Below are positions 1 through 64,000 of a DNA stretch of 64,000 nt, piece by piece. The DNA comes from Aequorivita xiaoshiensis. GTDB taxonomy: Bacteria; Bacteroidota; Bacteroidia; Flavobacteriales; Flavobacteriaceae. The position numbers were made by a program, and so were the translations under genes. Where the stretch lies: positions 62,001 through 126,000 of the forward strand of contig NZ_JAIRBB010000001.1 in assembly GCF_022008395.1 (NCBI RefSeq), given 5' to 3'. The notes beneath the pieces are model-generated. The model saw nothing but the letters and a program-made list of their open reading frames with translations. It had not been told where the DNA came from and made no database searches. Each line of letters starts with the position of its first letter. The first letter of the stretch is position 1.

Positions 1-1726
1 ATTAAAACGTAGGAATGTCTTTAAAGGCACAGTTTCTTATTTAATTTTTTCATGGGTTTTACTTCAGGTCATCTCGATTCTTGGCCCTATAATTAACGCT
101 CCTATTTGGTTTGGGAAAATGATTTTGATTATCCTAATCGTTTTACTTCCTGTTTGGATCTGTATCTCCTGGTTTTTTGAAATCACTACAGACGGTATTA
201 AAAAAACTAAAAATGTCCCGAAGGAAAAGTCCATCACACAAAAAACAGGGCAAAAACTCAACACTTTTATTATCGCATTTTTAGCCATAGCAATAATCTT
301 ATTATTTGTAGATAGATTTAGGCTGCGTTCTGAAAATAAAGAAAACGCAATTGCACTCGAGACGAAAGCAGATAAATCGATTGCTGTATTACCATTTTCT
401 GATATGTCGCCAAACCAACAACAAGAGTATTTTGCGGATGGATTGGCTGAAGAAGTGTTAAACTCACTCGCCAAAATAAACGAACTTCAAGTTACGTCAC
501 GCACCTCGGCCTTTTCATTTAAAAACAAAAATATAGACCTGCAGGAAATAGCAAGAACCTTAAATGTTTCTTATATTCTAGAAGGCAGCGTACGCACTCA
601 AGACAGTATAATTAGAGTGAATGTAAATCTTGTTGAAACCGATGGCGATAATAATATTTGGTCGCAGACTTGGGAAAAAGAACTTACAAACATTTTTCAA
701 ATTCAAAATGAAATAGCCGAAGCAGTTGCAGAAAATCTTCAATTGCGAATTTTAGACAATATAATCCCAAGTGTAACAGAATCAAATACTGATGCGTATG
801 CTTTGTTTTTGGAAGGACGTTATATCTATCAAAATAATTACAATGTCGAGTCTTTGCTAAAATCTGAAAGGCTATTAAAACAATCCTTAGCTATAGATTC
901 TACCTACGCAGCAGCATTGATAACATTAGGTAATATTTATCATTCACAAAACAACTACGGAATTATTGATTATGAAACAGGAAAAAAGTTAACCTACGAT
1001 GTAGCCGAAAAAGCCATAAAAGCAGACAGTACCTATGCTGAAATCTATGCATTCATGTCTTTACTTTCCTTAGAGTATGAAAATGATATTGGAAAAGCAG
1101 GAAAACTTGCACAAAAGGCCTTACAATTAGATCCCAATAACGAAACCGCCTTGCACCGAGCTTCTGAAGTCGCACTTTTACGAGGGAATACAGAAGAAGC
1201 CATAGCGATTCACAAAAGAGTAATAAAAATAGATCCTGTAAACGCTTCTAACTATTACAGTTTGGCCAATACTTATTATATGGCTAATAACTTTAAAGAG
1301 GCTGAAAAACATATTGAGGAATCCATTAGACTAAATCCAAATCAAGATGTTGCCTATTCGTTGTATGCATTAATATTAATAAACCAGGAGAAGTATAACC
1401 AGGCCTTAGAGGTGATAAAAAAAGAACCTTTAGTCGGTTTTAGGTTACATACTGAGGCTATAATTTATCATTTTTTAGGTGATCACGAAAAAACTGAGAC
1501 AGCCATAATGAAATTGATTGCTGATCATGAAAAGTCCTGGAGCTATCAAATTGCTGCTACCTATGCAGTGCTTGAAAAAGAAGATAAAATGTACTATTGG
1601 TTGGAAAAAGCACATGCTAATAAAGATCTTGGGCTAATTGAATTACCAAACGAACCTATGTTTGAAGCTTATAGAAACCAAGCTCGATTTAAAGATTTTA
1701 TTAAAAAACTTGGGTATAAGTATTAG
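1..1726 (+). CDS. FlgO-like domain/TPR membrane protein, 5' partial
   Basis: The frame is open from base 2, so the gene begins before the window. The ATG at 119 lies inside a hydrophobic run and is not the true start. The codons before it read RRNVFKGTVSYLIFSW, the usual N-terminal membrane segment of this protein type, so only a few residues are probably missing. Two closely spaced hydrophobic segments are followed by a third (IIAFLAIAIILLF). Next comes a FlgO-like alpha/beta domain beginning KSIAVLPFSDMSP with the motif FADGLAEEVLNSLAKI, and then at least six TPR-like helical pairs to the C-terminus. Proteins of this layout are membrane-anchored scaffolds, and some relatives carry an N-terminal regulatory or cyclase domain. 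No catalytic domain is visible here. The biological role is unknown. Confidence 0.8.
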   Translation, partial: LKRRNVFKGTVSYLIFSWVLLQVISILGPIINAPIWFGKMILIILIVLLPVWICISWFFEITTDGIKKTKNVPKEKSITQKTGQKLNTFIIAFLAIAIILLFVDRFRLRSENKENAIALETKADKSIAVLPFSDMSPNQQQEYFADGLAEEVLNSLAKINELQVTSRTSAFSFKNKNIDLQEIARTLNVSYILEGSVRTQDSIIRVNVNLVETDGDNNIWSQTWEKELTNIFQIQNEIAEAVAENLQLRILDNIIPSVTESNTDAYALFLEGRYIYQNNYNVESLLKSERLLKQSLAIDSTYAAALITLGNIYHSQNNYGIIDYETGKKLTYDVAEKAIKADSTYAEIYAFMSLLSLEYENDIGKAGKLAQKALQLDPNNETALHRASEVALLRGNTEEAIAIHKRVIKIDPVNASNYYSLANTYYMANNFKEAEKHIEESIRLNPNQDVAYSLYALILINQEKYNQALEVIKKEPLVGFRLHTEAIIYHFLGDHEKTETAIMKLIADHEKSWSYQIAATYAVLEKEDKMYYWLEKAHANKDLGLIELPNEPMFEAYRNQARFKDFIKKLGYKY

Positions 1727-1767
1727 GAGCTATTTAGTGCTGGCAAGATGGCCTGCAGCATATCAAA

Positions 1768-1800
1768 AGACCTGATAGGTTTTAGAAACCTGTCAGGTCT
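1768..1800. repeat. 15-bp palindromic repeat, possible terminator
   Basis: Arms 1768-1782 and 1786-1800 (core AGACCTGATAGGTTT and its complement) pair along 15 positions with one G.U wobble and a 3-nt loop. On the minus strand the hairpin is followed by TTTT, so it could terminate transcription coming from the PhnA-like gene. It also lies just after the stop of the plus-strand TPR gene. A related palindrome lies after pdhC at 20301-20327, which suggests a dispersed family. Confidence 0.55.
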
Positions 1801-1977
1801 AAACTCACAAAATGGGTAGATATAAACTATTAGAGTAATCTATGAGTTTACGAGGTTAGTCTAATGCTATTTTATTTTGGGGAAAATGGGGGACAATGAC
1901 CTCTTTTTTATACCTACAATGAGGCCTGCGGCAACACCTTGCAGGATAATAAAAAAACACCTGACAGCTCTAATTGT

Positions 1978-2553
1978 TTATACTTTCTTTACATAGTCTG
2001 TGATAATCACAATCTGCTGTCCATCCACCCTACCTTCAATATATTTTTCGTTTTCACGATCTAGGGAAATTCTTCGTACTGCAGTACCCTGTTTGGCAAC
2101 CATGCTACTTCCCTTAACTTTTAAATCCTTAATTAAGACTACTGAATCTCCTGCTTCTAATACAACTCCATTACTATCACGGTGAATAACGGCATCTGCT
2201 TTTGCTTCTGCAACACCAGCTTTTGCCCATTCCTTTACATCATCTTCCATATACATCATATCCAACAAATCTTGGGGCCAACCTTCAGCTCTTAATCTGT
2301 TAAGCATACGCCACGCCATTACTTGAACTGCTGGCACTGTGCTCCACATACTATCGTTTAAGCATCTCCAGTGATTTGCATCTACTTTTTCTGGATCTTC
2401 AATTTGATTCTTACACGTACTACAGATGTAAACTGAGGCATCGGCTCCACTCATTGGAGAATTAGGCACCTCAAAAACACCGAGGTTTTCTACGTTTCCA
2501 CATAATTCACATTTGTTTTCGCTTCTTTGTTGTAATTCTTTTTCTAGGCTCAT
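1978..2553 (-). CDS. PhnA family zinc-ribbon protein
   Basis: This 191-residue protein has an N-terminal zinc ribbon with Cys pairs at 15/18 (CELC) and 44/47 (CSTC). A compact C-terminal PhnA-type beta domain follows at about residues 120-190 (LEAGDSVVLIKDLKVKG). The family was named from the E. coli phosphonate locus, but the gene is not needed for C-P lyase and its biochemical role is poorly defined. It is longer than E. coli PhnA/YjdM (about 110 residues) because it has a central helical insert. No phosphonate genes are nearby and it appears to be monocistronic. The start is the only good ATG, preceded by an A-rich stretch. The family call is firm and the function is open. Confidence 0.85.
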   Translation of the reverse strand: MSLEKELQQRSENKCELCGNVENLGVFEVPNSPMSGADASVYICSTCKNQIEDPEKVDANHWRCLNDSMWSTVPAVQVMAWRMLNRLRAEGWPQDLLDMMYMEDDVKEWAKAGVAEAKADAVIHRDSNGVVLEAGDSVVLIKDLKVKGSSMVAKQGTAVRRISLDRENEKYIEGRVDGQQIVIITDYVKKV

Positions 2554-2695
2554 AATGTAAAATAATTAAGTCCGTTGCCAAGGCTTTGGAGATTGATGAG
2601 GCAAAGATATATTTTTCGTGAGATTTACCTACCACTAGTTGAATACGTATGACCCAATGAATCCCCATATTAGTCAAAAAGACAAAATTAACTGC

Positions 2696-2737
2696 TCTAC
2701 ACTTGTAGAATTAAAATAATTGTTCTACATTTGTAGA
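2696..2737 (+). promoter_or_regulatory. Twin BlaI-type operators over the blaI-M56 promoter
   Basis: Two perfect palindromes of the form TCTACA-N2-TGTAGA lie at 2696-2709 and 2724-2737, with centres 28 bp apart. They match the TACAnnTGTA core of BlaI/MecI operators. The second includes TACATTTG (2726-2733), a match to the Bacteroidota -7 box TAnnTTTG. A TTG at 2703-2705, inside the first operator, lies 20 nt upstream as a -33 box. A repressor bound here would cover the whole promoter, which predicts autoregulation of the two-gene operon that starts at 2759. Confidence 0.8.
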
Positions 2738-2758
2738 GTTAATTTTAAAATCTCAATA

Positions 2759-3124
2759 ATGACTCTCTCAAACGCTGAAGAACAATTAATGCAACTCCTC
2801 TGGAAAAAGGAGCGTGCTTTTATGAAAGATTTAGTTGAAGCCTATCCTGAGCCAAAACCCGCCACAACTACAGTTGCCACGCTTTTAAAACGCATGCAAG
2901 ACAAGAAATTTGTAGACTATATTCAGCTGGGGCGGTCGCGCGAGTACTTTCCTTTGGTGAAAAAGAAGGATTATTTTTCAAAACACGTAAATGGGTTGAT
3001 TAAGAATTTCTTTAATAATAGTCCCACGCAATTTGCTTCATTTTTTACGGAAGAAACCAATCTCTCCAAAAAAGAGCTGGAAGAATTAAAAACTTTAATC
3101 GATTCTGAAATTAAAAAGAAGTAA
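2759..3124 (+). CDS. BlaI/MecI/CopY family transcriptional repressor
   Basis: This 121-residue winged-helix repressor begins MTLSNAEEQLMQLLW and carries the family pattern TTTVATLLKRMQDKKFV in the recognition-helix region. The C-terminal helices form the dimerisation half, which is cleaved by the partner protease in known systems. An in-frame TTG at 2720 lies inside the operator and would add 13 atypical residues, so the ATG at 2759 is preferred. It is followed after 2 nt by an M56 peptidase gene, the classic repressor/sensor-protease pairing. It probably represses its own operon through the twin palindromes upstream. The inducing signal is unknown, and no beta-lactamase lies next to it. Confidence 0.93.
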   Translation: MTLSNAEEQLMQLLWKKERAFMKDLVEAYPEPKPATTTVATLLKRMQDKKFVDYIQLGRSREYFPLVKKKDYFSKHVNGLIKNFFNNSPTQFASFFTEETNLSKKELEELKTLIDSEIKKK

Positions 3125-3126
3125 TT

Positions 3127-4980
3127 ATGGAACTATTTTTATTAAAATCCGCCACAATTCTCGCCGTACTTTTCGCTTTTTACAAACTGTTTTTAGAAAA
3201 CACTTCCATTCATAATTTTAAGCGCTTTTATTTATGGGGAAGTTTATTGGCTTCGCTTTTAATTCCACTTATCACTTTTACAACTTACGTTGAAGCTTCA
3301 CCGATTATTCCAGTGTCTTCGGAAGCGGCGTCACAAATAAATTTCACTCCAGCCGAACAACCTATCCATAATTGGCCGTTTGTTCTTTGGGTGATTTATA
3401 TGTTGGGGGTTTTGTTTTTCAGTGTGAAATTTTTCAGAAATTTTTTCTGTTTAATTCAAAAAATTAGGAAGAATACGAAGTACAAAAACAACCGTTTCAT
3501 CAATATTCTTTTAAATGAAAAAGTAATTCCACATACATTTTTCAACTATATTTTTCTGAATAAAAGACAATTTGAGAATCACCAAATTCCTGCGGAAGTA
3601 ATGCTTCACGAGGAAACGCACGCACGTCAAAAACACAGTTTGGACGTAATTTTTATTGAACTTTTACAAATTGTATTCTGGTTTAATCCGCTGTTTTATT
3701 TCATAAAAAAAAGTATTAAACTAAACCACGAATTTTTAGCAGACCGTGCCGTTTTAAACGCAGGTGTAGAAACTTCAAATTATCAAAAAATATTATTGGC
3801 GTTTTCATCTCCTGGTAGCTATCGAGATGATTTAACGCCCTCATTAGCACATTCAATCAAATATTTATTAATCAAAAAACGATTTACAATTATGAAAACA
3901 CATACCTCAAAAAGAGCTGTTGCGTGGCGAAGTATTTTATTGCTACCGTTGCTATCTATACTAATTTATGGGTTTAGCACAAAAGAAGTATTAATAGAAC
4001 AAGTTGATAACACCGGTGTTTTTGCAAGCGACACCATTGAAGATATTAGGGTTGTAATTGATCAAAACTCAAAATTAACTTTAAACGGAATTCCAGTTAA
4101 ACTTGAAAACCTCAAGACTGAAATCAACAAACGAAATACACATTTAACAGCTGAGCAAAAGCAAAAATATATTTCTGGCAATGTGGGATTTTATACCGAT
4201 AAGGATAAAAATTTAGCTGAAAAAATAATAGAAATCTTCTATGCTAGTAATATTAGAAAACTAAGCATGTCTCACTTAAAAAATATGGAAGATGCTAATT
4301 TAGACACGAATTTTATAGTTAATTCCTACGCAGGAAAAACGATTGAAGAAGCCGAAGTTTTACACAAAGTATATTTAAAAGATCTTAAAAAAAGTAAAGC
4401 TGTAAGAGCTAATGTGAAAAATGATAAAAACAATCCGTGGTCAATTCAAGTTAGAGAACCTTTTGAAAGAGACGTAAACACTGGCAAAATTATTCAACAA
4501 AAAGCCACCGAAGCAGAACTCGCCGAATACAACAAACTCGCAATAAAATGCAACGCAGTAACTATTGAAAAACGCATCATTACAAAGAAGGATTTAGAAC
4601 GTTTGGAAACTATCTACCGCAAAATGAGCGATGCACAAAAGGCCAAGGCGCAACCTTTTCCCGAATGTATTCCGCCACCACCTCCGCCACCGCCAGCTCC
4701 AAAAGTAAAGAAAGGTGAGAAAAGCGATATTCCGCCACCGCCTCCCACCCCTAAAGCACCTTCAATAGAAAATGGAAATTTATATACAGCAGTTCAAGCT
4801 CCGCCACCACCAAATTCGAATACTGCAGAATACATAAAAGAGCTCGCTAAAAAAGGTGCTACTTTCTATATAGGCCCACATAAGTACAGCGCCGATGAAG
4901 CCATTGAATTAGTTACAAAAAACAACGAAGCAACTATAGATGTAAGTAATTATCCAAAAGTTATTTTAGGTGGATGCTAA
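3127..4980 (+). CDS. M56 family membrane metallopeptidase (BlaR1-like, no penicillin-binding domain)
   Basis: This 617-residue protein has three or four N-terminal membrane segments (about 5-20, 35-53 and 85-105). The cytoplasmic zinc-protease motif HEETH (161-165) is followed by the distal Glu in NHEFLAD (202). Another membrane helix lies at about 265-283. The outer part lacks the transpeptidase-like sensor of BlaR1/MecR1. At about 305-385 it has a segment resembling the ExbD/TolR periplasmic fold (IRVVIDQNSKLTLNGIPV, later AEKIIEIFYASNIRKLS). A Pro-rich linker (runs of eight and five prolines) and a short C-terminal module ending ILGGC follow. The start is 2 nt after the blaI stop, so the two genes are coupled. 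By family logic it senses an envelope signal and cleaves the repressor. The signal is unknown. Confidence 0.88.
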   Translation: MELFLLKSATILAVLFAFYKLFLENTSIHNFKRFYLWGSLLASLLIPLITFTTYVEASPIIPVSSEAASQINFTPAEQPIHNWPFVLWVIYMLGVLFFSVKFFRNFFCLIQKIRKNTKYKNNRFINILLNEKVIPHTFFNYIFLNKRQFENHQIPAEVMLHEETHARQKHSLDVIFIELLQIVFWFNPLFYFIKKSIKLNHEFLADRAVLNAGVETSNYQKILLAFSSPGSYRDDLTPSLAHSIKYLLIKKRFTIMKTHTSKRAVAWRSILLLPLLSILIYGFSTKEVLIEQVDNTGVFASDTIEDIRVVIDQNSKLTLNGIPVKLENLKTEINKRNTHLTAEQKQKYISGNVGFYTDKDKNLAEKIIEIFYASNIRKLSMSHLKNMEDANLDTNFIVNSYAGKTIEEAEVLHKVYLKDLKKSKAVRANVKNDKNNPWSIQVREPFERDVNTGKIIQQKATEAELAEYNKLAIKCNAVTIEKRIITKKDLERLETIYRKMSDAQKAKAQPFPECIPPPPPPPPAPKVKKGEKSDIPPPPPTPKAPSIENGNLYTAVQAPPPPNSNTAEYIKELAKKGATFYIGPHKYSADEAIELVTKNNEATIDVSNYPKVILGGC

Positions 4981-4985
4981 ATTAA

Positions 4986-5065
4986 CTGTCTGGTCGAGTC
5001 TTTCGGCTACGCTCAAGATAAACTAAAGTCGAAACCCCATAGTTCTCGACTGCGCTCGAACAGAC
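4986..5065. repeat. Dispersed inverted-repeat element
   Basis: GTCTGGTCGAG at 4988-4998 pairs with CTCGAACAGAC at 5055-5065 with one mismatch. The inner part includes CTCGACTGCGCTCGA, a GC-richer motif that stands out from the AT-rich flanks. The 13-mer CTGTCTGGTCGAG recurs in inverse orientation at 59247-59259. This looks like an interspersed, non-coding repeat between convergent genes. It is not an insertion sequence, because no transposase or target duplication is visible. Confidence 0.5.
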
Positions 5066-5069
5066 ATAA

Positions 5070-5100
5070 AAAAAGCCTCTAAATTTTAGAGGCTTTTTTA
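5070..5100. terminator. Bidirectional intrinsic terminator
   Basis: AGCCTCTAAA (5074-5083) pairs perfectly with TTTAGAGGCT (5085-5094). The hairpin is flanked by an A-run on the left and a T-run on the right. It sits between the convergent M56 and M1 peptidase genes and can stop transcription from both sides. Confidence 0.88.
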
Positions 5101-5112
5101 TGGTTAAACGGA

Positions 5113-7047
5113 TTACAACTTATTCCAAGTATCATTTAATATATTGATATCAGGTATCATTTTGTTTGGGTCTTGAACAACGCGTTTTACCTGCTTATCT
5201 GTTTTAAGTAGGTGACTCCAAACATTACCTCGATGCCAAATTTCAACAGGAAGCTTGATGGTTTCTTTAGTATCATCATTATAAGTTACTAGCAATTCCA
5301 CTGGCATTGGCATATCACCGTTGTTTTCAACAGTAATTAAATAGTTTCCTTGGTAAGGCTCTACCGACAATATTCCCAAATCTATATTTCCATTTCCAAA
5401 GAACCACCCTTTCCAAAACCAAGATAAATCCTCACCTACAGCATTTTCAATATGATTAAAGAAGTCGTTAGGCTGCGGATGCTTATATGCCCAATGACGA
5501 ATATAACTCTTAAAAGCATAGTCGAATCGCTCTTCACCCAAAATGTATTCTCTAAGCATGTAAAGTCCAGCAGCTGGCTTATAATACGCTGTATAGGCTA
5601 AGTTTCGTGCATTAGCAATATCTGGATAAGTGTCAATTCCTTCGCGATTTCCATAGGTTAGGTATTGAACCAAATCACGCGGTTTGTCTGTTCTTGTTGG
5701 ATATTCCCCATTATTAAAGGCAGCTGTACTGTAGTGATTGATAAAAATATTTAAGCCTTCGTCCATCCACGGATAACGACGTTCGTTATTACCAACAATC
5801 ATTGGGAACCAGTTGTGTCCAAATTCGTGATCAGTTACACCCCAAAGTGATGCTCCTCCTCTTTGGTACCCACAAAAACTAACTCCTGGATACTCCATTC
5901 CACCTACACTAGTTGCTACATTAATCGCATTGTGATATGGATAAGGATAATAAGTATTAGAGTGAAACTCTACAGAAGCCTTAGTATATTCGGTAGAGCG
6001 GCCCCAAGCGTGTTCGCCATCGCTTTCTTTAGGATAAACAGATTGAGCCAACCCAACTTTTCCATTTCCTAGATTCATTTTTGCTGCATCCCAAATAAAA
6101 GCTCTAGAGGAAGCCCATGCTACATCGCGTGTATTTTCCATTTTAAAATGCCAAGTTAGCGTGCCTTTCTTTTTAGCTTGAGCTACCGATTTCCCAACTT
6201 CATCTGGTTTAATAATGTAAACTGTTTTATCACTTTTCTCAGCTTTTGCTAAACGCTCTTGTTGAATTTGTGTAAGTACTTCATTTGGATTTTGTAGTAT
6301 TCCTGAACATACAACTGTTTGATCTGCAGCAGCGGTAATCTTTACATCAAAATCTCCATATTCGCAATAGAATTCTCCTGCTCCCAAATACGGATCTGTA
6401 TTCCAACCTACCACATCGTCAAAAACTGCTACACGCGGATACCATTGTGCAATGGCATATACAGTTCCGTCTTTAGCTTCAAACCTGCCCATACGGTCCA
6501 TTCCTTCAACAGGAATCTTGTATTCAAAATTCATTTTTATCTCAACCTGTCCTCCATTAGCTGCAAGAGGCTCATCTAAGAAAACTTGCATTCTCGTATC
6601 TGAAATTAGGTATTTAGAAGAAGTTCCTGTTTTCGTTTTAGCTGAAAAATTTGAAAGTTTATAGCCACCTTCAACGTCTCCACTATAACGCCCTCCTTCA
6701 AGAGGGGAAGTTAAAGTACCACGCGAAGTTTCTGTGAAACGATTTTGCTCTAGGTATAACCAAATAAAATCTAGCTCTTCAGGACTATTGTTGGTGTATT
6801 GAATAGCAACATTCCCTTTAACCATGTGATTTTTCTCGTCTAAAGTTACATCAAGCTGATAATCGGCTGAGTTTTGCCAATATTTCGGACCTGGTTTTCC
6901 CGAAGCTGTGCGATATTCATTTCCCTGTCTATAAGTGAAATTATCGAAAAGATTTTGATTGTTTGGGTTTACATCTTGTGCATATAGGGTAAAATGCACA
7001 ACGGAAAAAAGCAGCATAATCCATAAACTGCTATTGAAATACTTCAT
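5113..7047 (-). CDS. M1 family metallopeptidase (aminopeptidase N-like), secreted
   Basis: This 644-residue exported peptidase starts at the ATG at 7047. A TTG three codons upstream is unlikely. The first 24 residues form a signal peptide ending in LYAQ. The M1 landmarks are in order: GGMEYP substrate-binding motif (about 381), zinc motif HEFGHNW (about 404-410) and the downstream zinc ligand in WMDEGLN (about 427). An N-terminal beta domain precedes the catalytic domain. The protein is shorter than E. coli PepN (870) because it lacks the large C-terminal helical domain, as do many Bacteroidota relatives. It probably trims peptides in the periplasm or at the cell surface for nutrient uptake. 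It stands alone, and no type IX sorting tail is visible. Confidence 0.92.
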   Translation of the reverse strand: MKYFNSSLWIMLLFSVVHFTLYAQDVNPNNQNLFDNFTYRQGNEYRTASGKPGPKYWQNSADYQLDVTLDEKNHMVKGNVAIQYTNNSPEELDFIWLYLEQNRFTETSRGTLTSPLEGGRYSGDVEGGYKLSNFSAKTKTGTSSKYLISDTRMQVFLDEPLAANGGQVEIKMNFEYKIPVEGMDRMGRFEAKDGTVYAIAQWYPRVAVFDDVVGWNTDPYLGAGEFYCEYGDFDVKITAAADQTVVCSGILQNPNEVLTQIQQERLAKAEKSDKTVYIIKPDEVGKSVAQAKKKGTLTWHFKMENTRDVAWASSRAFIWDAAKMNLGNGKVGLAQSVYPKESDGEHAWGRSTEYTKASVEFHSNTYYPYPYHNAINVATSVGGMEYPGVSFCGYQRGGASLWGVTDHEFGHNWFPMIVGNNERRYPWMDEGLNIFINHYSTAAFNNGEYPTRTDKPRDLVQYLTYGNREGIDTYPDIANARNLAYTAYYKPAAGLYMLREYILGEERFDYAFKSYIRHWAYKHPQPNDFFNHIENAVGEDLSWFWKGWFFGNGNIDLGILSVEPYQGNYLITVENNGDMPMPVELLVTYNDDTKETIKLPVEIWHRGNVWSHLLKTDKQVKRVVQDPNKMIPDINILNDTWNKL

Positions 7048-7262
7048 ATTATTCAATTTTTATAAGTCAACTAGCGAAGATAATGAAATGTGATTTGATT
7101 ACAACTAAATTATATTATTGTCCTAGACCTACGCAGCAACGGGAGTAAGGAACGTAGATTTCTTTCTATTCAGATTAGCAACGATTTTTGCATAATCTTA
7201 GAATCCCACAACTTTTTGACTTGATCCGTTTGCGAGTATAATATATAGACAAAATATTCCAT

Positions 7263-7290
7263 AAAAAAAGCCGAAGTATACACTTCGGCT
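7263..7290 (-). terminator. Intrinsic terminator of tRNA-Val
   Basis: A 9-bp perfect stem (7269-7277 with 7282-7290, core AGCCGAAGT) is followed on the minus strand by a run of T. It begins 12 nt after the tRNA 3' end and so ends the tRNA-Val transcript. Confidence 0.85.
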
Positions 7291-7302
7291 TTTGAAAGTT
7301 AG

Positions 7303-7377
7303 TGGGCGATGAGGGGTTCGAACCCCCGACCCCCTCGGTGTAAACGAGGTGCTCTGAACCAGCTGAGCTAATCGCCC
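7303..7377 (-). tRNA. tRNA-Val (anticodon TAC)
   Basis: The minus strand folds as a complete 75-nt cloverleaf. The acceptor GGGCGAT pairs with ATCGCCC. The D-arm contains AGCTCAGCTGGT. The anticodon stem CCTCG/CGAGG encloses the loop TTTACAC with anticodon TAC (valine, codons GTA/GTG). The T-arm reads GGGGGTTCGAACCCCC-like. The discriminator base is A. CCA is not encoded and must be added enzymatically, as usual in this phylum. Confidence 0.96.
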
Positions 7378-7465
7378 TTTCACTTAGCGGTTGCAAATAT
7401 AGGTTACTTTTTAATACCAACAAACATTTTTTAAAAAAAAATTCAAATTCTATAAAAATTAAATC

Positions 7466-7495
7466 TTGTGAGAGGGTTTTTATGGTTTATCTTTG
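7466..7495 (+). promoter_or_regulatory. Bacteroidota-type promoter of the yitT-like gene
   Basis: TTG (7466-7468), a 19-nt spacer and TATCTTTG (7488-7495) match the -33/-7 consensus exactly. The predicted transcript starts near 7500, about 25 nt before the TTG start codon at 7525, and this supports that otherwise weak start. Confidence 0.7.
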
Positions 7496-7524
7496 AAATC
7501 GATTAACCATAAAAAAACTACTTT

Positions 7525-8505
7525 TTGATTCCATTCATCAAAAAAATTATCATATCGGTTGTAAAAAGACAAAACCAACGACCAAAAAATGCAAAAAACG
7601 AATCGTCTTTTGACAAAAGTGTAAGAAACCTTGAAGTAGAAGTTAAACACGAAATTTATGAATTTTTCTACCTTCTACTTGGAGTTTTAGCTGCTTCATT
7701 TGGACTTAGAGGATTTTTAATGCCAAATAGTTTTATAGACGGAGGTATTACAGGGATTTCGCTTATGGTAAATGAGCTTACAAACATTTCACTACCCTTA
7801 TTACTCGTTTGTTTTAACCTCCCTTTTTTAATAATGGCCTATTTTACTGTAGGAAAAAGCTTTGCTGTAAAGAGTGTAATGGGAATTACCTTTTTAGCAA
7901 TAGCTGTTGCTCTAATTCCATTTCCACAAATAACAGATGATAAGATTTTAATTGCCTCATTCGGAGGTCTCTTTTTAGGACTCGGAATCGGTTTGGCCAT
8001 CCGTGGTGGGGCGATTATAGACGGCACAGAGGTTCTTGCTATTTATATAAGCCGCCAAACGAACTTAACTGTTGGTAACGTTATACTACTATTTAACGTA
8101 ATCATTTTTATAAATGCTGCCTATTTCCTTTCTACCGAAATTGCTCTTTATGCTATTCTCACCTATTTCGCAGCTTCAAAAACTGTAGATTTTGTGATAG
8201 ACGGTATTGAAGAGTTTATGGGAATAACCATTATTTCAGATTATAGTGATGAAATTCGACTTGCTATTATTCAAAAAATGGGACGAGGTTGTACCTTATT
8301 TAAAGCCGAAAAAGGTTACTCACAAAACGGAGAAGTGCGCAAACCTGTAGATGTAGTATACACAGTTATAACTAGATTAGAGATGACAAAACTAAAAACT
8401 GAAGTAGAAAAAATTGACAGCAATGCCTTTATAATTATGACTTCCATTAAAGACGCCAAAGGCGGAATGATTAAAAAGAAGCCAATTAAAAAATTCGACA
8501 AATAG
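7525..8505 (+). CDS. YitT family membrane protein (DUF161/DUF2179)
   Basis: This 326-residue integral membrane protein has an N-terminal basic segment, then five or six hydrophobic helices between about residues 50 and 215. They include the family-typical GLRGFLMPNSFIDGGITGIS and GLAIRGGAIIDGTE. A C-terminal soluble DUF2179 domain (about 230-310) contains GRGCTLFKAEKGYS. The family is widespread and its transport function is unproven. The start codon is TTG at 7525. The first in-frame ATG lies inside the first membrane helix, and the promoter at 7466-7495 fits the TTG start. The gene is monocistronic between tRNA-Val and the convergent murF. Confidence 0.9.
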   Translation: MIPFIKKIIISVVKRQNQRPKNAKNESSFDKSVRNLEVEVKHEIYEFFYLLLGVLAASFGLRGFLMPNSFIDGGITGISLMVNELTNISLPLLLVCFNLPFLIMAYFTVGKSFAVKSVMGITFLAIAVALIPFPQITDDKILIASFGGLFLGLGIGLAIRGGAIIDGTEVLAIYISRQTNLTVGNVILLFNVIIFINAAYFLSTEIALYAILTYFAASKTVDFVIDGIEEFMGITIISDYSDEIRLAIIQKMGRGCTLFKAEKGYSQNGEVRKPVDVVYTVITRLEMTKLKTEVEKIDSNAFIIMTSIKDAKGGMIKKKPIKKFDK

Positions 8506-8637
8506 ATTTATATTTATATAATTTCGGCTAACCACTAAAAGCTGATTCTTCTCAAGTAAAGTTGAATGCCAAAAACACTAATCATCTCTGGAAGTCAGCT
8601 GCAATGCATCAGTAACGATGAAGTAATTTCACCTCAA

Positions 8638-9918
8638 TTATATAAGATCCAAAATTCGCTCTAAAGCCATTCCTCTTGATGCTTTTATCAAAACAGTAGC
8701 ATTTTCTAGCTCCTGAGTTTTTATCACTTTTTTTAAGTCATCAAATGTTTTAAACTGCTTTATATGTGAAGCATTATTTTTTGCTTTATAAAAATTACCT
8801 CCCGTTAAAAACACTTTTGTAAAATTGTTTTCTTTTAAGAAGTTTACAATATTTTGATGTTCAGCTTCAGATTCTGTTCCTAGCTCGAACATGTCACCTA
8901 GAAATACAATTTTGGTATCTCCTTTAGTTTGTTTGAAATTTTCCAAGGCCGCCATCATGCTTGTTGGGTTTGCATTATAAGCATCCAACAATATAGTATT
9001 TGAACCCCGCTGCATCAATTGTGAACGGTTGTTTGATGGAACATACTCTTCTATCCCTTGTTTAATGTCGTTAACTGAAACGTTTAAATAAGCGCCTATT
9101 GCGATAGCTGCAGAAATGTTTGCGAAGTTGTATAAACCTACCAAATTACTTTGTAATTCAATACCATCGTACTCCACTAGAAGGTGGTTAGAACCATCTA
9201 AAAGCTTTATAATAAAATCAGCATTTGAGTCTCCAAAGGTAATTCTAGATATCCCTTTAGAATTTTCCAGTTGTTTTGCATCGTTAGCGTTAACAAATAT
9301 TTTTTTATTGTGATCTTTTAAAAACTGATAAAGTTCAGTCTTCCCCTGTATTACACCTTCTAGGCTACCAAATCCTTCCAAATGCGCTTTTCCAAAATTC
9401 GTAATATATCCGAAATCAGGTTTTGCTATTTCACTTAGCATTCTAATTTCACCTAGATGATTTGCGCCCATTTCAACAATCCCTATCTCCGTTTCCGAAT
9501 CCATCGAAAGCAACGTAAGTGGCACTCCTATATGGTTGTTTAAATTACCTTTAGTAGCAACCGTTATAAACTTTTTAGATAAAACTGTATTTATAAGTTC
9601 TTTTGAAGTGGTTTTACCGTTACTTCCAGTAAGCGATATAATGTGAAGCCCTAAATAATTTCTATGGAAGTACGCCAATTGCTGTAGCGTTACAAGAACG
9701 TTTTCTACTAGAATTGTTTCTCCAGTATCTTTATGAAATTTCTTTTCATCGATCACCACTTTAAAAGCTCCTTTATCTAAAGCTTCTTGTGCAAACATAT
9801 TGCCGTTAAAATTATCACCTTTTAATGCAAAGAAGATTGATTTTACAGGAATATTCCTAGAGTCAGTGCTTACTCCAGAGCTTTCTAAAAAGTTTTGATG
9901 TATTGTTTTTATATCCAT
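8638..9918 (-). CDS. murF: UDP-N-acetylmuramoyl-tripeptide--D-alanyl-D-alanine ligase
   Basis: MurF adds D-Ala-D-Ala to the UDP-MurNAc-tripeptide in the cytoplasm, the last soluble step of peptidoglycan precursor synthesis. The 426-residue protein has the N-terminal Mur domain (TDSRNIPVKSIFFALKG), the ATP loop TGSNGKTT (97-104), the central EMGANHLGEI motif and a C-terminal domain with LDAYNANPTSM. The start is the ATG at 9918, which gives the normal MurF N-terminus. The open frame continues 41 codons upstream through the gldJ terminator and is not coding there. It follows gldJ on the same strand with a terminator in the gap, so readthrough or a separate promoter must supply expression. The gldJ-murF order occurs in other flavobacteria. 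Confidence 0.96.
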   Translation of the reverse strand: MDIKTIHQNFLESSGVSTDSRNIPVKSIFFALKGDNFNGNMFAQEALDKGAFKVVIDEKKFHKDTGETILVENVLVTLQQLAYFHRNYLGLHIISLTGSNGKTTSKELINTVLSKKFITVATKGNLNNHIGVPLTLLSMDSETEIGIVEMGANHLGEIRMLSEIAKPDFGYITNFGKAHLEGFGSLEGVIQGKTELYQFLKDHNKKIFVNANDAKQLENSKGISRITFGDSNADFIIKLLDGSNHLLVEYDGIELQSNLVGLYNFANISAAIAIGAYLNVSVNDIKQGIEEYVPSNNRSQLMQRGSNTILLDAYNANPTSMMAALENFKQTKGDTKIVFLGDMFELGTESEAEHQNIVNFLKENNFTKVFLTGGNFYKAKNNASHIKQFKTFDDLKKVIKTQELENATVLIKASRGMALERILDLI

Positions 9919-9936
9919 AAACTTAGTGTGAATATA

Positions 9937-9972
9937 TAAAAAAACCCTCCAAAGTTTATCACTTCGAAGGGT
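9937..9972 (-). terminator. Intrinsic terminator between gldJ and murF
   Basis: On the minus strand ACCCTTCGAAGT (9972-9961) pairs with ACTTTGGAGGGT (9955-9944) over 12 bp, including two G.U wobbles. The loop is 5 nt and a run of at least seven T follows. It lies 26 nt after the gldJ stop and ends 19 nt before the murF ATG, so it may attenuate murF transcription. Confidence 0.8.
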
Positions 9973-9997
9973 ATAATTTTTAAAAAAAGTTTGAACT

Positions 9998-11674
9998 TTA
10001 GTTTCTCGCTTTCTTTCCTTTTTTAGATTTAGAACCAACACGACTCATAGCACATCTAAAGCCAATGAAATCTGAAGCCATATCTTGCGGGAAATATCTT
10101 CTTTGAGCCGGGTCTAACCAATACTCTCTATCTCTCCAAGATCCACCTTTGTACACTCTAACTTCGTTACTAATTAAAGTAGTACGGTTATTAGATTTGT
10201 CATAAACGCGATCTAACTGCCCTGTGGTATCAGCGTATACATTGTGAACTGGCGCATTGTACATCCTTTTAGTATCATCACCAGTTTCTCCAAAATCGTT
10301 TTGGAATGATTGGTAATATCTAGTTGATTCTTTATCACCATCTCTAAAATCGCGGTTATCAGCTTTAGAGAAGTTTGTTCTTAAGTAAGTATCCTTTTCA
10401 TCAACTGGTACTTGAAGAATTTCACCAGGTAAGTTACGTGCTATAATTCTACCGTTGCTTAAGGTGTCGTAAACTATTGAATCCATAGTAACAACTTTTA
10501 CTTGACCATTCTCGTCAATTGCGTTTTTTGTGTAAACATTTCCACGATAGTAGTTAAAGTCGTTAAAGTCGTCATCGATAATAGGTCTGTAAATATCTGC
10601 TACCCATTCTGCAACGTTTCCAGCCATATCGTATAAACCGTAATCGTTAGGCGCATAAGATTTTACTTGAGCAGTAATATCGGCACCATCATCACTCCAT
10701 CCAGAAATTCCACCGTAATCACCAGATCCTTGCTTAAAGTTAGCCATCTGATCACCTAATGATCTTCTCTTACCAGAGCGAGTGTATTGTCCTTCCCAGG
10801 GATATTTTTTTCTACCTCTGTATGCATTGTACTCACGAAGTCCTACTAAACCTAAAGCAGCATACTCCCATTCAGCTTCCGTTGGTAAACGGTATGCCGG
10901 TAGCAACATTCCATCCTGACGTTGAATAAATAGGTTTGTACTATCCTTACTTCTCTTAGCAATAGCTTCAGATTTTTTTCCTCCTCTTGTAATCGAATCG
11001 TTTCCACCATATGTTTTAGTTGGTGCATTAAGATACGTTTCAGTGCTAAAGGTTTCACCTGGCTCCACTTCATAACGAGCATTTCTAGAAGTAACGCCTT
11101 CGTTTTCTAGAATCATTTCATTAACTCTATCGGTACGCCATTTACTAAATTCTACTGCTTGAACCCAGCTAACTCCTACCACTGGATACTCTGCATAGGC
11201 AGGGTGACGCAAGTAGTTATTAGTCATCACTTCGTTGAAACCTAAACGATTTCTCCAAACTAATGTATCAGGAACAGCTCCTTCGTAAATTCTGCGATAA
11301 TTTTCGTTAGAAGGTGGGAAAACTTTCTTTAACCAATCTAAATACTCTAAGTACATTAGGTTCGTTACTTCGGTTTCGTCCATATAAAAAGATTGAACGT
11401 GCTGTTGGTTTGGGGTATTATTCCAGTCGTGCATAGGATCATCCTGAACACGGCCCATGGTAAATGTACCTCCTTCAATAAATACTAGTCCAGGACCAGT
11501 TTCTTGTTCATTAAACTGAGGGTCGTACTGAAAGCCGCCTTCTTTAGAGTTTAGCTTCCATCCGGTAGCACGAGAACTGTCTTTGTAATCTCTAGATTTA
11601 TTGCAACTAACAAATACTGTGGCTGCAAGGGCAGCAACAAATAGCTTTAATGCAAGGTTTTTTCTTAACATCAT
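9998..11674 (-). CDS. gldJ: Gliding motility lipoprotein GldJ
   Basis: GldJ is an outer-membrane-associated lipoprotein needed for gliding and for stability of the type IX secretion/motility machinery. The protein of about 558 residues begins MMLRKN, with a lipoprotein signal peptide ending VFVSC. It contains a long SUMF1/formylglycine-enzyme-like domain, opening with GPGLVFIEGGTFTMG and ending with GGSWRDREYWLDPAQRR and GFRCAMSRVG. The length and ending match GldJ and not the paralogue GldK. The start was set at 11674, because the frame upstream to 11731 encodes no signal-peptide-like sequence. The gene is divergent from porU-porV and is followed by murF, a conserved flavobacterial neighbourhood. 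Confidence 0.95.
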   Translation of the reverse strand: MMLRKNLALKLFVAALAATVFVSCNKSRDYKDSSRATGWKLNSKEGGFQYDPQFNEQETGPGLVFIEGGTFTMGRVQDDPMHDWNNTPNQQHVQSFYMDETEVTNLMYLEYLDWLKKVFPPSNENYRRIYEGAVPDTLVWRNRLGFNEVMTNNYLRHPAYAEYPVVGVSWVQAVEFSKWRTDRVNEMILENEGVTSRNARYEVEPGETFSTETYLNAPTKTYGGNDSITRGGKKSEAIAKRSKDSTNLFIQRQDGMLLPAYRLPTEAEWEYAALGLVGLREYNAYRGRKKYPWEGQYTRSGKRRSLGDQMANFKQGSGDYGGISGWSDDGADITAQVKSYAPNDYGLYDMAGNVAEWVADIYRPIIDDDFNDFNYYRGNVYTKNAIDENGQVKVVTMDSIVYDTLSNGRIIARNLPGEILQVPVDEKDTYLRTNFSKADNRDFRDGDKESTRYYQSFQNDFGETGDDTKRMYNAPVHNVYADTTGQLDRVYDKSNNRTTLISNEVRVYKGGSWRDREYWLDPAQRRYFPQDMASDFIGFRCAMSRVGSKSKKGKKARN

Positions 11675-11897
11675 AAATTCAAAAATATGTGAGAATTGGG
11701 TTCGCAATATAGTAATTAACGACAAAATCACAATAATATTTTATTATTATTGCGTTCTAGTAAAGGCTTTGTCAAAAATCCTTTTCACGATAGCAAACGT
11801 ATTAGTTTTGATAATATTATCCTAATTAAAATATTGCACAAAGTTATTAAAAAGGATTAGCTATACTAACTGTTTATTTAAAGCGTTAATAATATTG

Positions 11898-14800
11898 ATG
11901 AAAAAACAATTATTTTTATTACTACTTTTTTGCATCCCATCTATAGGTATAGCACAGTCTCGAAACATTTCAATTAGCTGGAACAACAAACCTGAATTTG
12001 TTGAATCCACAGGAAATAATTTTTCAGATAATGCTACAAAGCAAGAAAAACTTGAAGAATTAAAACTTCAAATTAATGAACAATCCATTAGCTATGGTAC
12101 ACAATGGGAGGATCAAGGCTTCGCCGATAAAAATTCAGTAAGAGTTACCAACGTTACCTATGCTCCACTGTCATCAAGCGCTGTTAGCAAACTAAATACA
12201 GATTTAATTCCAAATGAGCTGACCTATAAGCTCGTTAGTACAAAATCTAGAGAAAAGCTTTTTACAACATTTATTGTTTCTCCAATTGTAGGTTCAAATG
12301 GGAGTTATAGACGCGTTACAGCATTAAAAGTTGATTATAATTACGGGCCGCAGAGTCGTAATATGCCTCCAGGCATTACAAATTCTGTTCTATCACAAGG
12401 ACAATGGTTTAAATTTAAAGTTGAAAAAACCGGTGTTCATAAAATTGACAAAGCTTTTTTAAATAGCTTAGGCATGAATACCGACGGAATTAACCCGCAA
12501 ACCATAAAAATCTATGGGCACGGCGGACAATCGCTACCCTTATTAAATGCTGAAAACAGGTTTTTCGACTTACCTGAAACGCCAATACAAGTAATTGGAG
12601 AAGCAGACGGAAGCTTTGATTCTGGCGATTACATACTATTTTACGGAACAGACACTAAAGGTTATGTTGAAGAAAACGACTCCAACATCAACCCTTATAC
12701 CGATGAGTCCTATTATTATATTACAGCAGGTGGCGAAAGCGGAAAGCGGATAACTCCAATGGTTGAACCAACCGCTTCGGCTACTATGAGTATCGATGAA
12801 TTTGACGATTATCAATTTCACGAAAAAGACGAGGAAAGTCCAACGAAATTGGGGAGAAGATGGTTTGGAAACAGATTCGACATTCAAAGTGAACAAAGCT
12901 TTACTTTCGACTTCCCTAATATTGTATCGGGTGCTCCCATGAAAATATTAATTAAGGCTGCCGCAGCATCCGAAAGTGCTACTTCTATGAATGTAACAGT
13001 AAATAGCACCAGCCTTAATCCTATTACATTTTCTGCTTTAGGCTCTTCTGGACTTTTAAACTTATCTGAACTTGACACCGAAGTTCCTGCTAGTGGAGAG
13101 TCGGTAACAATTGACCTAGCTTATAACAACAATGGAAATCCGTCTAGTATAGGATACTTAGACTATATTAGTATATGGGTTAAAAGAAAACTTACTGGGA
13201 CAGCTAAACAAATGGTTTTTCAATATAACGATGCTGTAAATCTAAGTGGAGTGGCAGATTATCAACTGGCAAATGCAAGTCAGATAAGTCAGATTTGGGA
13301 TGTTACGGACCCACAGTTTATCACTTCAAAAAAAAATGAAGAAAACGCATCTTCAATAAGTTTCAAACAAAATTTAGGCAGGCTCAGAAAATATGTAGCT
13401 ATTAATCCAAACGACTACTTCACCCCTATTAAGATTTCTCAATCTGCAGTAGCAAACCAAAATTTAAAAGGAAGTATATTTAAAGATGAATCGGGACAAT
13501 TTAAAGATATCGACTACATTATTATAACGGCTCCTTTTTTAATTCAACCTGCATTACGCCTTGCAAATCACCATAAAAACTTAAACGGCCTTAATGTAAA
13601 AGTGGTTACTACAGATAAGATTTACGAAGAGTTTAGCTCTGGCAGTCAAGATATATCGGCAATTCGTAACTTTATTCGATATGTATATTTCAACGCTTCT
13701 TCTGAAGCTAATCGCGTTAAATTTGTTGGTATATTAGGAGACACCTCTATAGATTATAAAAACAGGATTTCAAACAATAACAATATAGTACCAACTTTTC
13801 ATACCTTATCGAGTACTAGTATAAGTTTTTCATTTATGTCTGATGATTTCTTTGGAAATATGGATGAAAATGAAGGTACTATCGGGCAAAGGTCTGGCGA
13901 TATTGATTTGTTAGATATCGCAATGGGAAGAATTGTTGCAGACAATGTTTCCTTAGCCAATGCAATGGTCGACAAGGTAATCAACTACACCTCTGAAAGC
14001 ACTTATGGCAACTGGAGAACAAATTTTGTTTTAGTTTCTGATGATGCCGACAATAGTACAGACGCAACCTTACAGCGTAATCTCGATGCCCTCGGGGATC
14101 AAATTTCAGACGAAAAACCTTTTATAAATGTAAAGAAAATTCACTCCGACTCATACCAGCAACAAGCATCCGCTGGTGGAAATAGATACCCTGACGTAAA
14201 TGAAGCCATAAAAACTGCATTTGAAGCTGGAGCAATTATCCTCGATTACTTTGGCCACGGGGGTGAAGACGGACTAGCACACGAATTTATATACACAAAA
14301 GGAATAGCGGAAGGACTTAAAAACAAAAACAAACTGCCTTGTGTTATAACCGTAACTTGCGAATTCACAAAGTTTGATAACCCGCTTCGCATTACCGCTG
14401 GTGAATTAACTTATCAAAACAAAGAAGGCGGTGCAATTTCCATGGTTACTACTACCCGTGCAATTTTTATTAGAACGGGGGTGACTTTTAATGAATATCT
14501 AGCCGAACACCTTTTTGGCTATGGTAGAGATGTACCGGTTGCTCCCTCTGAAGGACTTCGCCTATCAAAAGCCGACTTAGGAATAGGAACTCCACTTCGT
14601 CGTGTAGTTTTTTATATTGGAGACCCAGCGATGAATCTTGCTTTTCCAAAAAAAGATATTCAAATCACTCATTTAAACGATGTTCCAATTGGCCAAGCTA
14701 CCGACACACTTAAAGCCTTGAGCAAGGTTAAATTTAGCGGTCAAATTTTAAGTCCGAATGGTACTCCCATTACAGATTACAATGGTACTCTTGGCGCGAA

Positions 14801-15737
14801 AGTGTTCGATAAAAAAGTACAACGCCAAACCTTAGACAACGACAATATTGGTGAAATAATGGATTTTGAAGTATTAGGTGAAGTATTATTTAACGGGCAA
14901 GCATCTATACAAAATGGGCAATTCGACTTTGAATTTGTTGTTCCTCGAGATATCCAAATTCCGGTAGGCAAAGGTAGAGTTAGTCTTTATGCCGAACGAG
15001 AAAACGCTTTAGAAGATCAAGCAGGTGTAAACCTAGATATTAACGTAGGAGGATTAAATGAAAATGCTCCTGAAGACAACCAAGGCCCACTTATTAAGTT
15101 ATTTATGAACGACGAAAGTTTCGTTTCGGGTGGCATAACAGACGACTCCCCTATCTTATTAGCAAAACTAGAAGATCCAAATGGAATAAATACTGCCAGC
15201 GGAATTGGTCACGATATTGTAGCTACACTAGACGGAGATGAATCTAATCCATTTGTACTAAACGAATTTTACCAAGCCGAAGTGGACGATTACACTAAAG
15301 GCACAGCAACCTTTAAGTTTCGTGATTTAGAAGATGGATTGCACACTTTAAAGCTAAAAGCTTGGGATGTTTATAACAATTCTTCCACTGCAGAGATTCA
15401 ATTTGTAGTTGCTGGTAATGAAAAATTAGAAATAACTCGCGTTTTAAACTATCCAAATCCCTTTGTAAACTACACAGAATTCTGGTTTAACCACAACAGA
15501 CCTGATGAAACACTAGATGTGCAAGTGCAAGTTTTTACAGTTACTGGGAAAGTAGTTTGGACCAAGAATGCAGCTATTCCGCCATCTGGAAGCTATCTAT
15601 CTCGAGAAATTACTTGGGATGGTCGCGACGATTTTGGAGATAAAATAGGAAAAGGTGTATATGTATATAAGATTACAGTTAAATCTGCGTTAACCAATCA
15701 GCGAGTTGAAAAATTTGAGAAACTCGTTATCCTTTAA
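11898..15737 (+). CDS. porU: Type IX secretion system sortase PorU
   Basis: PorU is the cell-surface C25 (gingipain-type) cysteine protease that removes the C-terminal sorting domain from type IX cargo and attaches the cargo to the surface. The 1279-residue protein starts at the ATG at 11898 and has a signal peptide ending GIAQ. The C25 domain shows the catalytic His at about 787 in DYFGHGGEDG and the Cys at about 821 in VITVTCEF. The C-terminus has a FlgD-like Ig/sorting domain (LNYPNPFVNYTEF to GVYVYKITVK), so PorU is itself sorted by the pathway. porV follows after 34 nt, probably as one transcript, and gldJ is divergent. Confidence 0.96.
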   Translation: MKKQLFLLLLFCIPSIGIAQSRNISISWNNKPEFVESTGNNFSDNATKQEKLEELKLQINEQSISYGTQWEDQGFADKNSVRVTNVTYAPLSSSAVSKLNTDLIPNELTYKLVSTKSREKLFTTFIVSPIVGSNGSYRRVTALKVDYNYGPQSRNMPPGITNSVLSQGQWFKFKVEKTGVHKIDKAFLNSLGMNTDGINPQTIKIYGHGGQSLPLLNAENRFFDLPETPIQVIGEADGSFDSGDYILFYGTDTKGYVEENDSNINPYTDESYYYITAGGESGKRITPMVEPTASATMSIDEFDDYQFHEKDEESPTKLGRRWFGNRFDIQSEQSFTFDFPNIVSGAPMKILIKAAAASESATSMNVTVNSTSLNPITFSALGSSGLLNLSELDTEVPASGESVTIDLAYNNNGNPSSIGYLDYISIWVKRKLTGTAKQMVFQYNDAVNLSGVADYQLANASQISQIWDVTDPQFITSKKNEENASSISFKQNLGRLRKYVAINPNDYFTPIKISQSAVANQNLKGSIFKDESGQFKDIDYIIITAPFLIQPALRLANHHKNLNGLNVKVVTTDKIYEEFSSGSQDISAIRNFIRYVYFNASSEANRVKFVGILGDTSIDYKNRISNNNNIVPTFHTLSSTSISFSFMSDDFFGNMDENEGTIGQRSGDIDLLDIAMGRIVADNVSLANAMVDKVINYTSESTYGNWRTNFVLVSDDADNSTDATLQRNLDALGDQISDEKPFINVKKIHSDSYQQQASAGGNRYPDVNEAIKTAFEAGAIILDYFGHGGEDGLAHEFIYTKGIAEGLKNKNKLPCVITVTCEFTKFDNPLRITAGELTYQNKEGGAISMVTTTRAIFIRTGVTFNEYLAEHLFGYGRDVPVAPSEGLRLSKADLGIGTPLRRVVFYIGDPAMNLAFPKKDIQITHLNDVPIGQATDTLKALSKVKFSGQILSPNGTPITDYNGTLGAKVFDKKVQRQTLDNDNIGEIMDFEVLGEVLFNGQASIQNGQFDFEFVVPRDIQIPVGKGRVSLYAERENALEDQAGVNLDINVGGLNENAPEDNQGPLIKLFMNDESFVSGGITDDSPILLAKLEDPNGINTASGIGHDIVATLDGDESNPFVLNEFYQAEVDDYTKGTATFKFRDLEDGLHTLKLKAWDVYNNSSTAEIQFVVAGNEKLEITRVLNYPNPFVNYTEFWFNHNRPDETLDVQVQVFTVTGKVVWTKNAAIPPSGSYLSREITWDGRDDFGDKIGKGVYVYKITVKSALTNQRVEKFEKLVIL

Positions 15738-15771
15738 AAATTAAAATTATATTTGCCCAAAATTCACAATA

Positions 15772-16953
15772 ATGAAGAAAATTCTTGTTACCGTACTAAT
15801 AGGTTTAGTTGCTTTTAAATCGGTGAAAGCACAAAATGATATTGAAAAATTTAATCCAATTACAACAGGTGTTCCTTTCTTACTTATTGCCGCTGACCCT
15901 CGTGCTGGCGCATTAGGAGACATAGGTGTTGTGACTTCTCACGATGCTTTTTCACAGCACTGGAACCCAGCTCAAAACGTATTTGCGTTATCTAAACAAG
16001 GAGTTGGTATTTCATATACTCCATATTTAAGTAAATTGGTAAACGACATCTTCTTAGCCGATGTAACCTATTACAACCGTCTAAGTGAGCGTAGTGCTGT
16101 AGGTGCTAGTTTACGATATTTTAAACTTGGTGACATTGAAGCACGTCAAACATTAGAGCAAGACCCTTTAATCTTAAGTCCTAACGAATTTACTTTTGAT
16201 GTGTCATACGCACTTCGATTAAGTGAGCGTTTTTCTATGGCAGTTTCTGGTAGATACCTTCGTTCAGATTTAAAACTTCAAACAAGTGATGCCGATGCTT
16301 CTGCAGCAAGCTCATTTGCAGTAGATGTTTCAGGATATTACCAAAGTGAAGAAATTCCTTACAGCGATTTTGATGGTCGTTGGAGAATGGGTTTCAATAT
16401 TTCAAACATTGGACCTAAAATTAAATATGACAACTCAGACAACTCTGAGAGCAACCTTCCAACAAACCTAGCTTTAGGTGGAGGTTTCGACTTTATTCTT
16501 GATGAGTACAACAAAGTAGGGGTTTCGTTAGAAGTTAATAAACTTTTAGTGCCAACGCCACAAGACCCAGATCTTAACGGTGATGGTGAAGTTACTTCAG
16601 AAGAAATTGCTCAAAACAACAGAGACTATAGAAACATAAGCTTTATCTCTGGTATGTTTAAGTCGTTTGGAGATGCTCCAGGTGGAATGTCTGAAGAATT
16701 AAAAGAATTTACTTGGGCACTAGGTGCTGAATACTGGTATCAAGATGTATTTGCATTCCGTGCTGGTTACTTCAACGAAAGCGATATGAAAGGAGGAAGA
16801 AAATTTGCTTCTGTAGGTGCAGGTTTCCGTTATACTGCTATCAACATTGATATTTCTTACTTATTTGGAACTGGTAAAGTTGTTACGCCACTAGACGGAA
16901 CACTTCGTTTTGGATTGACGTTCAACTTTGGTGATACTTACGACGAGTATTAA
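15772..16953 (+). CDS. porV: Type IX secretion outer-membrane protein PorV
   Basis: PorV (LptO) is a FadL-like outer-membrane beta-barrel that shuttles cargo from the translocon to PorU. The 393-residue protein has a signal peptide ending SVKAQ. The characteristic N-terminal region follows (GVPFLLIAADPRAGALGDIGV, then HWNPAQNVF), then alternating amphipathic strands to a terminal strand ending RFGLTFNFGDTY. An acidic loop, DPDLNGDGEVTSEE, resembles a Ca-binding insert. It lies 34 nt after porU with no terminator between them. Identity is firm because of the motifs and the porU neighbour. Confidence 0.95.
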   Translation: MKKILVTVLIGLVAFKSVKAQNDIEKFNPITTGVPFLLIAADPRAGALGDIGVVTSHDAFSQHWNPAQNVFALSKQGVGISYTPYLSKLVNDIFLADVTYYNRLSERSAVGASLRYFKLGDIEARQTLEQDPLILSPNEFTFDVSYALRLSERFSMAVSGRYLRSDLKLQTSDADASAASSFAVDVSGYYQSEEIPYSDFDGRWRMGFNISNIGPKIKYDNSDNSESNLPTNLALGGGFDFILDEYNKVGVSLEVNKLLVPTPQDPDLNGDGEVTSEEIAQNNRDYRNISFISGMFKSFGDAPGGMSEELKEFTWALGAEYWYQDVFAFRAGYFNESDMKGGRKFASVGAGFRYTAINIDISYLFGTGKVVTPLDGTLRFGLTFNFGDTYDEY

Positions 16954-16993
16954 AAAGAAAAGTTGAGCAATTAACTTGTTTAATACTTGACAT

Positions 16994-17476
16994 TTGAAAA
17001 AACAAAAAATAGAAATCTCAATTGAAGTTTTTGAATCGGTTTCAGAGCTTCCAAAAGATATTCAAGAATTAATGAATAAGGCGCAAGAAGCACGTAAGAA
17101 TGCTTATGCGCCTTATTCACTTTTTCAAGTTGGGGCAGCTATTCGGCTTGCTTCAAACGAAATTACTATTGGCAGTAATCAAGAGAATGCAGCCTATCCT
17201 TCAGGCTTATGCGCAGAGCGTGTGGCTATTTTCCATACAGGAGCGCTTTATCCAAACGAAGGAATTAAGGCAATTGCCATTTGCGCTAGTTCTTCTAAAC
17301 AAGTTCTTACCGAACCCATAGGACCTTGTGGCGCCTGCCGACAGTCTTTGGCAGAATACGAGCAAAAGCAAAAATCTCCAATCGCCGTTTACTTTATGGG
17401 TGAAACTGGAAAAATTGTAAAAACTAATTCAGTACTAGATTTACTCCCCTTAGGTTTCAATGCCAAATACCTCTAA
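16994..17476 (+). CDS. cdd: Cytidine deaminase
   Basis: This enzyme deaminates cytidine and deoxycytidine to uridine forms in pyrimidine salvage. The 160-residue protein has the zinc-binding signature C73-A-E75 (LCAERVAIF) and PCGAC (112/115), plus the N-terminal APYSLFQVGAA motif. The length fits the homotetrameric class with a short N-terminal extension. The only plausible start is TTG at 16994, because the next ATG (about residue 28) would remove part of the domain. It follows porV after 40 nt and may be cotranscribed, though the functions are unrelated. Confidence 0.92.
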   Translation: MKKQKIEISIEVFESVSELPKDIQELMNKAQEARKNAYAPYSLFQVGAAIRLASNEITIGSNQENAAYPSGLCAERVAIFHTGALYPNEGIKAIAICASSSKQVLTEPIGPCGACRQSLAEYEQKQKSPIAVYFMGETGKIVKTNSVLDLLPLGFNAKYL

Positions 17477-17573
17477 TAGAAGCATCATTTAATAAATAAC
17501 GATCTTACAATTAAGCATTGTTGAAAAGTTGCTTTTTGCATTTTTTCAAGCATTTGTATTTTAGGAATTGTTA

Positions 17574-17606
17574 TTTGTATTTTCTCCTTTTAAAGTACTA
17601 TTTTTG
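17574..17606 (+). promoter_or_regulatory. Promoter of pdhA-pdhC
   Basis: TTTG (17574-17577), a 21-nt spacer and TATTTTTG (17599-17606) match the Bacteroidota consensus. Transcription would begin near 17612, giving a leader of about 40 nt before the pdhA ATG. Confidence 0.65.
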
Positions 17607-17653
17607 TTATCCGTTTAATAAATTTTCCCCTGGGAAAACCTTATAGCAGATAG

Positions 17654-18652
17654 ATGAAGAAAATCACTAAGAAAACGTACCTAGATTGGTACGAAAACAT
17701 GCTCTTTTGGCGCAAATTCGAAGACAAACTTGCGCAAGTTTATATCAATCAAAAAGTAAGAGGTTTTCTACACCTTTACAATGGTCAAGAAGCTGTTCTA
17801 GCAGGTGCGCTGCACGCTATGGATCTTTCTAAAGACCGAATGATTACCGCATACAGAAACCACGTACAACCTATTGGCATGGGTGTAGACCCAAAAAAAG
17901 TAATGGCAGAGCTTTACGGTAAGGCAACTGGTACTTCTCAAGGCTTAGGTGGTTCTATGCATATTTTTGCTAAAGAACACCGTTTTTACGGAGGGCACGG
18001 TATTGTAGGAGGACAAATTCCACTAGGTGCTGGCTTGGCTTTTGCCGATAAGTATTTTGAAAGAGATGCTGTAACCTTAACCTATATGGGAGATGGTGCT
18101 ACGCGTCAAGGTTCGCTTCACGAAACTTTTAACCTTGCAATGCTTTGGAAACTTCCAGTGGTATTCTGTGTTGAAAACAATGGCTACGCTATGGGAACTT
18201 CGGTTGAACGTACCGCAAACCACACCGATATTTACAAACTTGGTCTTGGTTACGAAATGCCGTGTAAACCAGTTGATGCTATGAAGCCAGAAGTAGTAGC
18301 AAAAGAAATGGACGAGGCTATTAAACGTGCGCGTCGCGGAGATGGACCAACTTTCTTAGAGTTGCGTACCTATCGCTACCGTGGGCACTCAATGAGTGAT
18401 GCACAACACTATAGAACAAAAGAAGAGGTTGCCAAGAAACAAGAAGAAGATCCAATTAGTTATGTTCTTCATCAAATCTATGAAAACGATTGGGCAACTC
18501 AAGACGAGATTAAAAAGATAAACCAAAGGGTGAAAGATTTGGTTGAAGAATGTGAAAAATTCGCTGATGAATCTCCATATCCAGAGAAAAATGTGATGTT
18601 CGATTCTGTTTATGAACAACAAGATTACCCTTTTTTATCAGATAAATTATAA
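17654..18652 (+). CDS. pdhA: Pyruvate dehydrogenase E1 component, alpha subunit
   Basis: E1 alpha binds thiamine diphosphate and, with the beta subunit, decarboxylates pyruvate and reductively acetylates E2. The 332-residue protein contains GGHGIVGGQIPLGAGLA, the TPP motif beginning GDG (146-148) and ending ENN (174-176), and YRYRGHSMSDAQHYR, corresponding to the loop phosphorylated in mitochondrial enzymes. The gene for E1 beta is not in the window. In this group it often lies elsewhere on the chromosome. pdhC begins 4 nt after the stop, so the two are translationally coupled. Confidence 0.96.
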   Translation: MKKITKKTYLDWYENMLFWRKFEDKLAQVYINQKVRGFLHLYNGQEAVLAGALHAMDLSKDRMITAYRNHVQPIGMGVDPKKVMAELYGKATGTSQGLGGSMHIFAKEHRFYGGHGIVGGQIPLGAGLAFADKYFERDAVTLTYMGDGATRQGSLHETFNLAMLWKLPVVFCVENNGYAMGTSVERTANHTDIYKLGLGYEMPCKPVDAMKPEVVAKEMDEAIKRARRGDGPTFLELRTYRYRGHSMSDAQHYRTKEEVAKKQEEDPISYVLHQIYENDWATQDEIKKINQRVKDLVEECEKFADESPYPEKNVMFDSVYEQQDYPFLSDKL

Positions 18653-18655
18653 GAG

Positions 18656-20290
18656 ATGGCAGAAGTAATAAACATGCCGCGTTTAAGCGACACCATGGAG
18701 GAAGGAACGGTAGCAACTTGGCTTAAAAAAGTTGGGGATACCGTAAACGAAGGCGATATTTTAGCCGAAATTGAAACCGATAAAGCTACAATGGAGTTTG
18801 AATCTTTTTACGAAGGAACTTTACTTCACATAGGTATCGAAGAAGGTGAAACCGCACCTGTAGATACTCTGTTGGCGATAATTGGTGAGGAAGGTGAAGA
18901 TATTTCTGATTTACTAAAAGGTAAAAGTTCTGAAGAAAAAGAAACTGATACCGATAACAAATCGAAAGATCAGAAAAAAGCTGAAGATTCTCCAAAAGAA
19001 ACTGAGGAGTCATCGACATCAGAAAAAGCAGATTTACCTGATGGTGTTGAAGTAATTACAATGCCACGCCTAAGTGATACGATGACGGAAGGAACTGTTG
19101 CTACCTGGCTTAAAAACGAAGGCGATAAGGTAGAAGAAGGTGATATTTTAGCTGAAATTGAAACCGATAAGGCTACCATGGAGTTTGAGTCGTTTTACTC
19201 TGGAACGCTTTTAAAAATTGCCATTGGCGCAGGCGAGTCGTCACCTGTAGATGCTGTACTTGCTATTATTGGCCCAGAAGGAACCGACGTATCTGGAATT
19301 GTTGAGAGCTATCAAACAAAATCAAATACTTCTGAGGCACCTAAGGAGGAGAAAAAAGAAGCTTCTAAACCAAAAGAAGCGGAAAAAGCGACTCCGGTTC
19401 AAGCTTCAAAAGAAAACTCAAGATCAGAAACTGTTAATGAAGGAAGACTATTTGTTTCTCCATTAGCAAGAGTTTTAGCTGAAGAAAAGGGAATTAACCT
19501 GCGTCATGTTCGCGGAAGTGGTGAAAATGGACGTATTGTAAAAAGCGATATTGAAAACTATCAGCCAGCGGCAGCAGGTGGAGCACAAGCTTACACTCCA
19601 GTTGGAACAGAAAGTTTTGAAGAGGTGAAAAACTCTCAGATGCGTAAAACAATCGCCAAGCGTTTGTCTGAATCTAAATTTACAGCTCCAGAATACTATC
19701 TAACTGTTGAGTTGGATATGGATAACGCAATATCCTCTCGCCAAGCAATTAATTCTGATCCTGACGTAAAAATATCGTTTAACGATATGATCATTAAAGC
19801 GTGTGCAATGGCGTTGCGTAAGCACCCACAAGTTAACAGCCAATGGTCGCCAGAAGCTACAAAAATCGCAAAGCACATCCACATCGGGGTTGCCGTAGCG
19901 GTAGATGAAGGATTGCTTGTCCCTGTATTGAAATTTGCAGACCAAATGACGTTCTCTCAAATTGGAGCACAAGTAAAAGAGTTGGCTGGAAAAGCAAGAA
20001 ATAAGAAAATAACGCCACAAGAAATGGAAGGTAGTACGTTTACTGTTTCTAACCTTGGAATGTTTGGAATAGATGAATTTACTTCTATTATCAATCAACC
20101 GAATTCAGCAATATTATCAGTTGGAGCAATTGTTCAAAAACCAGTTGTGAAAAACGGGCAAATAGCTGTGGGTAACACTATGAAGGTAACACTTGCTTGC
20201 GACCATAGAACAGTTGATGGTGCAACAGGAGCTAAATTCCTACAAACAGTACGACAGTATATTGAGAATCCTGTTACTATGTTTGTGTAA
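18656..20290 (+). CDS. pdhC: Pyruvate dehydrogenase E2 (dihydrolipoamide acetyltransferase)
   Basis: E2 transfers the acetyl group from lipoate to CoA and forms the core of the complex. The 544-residue protein has two lipoyl domains, each with IETDKATMEFES (lipoyl Lys near 43 and 171). Acidic/Lys/Glu-rich flexible linkers separate them, followed by a peripheral-subunit-binding domain (FVSPLARVLAEEKGINL, about 262-298). The catalytic domain has the active-site CDHRTVDGA (His near 515). The linker between the lipoyl domains and PSBD is strongly charged. The gene is directly downstream of pdhA and ends before tandem terminators. Confidence 0.96.
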   Translation: MAEVINMPRLSDTMEEGTVATWLKKVGDTVNEGDILAEIETDKATMEFESFYEGTLLHIGIEEGETAPVDTLLAIIGEEGEDISDLLKGKSSEEKETDTDNKSKDQKKAEDSPKETEESSTSEKADLPDGVEVITMPRLSDTMTEGTVATWLKNEGDKVEEGDILAEIETDKATMEFESFYSGTLLKIAIGAGESSPVDAVLAIIGPEGTDVSGIVESYQTKSNTSEAPKEEKKEASKPKEAEKATPVQASKENSRSETVNEGRLFVSPLARVLAEEKGINLRHVRGSGENGRIVKSDIENYQPAAAGGAQAYTPVGTESFEEVKNSQMRKTIAKRLSESKFTAPEYYLTVELDMDNAISSRQAINSDPDVKISFNDMIIKACAMALRKHPQVNSQWSPEATKIAKHIHIGVAVAVDEGLLVPVLKFADQMTFSQIGAQVKELAGKARNKKITPQEMEGSTFTVSNLGMFGIDEFTSIINQPNSAILSVGAIVQKPVVKNGQIAVGNTMKVTLACDHRTVDGATGAKFLQTVRQYIENPVTMFV

Positions 20291-20300
20291 ATAATCTAAA

Positions 20301-20367
20301 CCTAGCAGGTTTTTAAAATCTGCTAGGCTTTTTATAATTTGACCTCGCAAACAGTGAGGTTTTTTTA
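20301..20367 (+). terminator. Tandem terminators after pdhC
   Basis: The first hairpin pairs 20301-20313 with 20315-20327 (CCTAGCAGGTTTT and its complement, one G.U pair), followed by a short T-run. It resembles the palindrome at 1768-1800. The second pairs ACCTC (20342-20346) with GAGGT (20356-20360) before seven T. Together they should stop the pdhA-pdhC transcript. Confidence 0.75.
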
Positions 20368-20436
20368 TTAATAACGCATTCTACAAGGTGTACCTTAATT
20401 TTAAATGGTATTTTATGTAGGGCAAAACAGAAAGCT

Positions 20437-21117
20437 ATGAAAAACATAATAATTACAGGAACATCAAGAGGTATTGGCTTTGAAATGGTAAAGTTATTTT
20501 CAGAAGCTGGACATAACGTATTGGCGCTTTCTAGAAACGTTAAGCCTGTTTCATCGTTAAACTTGAAAAATGTTACTGCTTTAGAATTTGATATAGCCGA
20601 TGCAGCTGCAATTGTAAAACTATCGAGCTTTTTACAAGCCAGAATGGAAAGAGTAGATGTTTTAATAAACAACGCTGGACACTTGGTTAATAAACCTTTC
20701 GAAGAAATTACTGCTGAAGAGTTTAAAGCTTGTTACGATGTAAATGTGTTAGGGCCTTCTATTTTAATAAGAACCTTGCTACCTTATATAAACAAGGATG
20801 GACACGTGGTGAATATTAGTAGCATGGGTGGTGTTCAAGGCAGTGTAAAGTTCCCAGGACTAAGTGCATATAGCAGTAGTAAAGGCGCCATACTTACCCT
20901 AACAGAATTGCTTGCTGAGGAGTATAAAGAAACGGGTCCTTCTTTTAATGCGTTAGCATTAGGCTCTGTACAAACGGAAATGCTTGAAGAAGCTTTCCCA
21001 GGATTAAAAGCCCCACTTTCAGCCACCGAAATGGCGCAATACATCATGGATTTTTCGCTTAAGGGAAACAAGTTTTACAATGGAAAAATTTTACAGGTTT
21101 CGAGTACTACGCCTTAA
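20437..21117 (+). CDS. Short-chain dehydrogenase/reductase (SDR)
   Basis: This 226-residue Rossmann-fold oxidoreductase has the cofactor motif TGTSRGIG (7-14), NNAG (78-81), the catalytic Ser in NISSMGG (128-129), and Tyr145/Lys149 in YSSSK. The residue after the second beta strand (LSRN) suggests NADP(H) preference, which is an inference. The substrate cannot be read from the sequence. The tail is short, and the protein is about 20 residues smaller than typical SDRs. The gene stands alone between the pdh terminators and a convergent PepSY gene. Confidence 0.9.
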   Translation: MKNIIITGTSRGIGFEMVKLFSEAGHNVLALSRNVKPVSSLNLKNVTALEFDIADAAAIVKLSSFLQARMERVDVLINNAGHLVNKPFEEITAEEFKACYDVNVLGPSILIRTLLPYINKDGHVVNISSMGGVQGSVKFPGLSAYSSSKGAILTLTELLAEEYKETGPSFNALALGSVQTEMLEEAFPGLKAPLSATEMAQYIMDFSLKGNKFYNGKILQVSSTTP

Positions 21118-21131
21118 CTTTTTACAATTAT

Positions 21132-22286
21132 CTAAGCTTTCTTTTTAGCAAGTTTTTTCTTTTTATCTTTTAGTTTTTTAAGCCAAATAATTACCCCTGT
21201 AATTGGAAGACTTGTGGCAATCAAACAGGAAATAAAGTAAATAGTTTTTGAAAACCAGCCAAAGATTGTTCCCATGTGAAGTGATTTTATGGAACTCGCA
21301 ATTTGCTCGTTTAGGGGTTTTTCTGAAAAAATTTCTTTAGCTATTATTGAACCATCACGATCAATTTTCAATTCGTCTACAGCTGTTTTAAAAAAATCTT
21401 GATCGTGGTATTTTCGAATATTAAATATTTCTTTTTCAACTGTAGGAATTTGTAAAACCGTAGTACCTTCAAAAGGTAATTCTCTTTCGGTGATGCTTAA
21501 TATATCAGTAAATTCTACACTTGACTTATCTAAATTAAGTGTAGATTCTATTTTAGGACCGCCACCGCGACCTCCAAAAACCTTAGTCCCGAGTACTGCA
21601 CTCCCGGCATCCCTATACCATTGAAAAGACCAAAACAAACCTGTTATTGACATTATAACTAAAAAGATAGCAGTGTAAAATCCCAAAGTTACATGTAGGT
21701 CATGGTTAATACGTTTCCATTTGCCTCGCCAACCAATTTTTAAACCAGGTTTTAAATGTTTCCACTTCAGTTTTGACAATTTTTTCTTCGGAAACCAAAG
21801 TACGATTCCAGAAATAGAAAGAATTAAAAATATAATAGTTGAAATTCCAACAATAGGTCTTCCGATAGATATGTCTAGCAACAACCACCGATGCAATTTA
21901 AAGTTAGCCATAAAAAACCCATCCAATGGATTTTCAGGTTTTTTGGCATACTCCCCCTTGTATTGGTCAACAAAAAACGTAGTCCCACGACGGTCATTTT
22001 TATTTGTCTTTACAGAAAACTCATAGGGTTTTGTAGGCTCTGGTCTAATACTCACGCGCATAACTTCACCTTCAGAAATTAGTTTTTGCGCTAATTGCTC
22101 AATAGGTAGCTTTGTTTCGGTTGGTGAAACAGTAATTTCTTCAGCGAAAACACTTTTAATTTCTTCTTCAAAAGTAAGTATGGTTCCCGTTAAGCAAATA
22201 ATAAGTAAAATGATTCCACTCCCTACTCCCAACCACAAGTGAACATCATTTATAAACCTTCGGAGTGTATATTTTTTGGTTTTCAT
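21132..22286 (-). CDS. PepSY-associated TM helix protein (siderophore/iron uptake type)
   Basis: This 384-residue inner-membrane protein has an N-terminal helix (LWLGVGSGIILLIICLTGTIL), two central helices (about 140-165 and 200-220) and a C-terminal helix near 350-375. Periplasmic PepSY-like segments lie between them, and it ends in a Lys-rich tail. Such proteins are common partners of TonB-dependent siderophore receptors, and some act as membrane reductases that release iron from siderophores. It lies 70 nt downstream of the TonB receptor on the same strand, separated only by a hairpin. The role in iron acquisition is inferred from the family and the neighbour. Confidence 0.88.
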   Translation of the reverse strand: MKTKKYTLRRFINDVHLWLGVGSGIILLIICLTGTILTFEEEIKSVFAEEITVSPTETKLPIEQLAQKLISEGEVMRVSIRPEPTKPYEFSVKTNKNDRRGTTFFVDQYKGEYAKKPENPLDGFFMANFKLHRWLLLDISIGRPIVGISTIIFLILSISGIVLWFPKKKLSKLKWKHLKPGLKIGWRGKWKRINHDLHVTLGFYTAIFLVIMSITGLFWSFQWYRDAGSAVLGTKVFGGRGGGPKIESTLNLDKSSVEFTDILSITERELPFEGTTVLQIPTVEKEIFNIRKYHDQDFFKTAVDELKIDRDGSIIAKEIFSEKPLNEQIASSIKSLHMGTIFGWFSKTIYFISCLIATSLPITGVIIWLKKLKDKKKKLAKKKA

Positions 22287-22309
22287 CTATAAATAATTCA
22301 ATTAATGAT

Positions 22310-22335
22310 AAAGGCACAACCTTGGTCGTGCCTTT
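22310..22335 (-). terminator. Strong hairpin between receptor and PepSY genes
   Basis: AAAGGCACAACC (22310-22321) pairs with GGTCGTGCCTTT (22324-22335) over 12 positions with one mismatch. No long T-run follows on the minus strand. It may act as a partial terminator or as an mRNA-stabilising hairpin that sets the receptor-to-PepSY ratio. Confidence 0.5.
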
Positions 22336-22356
22336 ATTAATTAACAACTCAAACAA

Positions 22357-24738
22357 CTAAAAGCTATAACGAACTACCCCAGCAACACTTCTTGGGTCAG
22401 TTTGATTGATATAGCGAGTTCTATAGGCGTTATAGCCTATTTCATTAAAGACGTTATTTAAAAGAAATTGAACACTCCAGTTTTGGTCGAATTTATATTC
22501 AGCTTGGAAGTTTACTAGCGTATATGCTTCTACATCGAAAGGTTTTTGCCCAGGAACAATCCCTTCGTGCGTTACAGGACCTGAAGACCAATCGTTTATT
22601 GGGCGTTCACCGGTGAAGTAAGCTCCTGCTCCAATAGTTAAACCATCTAAAGCTGTATTTGCAAACGAATAATTAGCATAAGCATTAAACGTATGCTTTG
22701 GTGTATTAAGCGGTGCAGACCCGTAAACATAAGAAGTGTGCTCCTTGTACTGAGCGTCTATATACGAATACCCACCAATTAACTCCAAGTTTTGAAACGG
22801 ACGACCTGTTAATTCAACTTCTATTCCTTGTCGTTGATCATTACCCCCTTGGGTGTAATACAAGATGTTAGTCCAAGTTTCGTCATAAACAGGGAGGTTA
22901 ATATTTTTATTATTGATTTTGAAAAGCGTCACATTAAAACGCAATCTGTCGTTTAACCAAGTAGTTTTTAAACCTGTTTCAATCTGATCGTAACGCTCAT
23001 TACCCAATTCCTCACCGTTTTCACCTAAGCGTGAAGCTGTTCTTGGATACGAACTGTTGGTGTATGAAGCAAAAATATTGATGTTTTTAATTGGTGAAAT
23101 AATAAAACCACCTAATGGATTAAAAGCGTCGCTACGCGTATTCTCAGTTCCAGAAATTGTTTCCGTAGAACTATAGCGCGCTCCTAAAAATGTTTTTAAC
23201 CATGAATTCCATGAAATTACATCTTGTACCACAAAACCTAGTGAATTTGTTTTTCCACCGCTAATTTTGGGATCGTTTAGTGAAACATTTGGTAAGCGGT
23301 GTGTTATGTTTTGAAAGACATTAATAGTATCGACTACTCCTGCAGATTGGCTACTAGTACTCACTCGAGAAGACCGATAATCAAACCCAACTTGAAAAGT
23401 GTGTTTAATAGACCCCGTATATACTTCGTCACCAATTAAATCGAATTGCAGAACGCTGTTGTTATCATCTCGGGTTGATGTAGTATAGCTACGCTGACGA
23501 ACATTATACAAAGGAATATCATTTTCTTCAATTGTTTTTCCTAAACTAGCACCCTTATCGTCTAAACTTAAAGATGAGCTATAAAACGCACCTTTTAAGG
23601 TAAGCTTATCGTTTAATTCGTGATCCATTCGAATTGCATAGGTCGTATTTTGGGTAATGGAACGATCATTTTCAAACCCTAAAAACTGTGAATCTGGAAG
23701 ATTGTAGATTGCGTTTACATCATTATCTGCAAGGTTTACGGTACCTAAATCTGGCGTACGACTATCGTAGTAATGATCTAATTCTAGTGTTACAGTAGTT
23801 TTCTTATTCACTTTCCATTGAAAAGAGGGGTTGAAATAAAAACTTTCTTTATCTACCATATCGCGGTAGCTATCAGCTCTTTCTAAAGCTCCATTTAAAA
23901 GAAATGCAATGTTTTTTTCTTTATTAAGTGGTCCGTACAAATCGAAGGTTGGCCTAATCTGTCCAAAACTATTTCCTCTTAAACTCACACTTCCCCCTGT
24001 GTTGTATTTAGGGGTTTTGGTTACTATGTTTATAATTCCACCCGGACTTCCTAAATCGGTAGCCACCCCTTGTGTAATTGAGGCTGTACCCTTAAGAATT
24101 TGAATATTATCTACTCCCTGCATATCGGTTAGCACACCCACACCTCTAAAATCGGAGTGTACTCGCACGCCATTTTTAAGAATTGGGATTCCTCTAAACC
24201 CACGAGACGACATACTTTCTCGTTTATTACCATAAGTGGCGAAAGTATAAACCCCAGGTACGTTTTTAGTAGCTTCAGAAATAGATAAAGCCCCTTGATT
24301 CTCAATTACCTTTTTAGAAATAACAGAAATACTCTGAATCTGCTCATAAGGTTTTAATGGTAGTCGCGTAATAGATTCAATTTTATCGGGATGGTCGTTT
24401 CGGTTACCAAAAACTTCCACTTGTTCTAATTCATTATCGAAAGGAAGCTGAAAAACAATTCCGCTTAAAACCGGTTGATTAGGATGAATTGATATAGAAA
24501 CTGCCTGATACCCTACTCCACTTGAGGTTAAATGCCATTCCCCATAAGGAATATTGTTTAAGATAAATTCACCATCTTCATTTGCGGTTCCTCCTTTTTT
24601 TATTTCGGAGATATAAACACTGGCAAAGGGGATAGGATTGTTGTCGATATCGATAACCTTTCCTTGAATTGATGCTACTTCCTGCGCAATCACAAACTGT
24701 GCGCAAATCATAAAAAGTAACGAAGTAATGTATTTCAT
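22357..24738 (-). CDS. TonB-dependent siderophore receptor
   Basis: This 793-residue outer-membrane receptor has a signal peptide ending FVIAQ, then a carboxypeptidase-regulatory-like beta domain (VIDIDNNPIPFASVYISEI, about 25-105). The plug domain (about 130-240) contains RGFRGIPILKNGVRV and GGIINIVTKTP. A barrel of about 22 strands ends GVVRYSF with the terminal Phe needed for insertion. The layout matches siderophore-type receptors and not SusC, because no SusD partner is present. The substrate is presumably a ferric chelate. The PepSY gene downstream supports iron uptake. The upstream 250 bp is AT-rich with no clear iron-box consensus. Confidence 0.93.
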   Translation of the reverse strand: MKYITSLLFMICAQFVIAQEVASIQGKVIDIDNNPIPFASVYISEIKKGGTANEDGEFILNNIPYGEWHLTSSGVGYQAVSISIHPNQPVLSGIVFQLPFDNELEQVEVFGNRNDHPDKIESITRLPLKPYEQIQSISVISKKVIENQGALSISEATKNVPGVYTFATYGNKRESMSSRGFRGIPILKNGVRVHSDFRGVGVLTDMQGVDNIQILKGTASITQGVATDLGSPGGIINIVTKTPKYNTGGSVSLRGNSFGQIRPTFDLYGPLNKEKNIAFLLNGALERADSYRDMVDKESFYFNPSFQWKVNKKTTVTLELDHYYDSRTPDLGTVNLADNDVNAIYNLPDSQFLGFENDRSITQNTTYAIRMDHELNDKLTLKGAFYSSSLSLDDKGASLGKTIEENDIPLYNVRQRSYTTSTRDDNNSVLQFDLIGDEVYTGSIKHTFQVGFDYRSSRVSTSSQSAGVVDTINVFQNITHRLPNVSLNDPKISGGKTNSLGFVVQDVISWNSWLKTFLGARYSSTETISGTENTRSDAFNPLGGFIISPIKNINIFASYTNSSYPRTASRLGENGEELGNERYDQIETGLKTTWLNDRLRFNVTLFKINNKNINLPVYDETWTNILYYTQGGNDQRQGIEVELTGRPFQNLELIGGYSYIDAQYKEHTSYVYGSAPLNTPKHTFNAYANYSFANTALDGLTIGAGAYFTGERPINDWSSGPVTHEGIVPGQKPFDVEAYTLVNFQAEYKFDQNWSVQFLLNNVFNEIGYNAYRTRYINQTDPRSVAGVVRYSF

Positions 24739-24991
24739 TTTATGTTATATTAATTTAGATTGATTTTAAATAGAGCGCAAAATTATTGTGCAAAACTTAA
24801 TTATCCAAGACTATTTAGAATTAATTTAAATAAAAATATTTAACTATTTGATACTAAAACGAATGATAGATTCTTTCGCTTTTCATTTTGATTATAATTT
24901 TATATTTTGACATCTAAATGAGATTTTTAAGGCTAAATCTCGGTATTTTTGAAGCTGTTTTTAGGTGTAAAAATTCATATCTTGACCTTCT

Positions 24992-25588
24992 ATGATAGAG
25001 ATTCTTGAGAAATATATTCCACAGGCGTCTGTTGTTCCAGTTTTTGAGCTAATACAGACTCACAATGTGCACCTAAAAATTGTTAACCAACGTGTTACCC
25101 GGCACGGGGACTACAGAAGAATGCCTAATGGGCAACATCAAATTACGGTAAACACTTCTTTAAATAAATATCGTTTTCTCATAACCCTTATTCACGAAAT
25201 AGCACATTTAGAAGCTTTCGAAAAGTACGGCAGGCTTATTAAACCACACGGTATTGAATGGAAACGCACATTTCAGATACTAATGCTTCCCTTTTTACGT
25301 CCCGAGGTATTTCCGAATCAACTATTACCATTATTAGCGCGACATTTTAAAAATCCGACAGCATCTAGTGACACCGACGCAACATTATCTTTAGCGTTGA
25401 AGCAGTTCGATCCCGAGAATGATAAAAACTATATCTTTGAAATCCCATTAGGTGGAAGTTTTAGACTATATAATGGGAGGATATTCAAACGCGGAAAAAA
25501 GAAAGTGAAGCGATATGAATGTGTAGAAATTGCGACAGGAAGAGTTTACCTTTTCAATCCAAATGCTGAAGTGGAATTTTTGAAATAA
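24992..25588 (+). CDS. SprT-like zinc metallopeptidase domain protein
   Basis: This 198-residue protein has the SprT-like core. The motif HEIAH (68-72) lies in LITLIHEIAHLEAFEKYG, with a third ligand likely at His86 in KPHGIEW. The C-terminal third, with basic stretches (FKRGKKKVKRYECVE), forms the zinc-ribbon-like end of the family but shows only one Cys. Eukaryotic relatives (Spartan) cleave DNA-protein crosslinks. The bacterial role is unproven. The start is the only reasonable ATG, preceded by TATTTTTG at 24944-24951 as a possible -7 box. The gene is monocistronic. Confidence 0.86.
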   Translation: MIEILEKYIPQASVVPVFELIQTHNVHLKIVNQRVTRHGDYRRMPNGQHQITVNTSLNKYRFLITLIHEIAHLEAFEKYGRLIKPHGIEWKRTFQILMLPFLRPEVFPNQLLPLLARHFKNPTASSDTDATLSLALKQFDPENDKNYIFEIPLGGSFRLYNGRIFKRGKKKVKRYECVEIATGRVYLFNPNAEVEFLK

Positions 25589-25654
25589 ATATGAAAAAAT
25601 TCCGGTTAACGGTTAGCAAGAACTACACTTAACCTATTAAAACATACAGACAAC

Positions 25655-25678
25655 GAATTAGATTTTGTTCTCTAATTC
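25655..25678 (+). other. Leader hairpin upstream of the mannose-1-P guanylyltransferase gene
   Basis: GAATTAGA (25655-25662) and TCTAATTC (25671-25678) form a perfect 8-bp inverted repeat with an 8-nt loop, about 29 nt before the start codon. It may be a leader hairpin or a protein site. There is no direct evidence of function. Confidence 0.35.
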
Positions 25679-25706
25679 TTTAGCGTCTTGAATCAAAATG
25701 TTAATT

Positions 25707-26828
25707 ATGAATAAAAATTATTATGCAGTAATAATGGCGGGTGGCATTGGCTCAAGATTTTGGCCTGTAAGCACACAAGAATTCCCAAAGCAATTCCACG
25801 ATATGTTGGGTACTGGAGAAACCTTACTGCAAAAAACGTTTTCGAGGCTTAACAAAATTATACCTTCGGAAAACATTTATATACTTACCAACGAAAGGTA
25901 TTTGGAGATTACACTTGAGCAACTACCCAAGATTTCAGAAAAGCAAATAGTATTAGAACCTGCTATGCGCAATACCGCGCCATGTATTTTGCTTTCCGCT
26001 TTAAAAATAAAGAAAGAAAACCCAAATGCTCTAATGTTGGTTGCTCCAAGCGATCACTGGATTGAGGATGAACTCGCTTTCTCAAACGACGTTCAAGAAT
26101 GTTTTGAAGCTGCTGAAAAAGACGATATTTTACTCACTTTAGGAATTAAACCTACTTTTCCTAACACTGGATTTGGGTATATAGAAAGTGACAGGGAACC
26201 TGCATTAAGTAAAGCTGAAAAACATGCTAATCAAGAAGTAGCTAATAAAAACATTGCTAAAGTAAAACAGTTTAGAGAAAAACCAGATTATGAAACCGCC
26301 AAGAAATTTATAGCGGCAGGAAATTTTAATTGGAATGCAGGTATTTTTATTTGGAGTGCTAAAAGCATAGTGAGTTCATTTGAGCAATATTTGGGTGAGA
26401 TGTACACCTTATTTGCAAAGGGAAATGAATTTTTAAACACAGCTAAAGAAAAGACTTTTATTGAAGAAAACTATTCAGCGGCAGAAAACATATCTATTGA
26501 TTACGGAATTTTAGAAAAAGCTAATAATGTTTACGTAAAAAAAGCTACTTTCGATTGGAACGATTTGGGTACTTGGGGAGCGCTTCACGACAAGTTAGAG
26601 AAAGATAATTTTAACAACTCTGTTGTAAATGCTGACACTCTTATAGAAAACTCGAAAAACAATATGATATTTACGTCGTCAAAAAAACTTGTTGTTTTAG
26701 ACGGAATTGAAGATTATATTGTAGTGGATAAAGAAGATGTTTTACTTGTATTTCCAAAGGATAAGGAACAAGATATAAAAGATCTTTTAAAAGACGTTTC
26801 CAATAAATTTGGTAAAAAATATTTATAA
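25707..26828 (+). CDS. Mannose-1-phosphate guanylyltransferase
   Basis: This enzyme makes GDP-mannose from mannose-1-phosphate and GTP, feeding surface polysaccharide and O-glycan synthesis. The 373-residue protein shows the nucleotidyltransferase signature AGGIGSRFWPVS, then APSDHWIED, GFGYIES, the sugar-binding NWNAGIFIW and FDWNDLGTWGAL. It lacks the C-terminal isomerase domain of bifunctional ManC/AlgA. The ATG at 25707 gives the usual MNKNYYAVIMAGG start. An ATG three codons upstream (25698) is possible. The stop is directly followed by the ATG of the DUF389 gene (TAAATG), so the two are coupled. Confidence 0.93.
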   Translation: MNKNYYAVIMAGGIGSRFWPVSTQEFPKQFHDMLGTGETLLQKTFSRLNKIIPSENIYILTNERYLEITLEQLPKISEKQIVLEPAMRNTAPCILLSALKIKKENPNALMLVAPSDHWIEDELAFSNDVQECFEAAEKDDILLTLGIKPTFPNTGFGYIESDREPALSKAEKHANQEVANKNIAKVKQFREKPDYETAKKFIAAGNFNWNAGIFIWSAKSIVSSFEQYLGEMYTLFAKGNEFLNTAKEKTFIEENYSAAENISIDYGILEKANNVYVKKATFDWNDLGTWGALHDKLEKDNFNNSVVNADTLIENSKNNMIFTSSKKLVVLDGIEDYIVVDKEDVLLVFPKDKEQDIKDLLKDVSNKFGKKYL

Positions 26829-28265
26829 ATGGAGAATTCAAATAACAATAATGATATAAAGGTTACTCCTAATGACGAGGAATTTGAGCAAGTGAAACTC
26901 AATACTTGGCAAAGCATCAAACAGTTCTTAAAAGAACTTTTCGACATTCGCGCAGACACCGACCGAGACGCTACAATTGATGCAGTAAAAAAAGACATTT
27001 CTTTTAAAGGGCATACAGCTTGGATTCTTATTTTCTCCATATTCGTTGCATCTATTGGTCTTAATGTAAGTAGTACTGCTGTTGTTATTGGTGCCATGCT
27101 TATTTCTCCACTTATGGGGCCAATTGTAGGTATTGGACTGTCGGTTGCTATTAACGATGTAGAAACCCTAAGACGTTCGCTTATAAACTTAGGGGTAATG
27201 GTATTTTTAAGTGTACTTACAGCATTTCTTTACTTTAAGTTATCTCCTCTTACCGAAGAAACACCTGAGCTTATTGCAAGAACATATCCTACAATTTTAG
27301 ACGTGTTAATCGCTATTTTTGGTGGATTAGGACTAATAGTTGCTAAAACAAAAAGTGGTACAATAGCTAGCGTTATCTTTGGGGTTGCAATTGCCACGGC
27401 CTTAATGCCACCCTTGTGTACTGTGGGTTATGGATTAGCAATAGGAAATGCTTCATATGCCGGTGGTGCATTATACTTATTTAGTATTAATGCTGTATTT
27501 ATTGCGCTATCTACATTTATTGTTTCAAAAATTTTGAGGTTTCCATTAGTAAGGTATGCAAACAGTAAAAGACGTAAACGAATTTCTCAAATTGCATCTT
27601 TAATTGCTATTGCGGTAATGGTTCCCAGTGTATGGTTATTTATAAAACTATTAGACCAACAAGTTTTTGAAAACAGAGCTAAAGAGTTTGTAAACAAAAC
27701 TGTAAAATACGACGGAGCCGAAGTAGTTAAATTCACTCAAGATTACAAGACAAAGGATATAGATGTTTATTTTATTGGTCGCCCAGTGCCACAGTCAAAA
27801 ATAAATGAATGGCTAAAAGAGTTGGAGAGTACCGACAAGCTAGAAACAGCTCGCCTGCGAATTTATCAAGGAACAGATCAAAGTGGTGAAATGGCAGCAA
27901 GGCTATCGGGGGAAATTAAAGCAGGTATTTTAGAAGATCTTTACGTAAAAAACGAACAAATAATTCAAAACAAGGATGAAAGAATTCGCTTTTTAGAGGA
28001 TCAAATCACCATGTTAAGAGTTAAAAGTATTCCTTTTGAAGAAGTAAGTAAGGAGCTTAAGATAAACTACGAAAACGTTGAAACATTTAGCTATTCAAAC
28101 AAAATTACAACCAATTTCAAAAAAACAGATACACTCCCTGTTATAAACATCCGTTGGAAGAAAAATGTTCCCGCTAAACAACGCCAAGAAGAATTAAAGA
28201 AAATTGAAGCCTGGATTAAGTTTAAAATGAAATTAGATACGCTTGATGTATCAGAATACAGATAG
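26829..28265 (+). CDS. DUF389 family membrane protein
   Basis: This 478-residue protein has about six membrane helices between residues 55 and 280, including the family core STAVVIGAMLISPLMGPIVGIG and FGVAIATALMPPLCTVGYGLA. A hydrophilic C-terminal half follows, with a coiled coil near 375-400 (NEQIIQNKDERIRFLEDQI). DUF389 proteins are uncharacterised. A relation to transporters has been suggested, but no substrate is known. It starts immediately after the guanylyltransferase stop codon, which implies coexpression and not necessarily a shared function. Confidence 0.9.
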   Translation: MENSNNNNDIKVTPNDEEFEQVKLNTWQSIKQFLKELFDIRADTDRDATIDAVKKDISFKGHTAWILIFSIFVASIGLNVSSTAVVIGAMLISPLMGPIVGIGLSVAINDVETLRRSLINLGVMVFLSVLTAFLYFKLSPLTEETPELIARTYPTILDVLIAIFGGLGLIVAKTKSGTIASVIFGVAIATALMPPLCTVGYGLAIGNASYAGGALYLFSINAVFIALSTFIVSKILRFPLVRYANSKRRKRISQIASLIAIAVMVPSVWLFIKLLDQQVFENRAKEFVNKTVKYDGAEVVKFTQDYKTKDIDVYFIGRPVPQSKINEWLKELESTDKLETARLRIYQGTDQSGEMAARLSGEIKAGILEDLYVKNEQIIQNKDERIRFLEDQITMLRVKSIPFEEVSKELKINYENVETFSYSNKITTNFKKTDTLPVINIRWKKNVPAKQRQEELKKIEAWIKFKMKLDTLDVSEYR

Positions 28266-28278
28266 GGTAATAGGCTAA

Positions 28279-29049
28279 TTAAGCTTTATTTTCCTTTAAC
28301 TGAACATCGCGTATTTTCTTAAATAAATCTGATGAATAAACAAAACTGGTAACATCTTTATTATCAGTTTTAAATATTTCTTGGTTTGTACCCTGCCAAA
28401 CTAATTTACCATTTTTAAGCAACATTACCTTCTCACCAATCTCCATAACTGAATTCATATCGTGAGTTACCACGATGGTTGTAATATCGTATTCATGTGT
28501 TATCTCCTGAATTAACGTATCGATTAAGGTAGCTGTTTTTGGGTCTAGTCCAGAGTTAGGTTCATCACAGAATAAATACTTCGGCTTGTTTACAATGGCA
28601 CGAGCAATAGAAACACGTTTTTGCATTCCACCAGAAATTTCGGCAGTATATTTTTTATTAACCCCTTCGAGGTTTACTCGTTTTAAAACTTCATTTACTC
28701 GAGCCAGCATTTCTGGCTTCTTCATTTTTGTAAACATTCGCAACGGAAACATTACATTTTCTTCAATATTCATCGAATCAAATAATGCTCCACCCTGAAA
28801 AAGCATCCCCATTTCTTCGCGAAGCATGCGTTGCCTTTCGTCGTCCATATCTTGAATAGCCTCGTCTCCGTAATATATTTTACCTTGTTCTGGCTTAAAT
28901 AATCCAATAAGACATTTAAGCATAACAGATTTACCACTACCACTTTGCCCGATAATAAGGTTGGTTTTCCCTTTTTCGAAAACAGTAGAAATCCCTTTTA
29001 GAATTTCTTCTTCACCAAATCTCTTATGTACATCTTCAATTTTTATCAT
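28279..29049 (-). CDS. ABC transporter ATP-binding protein, MlaF type
   Basis: This 256-residue ATPase has Walker A GQSGSGKS (34-41), the signature ISGGMQKR (about 138-145), Walker B YLFCDEP and the switch His in VVTHDMNS. The sequence groups with MlaF/Ttg2A, which power phospholipid movement between the outer and inner membranes. Its start overlaps the stop of the permease gene by 4 nt (ATGA), so the pair is translationally coupled. The MCE-domain protein MlaD that completes the complex is not adjacent and must be elsewhere. Confidence 0.93.
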   Translation of the reverse strand: MIKIEDVHKRFGEEEILKGISTVFEKGKTNLIIGQSGSGKSVMLKCLIGLFKPEQGKIYYGDEAIQDMDDERQRMLREEMGMLFQGGALFDSMNIEENVMFPLRMFTKMKKPEMLARVNEVLKRVNLEGVNKKYTAEISGGMQKRVSIARAIVNKPKYLFCDEPNSGLDPKTATLIDTLIQEITHEYDITTIVVTHDMNSVMEIGEKVMLLKNGKLVWQGTNQEIFKTDNKDVTSFVYSSDLFKKIRDVQLKENKA

Positions 29050-29786
29050 GCGCTTAAAAGGAGTTGGGTTATTATATAGTTTGCGGCAATTATAAGTACA
29101 CTAGTCCACACAAAGGAATTTGTACTTGCTTTACCTACTTCAAGTGAGCCACCTTTCATATAGTAACCTTGCCAAGATGGTACAGTAGCTAATATAAAGG
29201 CAAATATGAATGTTTTAAAAAAAGCGTAAAATAGTTGATAGGGTATAAAATCTTCTTGAACTCCAGCGATAAAATCGGCAGAACTACTAAAACCACCATA
29301 TACCGCTGCTACCCAACCTCCAAAAACTCCCAAAAACATTGAAAGAACTATCACAAAAGGGTAAAACATTAGAGCGACAATTTTAGGAAACACCAAGTAG
29401 TTAAGGGAGTTTATCCCCATAACTTCCAAAGCATCAATCTGCTCTGTAACTCGCATAGAGCCAATACTGGAAGTAATAAAGGATCCAACTTTACCCGCCA
29501 TGATAATAGAGATAAAAGTTGGAGCAAACTCCAAGATAACAGATTGTCGAGTTGCAAATCCAATTAAGGTATCTGGAACAATTGGGTTGTCCATGTTTAA
29601 TGCTGTTTGAATAGACACAACACCTCCCACGAAAAAAGATATAAAAGCAACGATACCCAAAGAACTTATAATAAGGTCATCTATATCCTTAAAGATCATA
29701 TGTTTCAATACTGATGTTTTAGTGAAGCTAGCGAACACTTTTTTAAGCATCAAAAAATAAGAACCAATATCATGTAAATACTTCAT
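29046..29786 (-). CDS. MlaE family ABC transporter permease
   Basis: This 246-residue permease has five or six membrane helices and the MlaE hallmarks FAPTFISIIMAGKVGSFITSSIGSMRVTEQIDALEVMG (quoted region split here: FAPTF...AGKVG at about 90-107 and EQIDALEVMGIN at about 116-127). With the coupled MlaF-type ATPase it should move lipids across the envelope to maintain outer-membrane asymmetry. The 160-bp upstream region holds an imperfect inverted repeat (TTACA-N4-TGTAA at 29818-29831), but no clear promoter was found. Confidence 0.92.
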   Translation of the reverse strand: MKYLHDIGSYFLMLKKVFASFTKTSVLKHMIFKDIDDLIISSLGIVAFISFFVGGVVSIQTALNMDNPIVPDTLIGFATRQSVILEFAPTFISIIMAGKVGSFITSSIGSMRVTEQIDALEVMGINSLNYLVFPKIVALMFYPFVIVLSMFLGVFGGWVAAVYGGFSSSADFIAGVQEDFIPYQLFYAFFKTFIFAFILATVPSWQGYYMKGGSLEVGKASTNSFVWTSVLIIAANYIITQLLLSA

Positions 29787-29948
29787 AAAATCTATAGTTA
29801 TGGCTAAAGTACTAAATTTACATTAGTGTAATTTATAAAAGTGCGTTAAGAATTCATTGGTAAGGTGCTTTTTACAATTTAAATTAAATCTAAAACACAG
29901 TATCTAATCTTCCAGACCTTGAATAACAGTCTTTAAAATAAAAATTAA

Positions 29949-31052
29949 TTACTTTAAAAGTTCCATCATTTTAAAGTAAATCTCATTGTTTTCATAAATC
30001 CCATTGAACAATTCTGCTCCCGGTCCTTTAGCAAAAACAGGCACCATGGTCCCAGAGTGTCCCGTAGTTGAAAACACTGGGTTTATTTTATTATAATCTC
30101 CATCCTTAGAAGCTAAAGTAAAGCCTCCGGTTTCATGATCTGCAGTAACGATTACCAAAGTCTCACCGTTCTTAGCAGCAAAATCTAATGCAACACCTAT
30201 AGCTTTATCAAAGTCTAAAAGCTCTTCAATTAAGTAGTCACCTTCATTATTATGTCCGCCCCAATCAATCTGGCTACCTTCAACCATTAGGAAAAATCCA
30301 TTTTCGTTTTTAGACAATTTCTCCATCGCTAATTTTGTTGCATTTGGAAGGAAATCTCCCCTACCTTCACTCATTTTTGGCATTCCATTTTCAGCAAGTA
30401 AAATCAGTTCATTTTTTTCACTTGGAGATTTTGGTAATTTATCTGTTATCACCTCATATCCATTGGCTCTCATGGAAGCCAACAAATCTTTTCCATCTTT
30501 TCTTTTGTTGAAAAACTTTAGACCACCACCTGCAAAAAAGTTAACTCCACTTTTTGGAGCAAATTCAGTAATTTCCTCATACATACTTCTACTTTTTACG
30601 TGTGCGTAAAAAGAAGCAGGGGTCGCGTGTTGTATAGATGAAGTTGCAACTAGTCCGGTGCCGTATCCTCTTTTTACTAAATGCTCTACAATAGTTGGAA
30701 CTGGAATCGTGTCTTTATCTACGCCAATAGCTCCGTTGTAGGTTTTAACCCCCGTAGAAAAAACTGTTGCGCCAGCAGCAGAATCGGTAATCAACTCGTT
30801 TGAAGAAGAAGTTTTACTTAAACCTATAGTGTTAAAGCGCTCAAAGTTTGGCTTCGCATCTTTATAATAAATAGCCGCTGACACCTGACTCAAGCCCATA
30901 CCATCACCTATTAACAGGATAATATTTTTAGGTTTTTTCGAGTCTTGAGGCGCATGTGAAACGGTGTTATCTTTCACATTTACAGAAACACAAGAAGTTG
31001 CAACAATTGAAACCGACAATAAAATTGTAAGGAGAGAAAACTTAATTTTCAT
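29949..31052 (-). CDS. Alkaline phosphatase (lipoprotein)
   Basis: This 367-residue PhoA-superfamily phosphomonoesterase releases phosphate outside the cytoplasm. The N-terminus is a lipoprotein signal ending IVATSC, with Cys21 as the lipid site. The metal-binding Asp50 lies in LLIGDGMG. Ser91 in DSAAG is the catalytic nucleophile. Later metal ligands are in the HNNEGDY and TADHETGG motifs and in TTGHSGTMVP. At 367 residues it is shorter than E. coli PhoA. It is probably expressed under phosphate limitation, but no recognisable Pho box was identified. Monocistronic. Confidence 0.93.
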   Translation of the reverse strand: MKIKFSLLTILLSVSIVATSCVSVNVKDNTVSHAPQDSKKPKNIILLIGDGMGLSQVSAAIYYKDAKPNFERFNTIGLSKTSSSNELITDSAAGATVFSTGVKTYNGAIGVDKDTIPVPTIVEHLVKRGYGTGLVATSSIQHATPASFYAHVKSRSMYEEITEFAPKSGVNFFAGGGLKFFNKRKDGKDLLASMRANGYEVITDKLPKSPSEKNELILLAENGMPKMSEGRGDFLPNATKLAMEKLSKNENGFFLMVEGSQIDWGGHNNEGDYLIEELLDFDKAIGVALDFAAKNGETLVIVTADHETGGFTLASKDGDYNKINPVFSTTGHSGTMVPVFAKGPGAELFNGIYENNEIYFKMMELLK

Positions 31053-31159
31053 GTTATTTAATTTTTCCGGTAAAAATAGGAATTAATAAGCTTATGAGGT
31101 GTTAAGAGTTTGTTGTTAAATAAGGTATTTTACACTTATCTTATCTTTCTCACATAGAT

Positions 31160-32014
31160 TTAACGCACTCCTATTTTCTTAAGAATATTCTTCCAACGCA
31201 AATCTCGGATAAACTTTCCTTCTTTTTCTGAAACCATATATTCTTGATTTTCTCTTTTCGCTTGGAAAAATCCTTTTATCGTATTTATGAAAAATGAGAA
31301 GCTATTCTTTTTGGAAGCTAGTTTTGCTGAAGCGATAAATGTTAACCAAAACCCATAACGCATTTTATAAAAAGCTTCACCTTGTTTAAGCTTGGCGGCA
31401 CGGGTATAAACTTTTCCAGTTGGTTTTAAGTGTTTTACATGTAGCAAAGGGTCTGTCTCTATTCTCCAGCCGTGGTATTGTGTGAGAAGTTCATCTACAG
31501 TATCCCATCCCATCGTATGTCGAAGCCCACCTATTTGATTAAAACACTCCTTCCGATACGCCTTTAAAGCACCTCGGATGTGATCTTTATTGGTTAAATT
31601 TTCTAAGACCCATTTCCCGTGTTTTTCGATATAACAAAACCCGCCAGCCATTCCTATTGATTTGTCTTTTTGAAAAATGCAGGCAATTTTTTCAAGATAA
31701 TCTTTAGGAAATATTAAATCGGCATCAAACTTGCAAATAATATCAAAGTGACTATCTAAGGTTTTAAATCCCTTGTAAAATGCATTTACTACTTTACTTC
31801 CAGGCTCGTGAAGGGCTTTTGAATTGTGAAAAACACTATGGATAAAAGGATACTGTTTTATAAATTGATCGACAATCTTTTGAGTGTCGTCAGTTGAAGC
31901 ATCATTTACAACAACAACTTTTTTTGGAAGAATGGATTGTTCAACGATGGATTGCAGCATCTTACCTATATAAGCCTCTTCGTTATGAGCGGGTATGATG
32001 ATGTAGAAATCCAT
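31160..32014 (-). CDS. Glycosyltransferase family 2
   Basis: This 284-residue GT-A enzyme begins MDFYIIIPAHNEEAYIGKML and has the nucleotide motif NDASTDDT and the metal-binding DxD in FDADLIF (about 95-101). The acceptor side includes GWDTVDELLTQYHGW. No transmembrane helix is present, so it is cytoplasmic or peripheral. The start codon overlaps the stop of the methyltransferase gene by 1 nt (TAATG on the minus strand), which implies coupling. With the methyltransferase and ketosynthase upstream it may modify a glycolipid or exopolysaccharide. The sugar and acceptor are unknown. Confidence 0.9.
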   Translation of the reverse strand: MDFYIIIPAHNEEAYIGKMLQSIVEQSILPKKVVVVNDASTDDTQKIVDQFIKQYPFIHSVFHNSKALHEPGSKVVNAFYKGFKTLDSHFDIICKFDADLIFPKDYLEKIACIFQKDKSIGMAGGFCYIEKHGKWVLENLTNKDHIRGALKAYRKECFNQIGGLRHTMGWDTVDELLTQYHGWRIETDPLLHVKHLKPTGKVYTRAAKLKQGEAFYKMRYGFWLTFIASAKLASKKNSFSFFINTIKGFFQAKRENQEYMVSEKEGKFIRDLRWKNILKKIGVR

Positions 32015-32535
32015 TAATCTCTAACAGCGTAAACTAAATAATATCTCGGTGTAAAACTACGTAGTATTGGACGTATTCCTATTTTCTTTACTGGGTTTGT
32101 AAACTTTTCGCGCTTAATAATTCGCCACCCTGCTTTTTCAAGAAGCCAATCAAATTGCCAATCTTCAAATTCGTGATAATGTCTATCCCATTTATCGACT
32201 TTACTTCTATAGGCTGAAGCAAACCATAGCCTTAATGGGATTGATGCTACTAATTTCTTAGCTTCAATATCTTTTATAACATTAAAAGGAGACACCAAGT
32301 GTTCAAAAATCTCGAATGCTGTAACAACATCGTAGGAATTAGTTTTTACAACATCGGTCTCCAGGTCTAAATCCTGCCCCTTAGTATTTGTTACATTATA
32401 ACCTTCCTTAATAAGAATTTCAGAAAAAGGGTTTGCAACCCCTAAATCAAGAATTTTCTCTTCTTTAGAAATTACATCATTTAAAAAACGCAATGTGTAG
32501 TTATATCTTTTAGTAGGAAATTTACCTTCGTACAT
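32014..32535 (-). CDS. Class I SAM-dependent methyltransferase (short)
   Basis: This 173-residue Rossmann methyltransferase has the SAM loop ILDLGVANPFSEILIKEGY (motif I, about 34-52). A motif II acidic region (DLDLETDVVKTN) and SYDVVTAFEIFEHL precede a helical tail with RHYHEFEDWQFDWLLEKAGW. It is shorter than typical 200-250 residue enzymes and lacks a separate substrate domain. The gene is coupled to the following glycosyltransferase by a 1-nt overlap and lies 42 nt from the ketosynthase III gene, with a perfect 21-bp palindrome in between. The substrate is unknown. Confidence 0.85.
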   Translation of the reverse strand: MYEGKFPTKRYNYTLRFLNDVISKEEKILDLGVANPFSEILIKEGYNVTNTKGQDLDLETDVVKTNSYDVVTAFEIFEHLVSPFNVIKDIEAKKLVASIPLRLWFASAYRSKVDKWDRHYHEFEDWQFDWLLEKAGWRIIKREKFTNPVKKIGIRPILRSFTPRYYLVYAVRD

Positions 32536-32551
32536 ATTTTTTAATTCAGGG

Positions 32552-32572
32552 TTCAGAATTCGGAATTCTGAA
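32552..32572. repeat. Perfect 21-bp palindrome
   Basis: TTCAGAATTC, a single G and GAATTCTGAA form a perfect palindrome in the 41-bp gap between the ketosynthase III stop and the methyltransferase start. It could be a protein-binding site, a small dispersed palindromic repeat, or a weak mRNA hairpin. Confidence 0.6.
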
Positions 32573-32576
32573 TTAA

Positions 32577-33635
32577 TTACACCCTATAAACTATCGCATT
32601 AATATTCATTCCTGCACCCACGCTTGCTAAAATAACCACATCTCCTTGGCTTAAAGAATGTCCCTCAAGTTCACCATTTAAAACTAAATCGTAAAGCGTA
32701 GGAACTGTAGCTACACTGCTATTTCCTAACTTACCTATACTCATCGGCATAATTTTATCTGGAGTAGGCTCATCGTAGAGTTTATAGAAACGGTTAATAA
32801 TAGCCTCATCCATCTTTTCATTGGCTTGATGGATAAGAATTTTTTTAACCTCATCAATTCTAATTCCAGAATTATCTAGACAAGTTTTCATAGCGTCTGG
32901 CACTCGATTTAAGGCGAATTCATAAATCTTACGACCGTACATTTTTATATATCGGCGCTTATCTTTAATTTCTAAATTATTGCTTTCACCAAAATAGATA
33001 AAATGAGCCTCATCAAACGCATAGGTGGCGCTAAAATGACTTAATATGCCGCCTTCTTCATCTGTAGCTTCAACAACCGCAGCACCTGCGCCATCGCTGT
33101 AAATCATTGAATCGCGATCGTGAGGATCAACAACTCTAGATAACGCTTCAGCACCAATCACCAAGCATTTTTTTGCAATACCAGATTTTAAAAAGGCATT
33201 GGCTTGAATCATACTTTCTATCCACCCAGGGCAACCAAAAAGCATATCGTATGCTACACAAGTTGGTTTTTGAATTTTAAGATTGTGCTTTACGCGAGTG
33301 GCAATACTTGGAACAGTATCACTTTGGGCAGAGCCGTGTTTAACATCACCATAATTATGCGCTACAATAATGTAATCTAAATCCTCTTTATCAATTCCCG
33401 AATCTTTAATAGCCTTTTCGGCAGCAAAAGTTGCTATATCAGAAGTATTTAAGTTCTTAGGAATGTAACGACGTTCGTCTATTCCTGTAATAGCCTTAAA
33501 CTTCTCAATAATTGTATCATTTTTTTGACCAAATCGGGTACCATCTTCATTGTAAAAATGATGATTCCCAAACTGTTCATTCTTTGCAATTTCGCTTGGA
33601 ATATAACTGCCTATACCTGTTATTTTGACATTCAT
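32577..33635 (-). CDS. 3-oxoacyl-ACP synthase III family protein
   Basis: This 352-residue thiolase-fold enzyme has the KAS III triad: Cys135 in DMLFGCPGW, His269 in LIHQANEKM and Asn305 in GNSSVATVPTL. It should condense an acyl-CoA or acyl primer with malonyl-ACP or a similar extender. The active-site context CPGW differs from the usual FabH AACSGF, and the N-terminal half carries an insertion (ENE-free, Asn/Asp-rich region 25-45), so it may not be the housekeeping FabH. It is first in a three-gene minus-strand set with the methyltransferase and glycosyltransferase, which hints at a lipid or specialised-product role. The family call is firm and the substrate is open. Confidence 0.9.
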   Translation of the reverse strand: MNVKITGIGSYIPSEIAKNEQFGNHHFYNEDGTRFGQKNDTIIEKFKAITGIDERRYIPKNLNTSDIATFAAEKAIKDSGIDKEDLDYIIVAHNYGDVKHGSAQSDTVPSIATRVKHNLKIQKPTCVAYDMLFGCPGWIESMIQANAFLKSGIAKKCLVIGAEALSRVVDPHDRDSMIYSDGAGAAVVEATDEEGGILSHFSATYAFDEAHFIYFGESNNLEIKDKRRYIKMYGRKIYEFALNRVPDAMKTCLDNSGIRIDEVKKILIHQANEKMDEAIINRFYKLYDEPTPDKIMPMSIGKLGNSSVATVPTLYDLVLNGELEGHSLSQGDVVILASVGAGMNINAIVYRV

Positions 33636-33698
33636 ATTTTGAAAAGTTTTTTTTAAAAATACGGAAAAAAATAGTTAATCCCGATAGCCCAATAGTGA

Positions 33699-33748
33699 AA
33701 CGGTATTCAGTATAGAATTTATCCTAAATTTATTTACTGAATACCGTT
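33699..33748. repeat. 14-bp inverted repeat downstream of gcvP
   Basis: AACGGTATTCAGTA (33699-33712) and TACTGAATACCGTT (33735-33748) are perfect complements separated by 22 nt. The T-run lies on the plus-strand side, so on the minus strand (the gcvP direction) it is not a classic terminator. It may be a processing hairpin. Confidence 0.6.
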
Positions 33749-33761
33749 ACTTTTTAATTAA

Positions 33762-36611
33762 TCAAGCTTCCATATACGCTTCAATTGGGTCGCAAGTACA
33801 AATTAAGTTACGATCACCATAAGCATCATCTACTCTTCTAATTGAAGGCCAGAATTTGTTGTCTGAAATATACTCTAATGGGAAAGCTGCTTCCTGTCTT
33901 GTATATGGGAAGTCCCATTCATTTGAGGTAAGCATCTGTAAAGTATGAGGTGCATTTTTCAACACATTGTTTGGCTCATCTTTATCAGCACTTTCAATTT
34001 CTTGCCTGATAGAAATCATAGCTTCACAGAATTGATCTAACGCCATCTTACTTTCACTTTCAGTTGGCTCAATCATAAGTGTACCAGCAATAGGGAAAGA
34101 AACTGTTGGCGCGTGAAATCCATAATCCATTAAACGTTTAGCGATATCTACAACTTCAATTCCTTTTGCTTTAAACGGTCGACAGTCCACAATCATTTCG
34201 TGAGCTGCACGACCTCTTTCACCTGCATAAAGCACTTCGTAATGTCCGCTTAATCTTTCTTTGATGTAATTGGCATTCAATATTGCGTGTTCTGTAGCTT
34301 TTTTCAAACCATTTACTCCCAACATACAGATGTATGCATAGCTAATTAAGCAAACCAACGAGCTACCGTAAGGAGCCGATGAAATTGATGAAATTGCCTG
34401 ATCACCTCCAGTTGGAATTACTGGGTTGGTAGGTAAGAACGGAACTAATTGTTCTGCTACACAAATAGGACCAACTCCAGGACCTCCACCTCCGTGAGGA
34501 ATAGCGAAAGTTTTATGAAGGTTTAAGTGACAAACATCTGCTCCAATAGCACCAGGATTGGTTAACCCTACTTGAGCGTTCATATTTGCACCATCCATAT
34601 ATACTTGCCCACCATTTTCGTGAATAATACTAGTGATTTCGCGAATTGCAGATTCGTAAACTCCGTGTGTTGACGGATATGTAACCATTAAACATGCAAG
34701 GTTGTCTTTGTGTTTTAATGCTTTTTCACGAAGGTCGTTAACATCTATATTTCCTTCATCTGTAGCTTTTGTAACTACTACTTTCATTCCTGCCATAACC
34801 GCACTTGCAGGGTTTGTTCCGTGTGCAGAAGAAGGAATCAAGCAAATATTTCTATGTCCTTCTCCGCGTGATTCGTGATAAGCACGAATTACCATTAATC
34901 CGGCAAATTCACCTTGCGCACCACTATTGGGTTGTAGTGAAGTTCCTGCAAATCCTGTGATTTCAGTAAGTTGTTTTTCTAGTTTCTTTAAAACTGTTTG
35001 GTACCCTTCAGCTTGTTCTACTGGTACAAATGGGTGCACATTCCCCCACATTGGATCACTTAATGGCAACATTTCAGCTGCAGCATTAAGTTTCATAGTA
35101 CAAGAACCCAGTGAAATCATTGAATGATTTAATGAAAGATCTTTACGTTCCAATTTTTTGATGTAACGCATCATATCTGTTTCACTGTGATATTTATTGA
35201 AAACTTCTTGTTGAAGGAATTCAGTTTTACGAGCTACTTCTTGTGGGATTTTATTTCCAGTTTCAAGTTCAGTTAACTTTTTGAAGTCTTTTTTAACAGC
35301 TTCAGCGAAGATAGCAAGTATTTTATTTAAGTCTTTTACCGTGGTAGTTTCATTTATTGAAATAGAAACTGTTTCACTATCTGGATAATAGAAGTTCACT
35401 TCTTTTGCTTCAGCTAAGAATTTGATTTTTGTAGCATCTGTTTTAATAGCTATAGTATCAAAAAAAGTATCGTTTACTTGCTCAAAACCTAATTCTTCTA
35501 AAGCATTTGCAAGCGTTACTGCACTGTTGTGTACTTTTCTTGCAATATACTTCAAACCTTCAGGTCCATGGTAAACAGCATACATACCAGCCATTACAGC
35601 TAATAATACTTGTGCAGTACATATGTTTGAAGTTGCTTTGTCCCGCTTAATATGTTGCTCTCTAGTTTGAAGCGCCATACGCAATGCACGGTTTCCGTCT
35701 GCATCTTTAGTAATTCCAATAATACGTCCTGGAATACTGCGTTTGTATTCTTCTTTTGTAGCAAAATAAGCAGCGTGTGGACCACCATACCCCAATGGAA
35801 TTCCAAAGCGTTGAGTAGTACCAACAACTACATCAACTCCATAATGTCCAGGAGACTCAAGCATCACAAGACTTAAAATATCCGCAGCAACCGCAACTTT
35901 AATATTGTTTGCGTTAGCTTTTTCGATAAAGTTTTTATAGTTATGAACTTTTCCTGTTCTACTTGGGTACTGAAGGATAGCTCCAAAGAACTCATCAGCG
36001 AAATCAAAATCTTCGTGACTTCCTACTACCAATTCAATATCTAAAGGATTTGAACGAGTTCGTAATAACGAAAGTGTTTGCGGAAGAATATCTTCTGAAA
36101 CAAAGAATTTAGAAGCGTTATTTTTTTTCTTGCCTCTTTCACGCACGTTATAAAGTAGCGACATAGCTTCTGCTGCTGCAGTCGACTCGTCAAGAAGAGA
36201 AGCGTTTGCAAGCTTCATTCCTGTAAGATCACTAATTACTGTTTGAAAGTTTAATAATGCCTCTAGCCTACCTTGTGCTATCTCTGCTTGATAAGGTGTG
36301 TAAGCAGTATACCATCCTGGATTCTCCAATATATTACGTTGAATTACAGGAGGAAGAATAGATTGGTGATATCCTAACCCAATGTATGTTTTAAATAATT
36401 TATTCTTAGACGACAATTCTGTGATATGCTCTAAATACTCCTGCTCACTCATAGCCGTTTCTAGATTGAGGGGATTTTTTAATAGAATATCGTCTGGAAC
36501 GGTTTCATAAATTAGTTGGTCCATAGAACTTACACCAACTGTTTCAAGCATCTCAGGAAGGTCACTTTCCCTTGGGCCAATATGTCTTAATGCAAAAGAA
36601 TCTGTGTTCAT
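33762..36611 (-). CDS. gcvP: Glycine dehydrogenase (decarboxylating), P protein
   Basis: GcvP is the PLP enzyme that decarboxylates glycine and passes the aminomethyl group to lipoylated GcvH. The 949-residue protein is the fused, full-length form (N- and C-terminal halves equivalent to GcvPA and GcvPB). It starts at MNTDSFALRHIGPRE. The PLP Lys is near 700 in NLHKTFAIPHGGGGPG, and other conserved parts include LGSCTMKLN and QPNSGAQGEFAG. The other cleavage-system genes (gcvT, gcvH) are not adjacent, so it is a stand-alone gene as in many Bacteroidota. No glycine riboswitch could be recognised in the 240 bp upstream. Confidence 0.97.
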   Translation of the reverse strand: MNTDSFALRHIGPRESDLPEMLETVGVSSMDQLIYETVPDDILLKNPLNLETAMSEQEYLEHITELSSKNKLFKTYIGLGYHQSILPPVIQRNILENPGWYTAYTPYQAEIAQGRLEALLNFQTVISDLTGMKLANASLLDESTAAAEAMSLLYNVRERGKKKNNASKFFVSEDILPQTLSLLRTRSNPLDIELVVGSHEDFDFADEFFGAILQYPSRTGKVHNYKNFIEKANANNIKVAVAADILSLVMLESPGHYGVDVVVGTTQRFGIPLGYGGPHAAYFATKEEYKRSIPGRIIGITKDADGNRALRMALQTREQHIKRDKATSNICTAQVLLAVMAGMYAVYHGPEGLKYIARKVHNSAVTLANALEELGFEQVNDTFFDTIAIKTDATKIKFLAEAKEVNFYYPDSETVSISINETTTVKDLNKILAIFAEAVKKDFKKLTELETGNKIPQEVARKTEFLQQEVFNKYHSETDMMRYIKKLERKDLSLNHSMISLGSCTMKLNAAAEMLPLSDPMWGNVHPFVPVEQAEGYQTVLKKLEKQLTEITGFAGTSLQPNSGAQGEFAGLMVIRAYHESRGEGHRNICLIPSSAHGTNPASAVMAGMKVVVTKATDEGNIDVNDLREKALKHKDNLACLMVTYPSTHGVYESAIREITSIIHENGGQVYMDGANMNAQVGLTNPGAIGADVCHLNLHKTFAIPHGGGGPGVGPICVAEQLVPFLPTNPVIPTGGDQAISSISSAPYGSSLVCLISYAYICMLGVNGLKKATEHAILNANYIKERLSGHYEVLYAGERGRAAHEMIVDCRPFKAKGIEVVDIAKRLMDYGFHAPTVSFPIAGTLMIEPTESESKMALDQFCEAMISIRQEIESADKDEPNNVLKNAPHTLQMLTSNEWDFPYTRQEAAFPLEYISDNKFWPSIRRVDDAYGDRNLICTCDPIEAYMEA

Positions 36612-36855
36612 AAAAATTGCCGAATTTTAATCCTTAGTCTTATTGATTGTTAAATAAAACGATCAAAAAAACTTAGGATTTATATAATAATAACATTTAG
36701 ATTTTTAATATAAGCAGACTATTAAAACTCAATAGTTTGCAATGCGGCGCAAAATTACGATTTTTAACGAGAATCAATTCCTTTTTAGTGATTTGAAAAA
36801 TTTAATTTTTCAACTAAATCAATAGGTTACTAACAGTTTGCCTAAATTTGAAACC

Positions 36856-37674
36856 ATGAATTTTCTGAGGGATGTTTTCAGGTTTTATATAAGCAGCAGC
36901 ATACACGTTGCTTTAGCTGTTTTAGCCTTCTTTTTCATAACCGCTTTAGAGTATAACTTTAAACCACCAATTACCACCTCAGCCTTTATTTTTCTTGGAA
37001 CAATATCGGCTTACAATTTTGTAAAATACGCTTCAATAGCAGGATTACATCATAGAAGTCTTACCAATTCTTTACGGGCGATTCAAGTTTTTTCTGCAAT
37101 TTGCTTTCTGCTGTGGATTTTTCTAGCCTTTCACCTTTCATTTACAACATTACTCTTTGTCGCATTATTTGGCGTCACTACGGTGCTATATGCAGTTCCT
37201 ATTATTCAGCATAGAAGTCTTCGAATGTTTTCAGGACTAAAAATATTTGTAGTTGCATTTGTTTGGGCAGGAATAACTGTTATTATTCCATTTATAGCTT
37301 CAGAATTAGCAATCACAACTGATGTGATTCTTACTTTTATACAACGTTTTTTAATTGTAGTTGTGCTTATTTTACCATTTGAAATTCGCGATATTCCATA
37401 TGATGCGTTAGCCTTAAAAACTATCCCACAACAAATTGGCATTAAAAACACTAAAAATGCAGGTTTAGCTGCGTTAGCATTTAGTTTATTTATTGAGTTT
37501 TTTAAGAAAACATCAGAAGTTGCTTATATCACAAGTTTGCTATTATTCTCAATAATTCTAGGTTTGGCTGTATTTATTTCAAAAAAAGACCAGAAGCGAT
37601 ATTTCTCTTCATTTTTGGTAGAGGGTTTACCGATACTTTGGTTTGTAATGTATGTCACTTTTAAAACAATCTAA
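36856..37674 (+). CDS. UbiA-like membrane protein with degenerate first motif
   Basis: This 272-residue protein has about eight hydrophobic helices. The segment FEIRDIPYDALALKTIPQQIG (Asp179 and Asp183) resembles the second Asp-rich motif of UbiA prenyltransferases. The position of the first motif reads SAYNFVKYASIAGLHHRS and lacks the usual NDxxDxxxD aspartates, so Mg-prenyl diphosphate binding would be altered or lost. The start was moved to the ATG at 36856 from a TTG six codons earlier. The stop overlaps the end of the convergent small zinc protein by 4 nt. The function is unknown, and UbiA descent is an inference. Confidence 0.75.
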   Translation: MNFLRDVFRFYISSSIHVALAVLAFFFITALEYNFKPPITTSAFIFLGTISAYNFVKYASIAGLHHRSLTNSLRAIQVFSAICFLLWIFLAFHLSFTTLLFVALFGVTTVLYAVPIIQHRSLRMFSGLKIFVVAFVWAGITVIIPFIASELAITTDVILTFIQRFLIVVVLILPFEIRDIPYDALALKTIPQQIGIKNTKNAGLAALAFSLFIEFFKKTSEVAYITSLLLFSIILGLAVFISKKDQKRYFSSFLVEGLPILWFVMYVTFKTI

Positions 37675-37925
37675 GTGTTAAGCTTATCGGCTAGCTCTTT
37701 TTGAAGCTTCTCTTTTAACTGTAATTTACTATCGGGATTAAGAGTTTTAATTTCTACAGCTTTTAAAGTATTTGTAAGTTTTTGATTCTTCTTCGCATAT
37801 TTGTTACAAAGTTTACAAAGTAAAAGGTGTAGTTTAAGCTTTAACTTATCGGATATACTAATCTCCTTATATTGATATTTGTCACACAAACATGCTGCTT
37901 CGCGACATTTTAAAAATAACTTCAT
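37671..37925 (-). CDS. Small zinc anti-sigma-like protein
   Basis: This 84-residue protein has the pattern H33-x3-C37-x2-C40 (HLLLCKLC), the core of zinc-binding anti-sigma (ZAS) domains, plus an N-terminal Cys cluster (C7, C12, C14). It has no membrane helix, and the C-terminal half is Lys/Leu-rich and helical. It starts 6 nt after the stop of the ECF sigma gene, so the two form an operon. By analogy with RsrA/ChrR-type factors it may hold the sigma factor in the cytoplasm and release it on redox or metal change. Its small size is notable, and the role is inferred from the motif and the neighbour. Confidence 0.78.
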   Translation of the reverse strand: MKLFLKCREAACLCDKYQYKEISISDKLKLKLHLLLCKLCNKYAKKNQKLTNTLKAVEIKTLNPDSKLQLKEKLQKELADKLNT

Positions 37926-37931
37926 AGAATA

Positions 37932-38480
37932 TTAATTGTACCAGTTTTTTTCCAAACACTCCATCAAATTCTTACGTGCTCTGTGGATAATAACCCACAG
38001 ATTAGACGGAGTAATATTGTATTCTTTACAAAGAACGTCCGTATCTTGATTTTCGATTGTTTTCTTTTTAAAGATTTCACCTTGTTTTACTGGTAGTTTA
38101 TTCAAGCACTTTATAATGGCGAGACCCAGTTCGTTATTCTCCATTCTATCTTCGGCAGTCCTGTCAAATAAATCCGCAGCATTTTCTTCAAGCCAGTTAC
38201 CTTCTATATCACCGCTCTTATATGAAACAAGAACCTCAGCCCTTCCTTTATTCGAGTTTTTTTTCCGGTAATAGTCAATTATTTTCCGCTTTAAAATCGA
38301 AATGAGCCATGTGCGTTCACTAGCCTCACCTTTAAAATTGTGTTTGGACCTTAATCCTGCTAGGAAAGTTTCTGAAATTAAATCTTGCGCAATCACAGCA
38401 TCATTCACCCTTACAATTGTATAATTGTAAAGATAATCGGCGTAGTTATCTACCCACTTACTCGGATTTAATACTTCCAC
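37932..38480 (-). CDS. ECF-type RNA polymerase sigma factor
   Basis: This 182-residue factor has region 2 (about 10-75, with AQDLISETFLAGLRSK and RTWLISILKRKIIDYYRKK) and region 4 (about 120-175, with LPVKQGEIFKKKTIENQDTDVLCKEYNITPS... ending NLWVIIHRARKNLMECLE). Only these two core domains are present. The start codon is GTG at 38480, because no ATG fits. The small zinc protein 6 nt downstream is the likely anti-sigma. The regulated genes are unknown. The divergent M28 peptidase, 167 bp away, is a possible target. Confidence 0.92.
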   Translation of the reverse strand: MEVLNPSKWVDNYADYLYNYTIVRVNDAVIAQDLISETFLAGLRSKHNFKGEASERTWLISILKRKIIDYYRKKNSNKGRAEVLVSYKSGDIEGNWLEENAADLFDRTAEDRMENNELGLAIIKCLNKLPVKQGEIFKKKTIENQDTDVLCKEYNITPSNLWVIIHRARKNLMECLEKNWYN

Positions 38481-38647
38481 TATATATAAGTTTTATCTTT
38501 TTCAAAATAGAGGAGGATATTAATTTAGACTAAAGTTAAGTTCTTATTTAACACCATAAGATACGTCAAAAAATTTAAACTTCATTATTAGGAGATTAAA
38601 TTCATTAAAAGTTTTAATTTTACGTAAATTAACGTACAAACTTCCCA

Positions 38648-40093
38648 ATGAAAAACTTTACAACAACCTTTATCTTATTCTTTTTTTTAGCAACTGCCGT
38701 AATTGCACAAAACAACGATTCATTTTACGCAACAATGAGTGGAGAGACTGCTTTAAAATTTAAGCAGCTATACCCAAACGACATTCAAATATTGGCAACA
38801 AAAAGCAACGAATCTGCTGTTTATCTTACAGAGGAAGTTTCTCACAAAATACACGAAAGCGTTCAAATTCACGGTCCGGGATATATTTTTAGACCTTCTA
38901 AAGAAAAAGCGCTTCAGGCTTTAAACAGAGTTCAAAACAGAAATTCATTTTTAGAATACACCATTACTGAAACCGATTTAGTAAATGAATGCCTAGATCT
39001 GGTTAATAACCAAAACATAGAAGATGATATTCTAGAATTGCAAGCTTACGGAACACGTCATCATGAAACATCTCAAGGCGAACAATCTGTTTACGACTTA
39101 AAAGCTAAATGGGATGCAATGATTGCACAATCTGGCAGAACCGACATTCACACTCGTATTTACAATCATCAAAACACACCAATGCCCTCTGTAATTCTAA
39201 CTATTGATGGAGCCAATACTCCAGATGAATATGTTATTATTGGTGGACATTTAGACTCAACTTCATTTTGGGATATTAATGATGCTCCTGGTGCCGATGA
39301 TAATGCTTCAGGAATCTCTTCTTTAAACGAAATGATTCGTGTGCTTATCGCAAAGGAGTTTGTTCCAAATCGCACTATTGAAGTTATGGCTTATGCTGCT
39401 GAAGAAATTGGACTTGTAGGATCGGAAGAAATTGCTTCAGAATACGCAAGTAATGGAATAAATGTTGGGGCTTACGTTCAGTTTGACATGACAGGCTATA
39501 ATGGCTCTAACGAAGATGTTTGGATTTCTACAGATTGGTACAACAGTAGCGCTTTAAACAACTTTTTGGTTGATTTAATGGATCATTATAACGGAACCGG
39601 TAACCACGCTTTTACCTATAACTTTACCGAATGTGGATACGGTTGTTCAGATCATGCAAGTTGGGCAAACAATGGTTACGAAGCAGCATTTCCTTTTGAA
39701 GCTAAATTCAGCGAGTCTAATCCAAAAATACATACAGACGAAGATATTTATTCTTTTTTTGACACCCCTGAACATTCAGCAAAATTTACAAAACTAGGCT
39801 TGCAATTCTTAATTGAAGCGGCCAAGCCACAAACAATGTCTGTAAATGATTTTTCCGAAAACGCTATTGCTGTATTTGTAAATGAAAACATACTTAATTA
39901 CCGATTAAACAATCTAACTACAAACGTTAGCGATATCTCTATCTACAACATAGGCGGACAAAGTGTTTTCACTGAAAAGGCAAGTTCTCAATCTGGAAGT
40001 GTTAACCTTACAGCCTTAGACAATGGTTTTTACATTGTGAAATTCAACTTTACTAACGGTAGAACCTTGAGTAAAAAGTTTATTCTAAATTAA
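38648..40093 (+). CDS. M28 family zinc peptidase with type IX sorting domain
   Basis: This 481-residue secreted peptidase has a signal peptide ending AVIAQ and a propeptide-like N-terminal region. The M28 catalytic domain (about 185-390) has metal-ligand motifs GGHLDS, GADDNASG, YAAEEIGLVGS and DMTGY, and a final His in KIHTDEDIY. A C-terminal sorting domain of about 75 residues (ISIYNIGGQSVF, ending SKKFILN) marks it as type IX cargo, probably processed by the PorU encoded in this window. It is likely an extracellular aminopeptidase for protein degradation. It is divergent from the ECF operon. Confidence 0.93.
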   Translation: MKNFTTTFILFFFLATAVIAQNNDSFYATMSGETALKFKQLYPNDIQILATKSNESAVYLTEEVSHKIHESVQIHGPGYIFRPSKEKALQALNRVQNRNSFLEYTITETDLVNECLDLVNNQNIEDDILELQAYGTRHHETSQGEQSVYDLKAKWDAMIAQSGRTDIHTRIYNHQNTPMPSVILTIDGANTPDEYVIIGGHLDSTSFWDINDAPGADDNASGISSLNEMIRVLIAKEFVPNRTIEVMAYAAEEIGLVGSEEIASEYASNGINVGAYVQFDMTGYNGSNEDVWISTDWYNSSALNNFLVDLMDHYNGTGNHAFTYNFTECGYGCSDHASWANNGYEAAFPFEAKFSESNPKIHTDEDIYSFFDTPEHSAKFTKLGLQFLIEAAKPQTMSVNDFSENAIAVFVNENILNYRLNNLTTNVSDISIYNIGGQSVFTEKASSQSGSVNLTALDNGFYIVKFNFTNGRTLSKKFILN

Positions 40094-40123
40094 TTCTTGT
40101 AATTATCAAGACACCTAAATAGC

Positions 40124-40978
40124 TTGGCTATTTTTATCAGTAGATTTCAAAATATTACGGCCCAAAACAACTTAACTCTAATTGAGGTTAAGCAACTTTT
40201 TGGTGGAGATATTAACGAAGTATTTCAACTGAAATGTAAAGAAGGGAATTTTGTAGTTAAATTGAATGACTCTACAAAATTCCCTAAAATGTTTACTGCT
40301 GAAGCAAAAGGTTTAAATTATTTGAGCAGTTCAAATAGTTTTAAAATCCCTAAGGTTTTAGCAAATGGAGAAATTGAAAACACCTCATATTTATTAATCG
40401 AATATATTTCAAGTGGAGAACCAAATGCTGGTTTTTGGGAATCTTTTGCCGATAATTTAGTAAAGCTTCACCAGGTAACACAAACAAATTTTGGATTAGA
40501 CCACGATAACTATATAGGTAGTCTGCCTCAAAGAAACAACTTTAGCAAATCTGCTTCAGAATTTTATATAAGTAATCGGTTAGAGCCTCAATTTAATATG
40601 GCGTCAGAAAATGGATTTCAGTTTAAAAAGGTGGCTAGCTTTTATAAAAACATTTCCAAAATAATCCCAAATGAAGCACCATCTTTAATTCACGGCGATT
40701 TGTGGAGTGGCAATTATATGGTTAGCAAAGAAAATCAAGCTGTTTTAATAGACCCCGCGGTTGCATTTGCGCCTCGTGAAATGGATATTGCAATGATGAA
40801 GTTGTTTGGAGGATTTTCAGAAGAATTAATCATCAACTACAATTCTATTTTTCCCTTAGAAAAAGGTTGGGAAGATAGGGTTTCTCTTTGGCAGTTGTAC
40901 TACTTACTCGTGCATCTTAATCTTTTTGGAAGGAGTTATTTACCGAAAGTGAACTCAGTTTTAAATAAATATTCTTGA
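40124..40978 (+). CDS. Fructosamine kinase family protein
   Basis: This 284-residue kinase-like protein has the aminoglycoside/fructosamine-kinase fold: FGGDINEVFQLKCKEGNFVVKL (nucleotide lobe, about 25-46), the catalytic IHGDLWSGNYMV (about 190-201) and the metal DPA in LIDPAVAFAPREMDIAMM. Family members phosphorylate ketosamines formed by protein glycation and so allow deglycation. No ATG is available near the expected N-terminus. TTG at 40124 gives the right length. The gene lies 30 nt after the M28 peptidase on the same strand. Confidence 0.88.
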   Translation: MAIFISRFQNITAQNNLTLIEVKQLFGGDINEVFQLKCKEGNFVVKLNDSTKFPKMFTAEAKGLNYLSSSNSFKIPKVLANGEIENTSYLLIEYISSGEPNAGFWESFADNLVKLHQVTQTNFGLDHDNYIGSLPQRNNFSKSASEFYISNRLEPQFNMASENGFQFKKVASFYKNISKIIPNEAPSLIHGDLWSGNYMVSKENQAVLIDPAVAFAPREMDIAMMKLFGGFSEELIINYNSIFPLEKGWEDRVSLWQLYYLLVHLNLFGRSYLPKVNSVLNKYS

Positions 40979-41049
40979 TTTAATAACTGTGTCGCCTATC
41001 GCACAACCAATCCTTTTTGGATAGCAAGTAAAATCGCAGAATTAATTCC

Positions 41050-41057
41050 TATTTTTG
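41050..41057 (+). promoter_or_regulatory. Probable -7 box of fabD
   Basis: TATTTTTG at 41050-41057 matches the TAnnTTTG consensus and lies 24 nt before the fabD ATG. No TTTG at the expected distance upstream was found, so this is a partial match. Confidence 0.4.
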
Positions 41058-41081
41058 CAACTCAAATAAAAAACGAATTAC

Positions 41082-41963
41082 ATGAAAGCATATATCTTCC
41101 CTGGACAAGGTGCTCAATTCACTGGAATGGGTAAAGACCTTTACGATAATTCTGCAAAAGCAAAAGAATTATTTAATCAAGCCAATGAAATCTTAGGCTT
41201 TCACATTACCAAAATCATGTTTGAGGGTTCTGCCGACGAATTGAAGGAAACAAAAGTTACACAACCAGCTATATTTTTACACTCTACAATATTAGCAGAA
41301 GTAATGGGCGATAGATTTCAACCTGATATGGTTGCCGGACATTCATTAGGGGAAATTTCAGCTTTAGTGGCAAATAGAACCATAGCATTTAGTGATGGGT
41401 TGCAATTGGTCTACAAGCGTGCTTTAGCCATGCAAAAAGCCTGCGAGCAAACACCTTCAACTATGGCTGCTGTTTTAGGCTTAGAAGATCATTTAGTTGA
41501 AGAAATTTGTGCAAATACTCCAGGAATTGTTGTTGCTGCAAATTACAATTGTCCAGGACAATTAGTTATATCTGGTGAAATTGATGCTGTAGGTACAGCT
41601 TGTGAAAGTTTAAAAGAAGCAGGAGCACGTAGAGCATTAATCCTACCAGTAGGTGGTGCGTTCCACAGCCCATTAATGGAGCCGGCAAGAGAAGAACTTG
41701 CTGCTGCCATTGAAGCTACTCAATTTACAGCTCCAGCTTGTCCTATCTATCAAAACGTGTCAACATTCGCAGTTACAGACCCTTCTATAATAAAGAAAAA
41801 TCTTATATTTCAACTTACAGCCCCAGTGAAATGGACTCAAAGCATTCAGAATATGATTAAAGATGGCGCAACAAAATTTATAGAAGTTGGACCAGGAAAT
41901 GTATTACAAGGGCTAGTGAAGAAAATTGACCGTACGGCAGAAACTGAAAAAGCAGAAATGTAA
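41082..41963 (+). CDS. fabD: Malonyl-CoA:ACP transacylase
   Basis: FabD moves malonyl groups from CoA to acyl carrier protein for fatty-acid elongation. The 293-residue protein has the opening FPGQGAQFTGMG, the nucleophile Ser88 in GHSLGE, the catalytic His195 in GAFHSPLM, and the closing FIEVGPGNVLQGLVKKI. The length is typical. The gene stands alone, ended by a strong terminator at 41993-42027. Other fab genes are not adjacent. Confidence 0.96.
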   Translation: MKAYIFPGQGAQFTGMGKDLYDNSAKAKELFNQANEILGFHITKIMFEGSADELKETKVTQPAIFLHSTILAEVMGDRFQPDMVAGHSLGEISALVANRTIAFSDGLQLVYKRALAMQKACEQTPSTMAAVLGLEDHLVEEICANTPGIVVAANYNCPGQLVISGEIDAVGTACESLKEAGARRALILPVGGAFHSPLMEPAREELAAAIEATQFTAPACPIYQNVSTFAVTDPSIIKKNLIFQLTAPVKWTQSIQNMIKDGATKFIEVGPGNVLQGLVKKIDRTAETEKAEM

Positions 41964-41992
41964 AGCAAAACTTTATATTTAAAATAATCCCA

Positions 41993-42027
41993 AACGTCGA
42001 AGGTCTGTCTCCTTCGACGTTTTTTTA
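41993..42027 (+). terminator. Intrinsic terminator of fabD
   Basis: AACGTCGAAGG (41993-42003) pairs with CCTTCGACGTT (42011-42021) as an 11-bp perfect stem with a 7-nt loop, followed by seven or more T. Confidence 0.92.
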
Positions 42028-42189
42028 TTCCTTTTCTTATCAAATGTTATTAATCTAAGCCTAGATATTAAAGGCTATAATTTTTAACGCGATATCGAAT
42101 TCCATTAATTTTCTATTTATTTAATTTTTTAAGGGTAACAATTTATAACTCGTGTTGATATAATACTGTAACATCAAAATATCAATACT

Positions 42190-43233
42190 ATGAAAACTTT
42201 TTTATCAATTTTCAGCCTTGCAGTTCTAACTTGTTTAATATTTACTAATTGCTCTTCTGATGATGACTGTACTATAAACGATGACTCAAACAATTCACCA
42301 TGTTTCAATTACAATAAAAAATTACTGGTTTTAAATACAGTATTCGACAACAACGTAAATGCTGTTATAGATTACAATTCTTTTCTAATAAACAATCTAA
42401 ACACCACGACTCCTATTTATGAGGGAAGCTTAACCACCAATACCAATCTCACATTCCAATTACCTACAAGTACTTCCTTATATAATGATGATAGTGAGCT
42501 ACACGGTATGCTTGTAACAAGAGCTGGAAAATATTTCACTTTCAATACAAACACTGGGACAGGACAGGAATTTACTACCCCATCAAATATAGCTGCACCT
42601 ATAATTGTTGGTGGAGAAAGTTATGTAATTGAAGTTTCAAACGCTGGTTACGCAAATTCTGGAATCGACAATCACTTTTCCATAAAGCCATTTAATATGA
42701 ACAATGGAACTACGAGTGCAGCACTTACAATTCCAGCGTCGAACACCACTTTTAACAATAACAGTTTCTTCCACGTAGAATCTATGAGTGCAGCTTCAAA
42801 TGGTGTTAACGAACTGTATTTTGTTTCAGGAACGAACTTGATAACCGTGAATACATCTAATAATACTAGCTCTCATGTTGATTTATATCCGTCATTTTCA
42901 AATACAGATTTTGTGAGATTTATCGGATTAGAATATTCTGAAAGCTTAGGACTGTTAGCATTAATGGATATGCCCGATATTAACTCGAGAAAAATTGTAA
43001 AAATAGATCCTACTAATGGAACGTATACAGATTTACTTTCAATACCGACAAATATAAATACTGAATTTTATTCTACAGTTTATAGTGAATGCAACAAGAC
43101 TTACTACCTCACTTCTTTGGCTAACGGAAATACTGTACAAACCAATTATTTTGAAATTGATTTAGTAGCAAATTCAATTTCAAACACTCAGGTATTCAAC
43201 GATTATGTCTTTGGAATAGAACTTATAGATTAA
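42190..43233 (+). CDS. Surface-exposed lipoprotein of unknown function
   Basis: This 347-residue protein has a lipoprotein signal peptide ending IFTNC (Cys21), directly followed by SSDDD, the negatively charged lipoprotein export signal that sends Bacteroidota lipoproteins to the cell surface. The rest is Asn/Thr/Ser-rich and beta-strand-like, with repeated short units that suggest a beta-propeller (repeats of the type I-x-P-x-N-x-T). No enzymatic motif was recognised. It is monocistronic and closed by a terminator. The export prediction is firm, and the function is unknown. Confidence 0.85.
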   Translation: MKTFLSIFSLAVLTCLIFTNCSSDDDCTINDDSNNSPCFNYNKKLLVLNTVFDNNVNAVIDYNSFLINNLNTTTPIYEGSLTTNTNLTFQLPTSTSLYNDDSELHGMLVTRAGKYFTFNTNTGTGQEFTTPSNIAAPIIVGGESYVIEVSNAGYANSGIDNHFSIKPFNMNNGTTSAALTIPASNTTFNNNSFFHVESMSAASNGVNELYFVSGTNLITVNTSNNTSSHVDLYPSFSNTDFVRFIGLEYSESLGLLALMDMPDINSRKIVKIDPTNGTYTDLLSIPTNINTEFYSTVYSECNKTYYLTSLANGNTVQTNYFEIDLVANSISNTQVFNDYVFGIELID

Positions 43234-43291
43234 TAAACCCTTTATAGAATTAGCCATAGTACAGATTTGAAGGTTGAGGGGGCCTTCACAT

Positions 43292-43329
43292 AAAAAGCGA
43301 GCAGAAACAAAGTTTCTCTCGCTTTTTTT
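43292..43329. terminator. Intrinsic terminator after the surface lipoprotein
   Basis: AGCGAG-C-AGAAAC (43296-43308) pairs with GTTTCTCTCGCT (43312-43323) with one bulged C and a short AAA loop. An A-run on the left and eight T on the right allow it to serve both convergent genes. Confidence 0.85.
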
Positions 43330-43346
43330 TGTAAATACATTAAGAT

Positions 43347-44672
43347 TTACTTTGCAATACTCTTACCTCTTTTATAAAACTCTTTTCTTTCAAAATCTGG
43401 TACTAAGTCACCACCTGTAGCCCAAACAATATGGGTGACATTATTCATATTGATATTATTCTTTTCGGCATATCCGGTTTTTGCAATCGTCTGCGGACCA
43501 TTTAAACCAGCAGTAGCGGAAGGCTCTAGAAATATTTTTTCAGTGTCCATCAATTGACTTAATAGTATAAAGAGACAATTATCTTCAAGAGTATAAATAC
43601 CACTAATTAAATATTCACTAACCGAAGTTGCAAATTTTGAAGGACGCCCTACAGCTAAGCCATCGGCCTCAGTTTTATTGTCTATCCCAATATCCTGCAC
43701 ACGAATATTACTCATTTCACCAGTAACCAAGCCTGTTAACACCGCAGGTGAATGCGTAGGTTCTACAAAGAAACAATGTACATTATCGCCGAAAATTTGT
43801 TTTAACCCAAAGGCAGTTCCTCCGGGAGATCCACCAACACCACAAGGAGAATATACAAATAACGGATGTGAATCGTTCACCTTAATATTAGCTTTTTTTA
43901 ATTGTTCCGCCAATCGAAGCGCCCCAACTGTATAGCCTAAAAACAGTTTTTTAGAATTTTCATCATCAACAAAATAAGCCAATGGATCGGCTTTTGTTTT
44001 TTCTCTTCCGGCTAAAATTGCTTCACTAAAATCTCCTGCAAACGCTACTACTTTAACTCCTTTGGAGCGCAACAAATCTTTTTTCCAAAGTTTAGCATCC
44101 GCAGAAACATAAACCGTTACTTGAAACCCTAGCTTCGCACTAATTATTCCAATACTCAACCCGAGGTTGCCTGTAGAGCCAACTCCTATTTTATATTTGC
44201 TAAAAAACTGCCTGAACTTATTAGAAAGGAAAACCTCATAGCCATCTTCCCTATTTAAGATGCCAGCTTTTAATGCTAATTCTTCTGCATGGTGTAAAAC
44301 TTCAAAAAAACCTCCTCTAGCCTTAATAGAACCAGCAATAGGTAAGGCATTATCACATTTCATAAATAGACGACCTTCAATTTTTGGAGACCCATAGTTT
44401 AAAAGCTCTTTCATCTTATGAATTTCCTTTAAAGGAGATTCAAGGATGCCGTTTGTAGCTTCAGTTTCTGGAAAAGCTTTAACAAAAAAGGGAGCAAATC
44501 GTTTCCACAATCTTTCCGCAGCCTGAATATCCTTCATTTTAATAAGAAATTCAGGCATTTCAGAACAGCGTTTCTTTTTGTCGTTAAGCCAAACCACAGG
44601 TTTTAAGTCGATTACTTCCTTGAGAATTGGCGACTTTTCTACAAATGAATCTATTTTATTTGATGAATACAT
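43347..44672 (-). CDS. dsdA: D-serine ammonia-lyase
   Basis: DsdA is a PLP enzyme that converts D-serine to pyruvate and ammonia. The 441-residue protein has Lys117 in GSIKARGGFFEV as the Schiff-base residue (close to Lys118 in E. coli), VGSTGNLGLSIGI, and the glycine-rich phosphate loop CGVGGSPGG. The length matches the family. No DsdC-type regulator or permease is nearby. The neighbouring cupin gene (57 nt upstream on the same strand) may be cotranscribed. Likely roles are catabolism or detoxification of D-serine. Confidence 0.94.
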   Translation of the reverse strand: MYSSNKIDSFVEKSPILKEVIDLKPVVWLNDKKKRCSEMPEFLIKMKDIQAAERLWKRFAPFFVKAFPETEATNGILESPLKEIHKMKELLNYGSPKIEGRLFMKCDNALPIAGSIKARGGFFEVLHHAEELALKAGILNREDGYEVFLSNKFRQFFSKYKIGVGSTGNLGLSIGIISAKLGFQVTVYVSADAKLWKKDLLRSKGVKVVAFAGDFSEAILAGREKTKADPLAYFVDDENSKKLFLGYTVGALRLAEQLKKANIKVNDSHPLFVYSPCGVGGSPGGTAFGLKQIFGDNVHCFFVEPTHSPAVLTGLVTGEMSNIRVQDIGIDNKTEADGLAVGRPSKFATSVSEYLISGIYTLEDNCLFILLSQLMDTEKIFLEPSATAGLNGPQTIAKTGYAEKNNINMNNVTHIVWATGGDLVPDFERKEFYKRGKSIAK

Positions 44673-44729
44673 TTTTCCTAGTTTTTATAAGAAAACCGGT
44701 GATAATTTAATATCTAAATAGAATAGCAA

Positions 44730-45074
44730 TTATGAATTTTCGGCTACACCTTCTACTCGAGTAGCTGAATCAGCTTTGTTTAAGCTCAACCTAACAGTAC
44801 TTGTTTTAAGAGCTTTTAAATCGTGTGGCACCCCTCCTTCAAGGGCAACTAAATCACCTTTCTTTAAATTATGGATTGTCCCATTTACCCCAAAATCTAT
44901 GGCACCTTCAAAAATTTCCACCACAATTGGGTATGGCGTTTTGTGCTCTTTCATTACCTGACCTTCCTTAAAAGTAATCCTGATTTCCTTCCCTGAATCG
45001 GTATCTATTAAAACCTGAATCGCTGGTCTGTTTTCATTGTATTCTAGATTGTCTATAAGTGATGCTAGTTTCAT
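44730..45074 (-). CDS. Cupin domain protein
   Basis: This 114-residue single-domain beta-barrel contains the cupin pattern regions YPIVVEIFEGAIDFGVNG and KKGDLVALEGGVPHDLKAL. The usual metal-binding HxH of motif 1 is not present (only HKTPYPIVV nearby), while motif 2 keeps one His in GVPHDL. Metal binding may therefore be weak or absent. It is upstream of dsdA on the same strand. The function is unknown, possibly as a small ligand sensor. Confidence 0.85.
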   Translation of the reverse strand: MKLASLIDNLEYNENRPAIQVLIDTDSGKEIRITFKEGQVMKEHKTPYPIVVEIFEGAIDFGVNGTIHNLKKGDLVALEGGVPHDLKALKTSTVRLSLNKADSATRVEGVAENS

Positions 45075-45242
45075 AATTAATACATTTTTTAATTTTGTTA
45101 TTTAGAATCATTCAAAATTAAATAAAATTACCTTATTGTCCTAAATTAAAACAACAAGTTTTCCACTTATGATTAACCTCATAACTATCAAAAATCAGTT
45201 TTATGAAATTTGCTTAATGTTTAAGAATGATTAGAAAAAAGT

Positions 45243-45710
45243 ATGCAGTACGGAATCGAAAATAAATATTTATCACTTACACCACTTATTAAAGAACACG
45301 ATGAGGTGATTCTTTTTTGTGAACGAATAAGAGAAGGGCTTCAAAGAAAAATTAATAGTAAGCGGATTAAGAGTTATATCGATTGGTTTAAAGAAACTTA
45401 TCTAGATCCACATTTCGAAATTGAACAAGAACTTATTTTTCCAATTCTAGGGAATAATAATGTTCGTGTGAAAAGGGCAATTGCCAATCACAGACGACTA
45501 AATCGATTGTTTGATGAGACCTCCAGTCTCAATACAATTTTTCATAAAATTGAAGAGGAACTAATTACCTATATAGGCTTTGAAGAGCGGATATTATATC
45601 AAGAAATACAAAATATTACCAGCCAAGAGGCGTGGAAGGAAATCGAGGAAAAGCAATCTCAATTAAAGTTTTCGGATAAAGAGTGGACAGACCGGTTTTG
45701 GGAGGTTTGA
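45243..45710 (+). CDS. Hemerythrin-like (HHE) domain protein
   Basis: This 155-residue four-helix protein has ligands in the HHE order: His19 (KEHDEV), His57 and Glu61 (HFEIEQELIFP), His83 (NHRRLN), His101, and Glu114/115 (GFEERILYQEI). It would bind a di-iron centre for oxygen or nitric-oxide sensing, or iron handling. It stands alone and is divergent from the cupin-dsdA pair with 168 bp between them. The fold is well supported, but the role is not. Confidence 0.85.
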   Translation: MQYGIENKYLSLTPLIKEHDEVILFCERIREGLQRKINSKRIKSYIDWFKETYLDPHFEIEQELIFPILGNNNVRVKRAIANHRRLNRLFDETSSLNTIFHKIEEELITYIGFEERILYQEIQNITSQEAWKEIEEKQSQLKFSDKEWTDRFWEV

Positions 45711-45743
45711 AGTGCATATTTTAAATGAATTAGAATAAAAAAT

Positions 45744-45776
45744 GCCGAATGATTTAAAATCATTCGGCGTTCTTTT
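45744..45776 (+). terminator. Intrinsic terminator after the hemerythrin gene
   Basis: GCCGAATGATT (45744-45754) pairs perfectly with AATCATTCGGC (45758-45768), followed by a T-rich tract. Confidence 0.88.
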
Positions 45777-45792
45777 TGAATCTAAAATTCTT

Positions 45793-45987
45793 CTAAGCAC
45801 TTATAACACAATCTTCGCAATCTTTAATTTCACCGTAATAGGTTTCTCGATATTTGTGTAATGTTTTAAAAGGGATGCTTAAAAATGTTTTTTTAATGTA
45901 AATCACACTTGTTGTGAACATTCCCATTTTTTGTGTAAATCGTTTTTCTGTTTTTGTTTGTCGTTTCACTGAAACTAACTTCATCAT
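45793..45987 (-). CDS. Small basic protein of unknown function
   Basis: This 64-residue frame starts at ATG 45987 (or 45984). It is Lys-rich (MKLVSVKRQTKTEKRFTQKMG), has one short hydrophobic stretch (FTTSVIYIKKTFLSI) and ends with a C-x2-C pair (KDCEDCVISA). It begins near the galE region and ends beside the hemerythrin terminator. The composition is protein-like and it does not overlap another gene. It may be a conserved flavobacterial small protein, but this cannot be confirmed here. Confidence 0.55.
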   Translation of the reverse strand: MMKLVSVKRQTKTEKRFTQKMGMFTTSVIYIKKTFLSIPFKTLHKYRETYYGEIKDCEDCVISA

Positions 45988-46147
45988 ATATTTTTTGACC
46001 CCCTTCAGCTCGCAAAGTATTCATTTTGAAGCAGAAGTCAAGAGTACTATTCGGGTGCAAAGAAACAAAAATCAGCTCCTAATTCCAAAAAATGAGCGTT
46101 AAACCTATCTTAAGTTTAAATAAGCGTTATTATAAACCCTTAAGTTT

Positions 46148-47170
46148 TTATGAATTTTCACGTACTTTCCACTCCCACTTCCAGGCCGACGCTAAGGCTT
46201 CTTCCATTGTTTTTTGTGCCTTCCAGCCTAATTCTTCATTCGCTTTTTTAGTATCAGCATAAACAGAAATAACATCACCTGGACGACGATCTACAATTTT
46301 GTAATTTAATTTTTCACCTGTAGTTTTCTCAAACGAATTCACTACCTCCAGCACAGAGCTTCCTCTTCCTGTACCCAAATTGAAAACTTCATAATTCGAT
46401 TTGTTTTTTTCTGAAAGAAGGCGTTCTAAAGCAATAACGTGTGCTTTTGCTAAATCTACAACATGAATATAATCGCGAATACAGCTCCCATCTTCAGTTG
46501 GATAATCGTCACCAAATACTGAAAGTTGTTCGCGAACTCCAGCCGCAGTCTGAGTGATAAACGGGACTAAATTTTGTGGCACTCCTGCAGGTAGCTCTCC
46601 AATTAACGCAGTTTCGTGTGCTCCAATTGGGTTGAAATAACGAAGGGCAATAGTTTTTAAAGAAGATACAGAACAAGTGTCTTTTAATATCTCCTCAGCA
46701 ATTTGCTTGGTATTACCATAAGGTGAAGTTGCAGGTTTTACGGGAGCATCTTCAGTAATTGGTAACGAATCTGGCTCACCATAAACAGTGCAAGATGAAC
46801 TGAAAATAAAATTATTAATATGATGAGTATTACACTCTTGAAGCAAATAAATAAGAGTGTTTAGATTATTTTCGTAATACAATAACGGTCTGTCTACACT
46901 TTCCCCTACAGCTTTACTTGCTGCAAAGTGAATAATACCCTCAATATCATTATTGCGCTTAAAGAAATCGGATACTGCTGCTTTCTCACGAAGGTCCAAA
47001 CGTTCAAAAGTGGGTGGAGTTTTAGTGATATCTGTAATACCTTCCAAAACGTCCAATGACGAATTGGATAAGTTATCTATAATTACTACTTGATATCCTG
47101 TTTTTTGTAACTCCACTACTGTGTGACTACCTATGTATCCTAATCCTCCTGTAACTAATATTTTTTTCAT
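46148..47170 (-). CDS. galE: UDP-glucose 4-epimerase
   Basis: GalE interconverts UDP-glucose and UDP-galactose for the Leloir pathway and surface glycans. The 340-residue extended SDR has the NAD motif GGLGYIGSHT (8-17), the catalytic SSSCTVYG and YGNTK pair, and the C-terminal AADTKKANEELGWKAQ-type substrate region. It lies 33 nt downstream of the aminotransferase gene on the same strand, which suggests a surface-polysaccharide operon. Specificity for the acetylated sugar cannot be excluded. Confidence 0.93.
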   Translation of the reverse strand: MKKILVTGGLGYIGSHTVVELQKTGYQVVIIDNLSNSSLDVLEGITDITKTPPTFERLDLREKAAVSDFFKRNNDIEGIIHFAASKAVGESVDRPLLYYENNLNTLIYLLQECNTHHINNFIFSSSCTVYGEPDSLPITEDAPVKPATSPYGNTKQIAEEILKDTCSVSSLKTIALRYFNPIGAHETALIGELPAGVPQNLVPFITQTAAGVREQLSVFGDDYPTEDGSCIRDYIHVVDLAKAHVIALERLLSEKNKSNYEVFNLGTGRGSSVLEVVNSFEKTTGEKLNYKIVDRRPGDVISVYADTKKANEELGWKAQKTMEEALASAWKWEWKVRENS

Positions 47171-47203
47171 AATTATACTCCTGTAACTCAGGCTATTTCA
47201 TTA

Positions 47204-48364
47204 TTAATTATTTTCCATAAATTCGATCACAGTTTTTGTGATATAATCTATCTGCTCATCATCAAGCTCGGTATGCATTGGTAAAGAAATAACCTCTTTG
47301 ACTAACTGATTGGTAACCTTAAAATCTTCCTCTTTATAACGCTCATCTTGGTAAGCCTTTTGAAGATGTAATGGAATTGGGTAATAAACACCGCAAGGAA
47401 TTTCTTTTTCATTCAAATGTTTTACTAAAGCATCGCGATCTGCATCTACAATTTTCAATGTATATTGGTGGTAGACATGACAGTTGCATCCGTCTATTTC
47501 TTCATTCGAACAATTTCCACAGCCAGTAGGTGTAATGATATTTTTATGATTTTTAAAAGCTTCAGAATATTTTTGAGCTGCAATTTTTCGAGCTTTATTA
47601 TAGTCATCTAAATGAGGTAATTTTGCACGAAGCACAGCAGCTTGAATAGAATCTAATCTACTATTAACGCCTACCACATCATGGTGATAACGTTCGTACA
47701 TCCCATGATTTACAATGCCGCGAATTATGTGCGCCAAATCATCGTCATTTGTAAAGATTGCACCCCCATCACCGTAACATCCTAAGTTCTTAGAAGGGAA
47801 AAATGAAGTAGAAGCAACATGCCCAATGGTACCAGTTTTTTGCTTAGTGCCATCTTTTGAAGTATAATCTGCGCCAATTCCTTGGGCGTTATCTTCGATT
47901 ACATAAAGATTGTGTTCTTTTGCAACTTCCATAATTTCATCCATATTGGCCGCTAAACCAAAAAGATGTACAGGAACAATAGCTTTTGTTTTAGGAGTTA
48001 TGGCTTTTTTTATTGCTTCAATGTCAATATTGAAGTTAACCGGATCCACATCAACTAAAACCGGAGTTAACTGTAAAAGTGCAATAACCTCTACAGTTGC
48101 GGCAAAAGTGAAATCGGCAGTGATAACCTCATCACCAGGCATTAAGCCAAGACCCATCATTGCAATTTGAAGAGCATCGGTACCATTTGCACAAGGAATA
48201 ACGTGTTTTACCCCAAGGTAATCTTCAAACTCCTTTTGAAATTGGTGAACTTCTGGACCATTTACGAAAGCTGTAGTTTCAATTACATTCATAATAGAAC
48301 TGTCTACACGCTCCTTAATATTTTTATACTGACCCTTAAGGTCTACCATTTGAATTTTTCTCAT
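47204..48364 (-). CDS. DegT/DnrJ/EryC1/StrS family aminotransferase
   Basis: This 386-residue PLP sugar aminotransferase has the PLP Asp (DNAQ, about 158) and Lys192 in FFPSKNLGCYGDGG. It should transfer an amino group to a keto nucleotide sugar for LPS or capsule. An unusual Cys cluster (C282, C285, C293, C295 in GCGNCSNEEIDGCNCHVYHQ) lies just before the HQYTL motif near the active site. The start is ATG 48364, because upstream codons to 48421 are atypical. galE follows after 33 nt. An 18-bp palindrome lies 39 bp upstream. Confidence 0.92.
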   Translation of the reverse strand: MRKIQMVDLKGQYKNIKERVDSSIMNVIETTAFVNGPEVHQFQKEFEDYLGVKHVIPCANGTDALQIAMMGLGLMPGDEVITADFTFAATVEVIALLQLTPVLVDVDPVNFNIDIEAIKKAITPKTKAIVPVHLFGLAANMDEIMEVAKEHNLYVIEDNAQGIGADYTSKDGTKQKTGTIGHVASTSFFPSKNLGCYGDGGAIFTNDDDLAHIIRGIVNHGMYERYHHDVVGVNSRLDSIQAAVLRAKLPHLDDYNKARKIAAQKYSEAFKNHKNIITPTGCGNCSNEEIDGCNCHVYHQYTLKIVDADRDALVKHLNEKEIPCGVYYPIPLHLQKAYQDERYKEEDFKVTNQLVKEVISLPMHTELDDEQIDYITKTVIEFMENN

Positions 48365-48402
48365 GTTTTGTAATAGTATTGAATTTGTAAAATTACGAAA
48401 AA

Positions 48403-48420
48403 TGAAGTTTGTAAACTTCA
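48403..48420 (-). promoter_or_regulatory. 18-bp palindrome upstream of the aminotransferase gene
   Basis: TGAAGTTTGTAAACTTCA at 48403-48420 has perfect 8-bp arms and a 2-nt centre. It sits 39-56 bp before the ATG at 48364, where an operator or activator site would lie. No regulator is known. Confidence 0.4.
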
Positions 48421-48501
48421 ACTTAACGAGTTATTGCCTATTTCCATTATTGAGAGGATATTTTAGAATTTGGAAGTCGAATTTTGGTATTTTTACACGC
48501 G

Positions 48502-49740
48502 ATGCACACTATATATAACCTAATTATTTATCTAGCCTCCTTTGCGTTGAGGATTGTAGCGCTATTCAGCAAAAAAATGAAATTGTTTGTTGATGGCAGA
48601 AAAGATGTTTTGGATATTCTTGATAAAAACATCTCGTCTTCCGATAAAACTATTTGGTTTCACTGCGCATCCTTAGGTGAATTTGAACAGGGAGTGCCGA
48701 TTATGGAGGAGGTGAAAAAGGCAAAACCCGGTTACAAAATTATAATTAGTTTCTTTTCACCTTCAGGTTATGAGATTAAGAAAAACACACCTTTAGCAGA
48801 TGTAGTTGTTTATTTACCGATGGACACACCCTTAAATGCCAAGCGATTTATAAATGCTATACACCCATCGCTTTCAATTTTTGTGAAATATGAGTTCTGG
48901 CCAAACTATCTTCTTCAATTAAAAAAGAAAAACATCCCAACCCTACTTGTTTCTGGAGTATTCAGAGAAAATCAAATCTTTTTTAAACCTTATGGCGGAT
49001 TCATGCGGAAAGCACTAAATAGTTTCAACCACTTTTTCTTACAAGAAGAAAATTCGGTTAAACTATTAAAAAGTATAGGTTTTAAAAACACAACCTTAAG
49101 TGGTGACACACGATTTGATCGAGTTTCTCATCAAATTGAAATGAACAATACGCTAGAGTTTGCTAAGGAATTTAAAGGCGACTCACTTTGCGTTGTTTGC
49201 GGGAGTACTTGGCCAGAAGATGAAGCTGTTCTTGTAGATTATATAAATTTCGCACCAAGAAATGTGAAATTTATTATTGCGCCACATAAAATTGAACAAA
49301 GTAAAATTGAAGCGTTTACTGAAAAACTATACAAACACAAGGTTATTCTTCATTCGCAGAAAGACGATGTTAATCTTGTTGACTACTCCGTGTTAATAAT
49401 TGATTGCATTGGCCTTCTTACAAAATTATACAGCTATGCAGATATCGCCTATGTAGGCGGTGCTATGGGTACAACTGGATTACATAACATTTTAGAACCA
49501 GCAACTTTTGGTCTGCCTATTATAATTGGAAAGAATTACAATGAGTTCCCAGAAGCCATACGTCTCCGTAATTTAGCTGGCCTGTTTTCAATTTCAAATC
49601 CCCGAGAACTTAGTGATGTTTTAACCAAGTTGGTCTCTGACGCAAACTATAGAAAAAAAACAGGAATGATCAGTGGGCACTTTGTTAACGCAAACACTGG
49701 AGCCACTAATAAAGTAATGGATTATATTAATAAACATTAA
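48502..49740 (+). CDS. waaA: 3-deoxy-D-manno-octulosonic acid transferase
   Basis: WaaA attaches Kdo to lipid A precursor at the inner face of the cytoplasmic membrane. The 412-residue protein has an N-terminal hydrophobic anchor, the acceptor-side motif FHCASLGEFEQ with the catalytic Glu, and the C-terminal GT-B motif GAMGTTGLHNILEPATFGLPIIIG. The start is ATG 48502, in preference to a TTG six codons earlier. The gene is divergent from the aminotransferase-galE pair, fitting an envelope-polysaccharide neighbourhood. Confidence 0.94.
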   Translation: MHTIYNLIIYLASFALRIVALFSKKMKLFVDGRKDVLDILDKNISSSDKTIWFHCASLGEFEQGVPIMEEVKKAKPGYKIIISFFSPSGYEIKKNTPLADVVVYLPMDTPLNAKRFINAIHPSLSIFVKYEFWPNYLLQLKKKNIPTLLVSGVFRENQIFFKPYGGFMRKALNSFNHFFLQEENSVKLLKSIGFKNTTLSGDTRFDRVSHQIEMNNTLEFAKEFKGDSLCVVCGSTWPEDEAVLVDYINFAPRNVKFIIAPHKIEQSKIEAFTEKLYKHKVILHSQKDDVNLVDYSVLIIDCIGLLTKLYSYADIAYVGGAMGTTGLHNILEPATFGLPIIIGKNYNEFPEAIRLRNLAGLFSISNPRELSDVLTKLVSDANYRKKTGMISGHFVNANTGATNKVMDYINKH

Positions 49741-49894
49741 AGCTAAACCTTCATTTTTTTCACAAATTTCATTGCACTTTTACATGAATCTTCTTATTTA
49801 ATTAGCAATTCTTTCACAATTTTTAGTATTTAATTACCATAGGCGTATTTCTAATTCCCTTAGATTTGTCCCAACAATCTAATTAAACCTATAT

Positions 49895-50110
49895 ATGAAA
49901 AAATTATTTACATTATTTGCTATATCTGCTGTGGCACTTGGTTCTTGTCGTGAAACTAAAACTGAAACCAAAGAAGTAATTCGCGAAGTAGAAGTTGGAA
50001 CTCCTGAAAAAACAGACAACGAGGGGATTTTAGAAAGAGCCGCTAAAAAAGTAGATAAAGAAGTAAATGAAGAAATAGACAAAACAATTGATGAAATCGG
50101 AAACGACTAA
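49895..50110 (+). CDS. Tiny acidic lipoprotein, family member 1
   Basis: This 71-residue lipoprotein has a signal peptide ending VALGSC, then RETKTETKEV and a charged helix ending in acidic residues. It resembles the products at 50161 and 53430 (shared SCRE/SCRD start and Glu/Asp/Lys-rich tail). It is followed 50 nt later by the second copy. The function is unknown. No membrane domain lies beyond the lipid anchor. Confidence 0.8.
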   Translation: MKKLFTLFAISAVALGSCRETKTETKEVIREVEVGTPEKTDNEGILERAAKKVDKEVNEEIDKTIDEIGND

Positions 50111-50160
50111 TCACTTTGTAACCTTAACATACTAATCACTAACTAAAACTAAATCAAACG

Positions 50161-50409
50161 ATGAAAAAATTAACAATGATTGCCTTATTTGCAGGATTCT
50201 TAACAGTTTCTCTTACATCTTGTAGAGATCAAGAAACTAAAGAAGAAACTTTAGAAGAATCTTTAATTGAGGACATGCAAGATAAGGATGCAGATATTAA
50301 AGTAAAAGACGACGGAGACAAGATTAAGATGAAAACCGAAGACGAAAAGGTGAAAATTAAAACCGACGAAGACGGTGATACCAAAATTAAGGTAAAGGAT
50401 AGAAACTAA
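50161..50409 (+). CDS. Tiny acidic lipoprotein, family member 2
   Basis: This 82-residue lipoprotein has a signal ending SLTSC, followed by RDQETKEET. It then has alternating acidic/Lys-rich units (KVKDDGDKIKMK, KVKIKTDEDGDTKIKVK) that look like repeated beta-hairpins or divalent-cation-binding strands. It is 50 nt after the first family member, with no terminator between, and probably cotranscribed. A terminator follows. The function is unknown. Confidence 0.8.
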   Translation: MKKLTMIALFAGFLTVSLTSCRDQETKEETLEESLIEDMQDKDADIKVKDDGDKIKMKTEDEKVKIKTDEDGDTKIKVKDRN

Positions 50410-50433
50410 TTTTTATCTAACCTAAACAATTTT

Positions 50434-50462
50434 AAGGATGCCTAGAAATGGGCATCCTTTAT
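50434..50462. terminator. Terminator between lipoprotein and repressor genes
   Basis: AAGGATGCC (50434-50442) pairs perfectly with GGCATCCTT (50451-50459) and sits between the convergent ends of the lipoprotein and XRE-S24 genes. Its last bases touch the stop codon of the minus-strand gene. Confidence 0.8.
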
Positions 50463-51229
50463 TATTTCAACCCACTTATTTGTCCTTTTAATTCGTCCAT
50501 AGACTGCTGCAATTGTCTCAGTAAACTACTTTCTGAAGGCTCATCTACACCGAAGCTCAACTTACTATTCACCATCCAAAGCTCTTGAATATCTCTTACT
50601 TTTACTTCTATAGGTAAATAACTTTCGTTTAGTGAAATTAGCCTAATAGACTGAGGGTTTCCTGGTATCTTCTGTAATTTTTTTACTAGTACAGAATCTC
50701 TTAAAACAACAATATAAATTTTTGAATCGGTAGCTTCATTAATGCTTGCTACTGCCCTACCCAAAACCCATTCATTAGGTTTTATATTTGGCAACATACT
50801 ATCTCCTTCTACCTGAAAACCTCTATATGAGGCATTTCTATATTCTGGCAAAGGAATATTAAATGCGGGTAAAGTTTGATACCAGCCTGTATCCTGAATA
50901 TTGTTAGGATATCCAGCTGCAGCTTTTTGATTTACCAAAATTATACTGTCATTGCCATCTGTATCCAAAGTGATAACCTTTGGACTAACATCTCCTCGAG
51001 AAGAATCGATGTGCTTCTCATAACTCTTGCCGTAAAGCCACAACGGATTAATATTAAATTGTGCCATTAACTCCATTACTACTTTACCAGTAATTTTTGT
51101 TTTACCACGCTCAATATCAGCGGTGGTAGACCCAATATCTAAAAGTTCAGCAAACGATTGCTGCGTGTGTCTTTGTTCTTCGCGAATTTTCTTAAAGCGC
51201 TGTGCCTCAATTGTTAGTTTAGATTCCAT
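50462..51229 (-). CDS. XRE-S24 LexA-like transcriptional repressor
   Basis: This 255-residue protein has an N-terminal XRE helix-turn-helix (about 8-65, TQQSFAELLDIGSTTADIERG) and a C-terminal S24 peptidase domain. A self-cleavage site Ala105-Gly106 (KAAAGY), the nucleophile Ser144 (GDSM) and Lys183/184 (VLVKKL) have the spacing of LexA-type autoproteases. It should repress target genes until DNA damage triggers self-cleavage. The start is ATG 51229, because the long upstream frame is the other gene's leader. A consensus promoter lies at 51233-51263. It is divergent from the radical-SAM pair and not part of a prophage. Confidence 0.92.
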   Translation of the reverse strand: MESKLTIEAQRFKKIREEQRHTQQSFAELLDIGSTTADIERGKTKITGKVVMELMAQFNINPLWLYGKSYEKHIDSSRGDVSPKVITLDTDGNDSIILVNQKAAAGYPNNIQDTGWYQTLPAFNIPLPEYRNASYRGFQVEGDSMLPNIKPNEWVLGRAVASINEATDSKIYIVVLRDSVLVKKLQKIPGNPQSIRLISLNESYLPIEVKVRDIQELWMVNSKLSFGVDEPSESSLLRQLQQSMDELKGQISGLK

Positions 51230-51232
51230 ACA

Positions 51233-51273
51233 CAAATATACTTCATTTTGGAATATATCCAAATTAAATTTGG
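51233..51273 (-). promoter_or_regulatory. Promoter and operators of the XRE-S24 gene
   Basis: On the minus strand TTTG (51263-51260), 19 nt and TATATTTG (51240-51233) form a consensus promoter whose start would lie at or just before the ATG, giving a nearly leaderless mRNA. Two palindromes cover it: TTGGA-N5-TCCAA (51248-51262) and CCAAATT-A-AATTTGG (51259-51273). This suggests autoregulation by the repressor. Confidence 0.65.
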
Positions 51274-51303
51274 ATTTTACCCTATATTCTAGGATTATTT
51301 CCT

Positions 51304-51328
51304 TAATTTTGGCAATATTCCAATATTG
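51304..51328 (+). promoter_or_regulatory. Operator-covered start region of the radical-SAM gene
   Basis: TAATTTTG (51304-51311) is a -7 box. The perfect palindrome CAATATT-CC-AATATTG (51313-51328) begins 2 nt later and ends 1 nt before the ATG, so a bound repressor would block initiation. A -33 box was not found. Confidence 0.6.
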
Positions 51329-51329
51329 T

Positions 51330-52613
51330 ATGGATTTTAAAAGAATAAACGAAAAGTTAGAAATACTAGCAGACGCAGCAAAATATGACGTTTCCTGCTC
51401 CTCTAGCGGTAGTAATAGAAAGAACTCAAATAAAGGTTTAGGCAATAGCAACGGCATGGGAATATGCCATAGCTATACCGAAGACGGTAGATGTGTTTCC
51501 TTATTAAAAATACTCTTAACCAATCACTGCATTTTTGATTGCGCTTACTGTGTAACTCGAAAAAGTAACGATATAAAACGAGCTGCTTTTAAGGTTCAAG
51601 AAGTTGTTGATCTAACCATTAATTTTTACAGACGTAATTATATAGAAGGCCTATTTCTAAGCAGTGGAATTTTCAAGAATGCCGATTACACCATGGAGCG
51701 ATTAATTGCAGTGGCAAAAAAGCTCAGGCAAGAAGAAAATTTCAACGGTTATATTCATTTAAAATCTATACCCGGGGCTAGTGATGAATTGATGCGGGAA
51801 GCCGGACTTTATGCAGATAGGCTGTCGGTAAATATTGAGATTCCAACGGAAAAAGGCTTAAAACTACTTGCACCTGAAAAGGATAGAAAGGATTTCATAA
51901 AACCTATGGAAAAGGTGAAAAATGAAATCATTCAGTATAAAAATGAAAAGAAACTTCTAAAAAGAGTTCCCATTTACGCACCTGCTGGCCAAAGCACTCA
52001 AATGATAGTTGGGGCTAGTGGCGAAACCGATGCTGAAATAATGTACACTTCAGCATATTTTTACAAATCGTTTAACCTAAAGCGAGTTTATTATTCCGGC
52101 TACGTTCCAATTAGTAATGACAATCGCCTTCCCACAATCGGATCTGCTGTTCCAATCTTACGCGAAAACAGACTCTATCAAACCGATTGGCTTCTTCGAT
52201 TTTATGGATTTGACGTTCGTGAACTGTTAAACAAAGAACATCCAAATCTAGAGTCGGATATAGATCCAAAACTAAGTTGGGCATTAAGAAATCTAGATCA
52301 ATTTCCTATTGATGTCAATAAAGCTGATAAGAGAATGTTATTACGCGTGCCAGGCTTAGGGCTAAAATCTGTAAATAAAATTATCAAGGCACGCAGATAT
52401 CGAAAATTAAATTGGGAAAACTTAAAATCTATTGGAGCTTCCTTAAACCGAGCTAAATATTTTATTATTTGCGATTCTACTACTTTTGAAACAAAGGATA
52501 GAACCTCCGCCCAACTCAAAAGCATAATTCTATCAAACTCAAATTCTAAGTTTTCGGCAACTTTAAGCAATCAATTAAGCCTTTTCGACAATCACAATAC
52601 ACTATCTGCGTGA
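51330..52613 (+). CDS. Putative DNA modification/repair radical SAM protein (TIGR03916-like)
   Basis: This 427-residue radical-SAM enzyme has the 4Fe-4S cysteines C67-x3-C71-x2-C74 (NHCIFDCAYC) and a Gly-rich SAM-binding region. A C-terminal helix-hairpin-helix (about 325-350, KRMLLRVPGLGLKSVNKIIKA) suggests DNA binding. The family is linked to uracil-DNA glycosylase-type proteins and is proposed to act in DNA repair, with no defined reaction. The start is ATG 51330, preceded by a -7 box and palindrome. The stop overlaps the next gene's GTG by 4 nt. The divergent LexA-like gene supports damage regulation. Confidence 0.9.
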   Translation: MDFKRINEKLEILADAAKYDVSCSSSGSNRKNSNKGLGNSNGMGICHSYTEDGRCVSLLKILLTNHCIFDCAYCVTRKSNDIKRAAFKVQEVVDLTINFYRRNYIEGLFLSSGIFKNADYTMERLIAVAKKLRQEENFNGYIHLKSIPGASDELMREAGLYADRLSVNIEIPTEKGLKLLAPEKDRKDFIKPMEKVKNEIIQYKNEKKLLKRVPIYAPAGQSTQMIVGASGETDAEIMYTSAYFYKSFNLKRVYYSGYVPISNDNRLPTIGSAVPILRENRLYQTDWLLRFYGFDVRELLNKEHPNLESDIDPKLSWALRNLDQFPIDVNKADKRMLLRVPGLGLKSVNKIIKARRYRKLNWENLKSIGASLNRAKYFIICDSTTFETKDRTSAQLKSIILSNSNSKFSATLSNQLSLFDNHNTLSA

Positions 52614-53377
52614 AAACTATTTTAAAATACGACGGTTCTTTTGAAGGTCTATTATCAGTTGTGTTTTATGTTTATGAACACAAATTAAAAGAGGTTTCAA
52701 TTATAAAAGATAAGCATTACGAACCTAACTTTTTCGACCATAGCATAGCAATACTTTCTGAACCAAAAAAAGCCAAGCGAGTCTGGCAAGGCTTGTCTAA
52801 GAAATTATCACCTAAAGCGAAGACTAAGCTTTACAAAGCATTTTTAAGTGAAACCTTAAAAATTGAAAATACTATTCTTTATTATATAAGAAAAGCGTTA
52901 TCCGCAAGTGTAAGTATAGAAAATGATTTTACCGATTCGGAAATTCTACATATAGAAAAAACCGTAAAAAAGGTAGACCGAGAAAAACACAGGATGGATG
53001 CATTTGTACGATTTCAACTTACTAAGGACGGAATATACTTCGCTACAGTAGAACCAGATTTTGATGTTTTACCTCTAAATGCACGCCACTTCAAAACTAG
53101 ATATGCAGATCAAAGGTGGTTGATTTACGATTTAAAAAGAAATTATGGAATATTTTACGACTTATTAGAGGTTCAGACCATTACCTTAGAGCTAGCTAAA
53201 GATATTAATAGAGGAGATAAAGCTTCTATATATTTTACTTATGAAGAAATAGAGTTTCAAAAGCTATGGTTCAATTACTTTAATAGTAGTAATATAGTTT
53301 CAAGAAAGAATATAAAGCTACATATTAAGCATATTCCTAAGCGGTATTGGAAATTTTTAACAGAAAAAAAATTTTGA
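52610..53377 (+). CDS. TIGR03915-like DNA repair partner protein
   Basis: This 255-residue protein belongs to the family that always accompanies the TIGR03916 radical-SAM enzyme. In other bacteria the same domain is fused to a uracil-DNA-glycosylase-like domain. Here it is unfused. It starts with GTG overlapping the upstream TGA (GTGA), so the two are translated together. Conserved-looking parts are KKVDREKHRMDAFVRFQ, DFDVLPLNARHFKTRYADQRW and the basic C-terminus HIKHIPKRYWKFL. No catalytic motif can be named. Confidence 0.88.
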   Translation: MKTILKYDGSFEGLLSVVFYVYEHKLKEVSIIKDKHYEPNFFDHSIAILSEPKKAKRVWQGLSKKLSPKAKTKLYKAFLSETLKIENTILYYIRKALSASVSIENDFTDSEILHIEKTVKKVDREKHRMDAFVRFQLTKDGIYFATVEPDFDVLPLNARHFKTRYADQRWLIYDLKRNYGIFYDLLEVQTITLELAKDINRGDKASIYFTYEEIEFQKLWFNYFNSSNIVSRKNIKLHIKHIPKRYWKFLTEKKF

Positions 53378-53399
53378 ATCATTTTTTTACTTACTTTTG
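53373..53399 (+). promoter_or_regulatory. Probable promoter of the third tiny lipoprotein gene
   Basis: TTTG (53373-53376) and TACTTTTG (53392-53399) match the consensus boxes but with a short 15-nt spacer. The -33 box overlaps the end of the preceding gene. The ATG follows 30 nt after the -7 box. Confidence 0.5.
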
Positions 53400-53429
53400 C
53401 TCATTATTAATCACTAATACATTACCAAA

Positions 53430-53690
53430 ATGAAAAAAATATTTTTATCACTTGCAGCTCTTGCTTTAGTTGCTTCTGTTTACTCTTGTAGAGAAACTAC
53501 CGAAGTAAAAGTTGACGAAACTGCTGAGTCTATTGAAACTGAAACTGAAAACGCATTAGATAACACTGGTGACGCTATTGATGACGCTGTTGATGCAACA
53601 GGAGATGCAATGGAAGATGCAGGAGATGCTATCGAAGATGCTGCTGAAGACACTAAAGATGCTGTAGAAGACGCAACTGACGGTCAGTAA
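53430..53690 (+). CDS. Tiny acidic lipoprotein, family member 3
   Basis: This 86-residue lipoprotein has a signal ending SVYSC, then RETTEV, and a long acidic helix with repeated Asp-Ala-(Thr/Met/Ile)-(Gly/Glu)-Asp units, such as GDAIDDAVDATGDAMEDAGDA (split: GDAIDDAVDATG, DAMEDAGDAIEDA). The composition suggests an extended acidic rod on the membrane surface. It resembles the genes at 49895 and 50161. A terminator follows. The function is unknown. Confidence 0.82.
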   Translation: MKKIFLSLAALALVASVYSCRETTEVKVDETAESIETETENALDNTGDAIDDAVDATGDAMEDAGDAIEDAAEDTKDAVEDATDGQ

Positions 53691-53713
53691 GCAATAAATT
53701 TACTATAAAATTT

Positions 53714-53744
53714 AAGCCTTTTCTTAATTGAAAAGGCTTTTTTT
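53714..53744 (+). terminator. Intrinsic terminator after tiny lipoprotein 3
   Basis: AAGCCTTTT (53714-53722) pairs with AAAAGGCTT (53731-53739), followed by a run of T. Nine base pairs. Confidence 0.85.
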
Positions 53745-53766
53745 TGCATTATAGGTTAATCAAAGA

Positions 53767-54273
53767 TCATCTTAACATCTTTTCTCTTTCTTCTCTAATT
53801 GGAATCCTAGTCCATTTTTTATCCAATTCAGACTTACTGCTCTCTTCAGTAACAATCTTGGTATCTTTAATTTTTTTGAGATTTAGTTTTTTCTCACGAG
53901 AAATAAACAACCCAGAAGTTAGTCTATTCTTATATTTTAAATGGTGAACAAATACCGGCAATGGCTCGGTTGGTTTCCATTTATTCTCTGTAAGTGCTAT
54001 TCGTATAAAAGTTAGATCGGGATTGTTGTCTGTCGGTCTAAATCTGTTTAGGTTTTCTATATAGTCCTGATAGTAATCTTTAAAGAAAACATTGTTGAAA
54101 TCGAAGTTGTCTAACTTTTCATAAAATTCCTTAATATCATCTAAAGCCATGGAAGCTCGCTGTGGATTTGAAAACCTATGTCTAAATTCAACGATTAAGT
54201 TATGAAACTTTCGCTGTTTTTCGATGAATGGTTTTGTACCAAGAGAAAGAATATTCAATATCAAATTAGCCAT
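53767..54273 (-). CDS. Hypothetical protein, orphan
   Basis: This 168-residue frame has a protein-like composition, Phe/Asn/Asp-rich in the middle (LDNFDFNNVFFKDYYQDYIENL) and Lys/Arg-rich at the end. It has no signal peptide, no membrane helix and no recognised domain. The start is ATG 54273 in ATTAGCCAT context. A -7 box at 54306-54299 and tandem 10-bp repeats lie upstream. It stands alone between the lipoprotein and the tRNA pair. The function is unknown. Confidence 0.6.
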   Translation of the reverse strand: MANLILNILSLGTKPFIEKQRKFHNLIVEFRHRFSNPQRASMALDDIKEFYEKLDNFDFNNVFFKDYYQDYIENLNRFRPTDNNPDLTFIRIALTENKWKPTEPLPVFVHHLKYKNRLTSGLFISREKKLNLKKIKDTKIVTEESSKSELDKKWTRIPIREEREKMLR

Positions 54274-54298
54274 TAGTTTTTAGCATTTTGATGAATGG

Positions 54299-54340
54299 CA
54301 AATTTACGGAATTGAAGAGAATTGAGGAGAATTGAGGAGA
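54299..54340 (-). promoter_or_regulatory. -7 box with three tandem 10-bp repeats upstream
   Basis: TAAATTTG on the minus strand (54306-54299) matches TAnnTTTG and lies 26 nt before the ATG. Starting 4 nt upstream are three direct 10-mers at 54311-54320, 54321-54330 and 54331-54340 (plus-strand ATTGAAGAGA, then ATTGAGGAGA twice), which occupy the space where the -33 box belongs. Confidence 0.5.
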
Positions 54341-54370
54341 AATAAAAGGTTAATAAATAATAGATAAAAA

Positions 54371-54404
54371 AAAATCCCCAATGTTTTACAACAAAGGGGA
54401 TTTT
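54371..54404 (-). terminator. Terminator of the tRNA-Gly-tRNA-Leu transcript
   Basis: AAAATCCCC (54371-54379) pairs perfectly with GGGGATTTT (54396-54404). On the minus strand a long T-run follows. It begins just after the tRNA-Leu 3' end. Confidence 0.88.
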
Positions 54405-54405
54405 G

Positions 54406-54489
54406 TACTCGAGGCGGGACTTGAACCCGCACGACCAAATGGTCACAGGATTTTAAGTCCGGCGTGTCTACCAATTCCACCACTCGAGC
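54406..54489 (-). tRNA. tRNA-Leu (anticodon TAA)
   Basis: The minus strand gives an 84-nt class II tRNA. The acceptor GCTCGAG pairs with CTCGAGT (G1.U72 wobble). The anticodon loop contains TAA, an extended variable arm (TGACCATTTGGTCG region) is present, and the T-loop has the GGTTCAAGTCC pattern. The discriminator is A and no CCA is encoded. It reads UUA/UUG codons. It is downstream of tRNA-Gly on the same strand, with a shared terminator. Confidence 0.95.
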
Positions 54490-54552
54490 TTAAAAAGGTT
54501 GTCTAATACAACCTGGACTTAACAAAAACACCGAAAAACGGTATTTCAGTTG

Positions 54553-54625
54553 AGCGAAAAACGGGATTCGAACCCGCGACCTCCACCTTGGCAAGGTGGC
54601 GCTCTACCAACTGAGCTATTTTCGC
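54553..54625 (-). tRNA. tRNA-Gly (anticodon GCC)
   Basis: The minus strand folds as a 73-nt cloverleaf. The acceptor GCGAAAA pairs with TTTTCGC, the anticodon stem CCACC/GGTGG encloses TTGCCAA with anticodon GCC, and the T-arm reads CGGGTTCGAATCCCG. The discriminator is T. CCA is not encoded. It is upstream of tRNA-Leu and they share one transcript. Confidence 0.95.
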
Positions 54626-54809
54626 GTATTCTTAAAAACCGAAACAAGCACCTCCAATAAAATTGAATGACACTCTACTATCTCAATTTTACTTGAGAAG
54701 GTTATTTTCGCAAGATTTTTAATGAACTTCACTTCTTATTCAAAGCGGAGGCAAATTTATAAATTTTACTTCAATCACAAAGTGTTTTTTGAGAAATTAT
54801 TTTTAAAAT

Positions 54810-57446
54810 TTACTTTTTTATTTTTAACGTCGCATTCCGCTCTAACATTCGCTTAATTTCATTTAGCTTCATTAAAGCCTCCACGGGCGTAAGTGTATCA
54901 ATATCAATATCTAATATTTCTTCACGCAATTCTTCAAGCAGCGGATCGTCTAATTTAAAAAAGCTCAATTGCATTTCATCTTGCGAAATAGACTTCATTT
55001 CTTCAGTCAATTCTTCCGATCCGTGATTTTTTTCAAGCCTTTTTAAGATTTTATTTGCGCGCTGAAGGACGGTTTGTGGCATTCCAGCCATTTTCGCAAC
55101 GTGTATCCCAAAACTGTGATGACTACCACCAGGAATCAATTTTCGCAGAAAAAGCACATTGTCTTTTAATTCCTTCACCGAGACATTGAAATTTTTGATT
55201 CGCTCAAAAGTTTCGGTCATTTCATTCAACTCGTGATAATGCGTAGCAAAAAGTGTTTTCCCGCGAGAAGGATGCTCGTGTAAGTATTCACTAATAGCCC
55301 ATGCAATCGATATTCCATCATAAGTACTAGTACCACGTCCAATTTCATCTAATAGAATTAAACTGCGCTCCGATAAGTTATTTAAAATACTTGCCGTTTC
55401 ATTCATTTCAACCATAAAAGTAGATTCGCCCATCGAAATATTATCGCTAGCCCCTACTCTGGTAAAAATTTTATCTACACAACCCATCCTAACAGCCGAT
55501 GCAGGAACAAAACTCCCCATCTGCGCCAATAACACTATTAAAGCTGTTTGCCTAAGTATTGCAGATTTACCACTCATATTAGGACCGGTAATCATAATAA
55601 TTTGTTGAGATTCCCGGTCTAAGAAAACATCGTTTGCGATATAAGGGGAATCGGGTGGTAGTTGCCTTTCAATAACTGGGTGACGTCCGTCTTTTATTTC
55701 TAAATCGAAGGAATTATCAAGCAGCGGACGACTATAGTTCGCTTCTTTAGCCTGAGTTGCGAAAGAGCACAGACAGTCTAATTGCGCTATCAAGGCGGCG
55801 TTTTGCTGTACTGAAGCTATATATTCTAGCATCCACTCTACTAACTTTGCAAAAAACTCTTGTTCTAGAGCTAAGATTTTTTCTTCAGCACCAAGAATTT
55901 TAGCCTCGTATTCTTTAAGTTCTTCGGTTATATAACGTTCAGCATTTACAAGAGTTTGCTTGCGTATCCACTCTGCTGGAACTTTGTCTTTATGCGTATT
56001 TCTAACTTCAATATAATATCCAAAAACATTATTTGAACCTATTTTAAGAGAAGAAATACCTGTGCGATTGGTTTCACGCTCTAGCATTTCATCTAAATAT
56101 CCCCTACTATTTACCGATATATTACGAAGGTCGTCAAGTGTTTCTGAAAATCCTTCTGCAATAACATTTCCTTTAGCAACATTAACAGGTGCTTCCTCAA
56201 AAAGTGTTTCTTTAATTTTATTTCGAAGCAGTTCACAATCGTGTAATTGCTCGCCAATAATTTTTAACGATTCGTTCTTTGAATTTAAGGATAGTGCTTT
56301 AATAGGCACAATGGCTTCCAAAGAGTTTTTTAACTGAATAACCTCTCGCGGATTTACCTTAGCAGTGGCAACTTTAGAAATCAGTCGCTCCAAATCGTTA
56401 ATCCGCTTTGTGTATTGTTGAATTTTCTCTAAAACTGCAGGATTGTCAAGTAGAAAACTAACAACTTCGTGGCGTCTATTTATTTTTTCAACGTTTTTCA
56501 GTGGCAGCGCCATCCAACGTTTTAAAAGCCTTCCACCCATTGGTGAAATAGTTTTGTCTATAACATCCAAAAGGGTCACAGCATTTTGTTGTGTGGAGTG
56601 ATATAACTCTAAATTGCGAATTGTAAATCGATCCATCCAAACATATTCGTCTTCGGCTATCCTAGACAACCTTGAAATATGCTGAAGCTTGGTGTGTCTA
56701 GTTTCACTTAAATAATGAAGCGCAGCTCCTGCAGCAACAATCCCTTCTTCTAAATGATCAACTCCAAAGCCTTTTAAGTTTTTGGTATTGAAATGCTTTG
56801 TTAGGGTTTCAAAAGAATAGTCTCCTTGAAAAATCCAGTCCTCAAGATGAAACACGTGATATTCATTTCCAAAAGTTTCAGCAAAATGCTTGCGTTTCTG
56901 TTTTGAAAAGAGCACTTCAGAAGGGCTAAAGTTCTGAAGTAATTTATCTACATATTCTGCCGGGCCTTCGGAAACTAAAAATTCACCTGTAGAAACATCT
57001 AAAAAGGAAACTCCAATATTTTGTGATTTAGCCGACCCTTTTGAAGGACCGAAATGCACCGCAGCCAAAAAGTTATTTGATTTTGATTGAAGAATATCAT
57101 CGTTAAAGGCAACACCTGGAGTAACCAATTCGGTAACCCCGCGTTTTACAATTGTCTTGGTCATTTTTGGATCTTCCAATTGATCACAAATTGCCACACG
57201 ACAACCGGCCATAACCAACTTTGGCAAATACGTATTTAATGAATGATGAGGAAATCCTGCAAGCTCCATCTTATCGCCACCATTATTTCGAGCCGTAAGC
57301 GTAATGTTTAATATTTTGGCAGCACGGATAGCATCTTCACCAAAGGTTTCATAGAAATCCCCTACACGAAACAACAGCAAAGCATCTGGATACTTAGCCT
57401 TAATATTGTTGTACTGCTTCATTAATGGAGTAACCTTCTTCGCCAT
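54810..57446 (-). CDS. mutS: DNA mismatch repair protein MutS
   Basis: MutS recognises mismatches and recruits MutL. The 878-residue protein has the N-terminal mismatch-binding domain with the Phe-x-Glu motif in [16 protein letters not shown] (about 24-39), the connector, lever and clamp regions. The ATPase domain has Walker A GPNMSGKS (about 617-624), the signature [10 protein letters not shown] and Walker [17 protein letters not shown]. The C-terminal helix-turn-helix region is present, so it is full length. A gene for MutL is not adjacent. The start is the ATG giving [12 protein letters not shown]. Confidence 0.97.
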
Positions 57447-57650
57447 AACGCTAATTATTCTTTAACCGATAAAAGTAACGAAATTGCAGTTTTCTTTAAA
57501 ATGAAGTGAATATGAATTATTTTGTTTTATCAACAATAAAGTGAAATTATGGAAAATTCACGTCGATTGGTTTTTTAATTTACCTTTCCCTTAACCCTAT
57601 CTTTTTGTGAAGTAGCAGAAACTAGCCTTCCACTTTTAATTTATAAGGAT

Positions 57651-57658
57651 TAACTTTG
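57651..57658 (+). promoter_or_regulatory. Probable -7 box of the RNA methyltransferase gene
   Basis: TAACTTTG at 57651-57658 matches TAnnTTTG and lies only 7 nt before the ATG, so the mRNA would be nearly leaderless. No clear -33 box is present. Confidence 0.4.
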
Positions 57659-57665
57659 TCGGCCT

Positions 57666-58199
57666 ATGAAAAACCGCAAACTAAAAAACAGCGAATTAGA
57701 CCGCATCAACCCTGAAGAATACAAAGCTTCAGAAAAAACTCCATTAATTATTATTCTCGACAATATAAGAAGCTTGAATAATATCGGTTCTGTTTTTCGC
57801 ACCTCCGATGCTTTTTTAGTTAAAAAAATTTATCTCTGTGGTATCACCGCACGACCTCCGCACAAAGACATCCATAAAACCGCACTTGGTGCAACAGACA
57901 GTGTAGATTGGGAATACGCCGAAAACACACTTGATGTTATTGCTAAATTGAAAAAAGAAGGCGTATATATAGCATCTATTGAACAAGCTGAAGACTCCAT
58001 AAACCTCAATGAATTTACTATAGCAAAAGACAAAACTTACGCTATTATTTTTGGAAATGAAGTTAAAGGCGTGCAGCAAAAAGTTGTTTCTGCAAGCGAT
58101 GCAGTTATTGAAATCCCACAGTTTGGTACAAAACATTCACTTAATATCTCAGTAAGCGCTGGCGTAGTGGTTTGGGATTTATTTGTTAAGATGAAGTAA
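57666..58199 (+). CDS. TrmH/SpoU family RNA methyltransferase
   Basis: This 177-residue knotted methyltransferase has the three SPOUT motifs: NNIGSVFRTSDAF (about 39-51), YAIIFGNEVKGVQ and IPQFGTKHSLNISVSAGVVVWDLF. It 2'-O-methylates a ribose in tRNA or rRNA. The exact target cannot be told from the sequence. It lacks an N-terminal RNA-binding extension, so it is the minimal catalytic domain. It is divergent from mutS and convergent with the prenyltransferase gene. Confidence 0.92.
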   Translation: MKNRKLKNSELDRINPEEYKASEKTPLIIILDNIRSLNNIGSVFRTSDAFLVKKIYLCGITARPPHKDIHKTALGATDSVDWEYAENTLDVIAKLKKEGVYIASIEQAEDSINLNEFTIAKDKTYAIIFGNEVKGVQQKVVSASDAVIEIPQFGTKHSLNISVSAGVVVWDLFVKMK

Positions 58200-58236
58200 A
58201 GGTTAGTGATAAATGGAGAATGGTGAGATTTTTCTT

Positions 58237-59148
58237 TTAAAACAATTTATTTGCTAAGAAGCCTGGGTTAATCAATACAATACTAAACACCCCAATTAAA
58301 ATGGCAAATTTTAATATATTGTGTAAAATAAGATAATGAATCTTATTTTTCGATTTCCACAGAACTGTTAAAAATAATACTAACCCAGCAATACTTGCGT
58401 AGAAATAGAAATCCATATACCCTATTTCATCTTTAAACTTTGTTATTAGCAATACTATTGGCACAAGCGTTAACAAGCTTAAAGCCGTAAGCATAAGTTT
58501 AGAAGTCCTTTCACCATAAACCACAGGAATTGTATTATATCCGTGTGTGATATCTCCTTTTAGGTTTTCTAAATCTTTAACCAATTCACGCATAGAAATA
58601 AGAAGGAACAGAAAAGTTGCGTGAACAAAAATCACTATATCGAAATTCGCATAGTGTACAAAAATTGCAAAGAAGGGAACTACTGCAAGTATTGCTGCTA
58701 CCATATTTCCTATAAAAGGAAATTTTTTGAGTTTGTGTGAATAAAACCACAGCATAAATATATAAATCGAGAAAAAGACAACCGATTTAAATGAAACATA
58801 GCTAGCAAATACTACCGAAAGAAAGTTTAAAATAAAATAAGTAGATAGCTTTGTATGCTGACTTACCAGTCTATCCAACATTGTCTTTCTAGGTCTGTTG
58901 ATAAAGTCTTTCTCGCTATCGTAAAAACTATTGATGATGTACCCCCCAGCAATTGCAGTAGATGAAGCCAGCACTAGCATTAATAAATTAACGTCGAATA
59001 AAACCTCTCGAACGGGGAGTTCGGGTGCTAAAATGTAAATACTACTAAGGTATTGGGCAATTACAATTATTAAAATATTGTATCCACGAACCACTGAAAA
59101 CAGGCTAAAAAACTTAAGAAAAAGGAGCTTTTGTTTTCGATTGAGCAT
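58237..59148 (-). CDS. UbiA family prenyltransferase
   Basis: This 303-residue enzyme with about eight to nine membrane helices has motif 1 as NSFYDSEKDFINRPRK (Asp-rich, first Asn for Asp) and motif 2 as RELVKDLENLKGD. It should move a prenyl group to an aromatic or glycerol-phosphate acceptor. Bacteroidota members are often annotated as geranylgeranylglycerol-phosphate synthase, but the acceptor is not readable here. It is 144 nt downstream of the mevalonate kinase gene on the same strand, which fits a role in using prenyl diphosphates. Confidence 0.9.
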   Translation of the reverse strand: MLNRKQKLLFLKFFSLFSVVRGYNILIIVIAQYLSSIYILAPELPVREVLFDVNLLMLVLASSTAIAGGYIINSFYDSEKDFINRPRKTMLDRLVSQHTKLSTYFILNFLSVVFASYVSFKSVVFFSIYIFMLWFYSHKLKKFPFIGNMVAAILAVVPFFAIFVHYANFDIVIFVHATFLFLLISMRELVKDLENLKGDITHGYNTIPVVYGERTSKLMLTALSLLTLVPIVLLITKFKDEIGYMDFYFYASIAGLVLFLTVLWKSKNKIHYLILHNILKFAILIGVFSIVLINPGFLANKLF

Positions 59149-59292
59149 AAACTATAAGATTGAAAATAGGATGCTTAAAAAGTTATCAATACTACTTAAA
59201 CGAAGTCGATAATAACATATACTTATATGGTGAGGATCCGAATGTGCTCGACCAGACAGATTCACGATTGTAAATAAGTTGTAATCCTTAGA

Positions 59293-60231
59293 TTAGAAAT
59301 TATAAACAACTTCTAGCTTGTAATCTTTGAGTGCTTCTTTAGCTTTATCGATATCCTCGGTAAAACCTAACATATATCCACCTCCGCCAGAGCCACATAA
59401 TTTTAAGTAGTAGGCGTTACTGTCAATTCCTTTTTTCCAAAGTTTGTGGAACTGTGCAGGAATCATAGGTTTAAAGTTTTCCAAAACAACTTTAGAAAGT
59501 TGTTTTATATTCCCAAAAAGTGATTTTACATCGCCTTGAAGAAAGTCTTCAACGCAAGCATCTGTATGCTTCACAAATTGGTCTTTCAACATATTTCTAA
59601 AACCTTCCTGCTTCATATTTTCCATGAAAATCTGAACCATTGGCGCTGTTTCACCTGTGCTTCCACTGTCTAACAAGAAAACCGCACCCTTTCCATTTTC
59701 GGTTTGAGATGGAATGCCTGCAGGTTCAATATTATCGTTAGAATTGATTAAGATAGGCAGGCTTAAATAACTGTTTAAGGGATCAAGACCCGATGATTTT
59801 CCGTGGAAAAAAGATTCCATTTCGGCAAAAACATTTTTAAGGGTTAATAGTTTTTCACGTGTTAAGTTTTCAAGTACAGTAATTTTATTGGTAGCATATT
59901 TATCATATATGGCAGCTACCAATGCACCACTGCTCCCTACTCCATATCCCTGTGGAATACTACTATCAAAATACAATCCAGCGTCTATATCATTTTTTAA
60001 CGCTTCCATATCGAAAGAAACCAATTCAGGACTTTCACTTTGAAGGTTGTCTAAATAATCAGCAAATCGCTTTAAACTAGCATTCGATTTGTGCGTGGAA
60101 ATGGTATGATGCTTATCAATCTTTAACGCCCCGTTATAAAAATTATATGGTATAGAAAGTCCTTTAGAATCTTTTATAATTCCGTATTCTCCGAAAAGTA
60201 AAATCTTAGAATAAAATAAGGGGCCGTGCAT
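59293..60231 (-). CDS. GHMP kinase, mevalonate or phosphomevalonate kinase
   Basis: This 312-residue GHMP kinase has the N-terminal motif YSKILLFGEYGIIKDSKG, the ATP loop PQGYGVGSSGALVAA (93-107) and the C-terminal glycine motif LCGSGGGGYMLGF. The GEY in motif 1 is seen in phosphomevalonate kinases, while mevalonate kinases usually read GEH, so both functions are possible. It is 166 nt downstream of the decarboxylase-family gene and upstream of a prenyltransferase on the same strand, marking a mevalonate isoprenoid group. The start is ATG 60231. Confidence 0.88.
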   Translation of the reverse strand: MHGPLFYSKILLFGEYGIIKDSKGLSIPYNFYNGALKIDKHHTISTHKSNASLKRFADYLDNLQSESPELVSFDMEALKNDIDAGLYFDSSIPQGYGVGSSGALVAAIYDKYATNKITVLENLTREKLLTLKNVFAEMESFFHGKSSGLDPLNSYLSLPILINSNDNIEPAGIPSQTENGKGAVFLLDSGSTGETAPMVQIFMENMKQEGFRNMLKDQFVKHTDACVEDFLQGDVKSLFGNIKQLSKVVLENFKPMIPAQFHKLWKKGIDSNAYYLKLCGSGGGGYMLGFTEDIDKAKEALKDYKLEVVYNF

Positions 60232-60397
60232 ATGATAAATTCTTAGTGAGGTCTAAAAATACTATTTTTAGTAATAATTGACCTATATGAGCTGCAAAGA
60301 TACAGTTTTTAAGAATTACAAGCGTAAATTTTTTTATTCTAAAACTAAAGTCTAATCAGTCCAATTATCTGTCTTAAAACAAAATATGACTTAGAAA

Positions 60398-61489
60398 TCA
60401 TTTTTTTACCGCTCCAAAACCAACCTCATCCACAATAAACTCATTGTTTTTACAGAATTGCGAAAGCTCGGTACTTATAAAATTTAGCACACTTCCCTTT
60501 TCAGCTTCGGGATAAAGAACGTGTACATTTGCACCAGCATCGAGGGTAAAACACACTTTACTACCTGTTTCCTCTCTAAATGCCCAAATACGATTTAAAA
60601 TTTCGAGTGTGTTTGGTTTCATTAAAATAAAATAAGGCATAGAAGTCATCATCATCGCATGTAATGATAGCGCCTCACTCTCTATTATTTTTATAAATTC
60701 AGTAACATCGCCATTTTTTAGAACGGGAATGAGTTTCGATAAATTGAATCCAGCTTGTTCAAAACGTTGTTTTGCAAAAGGATGATTGTGCATAAGCTCG
60801 TGACCTATAGAACTGCTAACTTGCTTTTCGCCTTTATCAACTAATAAAATGGTATCTTGATAATTATGAAAAATCTCGTGTACCTGAAACTTGTATTGCG
60901 TTCCGTAAAGATTACTACTTCCTTCTATTTCGGGATGTTCTCCCCAAACAATAATTGGTCCTTGTAAACTACGGCAAGCACTACCCGACCCTAAACGAGC
61001 TAAGAATGAAGCTTTTTGCATTTCTGCTTCGCTCAATGACGGTTGACCACCGGGATCTGAGTGCAGTCGATGCTCCATATCCACCAAACAAAGGGCCAAA
61101 GCGCTCATTCCACTAGCTGAAGAAGCAATGCCACTACTGTGTGGAAAGCTATTTGAGGTTTCAATTCGAAATTTATAATCTCTTAAGAAAGAGATGTACT
61201 TTTCTATTCTTTTAAAAAACTTTAAAATCTTCGGTTCAAAAGAAGCTTCCCTCTTTCCGTCAAGAAACACCTTAAATTCGAATTCGCCAGAACTCTTTGG
61301 CTCGAAGAACATTGTAGTATTTGTATGACTATTTTTAAGTGAAAAGCTAATAGAAGAATTCATTGGTAATTGCTCTCCGTACTTTCCCCAATATTTCACC
61401 AATGCGATATTACTAGGCGATTGCCACGAGACACTTCCTGAGGAAAGTTTTTGAGAATAAGTTGAACCAACAAAACGATCTATTGCCAT
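60398..61489 (-). CDS. mvaD: Diphosphomevalonate (or related mevalonate) decarboxylase
   Basis: This 363-residue GHMP-superfamily decarboxylase produces isopentenyl diphosphate, or phosphate in relatives that use mevalonate phosphates. It has SPSNIALVKYWGKYGEQLPMNSS (split: SPSNIALVKYWGK at 24-36, MNSSISFSL at 41-49), the ATP region SSGIASSASGMSALAL and the catalytic Asp in TLDAGANVHVLYP (about 317). Position 37-40 reads YGEQ where the human/yeast enzyme has RDE, so the exact substrate should be treated as open. It is first in the isoprenoid group. Confidence 0.88.
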   Translation of the reverse strand: MAIDRFVGSTYSQKLSSGSVSWQSPSNIALVKYWGKYGEQLPMNSSISFSLKNSHTNTTMFFEPKSSGEFEFKVFLDGKREASFEPKILKFFKRIEKYISFLRDYKFRIETSNSFPHSSGIASSASGMSALALCLVDMEHRLHSDPGGQPSLSEAEMQKASFLARLGSGSACRSLQGPIIVWGEHPEIEGSSNLYGTQYKFQVHEIFHNYQDTILLVDKGEKQVSSSIGHELMHNHPFAKQRFEQAGFNLSKLIPVLKNGDVTEFIKIIESEALSLHAMMMTSMPYFILMKPNTLEILNRIWAFREETGSKVCFTLDAGANVHVLYPEAEKGSVLNFISTELSQFCKNNEFIVDEVGFGAVKK

Positions 61490-61779
61490 AATTAAAAATT
61501 AAGAAAACAAAAGTAAAATACTTTTTGATGAATACGACAACAATTTAAAATCCTTTGTTTCTTGAGGCCATTATTCCTTCGTATATAAATTACATCTTTT
61601 CCAGGAGAATAAACTTTTTTTTCAAAATAAATGCTTTTTAGTGATGACCTTTTTAGATTTTCCCATTATAACTATAAACAATTCATTAGTAACAATTAAG
61701 AAACCTAAAAGCACAATATAGAATGCAAGATATTTTCACAATCTAATTTAAAAATGTTGTATATTTCATAGTGATTTCT

Positions 61780-62352
61780 ATGAATAATACACTAAATAAG
61801 GAAAAATTCGTGTTATTGGATGCTTTTTTGACCAATAAAGAAATGCCTATGCAAAAATTTTACATAGCCGAATACCCTAAAACCAAGTATTATATATTAA
61901 AAAATGGAGGAGCCATAGATAATGCAAAAGATATATTCCAAGAGGCTTTTTTAATCTGTTGGAAAAAAATATGCTCTGGAGATTTTAAACCTATTAACAA
62001 ACAACAAATAGAAGCCTACTTGTTTACCATCGCGAAGAACAAGTGGATAGATTACACAAGAAGTGCAACAAAAAAGAAAACAACATCTATAAACGACAAG
62101 CTGTATCAATTTTCAATTGAAGACAATACACAAACTAATGATATGGAAAAAGCCGAATTACAAATGTCTATAACATTGAATGCATTCAACAACTTAGGGC
62201 AATCCTGTAAAGACATTTTAACACAGTTTTATTTTTACAAGGCTCCCTTAAGAACTATAGCAGAAAATCTTGGTATAGAAGAAGCTTCTGCCAAGAATAA
62301 GAAATACAGATGCATTCAAAAGTTAAAAGAAATAGCATTAAATTATAAATAA
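61780..62352 (+). CDS. RNA polymerase sigma-70 family factor
   Basis: This 190-residue factor has region 2 (about 50-100, NAKDIFQEAFLICWKK and EAYLFTIAKNKWIDYTRS) and region 4 (about 125-185, SCKDILTQFYFYKAPLRTIAENLGIEEASAKNKKYRCIQKLKE). A non-ECF-typical linker separates them. The ATG at 61780 is chosen over an in-frame GTG at 61771. The gene is followed after 9 nt by a TPR/membrane protein and then by a further TPR protein. It is divergent from mvaD across the longest gene-free gap of the window (290 bp). Confidence 0.9.
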   Translation: MNNTLNKEKFVLLDAFLTNKEMPMQKFYIAEYPKTKYYILKNGGAIDNAKDIFQEAFLICWKKICSGDFKPINKQQIEAYLFTIAKNKWIDYTRSATKKKTTSINDKLYQFSIEDNTQTNDMEKAELQMSITLNAFNNLGQSCKDILTQFYFYKAPLRTIAENLGIEEASAKNKKYRCIQKLKEIALNYK

Positions 62353-62361
62353 TCCCCCACA

Positions 62362-63108
62362 ATGAAAACCCAAATGGAAATCACCCAAGTAGAGTGGGAT
62401 ATGATTGAAACCTATTTAGATCGACAAAACGATTTAAACAAACATTCTATTTCTGAAGAATTAAAACAAATACCCGATTTTGAACAAAAAATAGAACACA
62501 TAAAAAAAGTACGTGAAGAGATAGAGGAAAGCATTAGACGTTCTAAATTGAATGATTTTCACAAACACCTAAACGAAACTGAAGATTCGAAATTAAAAAG
62601 CCTATCAAAACCCAACACTAAATCTTATACAATGTGGTATTCAGCTGCCGCTATATTGATATTGTTGTTTGGTATATTTTGGATGTTAAACAGCAACAAC
62701 AATGCTGAAAAGATTTTTGCAGAAAACTTTAAACCTGATATCGGATTACCCTTAAAAATGGGAAGGGCAGATAGCTACGAATTTTATGAAGGGATGTTAG
62801 ACTACAAGCAAGAAAATTATAAAAAAGCAATTTCGAAATGGGAGGTTTTACTAATAGACAACCCAGAAAATGACACTTTAAACTATTTCTTAGGTGTAGC
62901 AAATTTAGCTTTAGGAGATGCTAGCGAATCATTAAAATACTTGACAAATCAAGAGCGTTTTCAAGAAGGCATGTTTAAAGAAGAAGCTGCATATTATGCG
63001 GCTCTGGCTAAGATAAAGGAAGGTGAAATTGAAGAAGCCAAAACGTTGCTAAAAAACATCCCATCCATTCAAAACACTAAACTCCTCAGACAACTTGAGA
63101 AAGAATGA
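62362..63108 (+). CDS. TPR membrane protein, candidate anti-sigma factor
   Basis: This 248-residue protein has an N-terminal helical, cytoplasmic segment (about 1-90, Glu/Lys-rich), one membrane helix (WYSAAAILILLFGIFWML, about 90-107) and a periplasmic TPR region (about 120-245, with FYEGMLDYKQENYKKAISKWEVLL and FLGVANLALGDASESLKYL). This order is that of anti-sigma factors with an outside sensor. It starts 9 nt after the sigma stop and its own stop overlaps the next start (ATGA). A role in holding the sigma factor is an inference from position. Confidence 0.82.
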   Translation: MKTQMEITQVEWDMIETYLDRQNDLNKHSISEELKQIPDFEQKIEHIKKVREEIEESIRRSKLNDFHKHLNETEDSKLKSLSKPNTKSYTMWYSAAAILILLFGIFWMLNSNNNAEKIFAENFKPDIGLPLKMGRADSYEFYEGMLDYKQENYKKAISKWEVLLIDNPENDTLNYFLGVANLALGDASESLKYLTNQERFQEGMFKEEAAYYAALAKIKEGEIEEAKTLLKNIPSIQNTKLLRQLEKE

Positions 63109-64000
63109 AACAAATTGTCAAAATAATAGGTGTATTTACCCTACTCTGCTTACTCGGCACTGTTTCAACTTATTCCCAAAAAAATATTCGGACGGTTAGC
63201 GAAATTCAAAACCTCATCAATCAAGATTCATTAGAAAAAGCTAAAACCATTGTAAAACATAACATTCAATTTTATAAAAACAATAAGCAATACGACAGTC
63301 TTTCTAAATACATAAAGCTTGAAGGTAGTTTAAAGCTTAATAATGGGGAAACACAACAAGCATTATATAAAGCGAAACAACTTTCAGATTATATAACCTT
63401 ATCAAATAACCCTCATTATATTAAAATAGCGCTGCACGAACTTTCAACTGTTTATCACAATTCAGGGCAAACAGAAAAAGCATACAACATTCTCAAACAA
63501 GCTGAAGCACCAACTTCACGTATTACTGATCCTGAAAACACCGATGCAGCTTCAGTTCAATATATGTTGGGGTACTACAAAATGAGAATTGGAGATTATG
63601 TACTAGCCAAAAACTATTATTTAAAATCTTTGGCACTTTACAATAAGAGCACCACAAAAAACTACACATCTTTTAATAAGGTTTATACAGCTCTTGGGGG
63701 GATTTTATGGCAGGAATCTAAATTAGACAGTTCGAAATATTACTTCGAGCAAGCTTTAAATGCTTTAAATAAAACCGACTCCACCGATTTAAAAAACTCA
63801 TTGTTTAGACCGAGCTTACTAAAAATGAATATGTCTGTTTTATTCAATGCGATGGGTAAAAATCGAGAGGCTATTTCTATTTCTTATGAGGCAATTGAAG
63901 ACTTTCAAAAGTTCATTAAAACCTCTAAGGACGAACATGCTGTAAAACAAGCAAAGGGTTTTGTTTTTAGCACACTAGACAACCTAGGTTCGTATTACAA
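63105..64000 (+). CDS. Secreted TPR protein, 3' partial
   Basis: A frame from the ATG at 63105 (ATGA overlap with the previous stop) stays open to the window end, giving about 298 residues. It has a signal peptide ending TYSQ and then repeated TPR helices (for example YMLGYYKMRIGDYVLAKNYYLKSLALY and LGGILWQESKLDSSKYYFEQAL). Proteins with this N-terminus and gene order in Bacteroidota often carry a CHAT-type peptidase domain at the C-terminus. That part lies beyond the window, so the identity is only a guess. The coupling to the sigma/TPR pair is clear. Confidence 0.85.
   Translation, partial: MKQIVKIIGVFTLLCLLGTVSTYSQKNIRTVSEIQNLINQDSLEKAKTIVKHNIQFYKNNKQYDSLSKYIKLEGSLKLNNGETQQALYKAKQLSDYITLSNNPHYIKIALHELSTVYHNSGQTEKAYNILKQAEAPTSRITDPENTDAASVQYMLGYYKMRIGDYVLAKNYYLKSLALYNKSTTKNYTSFNKVYTALGGILWQESKLDSSKYYFEQALNALNKTDSTDLKNSLFRPSLLKMNMSVLFNAMGKNREAISISYEAIEDFQKFIKTSKDEHAVKQAKGFVFSTLDNLGSYY

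Follow-up and report, generated by a model that had tools for sequence, protein, structure and literature searches.

A LexA-type repressor back to back with a radical-SAM/DUF4130 gene pair over a predicted SOS operator array in Aequorivita xiaoshiensis

The window analysed here is a stretch of 64,000 nucleotides from Aequorivita xiaoshiensis, in which the gene for a LexA-type repressor stands divergent from a two-gene operon:

50462..51229, minus strand: LexA-type repressor (255 aa), with HTH_3 (PF01381) and S24 peptidase (PF00717) domains
51330..52613, plus strand: radical-SAM protein, TIGR03916 / COG4277-type (427 aa), NCBIfam match
52610..53377, plus strand: TIGR03915/DUF4130 protein (255 aa, GTG start), NCBIfam match

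The radical-SAM and TIGR03915 genes share 4 bases at their junction, and the gap between the repressor and radical-SAM genes is exactly 100 bp (51230-51329). The layout reported in the initial annotation, a repressor divergent from a radical-SAM/TIGR03915 operon, agrees with this in both coordinates and gap length.

Both Pfam domains of the repressor score over cut-off (27.2 bits for HTH_3 and 47.3 bits for S24). The protein has a single match in its own genome at E <= 1, and a sequence search of solved structures returned no match for it. Rows of the repressor search with at least 45% identity (n = 72) were set apart from rows of 26-35%; those below 45% identity were taken as a second repressor group and left out of the 72. 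A105, G106, S144 and K183 are identical in 79 of 79 aligned repressors (at least 45% identity, with the window's own protein counted twice), and position 184 is lysine in 78 of the 79. The residues on which the protein had been called LexA-like (Ala105-Gly106, Ser144, Lys183/184) are thus conserved. A LexA group with the same combination of an S24 domain and a CI-like helix-turn-helix N-terminus, the operator GGA-N5-TCC and boxes in its own promoter has been described (Sanchez-Osuna et al. 2021, PMC8565304). Canonical E. coli-type LexA has the Ala-Gly cleavage site, the Ser-Lys dyad and the SOS logic in common with this repressor, but it carries a winged helix in place of the CI-like helix-turn-helix and recognises another operator (PMC8565304).

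The divergent arrangement recurs among relatives. Of 31 sampled family genomes with both the repressor and the radical-SAM gene, 25 have them as divergent neighbours. A named set of loci was formed from the best 80 of 319 matches and represents the near end of the family, because only these were kept; 45 of its 80 loci show the divergent arrangement and 31 have similar small genes alongside. The count of 45 leaves out the 35 loci without a close divergent repressor, at least one of which (L127) ends at a contig edge. Seen from the repressor, a radical-SAM neighbour is present in 11 of 30 family repressor loci (the best 30 of 72). Where the operon lies away from the repressor, a perfect GGA-N5-TCC box occurs within 150 bp upstream in just 8 of the 35 named loci, and therefore the link between repressor and operon is lineage-dependent. 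Among 46 family genomes carrying this gene pair's radical-SAM member, 15 have no repressor of at least 45% identity.

The radical-SAM protein matches TIGR03916 over its full length (677 bits against a cut-off of 343.5; NCBIfam, positions 1-415 of 415). It was aligned with 53 of 79 family proteins chosen for diversity, giving a set of 54 in which the ATG at 51330 corresponds to an invariant M1. Two motifs stand out:

51528..51551, plus strand: CX3CX2C iron-sulphur motif (C67, C71, C74), present in 54 of 54 sequences
52572..52586, plus strand: QLSLF, residues 415-419 of 427, predicted sliding-clamp-binding motif

Three cysteines upstream of CX3CX2C (C23, C46 and C55) are invariant too (54/54). 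There is a weak HHH_3 match under the Pfam cut-off, and a sequence search of solved structures gave just a RuvA match (positions 251-369). The structure prediction (pLDDT 60.7) was too poor for use. QLSLF follows the clamp-motif consensus QL(S/D)LF (PMC9690074). The pattern Q[LIVM]x[LM]F occurs within the last 30 residues of all 54 family proteins and of 24 of the 28 reading frames recovered from 30 loci across the phylum (the window's own protein is in both sets), and nowhere else in the 54 family proteins (21190 residues). QLSLF is also the sole such motif among the open reading frames of the window (18642 residues). The tail may dock the radical-SAM protein on the sliding clamp. The motif is just five residues long, and four of the 28 phylum-set proteins lack it in this form.

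The adjoining gene product matches TIGR03915 with 257.5 bits over positions 1-243 of 243 (NCBIfam). Both families are present in 94 of the 98 phylum-sample genomes that have either, although one family supplies 57 of the 94. The two models, TIGR03916 ('rSAM_link_UDG') and TIGR03915 ('SAM_7_link_chp'), are both matched far over cut-off here. The NCBIfam name of TIGR03916, together with the published description of COG1573-COG4277 as a two-gene system based on uracil-DNA glycosylase (UDG) and its listing as an operon of the SOS network (PMC8565304), would make the pair a base-excision system with a UDG as its second gene, in keeping with the COG1573 label. We regard this as improbable. Neither PF03167 nor any other UDG domain was found among the Pfam matches of the window's DUF4130 protein or in a scan of 56 members, which matched 24 Pfam families. 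In 79 of 79 named loci the frames are too short for a UDG fusion, at 247-264 aa from the expected start (248-309 stop to stop). The genome's one UDG-family gene sits on another contig. A UDG role for the DUF4130 protein was rejected on these grounds, and the link to uracil-DNA glycosylases drawn in the initial annotation left no trace in the proteins. Labelling the operon 'UDG', as has been done in print, does not suit the flavobacterial proteins examined here. In contrast to the group of PMC8565304, the partner of the COG4277-type gene is a DUF4130 protein without a UDG domain.

No match to the DUF4130 protein was found in a sequence search of solved structures. Its predicted structure (residues 1-213) resembles DHH/DHHA1 phosphoesterases (RecJ, NrnA, PAP phosphatase) and Cdc45. 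Foldseek matched the model to 8a8k with E 4.9e-4 (TM 0.41, rmsd 9.9), and VIA gave the same entry a Z of 9.1 (rmsd 5.0, 195 aligned), with rows 1-26 all being RecJ, Cdc45 or other DHH proteins; viral DHH proteins match the model at E 1.2e-3 and above. Profile-profile comparison of DUF4130 with NrnA and RecJ sets gave E values of 0.091 and 0.57. Two unrelated controls gave 0.4 and 0.7, and the profile comparison therefore gives no support for homology between DUF4130 and DHH proteins. The catalytic residues were sought in 84 of 86 DUF4130 sequences (240-299 aa): the letters DHH occur in one of the 84 and GGH in none, and the consensus of an alignment of 55 of 79 DUF4130 proteins, chosen for diversity, is without DHH. 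A pattern like DHH motif I was seen in 60 of the 84, and no more than part of this motif is left. The structural model predicts a DHH/RecJ/Cdc45-like fold without the catalytic triad. Tentatively, and with the odds somewhat against it, the TIGR03916-TIGR03915 pair may be a clamp-docked radical-SAM repair machine whose SOS-induced enzyme reaches stalled forks by means of its C-terminal QLxLF, much as translesion polymerases do, the DUF4130 protein being a nuclease-dead RecJ/Cdc45-like fold that holds or presents the damaged strand. Neither clamp docking of the pair nor a DHH-like DUF4130 fold was found in the literature searched. A defence-system reading was rejected: PADLOC had no match for the pair and two weak matches for the repressor. 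This widespread gene pair gains a testable handle in its predicted clamp docking, its predicted DHH-like partner and its probably damage-inducible promoter.

Three perfect palindromes had been described in the 100-bp gap:

51248-51262: palindrome 1, TTGGA-N5-TCCAA
51259-51273: palindrome 2, which is really 19 bp (51257-51275)
51313-51328: palindrome 3

All three exist, but as candidate functional sites only the first holds. Among 5000 dinucleotide-shuffled versions of the gap, 11% held one palindrome or more (arms of at least 7, spacer of at most 4) and 0.8% held two; one GGA-N5-TCC box or more arose in 2.4%, two or more in 0.04%, and TTGGA-N5-TCCAA in none. Among the 45 relatives with the same layout, the TTGGA-N5-TCCAA motif is kept in 27, palindrome 2 in none and palindrome 3 in one, the near-identical L050. 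Palindromes 2 and 3 were rejected as operators because they are not conserved, with two spellings of each tested. Palindrome 2 is formed where the right half of box 1 (below) meets the left half of its neighbour, box 2, and palindrome 3 overlaps box 4. A comparison of relatives had been proposed for both arrangement and palindromes; the layout recurred but these two palindromes were not conserved.

The gap instead contains the following array and promoter elements, the -7 consensus being that of PMC9723704:

51250..51260: operator box 1, GGAATATATCC, perfect GGA-N5-TCC, within TTGGA-N5-TCCAA, in the repressor promoter
51272..51282: operator box 2, GGATTTTACCC, with one mismatch in this genome; 40 of 45 divergent relatives have a perfect box at this place
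51292..51302: operator box 3, GGATTATTTCC, perfect, ends beside the -7 element of the radical-SAM promoter
51311..51321: operator box 4, GGCAATATTCC, also with one mismatch; 8 of 45 divergent relatives have a perfect box at this place
51304..51311, plus strand: predicted -7 element TAATTTTG (TAnnTTTG) of the radical-SAM operon
51233..51240, minus strand: predicted -7 element TATATTTG of the repressor gene, 3 nt from the repressor ATG

Box 3 and the one-mismatch boxes 2 and 4 were absent from the initial annotation. The placement of the -33 element in both divergent promoters is our assumption. The four GGA-N5-TCC-type boxes (1 and 3 perfect, 2 and 4 with one mismatch each) are phased at 19-22 bp, and box 4 lies at the end of the -7 element and over the predicted transcription start of the radical-SAM operon. 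Putative operators are thus found over both the repressor and the radical-SAM promoters, where sites had been proposed before. The 45 same-layout gaps contain 132 perfect boxes against a shuffle mean of 1.49 and a maximum of 6 (100 runs). At least one perfect box is present in 45 of 45 divergent named loci and at least two boxes in 44 of the 45 gaps, with a spacing of 18-23 bp in 82 of 87 cases. In 39 of 46 gaps the distance from the start of a box to the -7 element downstream of it is exactly 12 nt, and at least one GGA-N5-TCC box was found in all 30 repressor loci read (the best 30 of 72). Judged by this conservation, the putative control unit is the four-box array and not the three palindromes. 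At least two sites have been noted in several promoters of the published system (PMC8565304); what sets this locus apart from that group is that the regulator and the COG4277-type operon diverge from one gap, which holds a conserved array of up to four boxes. This sharpens the operator anatomy of a published SOS system: boxes about two helical turns apart, two divergent promoters and a fixed distance from box to -7 element. Substitutions in either operator half abolished binding in published EMSA (PMC8565304), while two of the four boxes here are mismatched.

The genome was scanned for tandem boxes (TGGA-N5-TCC followed by a second box; the T required before the left GGA means that arrays without it are missed). 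Four forward places were found, all before SOS-type genes: this locus, dinB-dnaE, an SplB-type gene and a DnaQ/GIY-YIG nuclease gene. The reversed-pattern control also gave matches (1 forward and 2 reverse). No perfect box belongs to the genome's second dinB-type gene. In seven other genomes of the genus there were 4-6 forward tandem matches each, compared with 0 in the forward control. The relatives' tandem-box loci include the same exonuclease, SplB-type, dinB and dnaE-type genes, and 12 of the 27 loci read had no match to our genome's own regulon proteins.

These results bear on the proposal that the locus is a small, self-contained repair module, in which three separate palindromes would let the repressor control its own gene and the radical-SAM pair and nothing else. 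There is one repressor copy, and TTGGA-N5-TCCAA points to this locus alone, because the other six of its seven perfect genome matches lie inside reading frames; it was for the same reason rejected as a regulon motif. However, the published minimal motif, GGA-N5-TCC, occurs in tandem also before the dinB-dnaE, SplB-type and DnaQ/GIY-YIG nuclease genes, so the module is not self-contained, and with tandem arrays above control in the seven further genomes and palindromes 2 and 3 not conserved we consider this proposal very unlikely. A prophage origin, in which the repressor would be a domesticated or resident phage regulator beside a cargo operon and not a host SOS regulator, is extremely unlikely. 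In its favour, the protein is hit by phage repressor PHROGs (phrog_4, 1.4e-23) and weakly by two PADLOC HTH/control-protein models, and its published family has a CI-like N-terminus (PMC8565304). Against it, synteny is conserved (of the best 80 of 319 loci, 45 have the arrangement and 31 similar flanking genes), no PHROG was found for the DUF4130 protein at E <= 0.01 and only two weak ones for the radical-SAM protein, and the other tandem-box places precede host repair genes, a regulon of host genes.

Membership of the repressor in the GGA-N5-TCC group (reference protein WP_075324850.1) was judged on its domains, its Ala-Gly and Ser-Lys residues, the boxes in its own promoter and the boxes before SOS genes. 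Together these support its assignment as a Bacteroidetes non-canonical LexA of that group, apparently competent for cleavage. The kinds of regulon gene in common with the published group are dinB with a DNA polymerase III alpha gene, SplB, a GIY-YIG exonuclease, the COG4277 operon and the repressor itself (PMC8565304). In other species, the same repressor family binds GGA-N5-TCC in EMSA and responds to mitomycin C by RT-qPCR, which backs the earlier DNA-damage reading; recA itself was not induced in species of the GGA group (PMC8565304). Overall, what had been observed at this locus was partly confirmed and its interpretation partly supported.

The best explanation, to which we give a probability of roughly 0.88, is an autoregulated SOS control locus of an Aequorivita-like flavobacterium together with an induced, clamp-docked radical-SAM/DUF4130 pair. 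The SOS response itself has already been described, and the locus would be its control point, with the repressor back to back with the repair pair. In undamaged A. xiaoshiensis cells the repressor would bind up to four phased boxes in the gap, with boxes 1 and 2 in the spacer of its own promoter and just upstream, and boxes 3 and 4 flanking the radical-SAM -7 element. It would thereby repress itself and the radical-SAM gene and, at a distance, dinB-dnaE, the SplB-type radical-SAM gene and the DnaQ/GIY-YIG nuclease gene. On DNA damage, RecA filaments would lead the repressor to cut itself at Ala105-Gly106, turning these genes on. The induced radical-SAM protein, with its CX3CX2C motif, weak HhH match and QLSLF tail, would then be brought to damaged DNA via the sliding clamp, where the DUF4130 partner with its predicted DHH/RecJ-like fold may act together with it in a repair reaction. 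Of this picture, sequence comparison shows the four-box array, the geometry of the promoters, the catalytic residues, the clamp motif, the tandem-box places and the joint occurrence of the pair, while repression, induction, cleavage, clamp binding and the repair reaction are inferred. SplB-like spore photoproduct lyases have radical-SAM DNA repair and SOS regulation in common with the predicted role of the pair, but TIGR03916 is another family with a co-occurring partner. The SplB-type protein of the same genome also ends in a clamp-like motif, QLKLF.

Across a 100-bp gap in this 3.06-Mb genome (83 contigs), a repressor gene faces a radical-SAM gene that is followed by a TIGR03915/DUF4130 gene.

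Genes and predicted control elements of the repressor/radical-SAM cluster.
50462-51229, minus strand: repressor gene, Peptidase_S24 and HTH_3
51233-51240: predicted -7 element of the repressor, 3 nt from its ATG
51250-51260: box 1, perfect GGA-N5-TCC
51272-51282: box 2, one mismatch
51292-51302: box 3, perfect GGA-N5-TCC
51304-51311: predicted -7 element of the radical-SAM promoter, after box 3, TAnnTTTG match
51311-51321: box 4, one mismatch
51330-52613, plus strand: radical-SAM gene, TIGR03916, 677 bits
52610-53377, plus strand: TIGR03915/DUF4130 gene, TIGR03915, 257.5 bits, four-base overlap with the radical-SAM stop

The initial annotation read the cluster as controlled by a damage-inducible repressor, which is right in essence and has already been published for the family; the locus is of an already described kind. 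The non-canonical LexA repressors that Sanchez-Osuna et al. 2021 describe for Bacteroidetes include a group recognising GGA-N5-TCC, with binding in EMSA abolished by substitutions in either half or by altered spacer length (PMC8565304). The whole genome encodes one repressor of this type. Its proposed cleavage site, serine and lysine were correctly assigned and are identical in 79/79 aligned repressors (the window's own protein is counted twice), with Lys184 kept in 78/79.

The four boxes start 22, 20 and 19 bp apart. We searched the radical-SAM protein against named genomes and took the best 80 of 319 matches, among which the closest named relative was the flavobacterium Aequorivita sinensis (98% identity). 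A repressor lies divergently within 400 bp in 45 of these 80 loci, and the 45 gaps contain 132 perfect boxes; over 100 shuffled sets the count averaged 1.49 and never exceeded 6. At least two perfect boxes occur in 44 of the 45 gaps, and of the 87 spacings 82 fall in the range 18-23 bp. Three palindromes had been proposed as binding sites, with their conservation in relatives as the check. The first, TTGGA-N5-TCCAA, is a box with its flanks and is retained in 27/45 gaps with the divergent layout, while the other two fail as operators: CCAAATT-A-AATTTGG consists of the adjoining halves of boxes 1 and 2 (kept in 0/45), and CAATATT-CC-AATATTG overlaps box 4 (kept in 1/45, a near-identical relative).

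The -7 consensus described in a flavobacterium is TAnnTTTG (PMC9723704), and a match starts exactly 12 nt after a box start in 39 of 46 gaps (the 45 relatives and the window). In 30/46 gaps a comparable repressor -7 element starts 16 or 17 nt ahead of box 1; none was found by that pattern in 13/46. The boxes would thus occupy the repressor promoter's spacer region and flank the radical-SAM -7 element, positions that would suit repression through RNA polymerase exclusion. Only 3 nt separate the end of the predicted repressor -7 element from the start codon (51227-51240), so the repressor mRNA may be leaderless; in 22/46 gaps such an element starts no more than about 6 nt away from this codon.

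The cluster had also been viewed as a self-contained module, which does not hold. We scanned the genome for TGGA-N5-TCC followed by a second box within 5-35 bp, with the reversed pattern as control (4 forward and 3 reverse matches; control 1 and 2). One of the four forward places is the repressor/radical-SAM locus itself; the others are at a DnaQ/GIY-YIG nuclease gene, at an SplB-type radical-SAM gene and at a dinB gene with dnaE behind it. These genes agree with the published regulon (PMC8565304). A second dinB-type gene has no perfect box within the stretch examined. With a gap of 5-15 bp, the genome gave 3 forward matches versus 1 in the control, seven further genomes of the genus gave 4-6 versus 0, and four genomes of other families gave 0-2 versus 1-3, two of the four exceeding the control by one. 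Among 27 loci fetched from the other-genome scan, in which the two strands of one site can count as two loci, the exonuclease gene was found in eight (five sites), the SplB-type gene in six (four sites), and dinB in one. Proteins of the window genome's regulon were not found at 12 of the 27 loci, six of them from other families; three of the 12 were read further, and two have a dnaE-type gene downstream of the boxes while the third has no SOS gene within view.

In a sample of 199 genomes of the family, this repressor type (at least 45% identity) is encoded by 72 and the radical-SAM gene by 46; 31 carry both. In these 31 the two genes are divergent neighbours in 25, divergent but 4-6 kb apart in two, far apart in two, and on different contigs in two. 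This repressor is missing from fifteen of the genomes that carry the radical-SAM gene. In the 30 best of the 72 family loci, including the window's own, boxes mostly lie near +21, +43 and +63 from the repressor start, with +82 a rarer position, and the radical-SAM gene adjoins the repressor in 11. The other 19 have two perfect boxes (13 loci), one (three) or three (three), with deviating box spacing in a few (L039 and L046). Of the 35 named loci without a divergent repressor, only 8 show a perfect box in the 150 bp upstream of the radical-SAM gene, and none was found in that interval at the Lacinutrix, Psychroserpens, Jejuia, Winogradskyella and Kordia loci (L075, L078, L083, L087, L095 and L097). 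This suggests that several genera have released the pair from this repressor or regulate it by other means. In one family genome (G032, locus L255, 1464-2393), three boxes lie between the repressor and a shortened DUF4130 gene; the radical-SAM gene was not found in this genome, and an ORF of roughly 61 aa ending in QLSLF (about 1542-1727) takes its place.

In a sample of 296 genomes of the phylum, TIGR03915 and TIGR03916 each occur in 96 and together in 94 (from comparing two listings, with 57 of the 94 from one family and a few partial radical-SAM matches), which suggests that they work as a unit. The operon's published label is COG1573-COG4277, a UDG-based system (PMC8565304). Against that label, DUF4130 frames are all 247-264 aa in 79/79 named loci, the 56 DUF4130 members scanned match 24 Pfam families with no UDG among them, and the genome's single UDG-family gene sits on another contig.

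The lead worth following is the possibility that the radical-SAM pair docks on the sliding clamp, with a DHH-like fold in the DUF4130 partner. A DUF4130 model built from 56 sequences (pLDDT 86.6, pTM 0.80) matched DHH-family proteins in Foldseek (PAP phosphatase 8a8k, E 4.9e-4; PggH, 7.7e-3; RecJ, 3.5e-2), with TM-scores of at most 0.41 and rmsd near 10. VIA-align 2 placed 8a8k (Z 9.1, rmsd 5.0, 195 aligned) and RecJ (Z 8.1) on top, followed by RecJ, Cdc45 and RecJ2 with Z below 8 (residues 1-213); Z near 8 by itself can reflect a common arrangement, and the weight lies in the consistency of the rows. DHH proteins also led in a viral library (E 1.2e-3, none under 0.001). The model resembles a DHH fold; against this reading, profile comparison of DUF4130 gave no significant match and the catalytic DHH is absent. 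An N-terminal D-G-[ST]-[FYW]-x-G, present in 60/84 sequences under the regular expression used, is in our own register presumably akin to a DHH motif I that has given up some of its aspartates.

Near the C-terminus of the radical-SAM protein, Q415, L418 and F419 are invariant. Q[LIVM]x[LM]F falls within the last 30 residues of 54/54 family proteins (identity to the window's protein 74-98%) and nowhere in their 21190 other residues; the tail motif is the only one in 18642 residues of window ORFs. It persists in 24 of 28 phylum-search proteins (own and other family members included), even where the rest of the tail diverges, and the four exceptions carry close variants at the end, such as QISLL, QLTLL or QLTLW. 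The bacterial clamp-binding consensus is QL(S/D)LF (PMC9690074). Within the same regulon, the SplB-type protein (L133, 1575-2645) has a clamp-like C-terminal QLKLF, with QMKLF in five relatives' loci read (four sites), and DinB contains QINLF; the nuclease and DnaE sequences have no such motif. We therefore strongly infer that the radical-SAM protein would dock on DnaN.

Upstream of the radical-SAM motif, cysteines C23, C46 and C55 (51396-51551) are invariant in 54/54 proteins and could be ligands of a second iron-sulphur cluster or zinc. The cluster is flanked on both sides by short lipoprotein-like ORFs, three in all and of a single type (49895-50110, 50161-50409 and 53430-53690), with an MKK...SCR[ED] pattern and acidic tails; 31 of the 80 named relatives (best 80 of 319 matches) have one or more such ORFs near the cluster, often on both sides.
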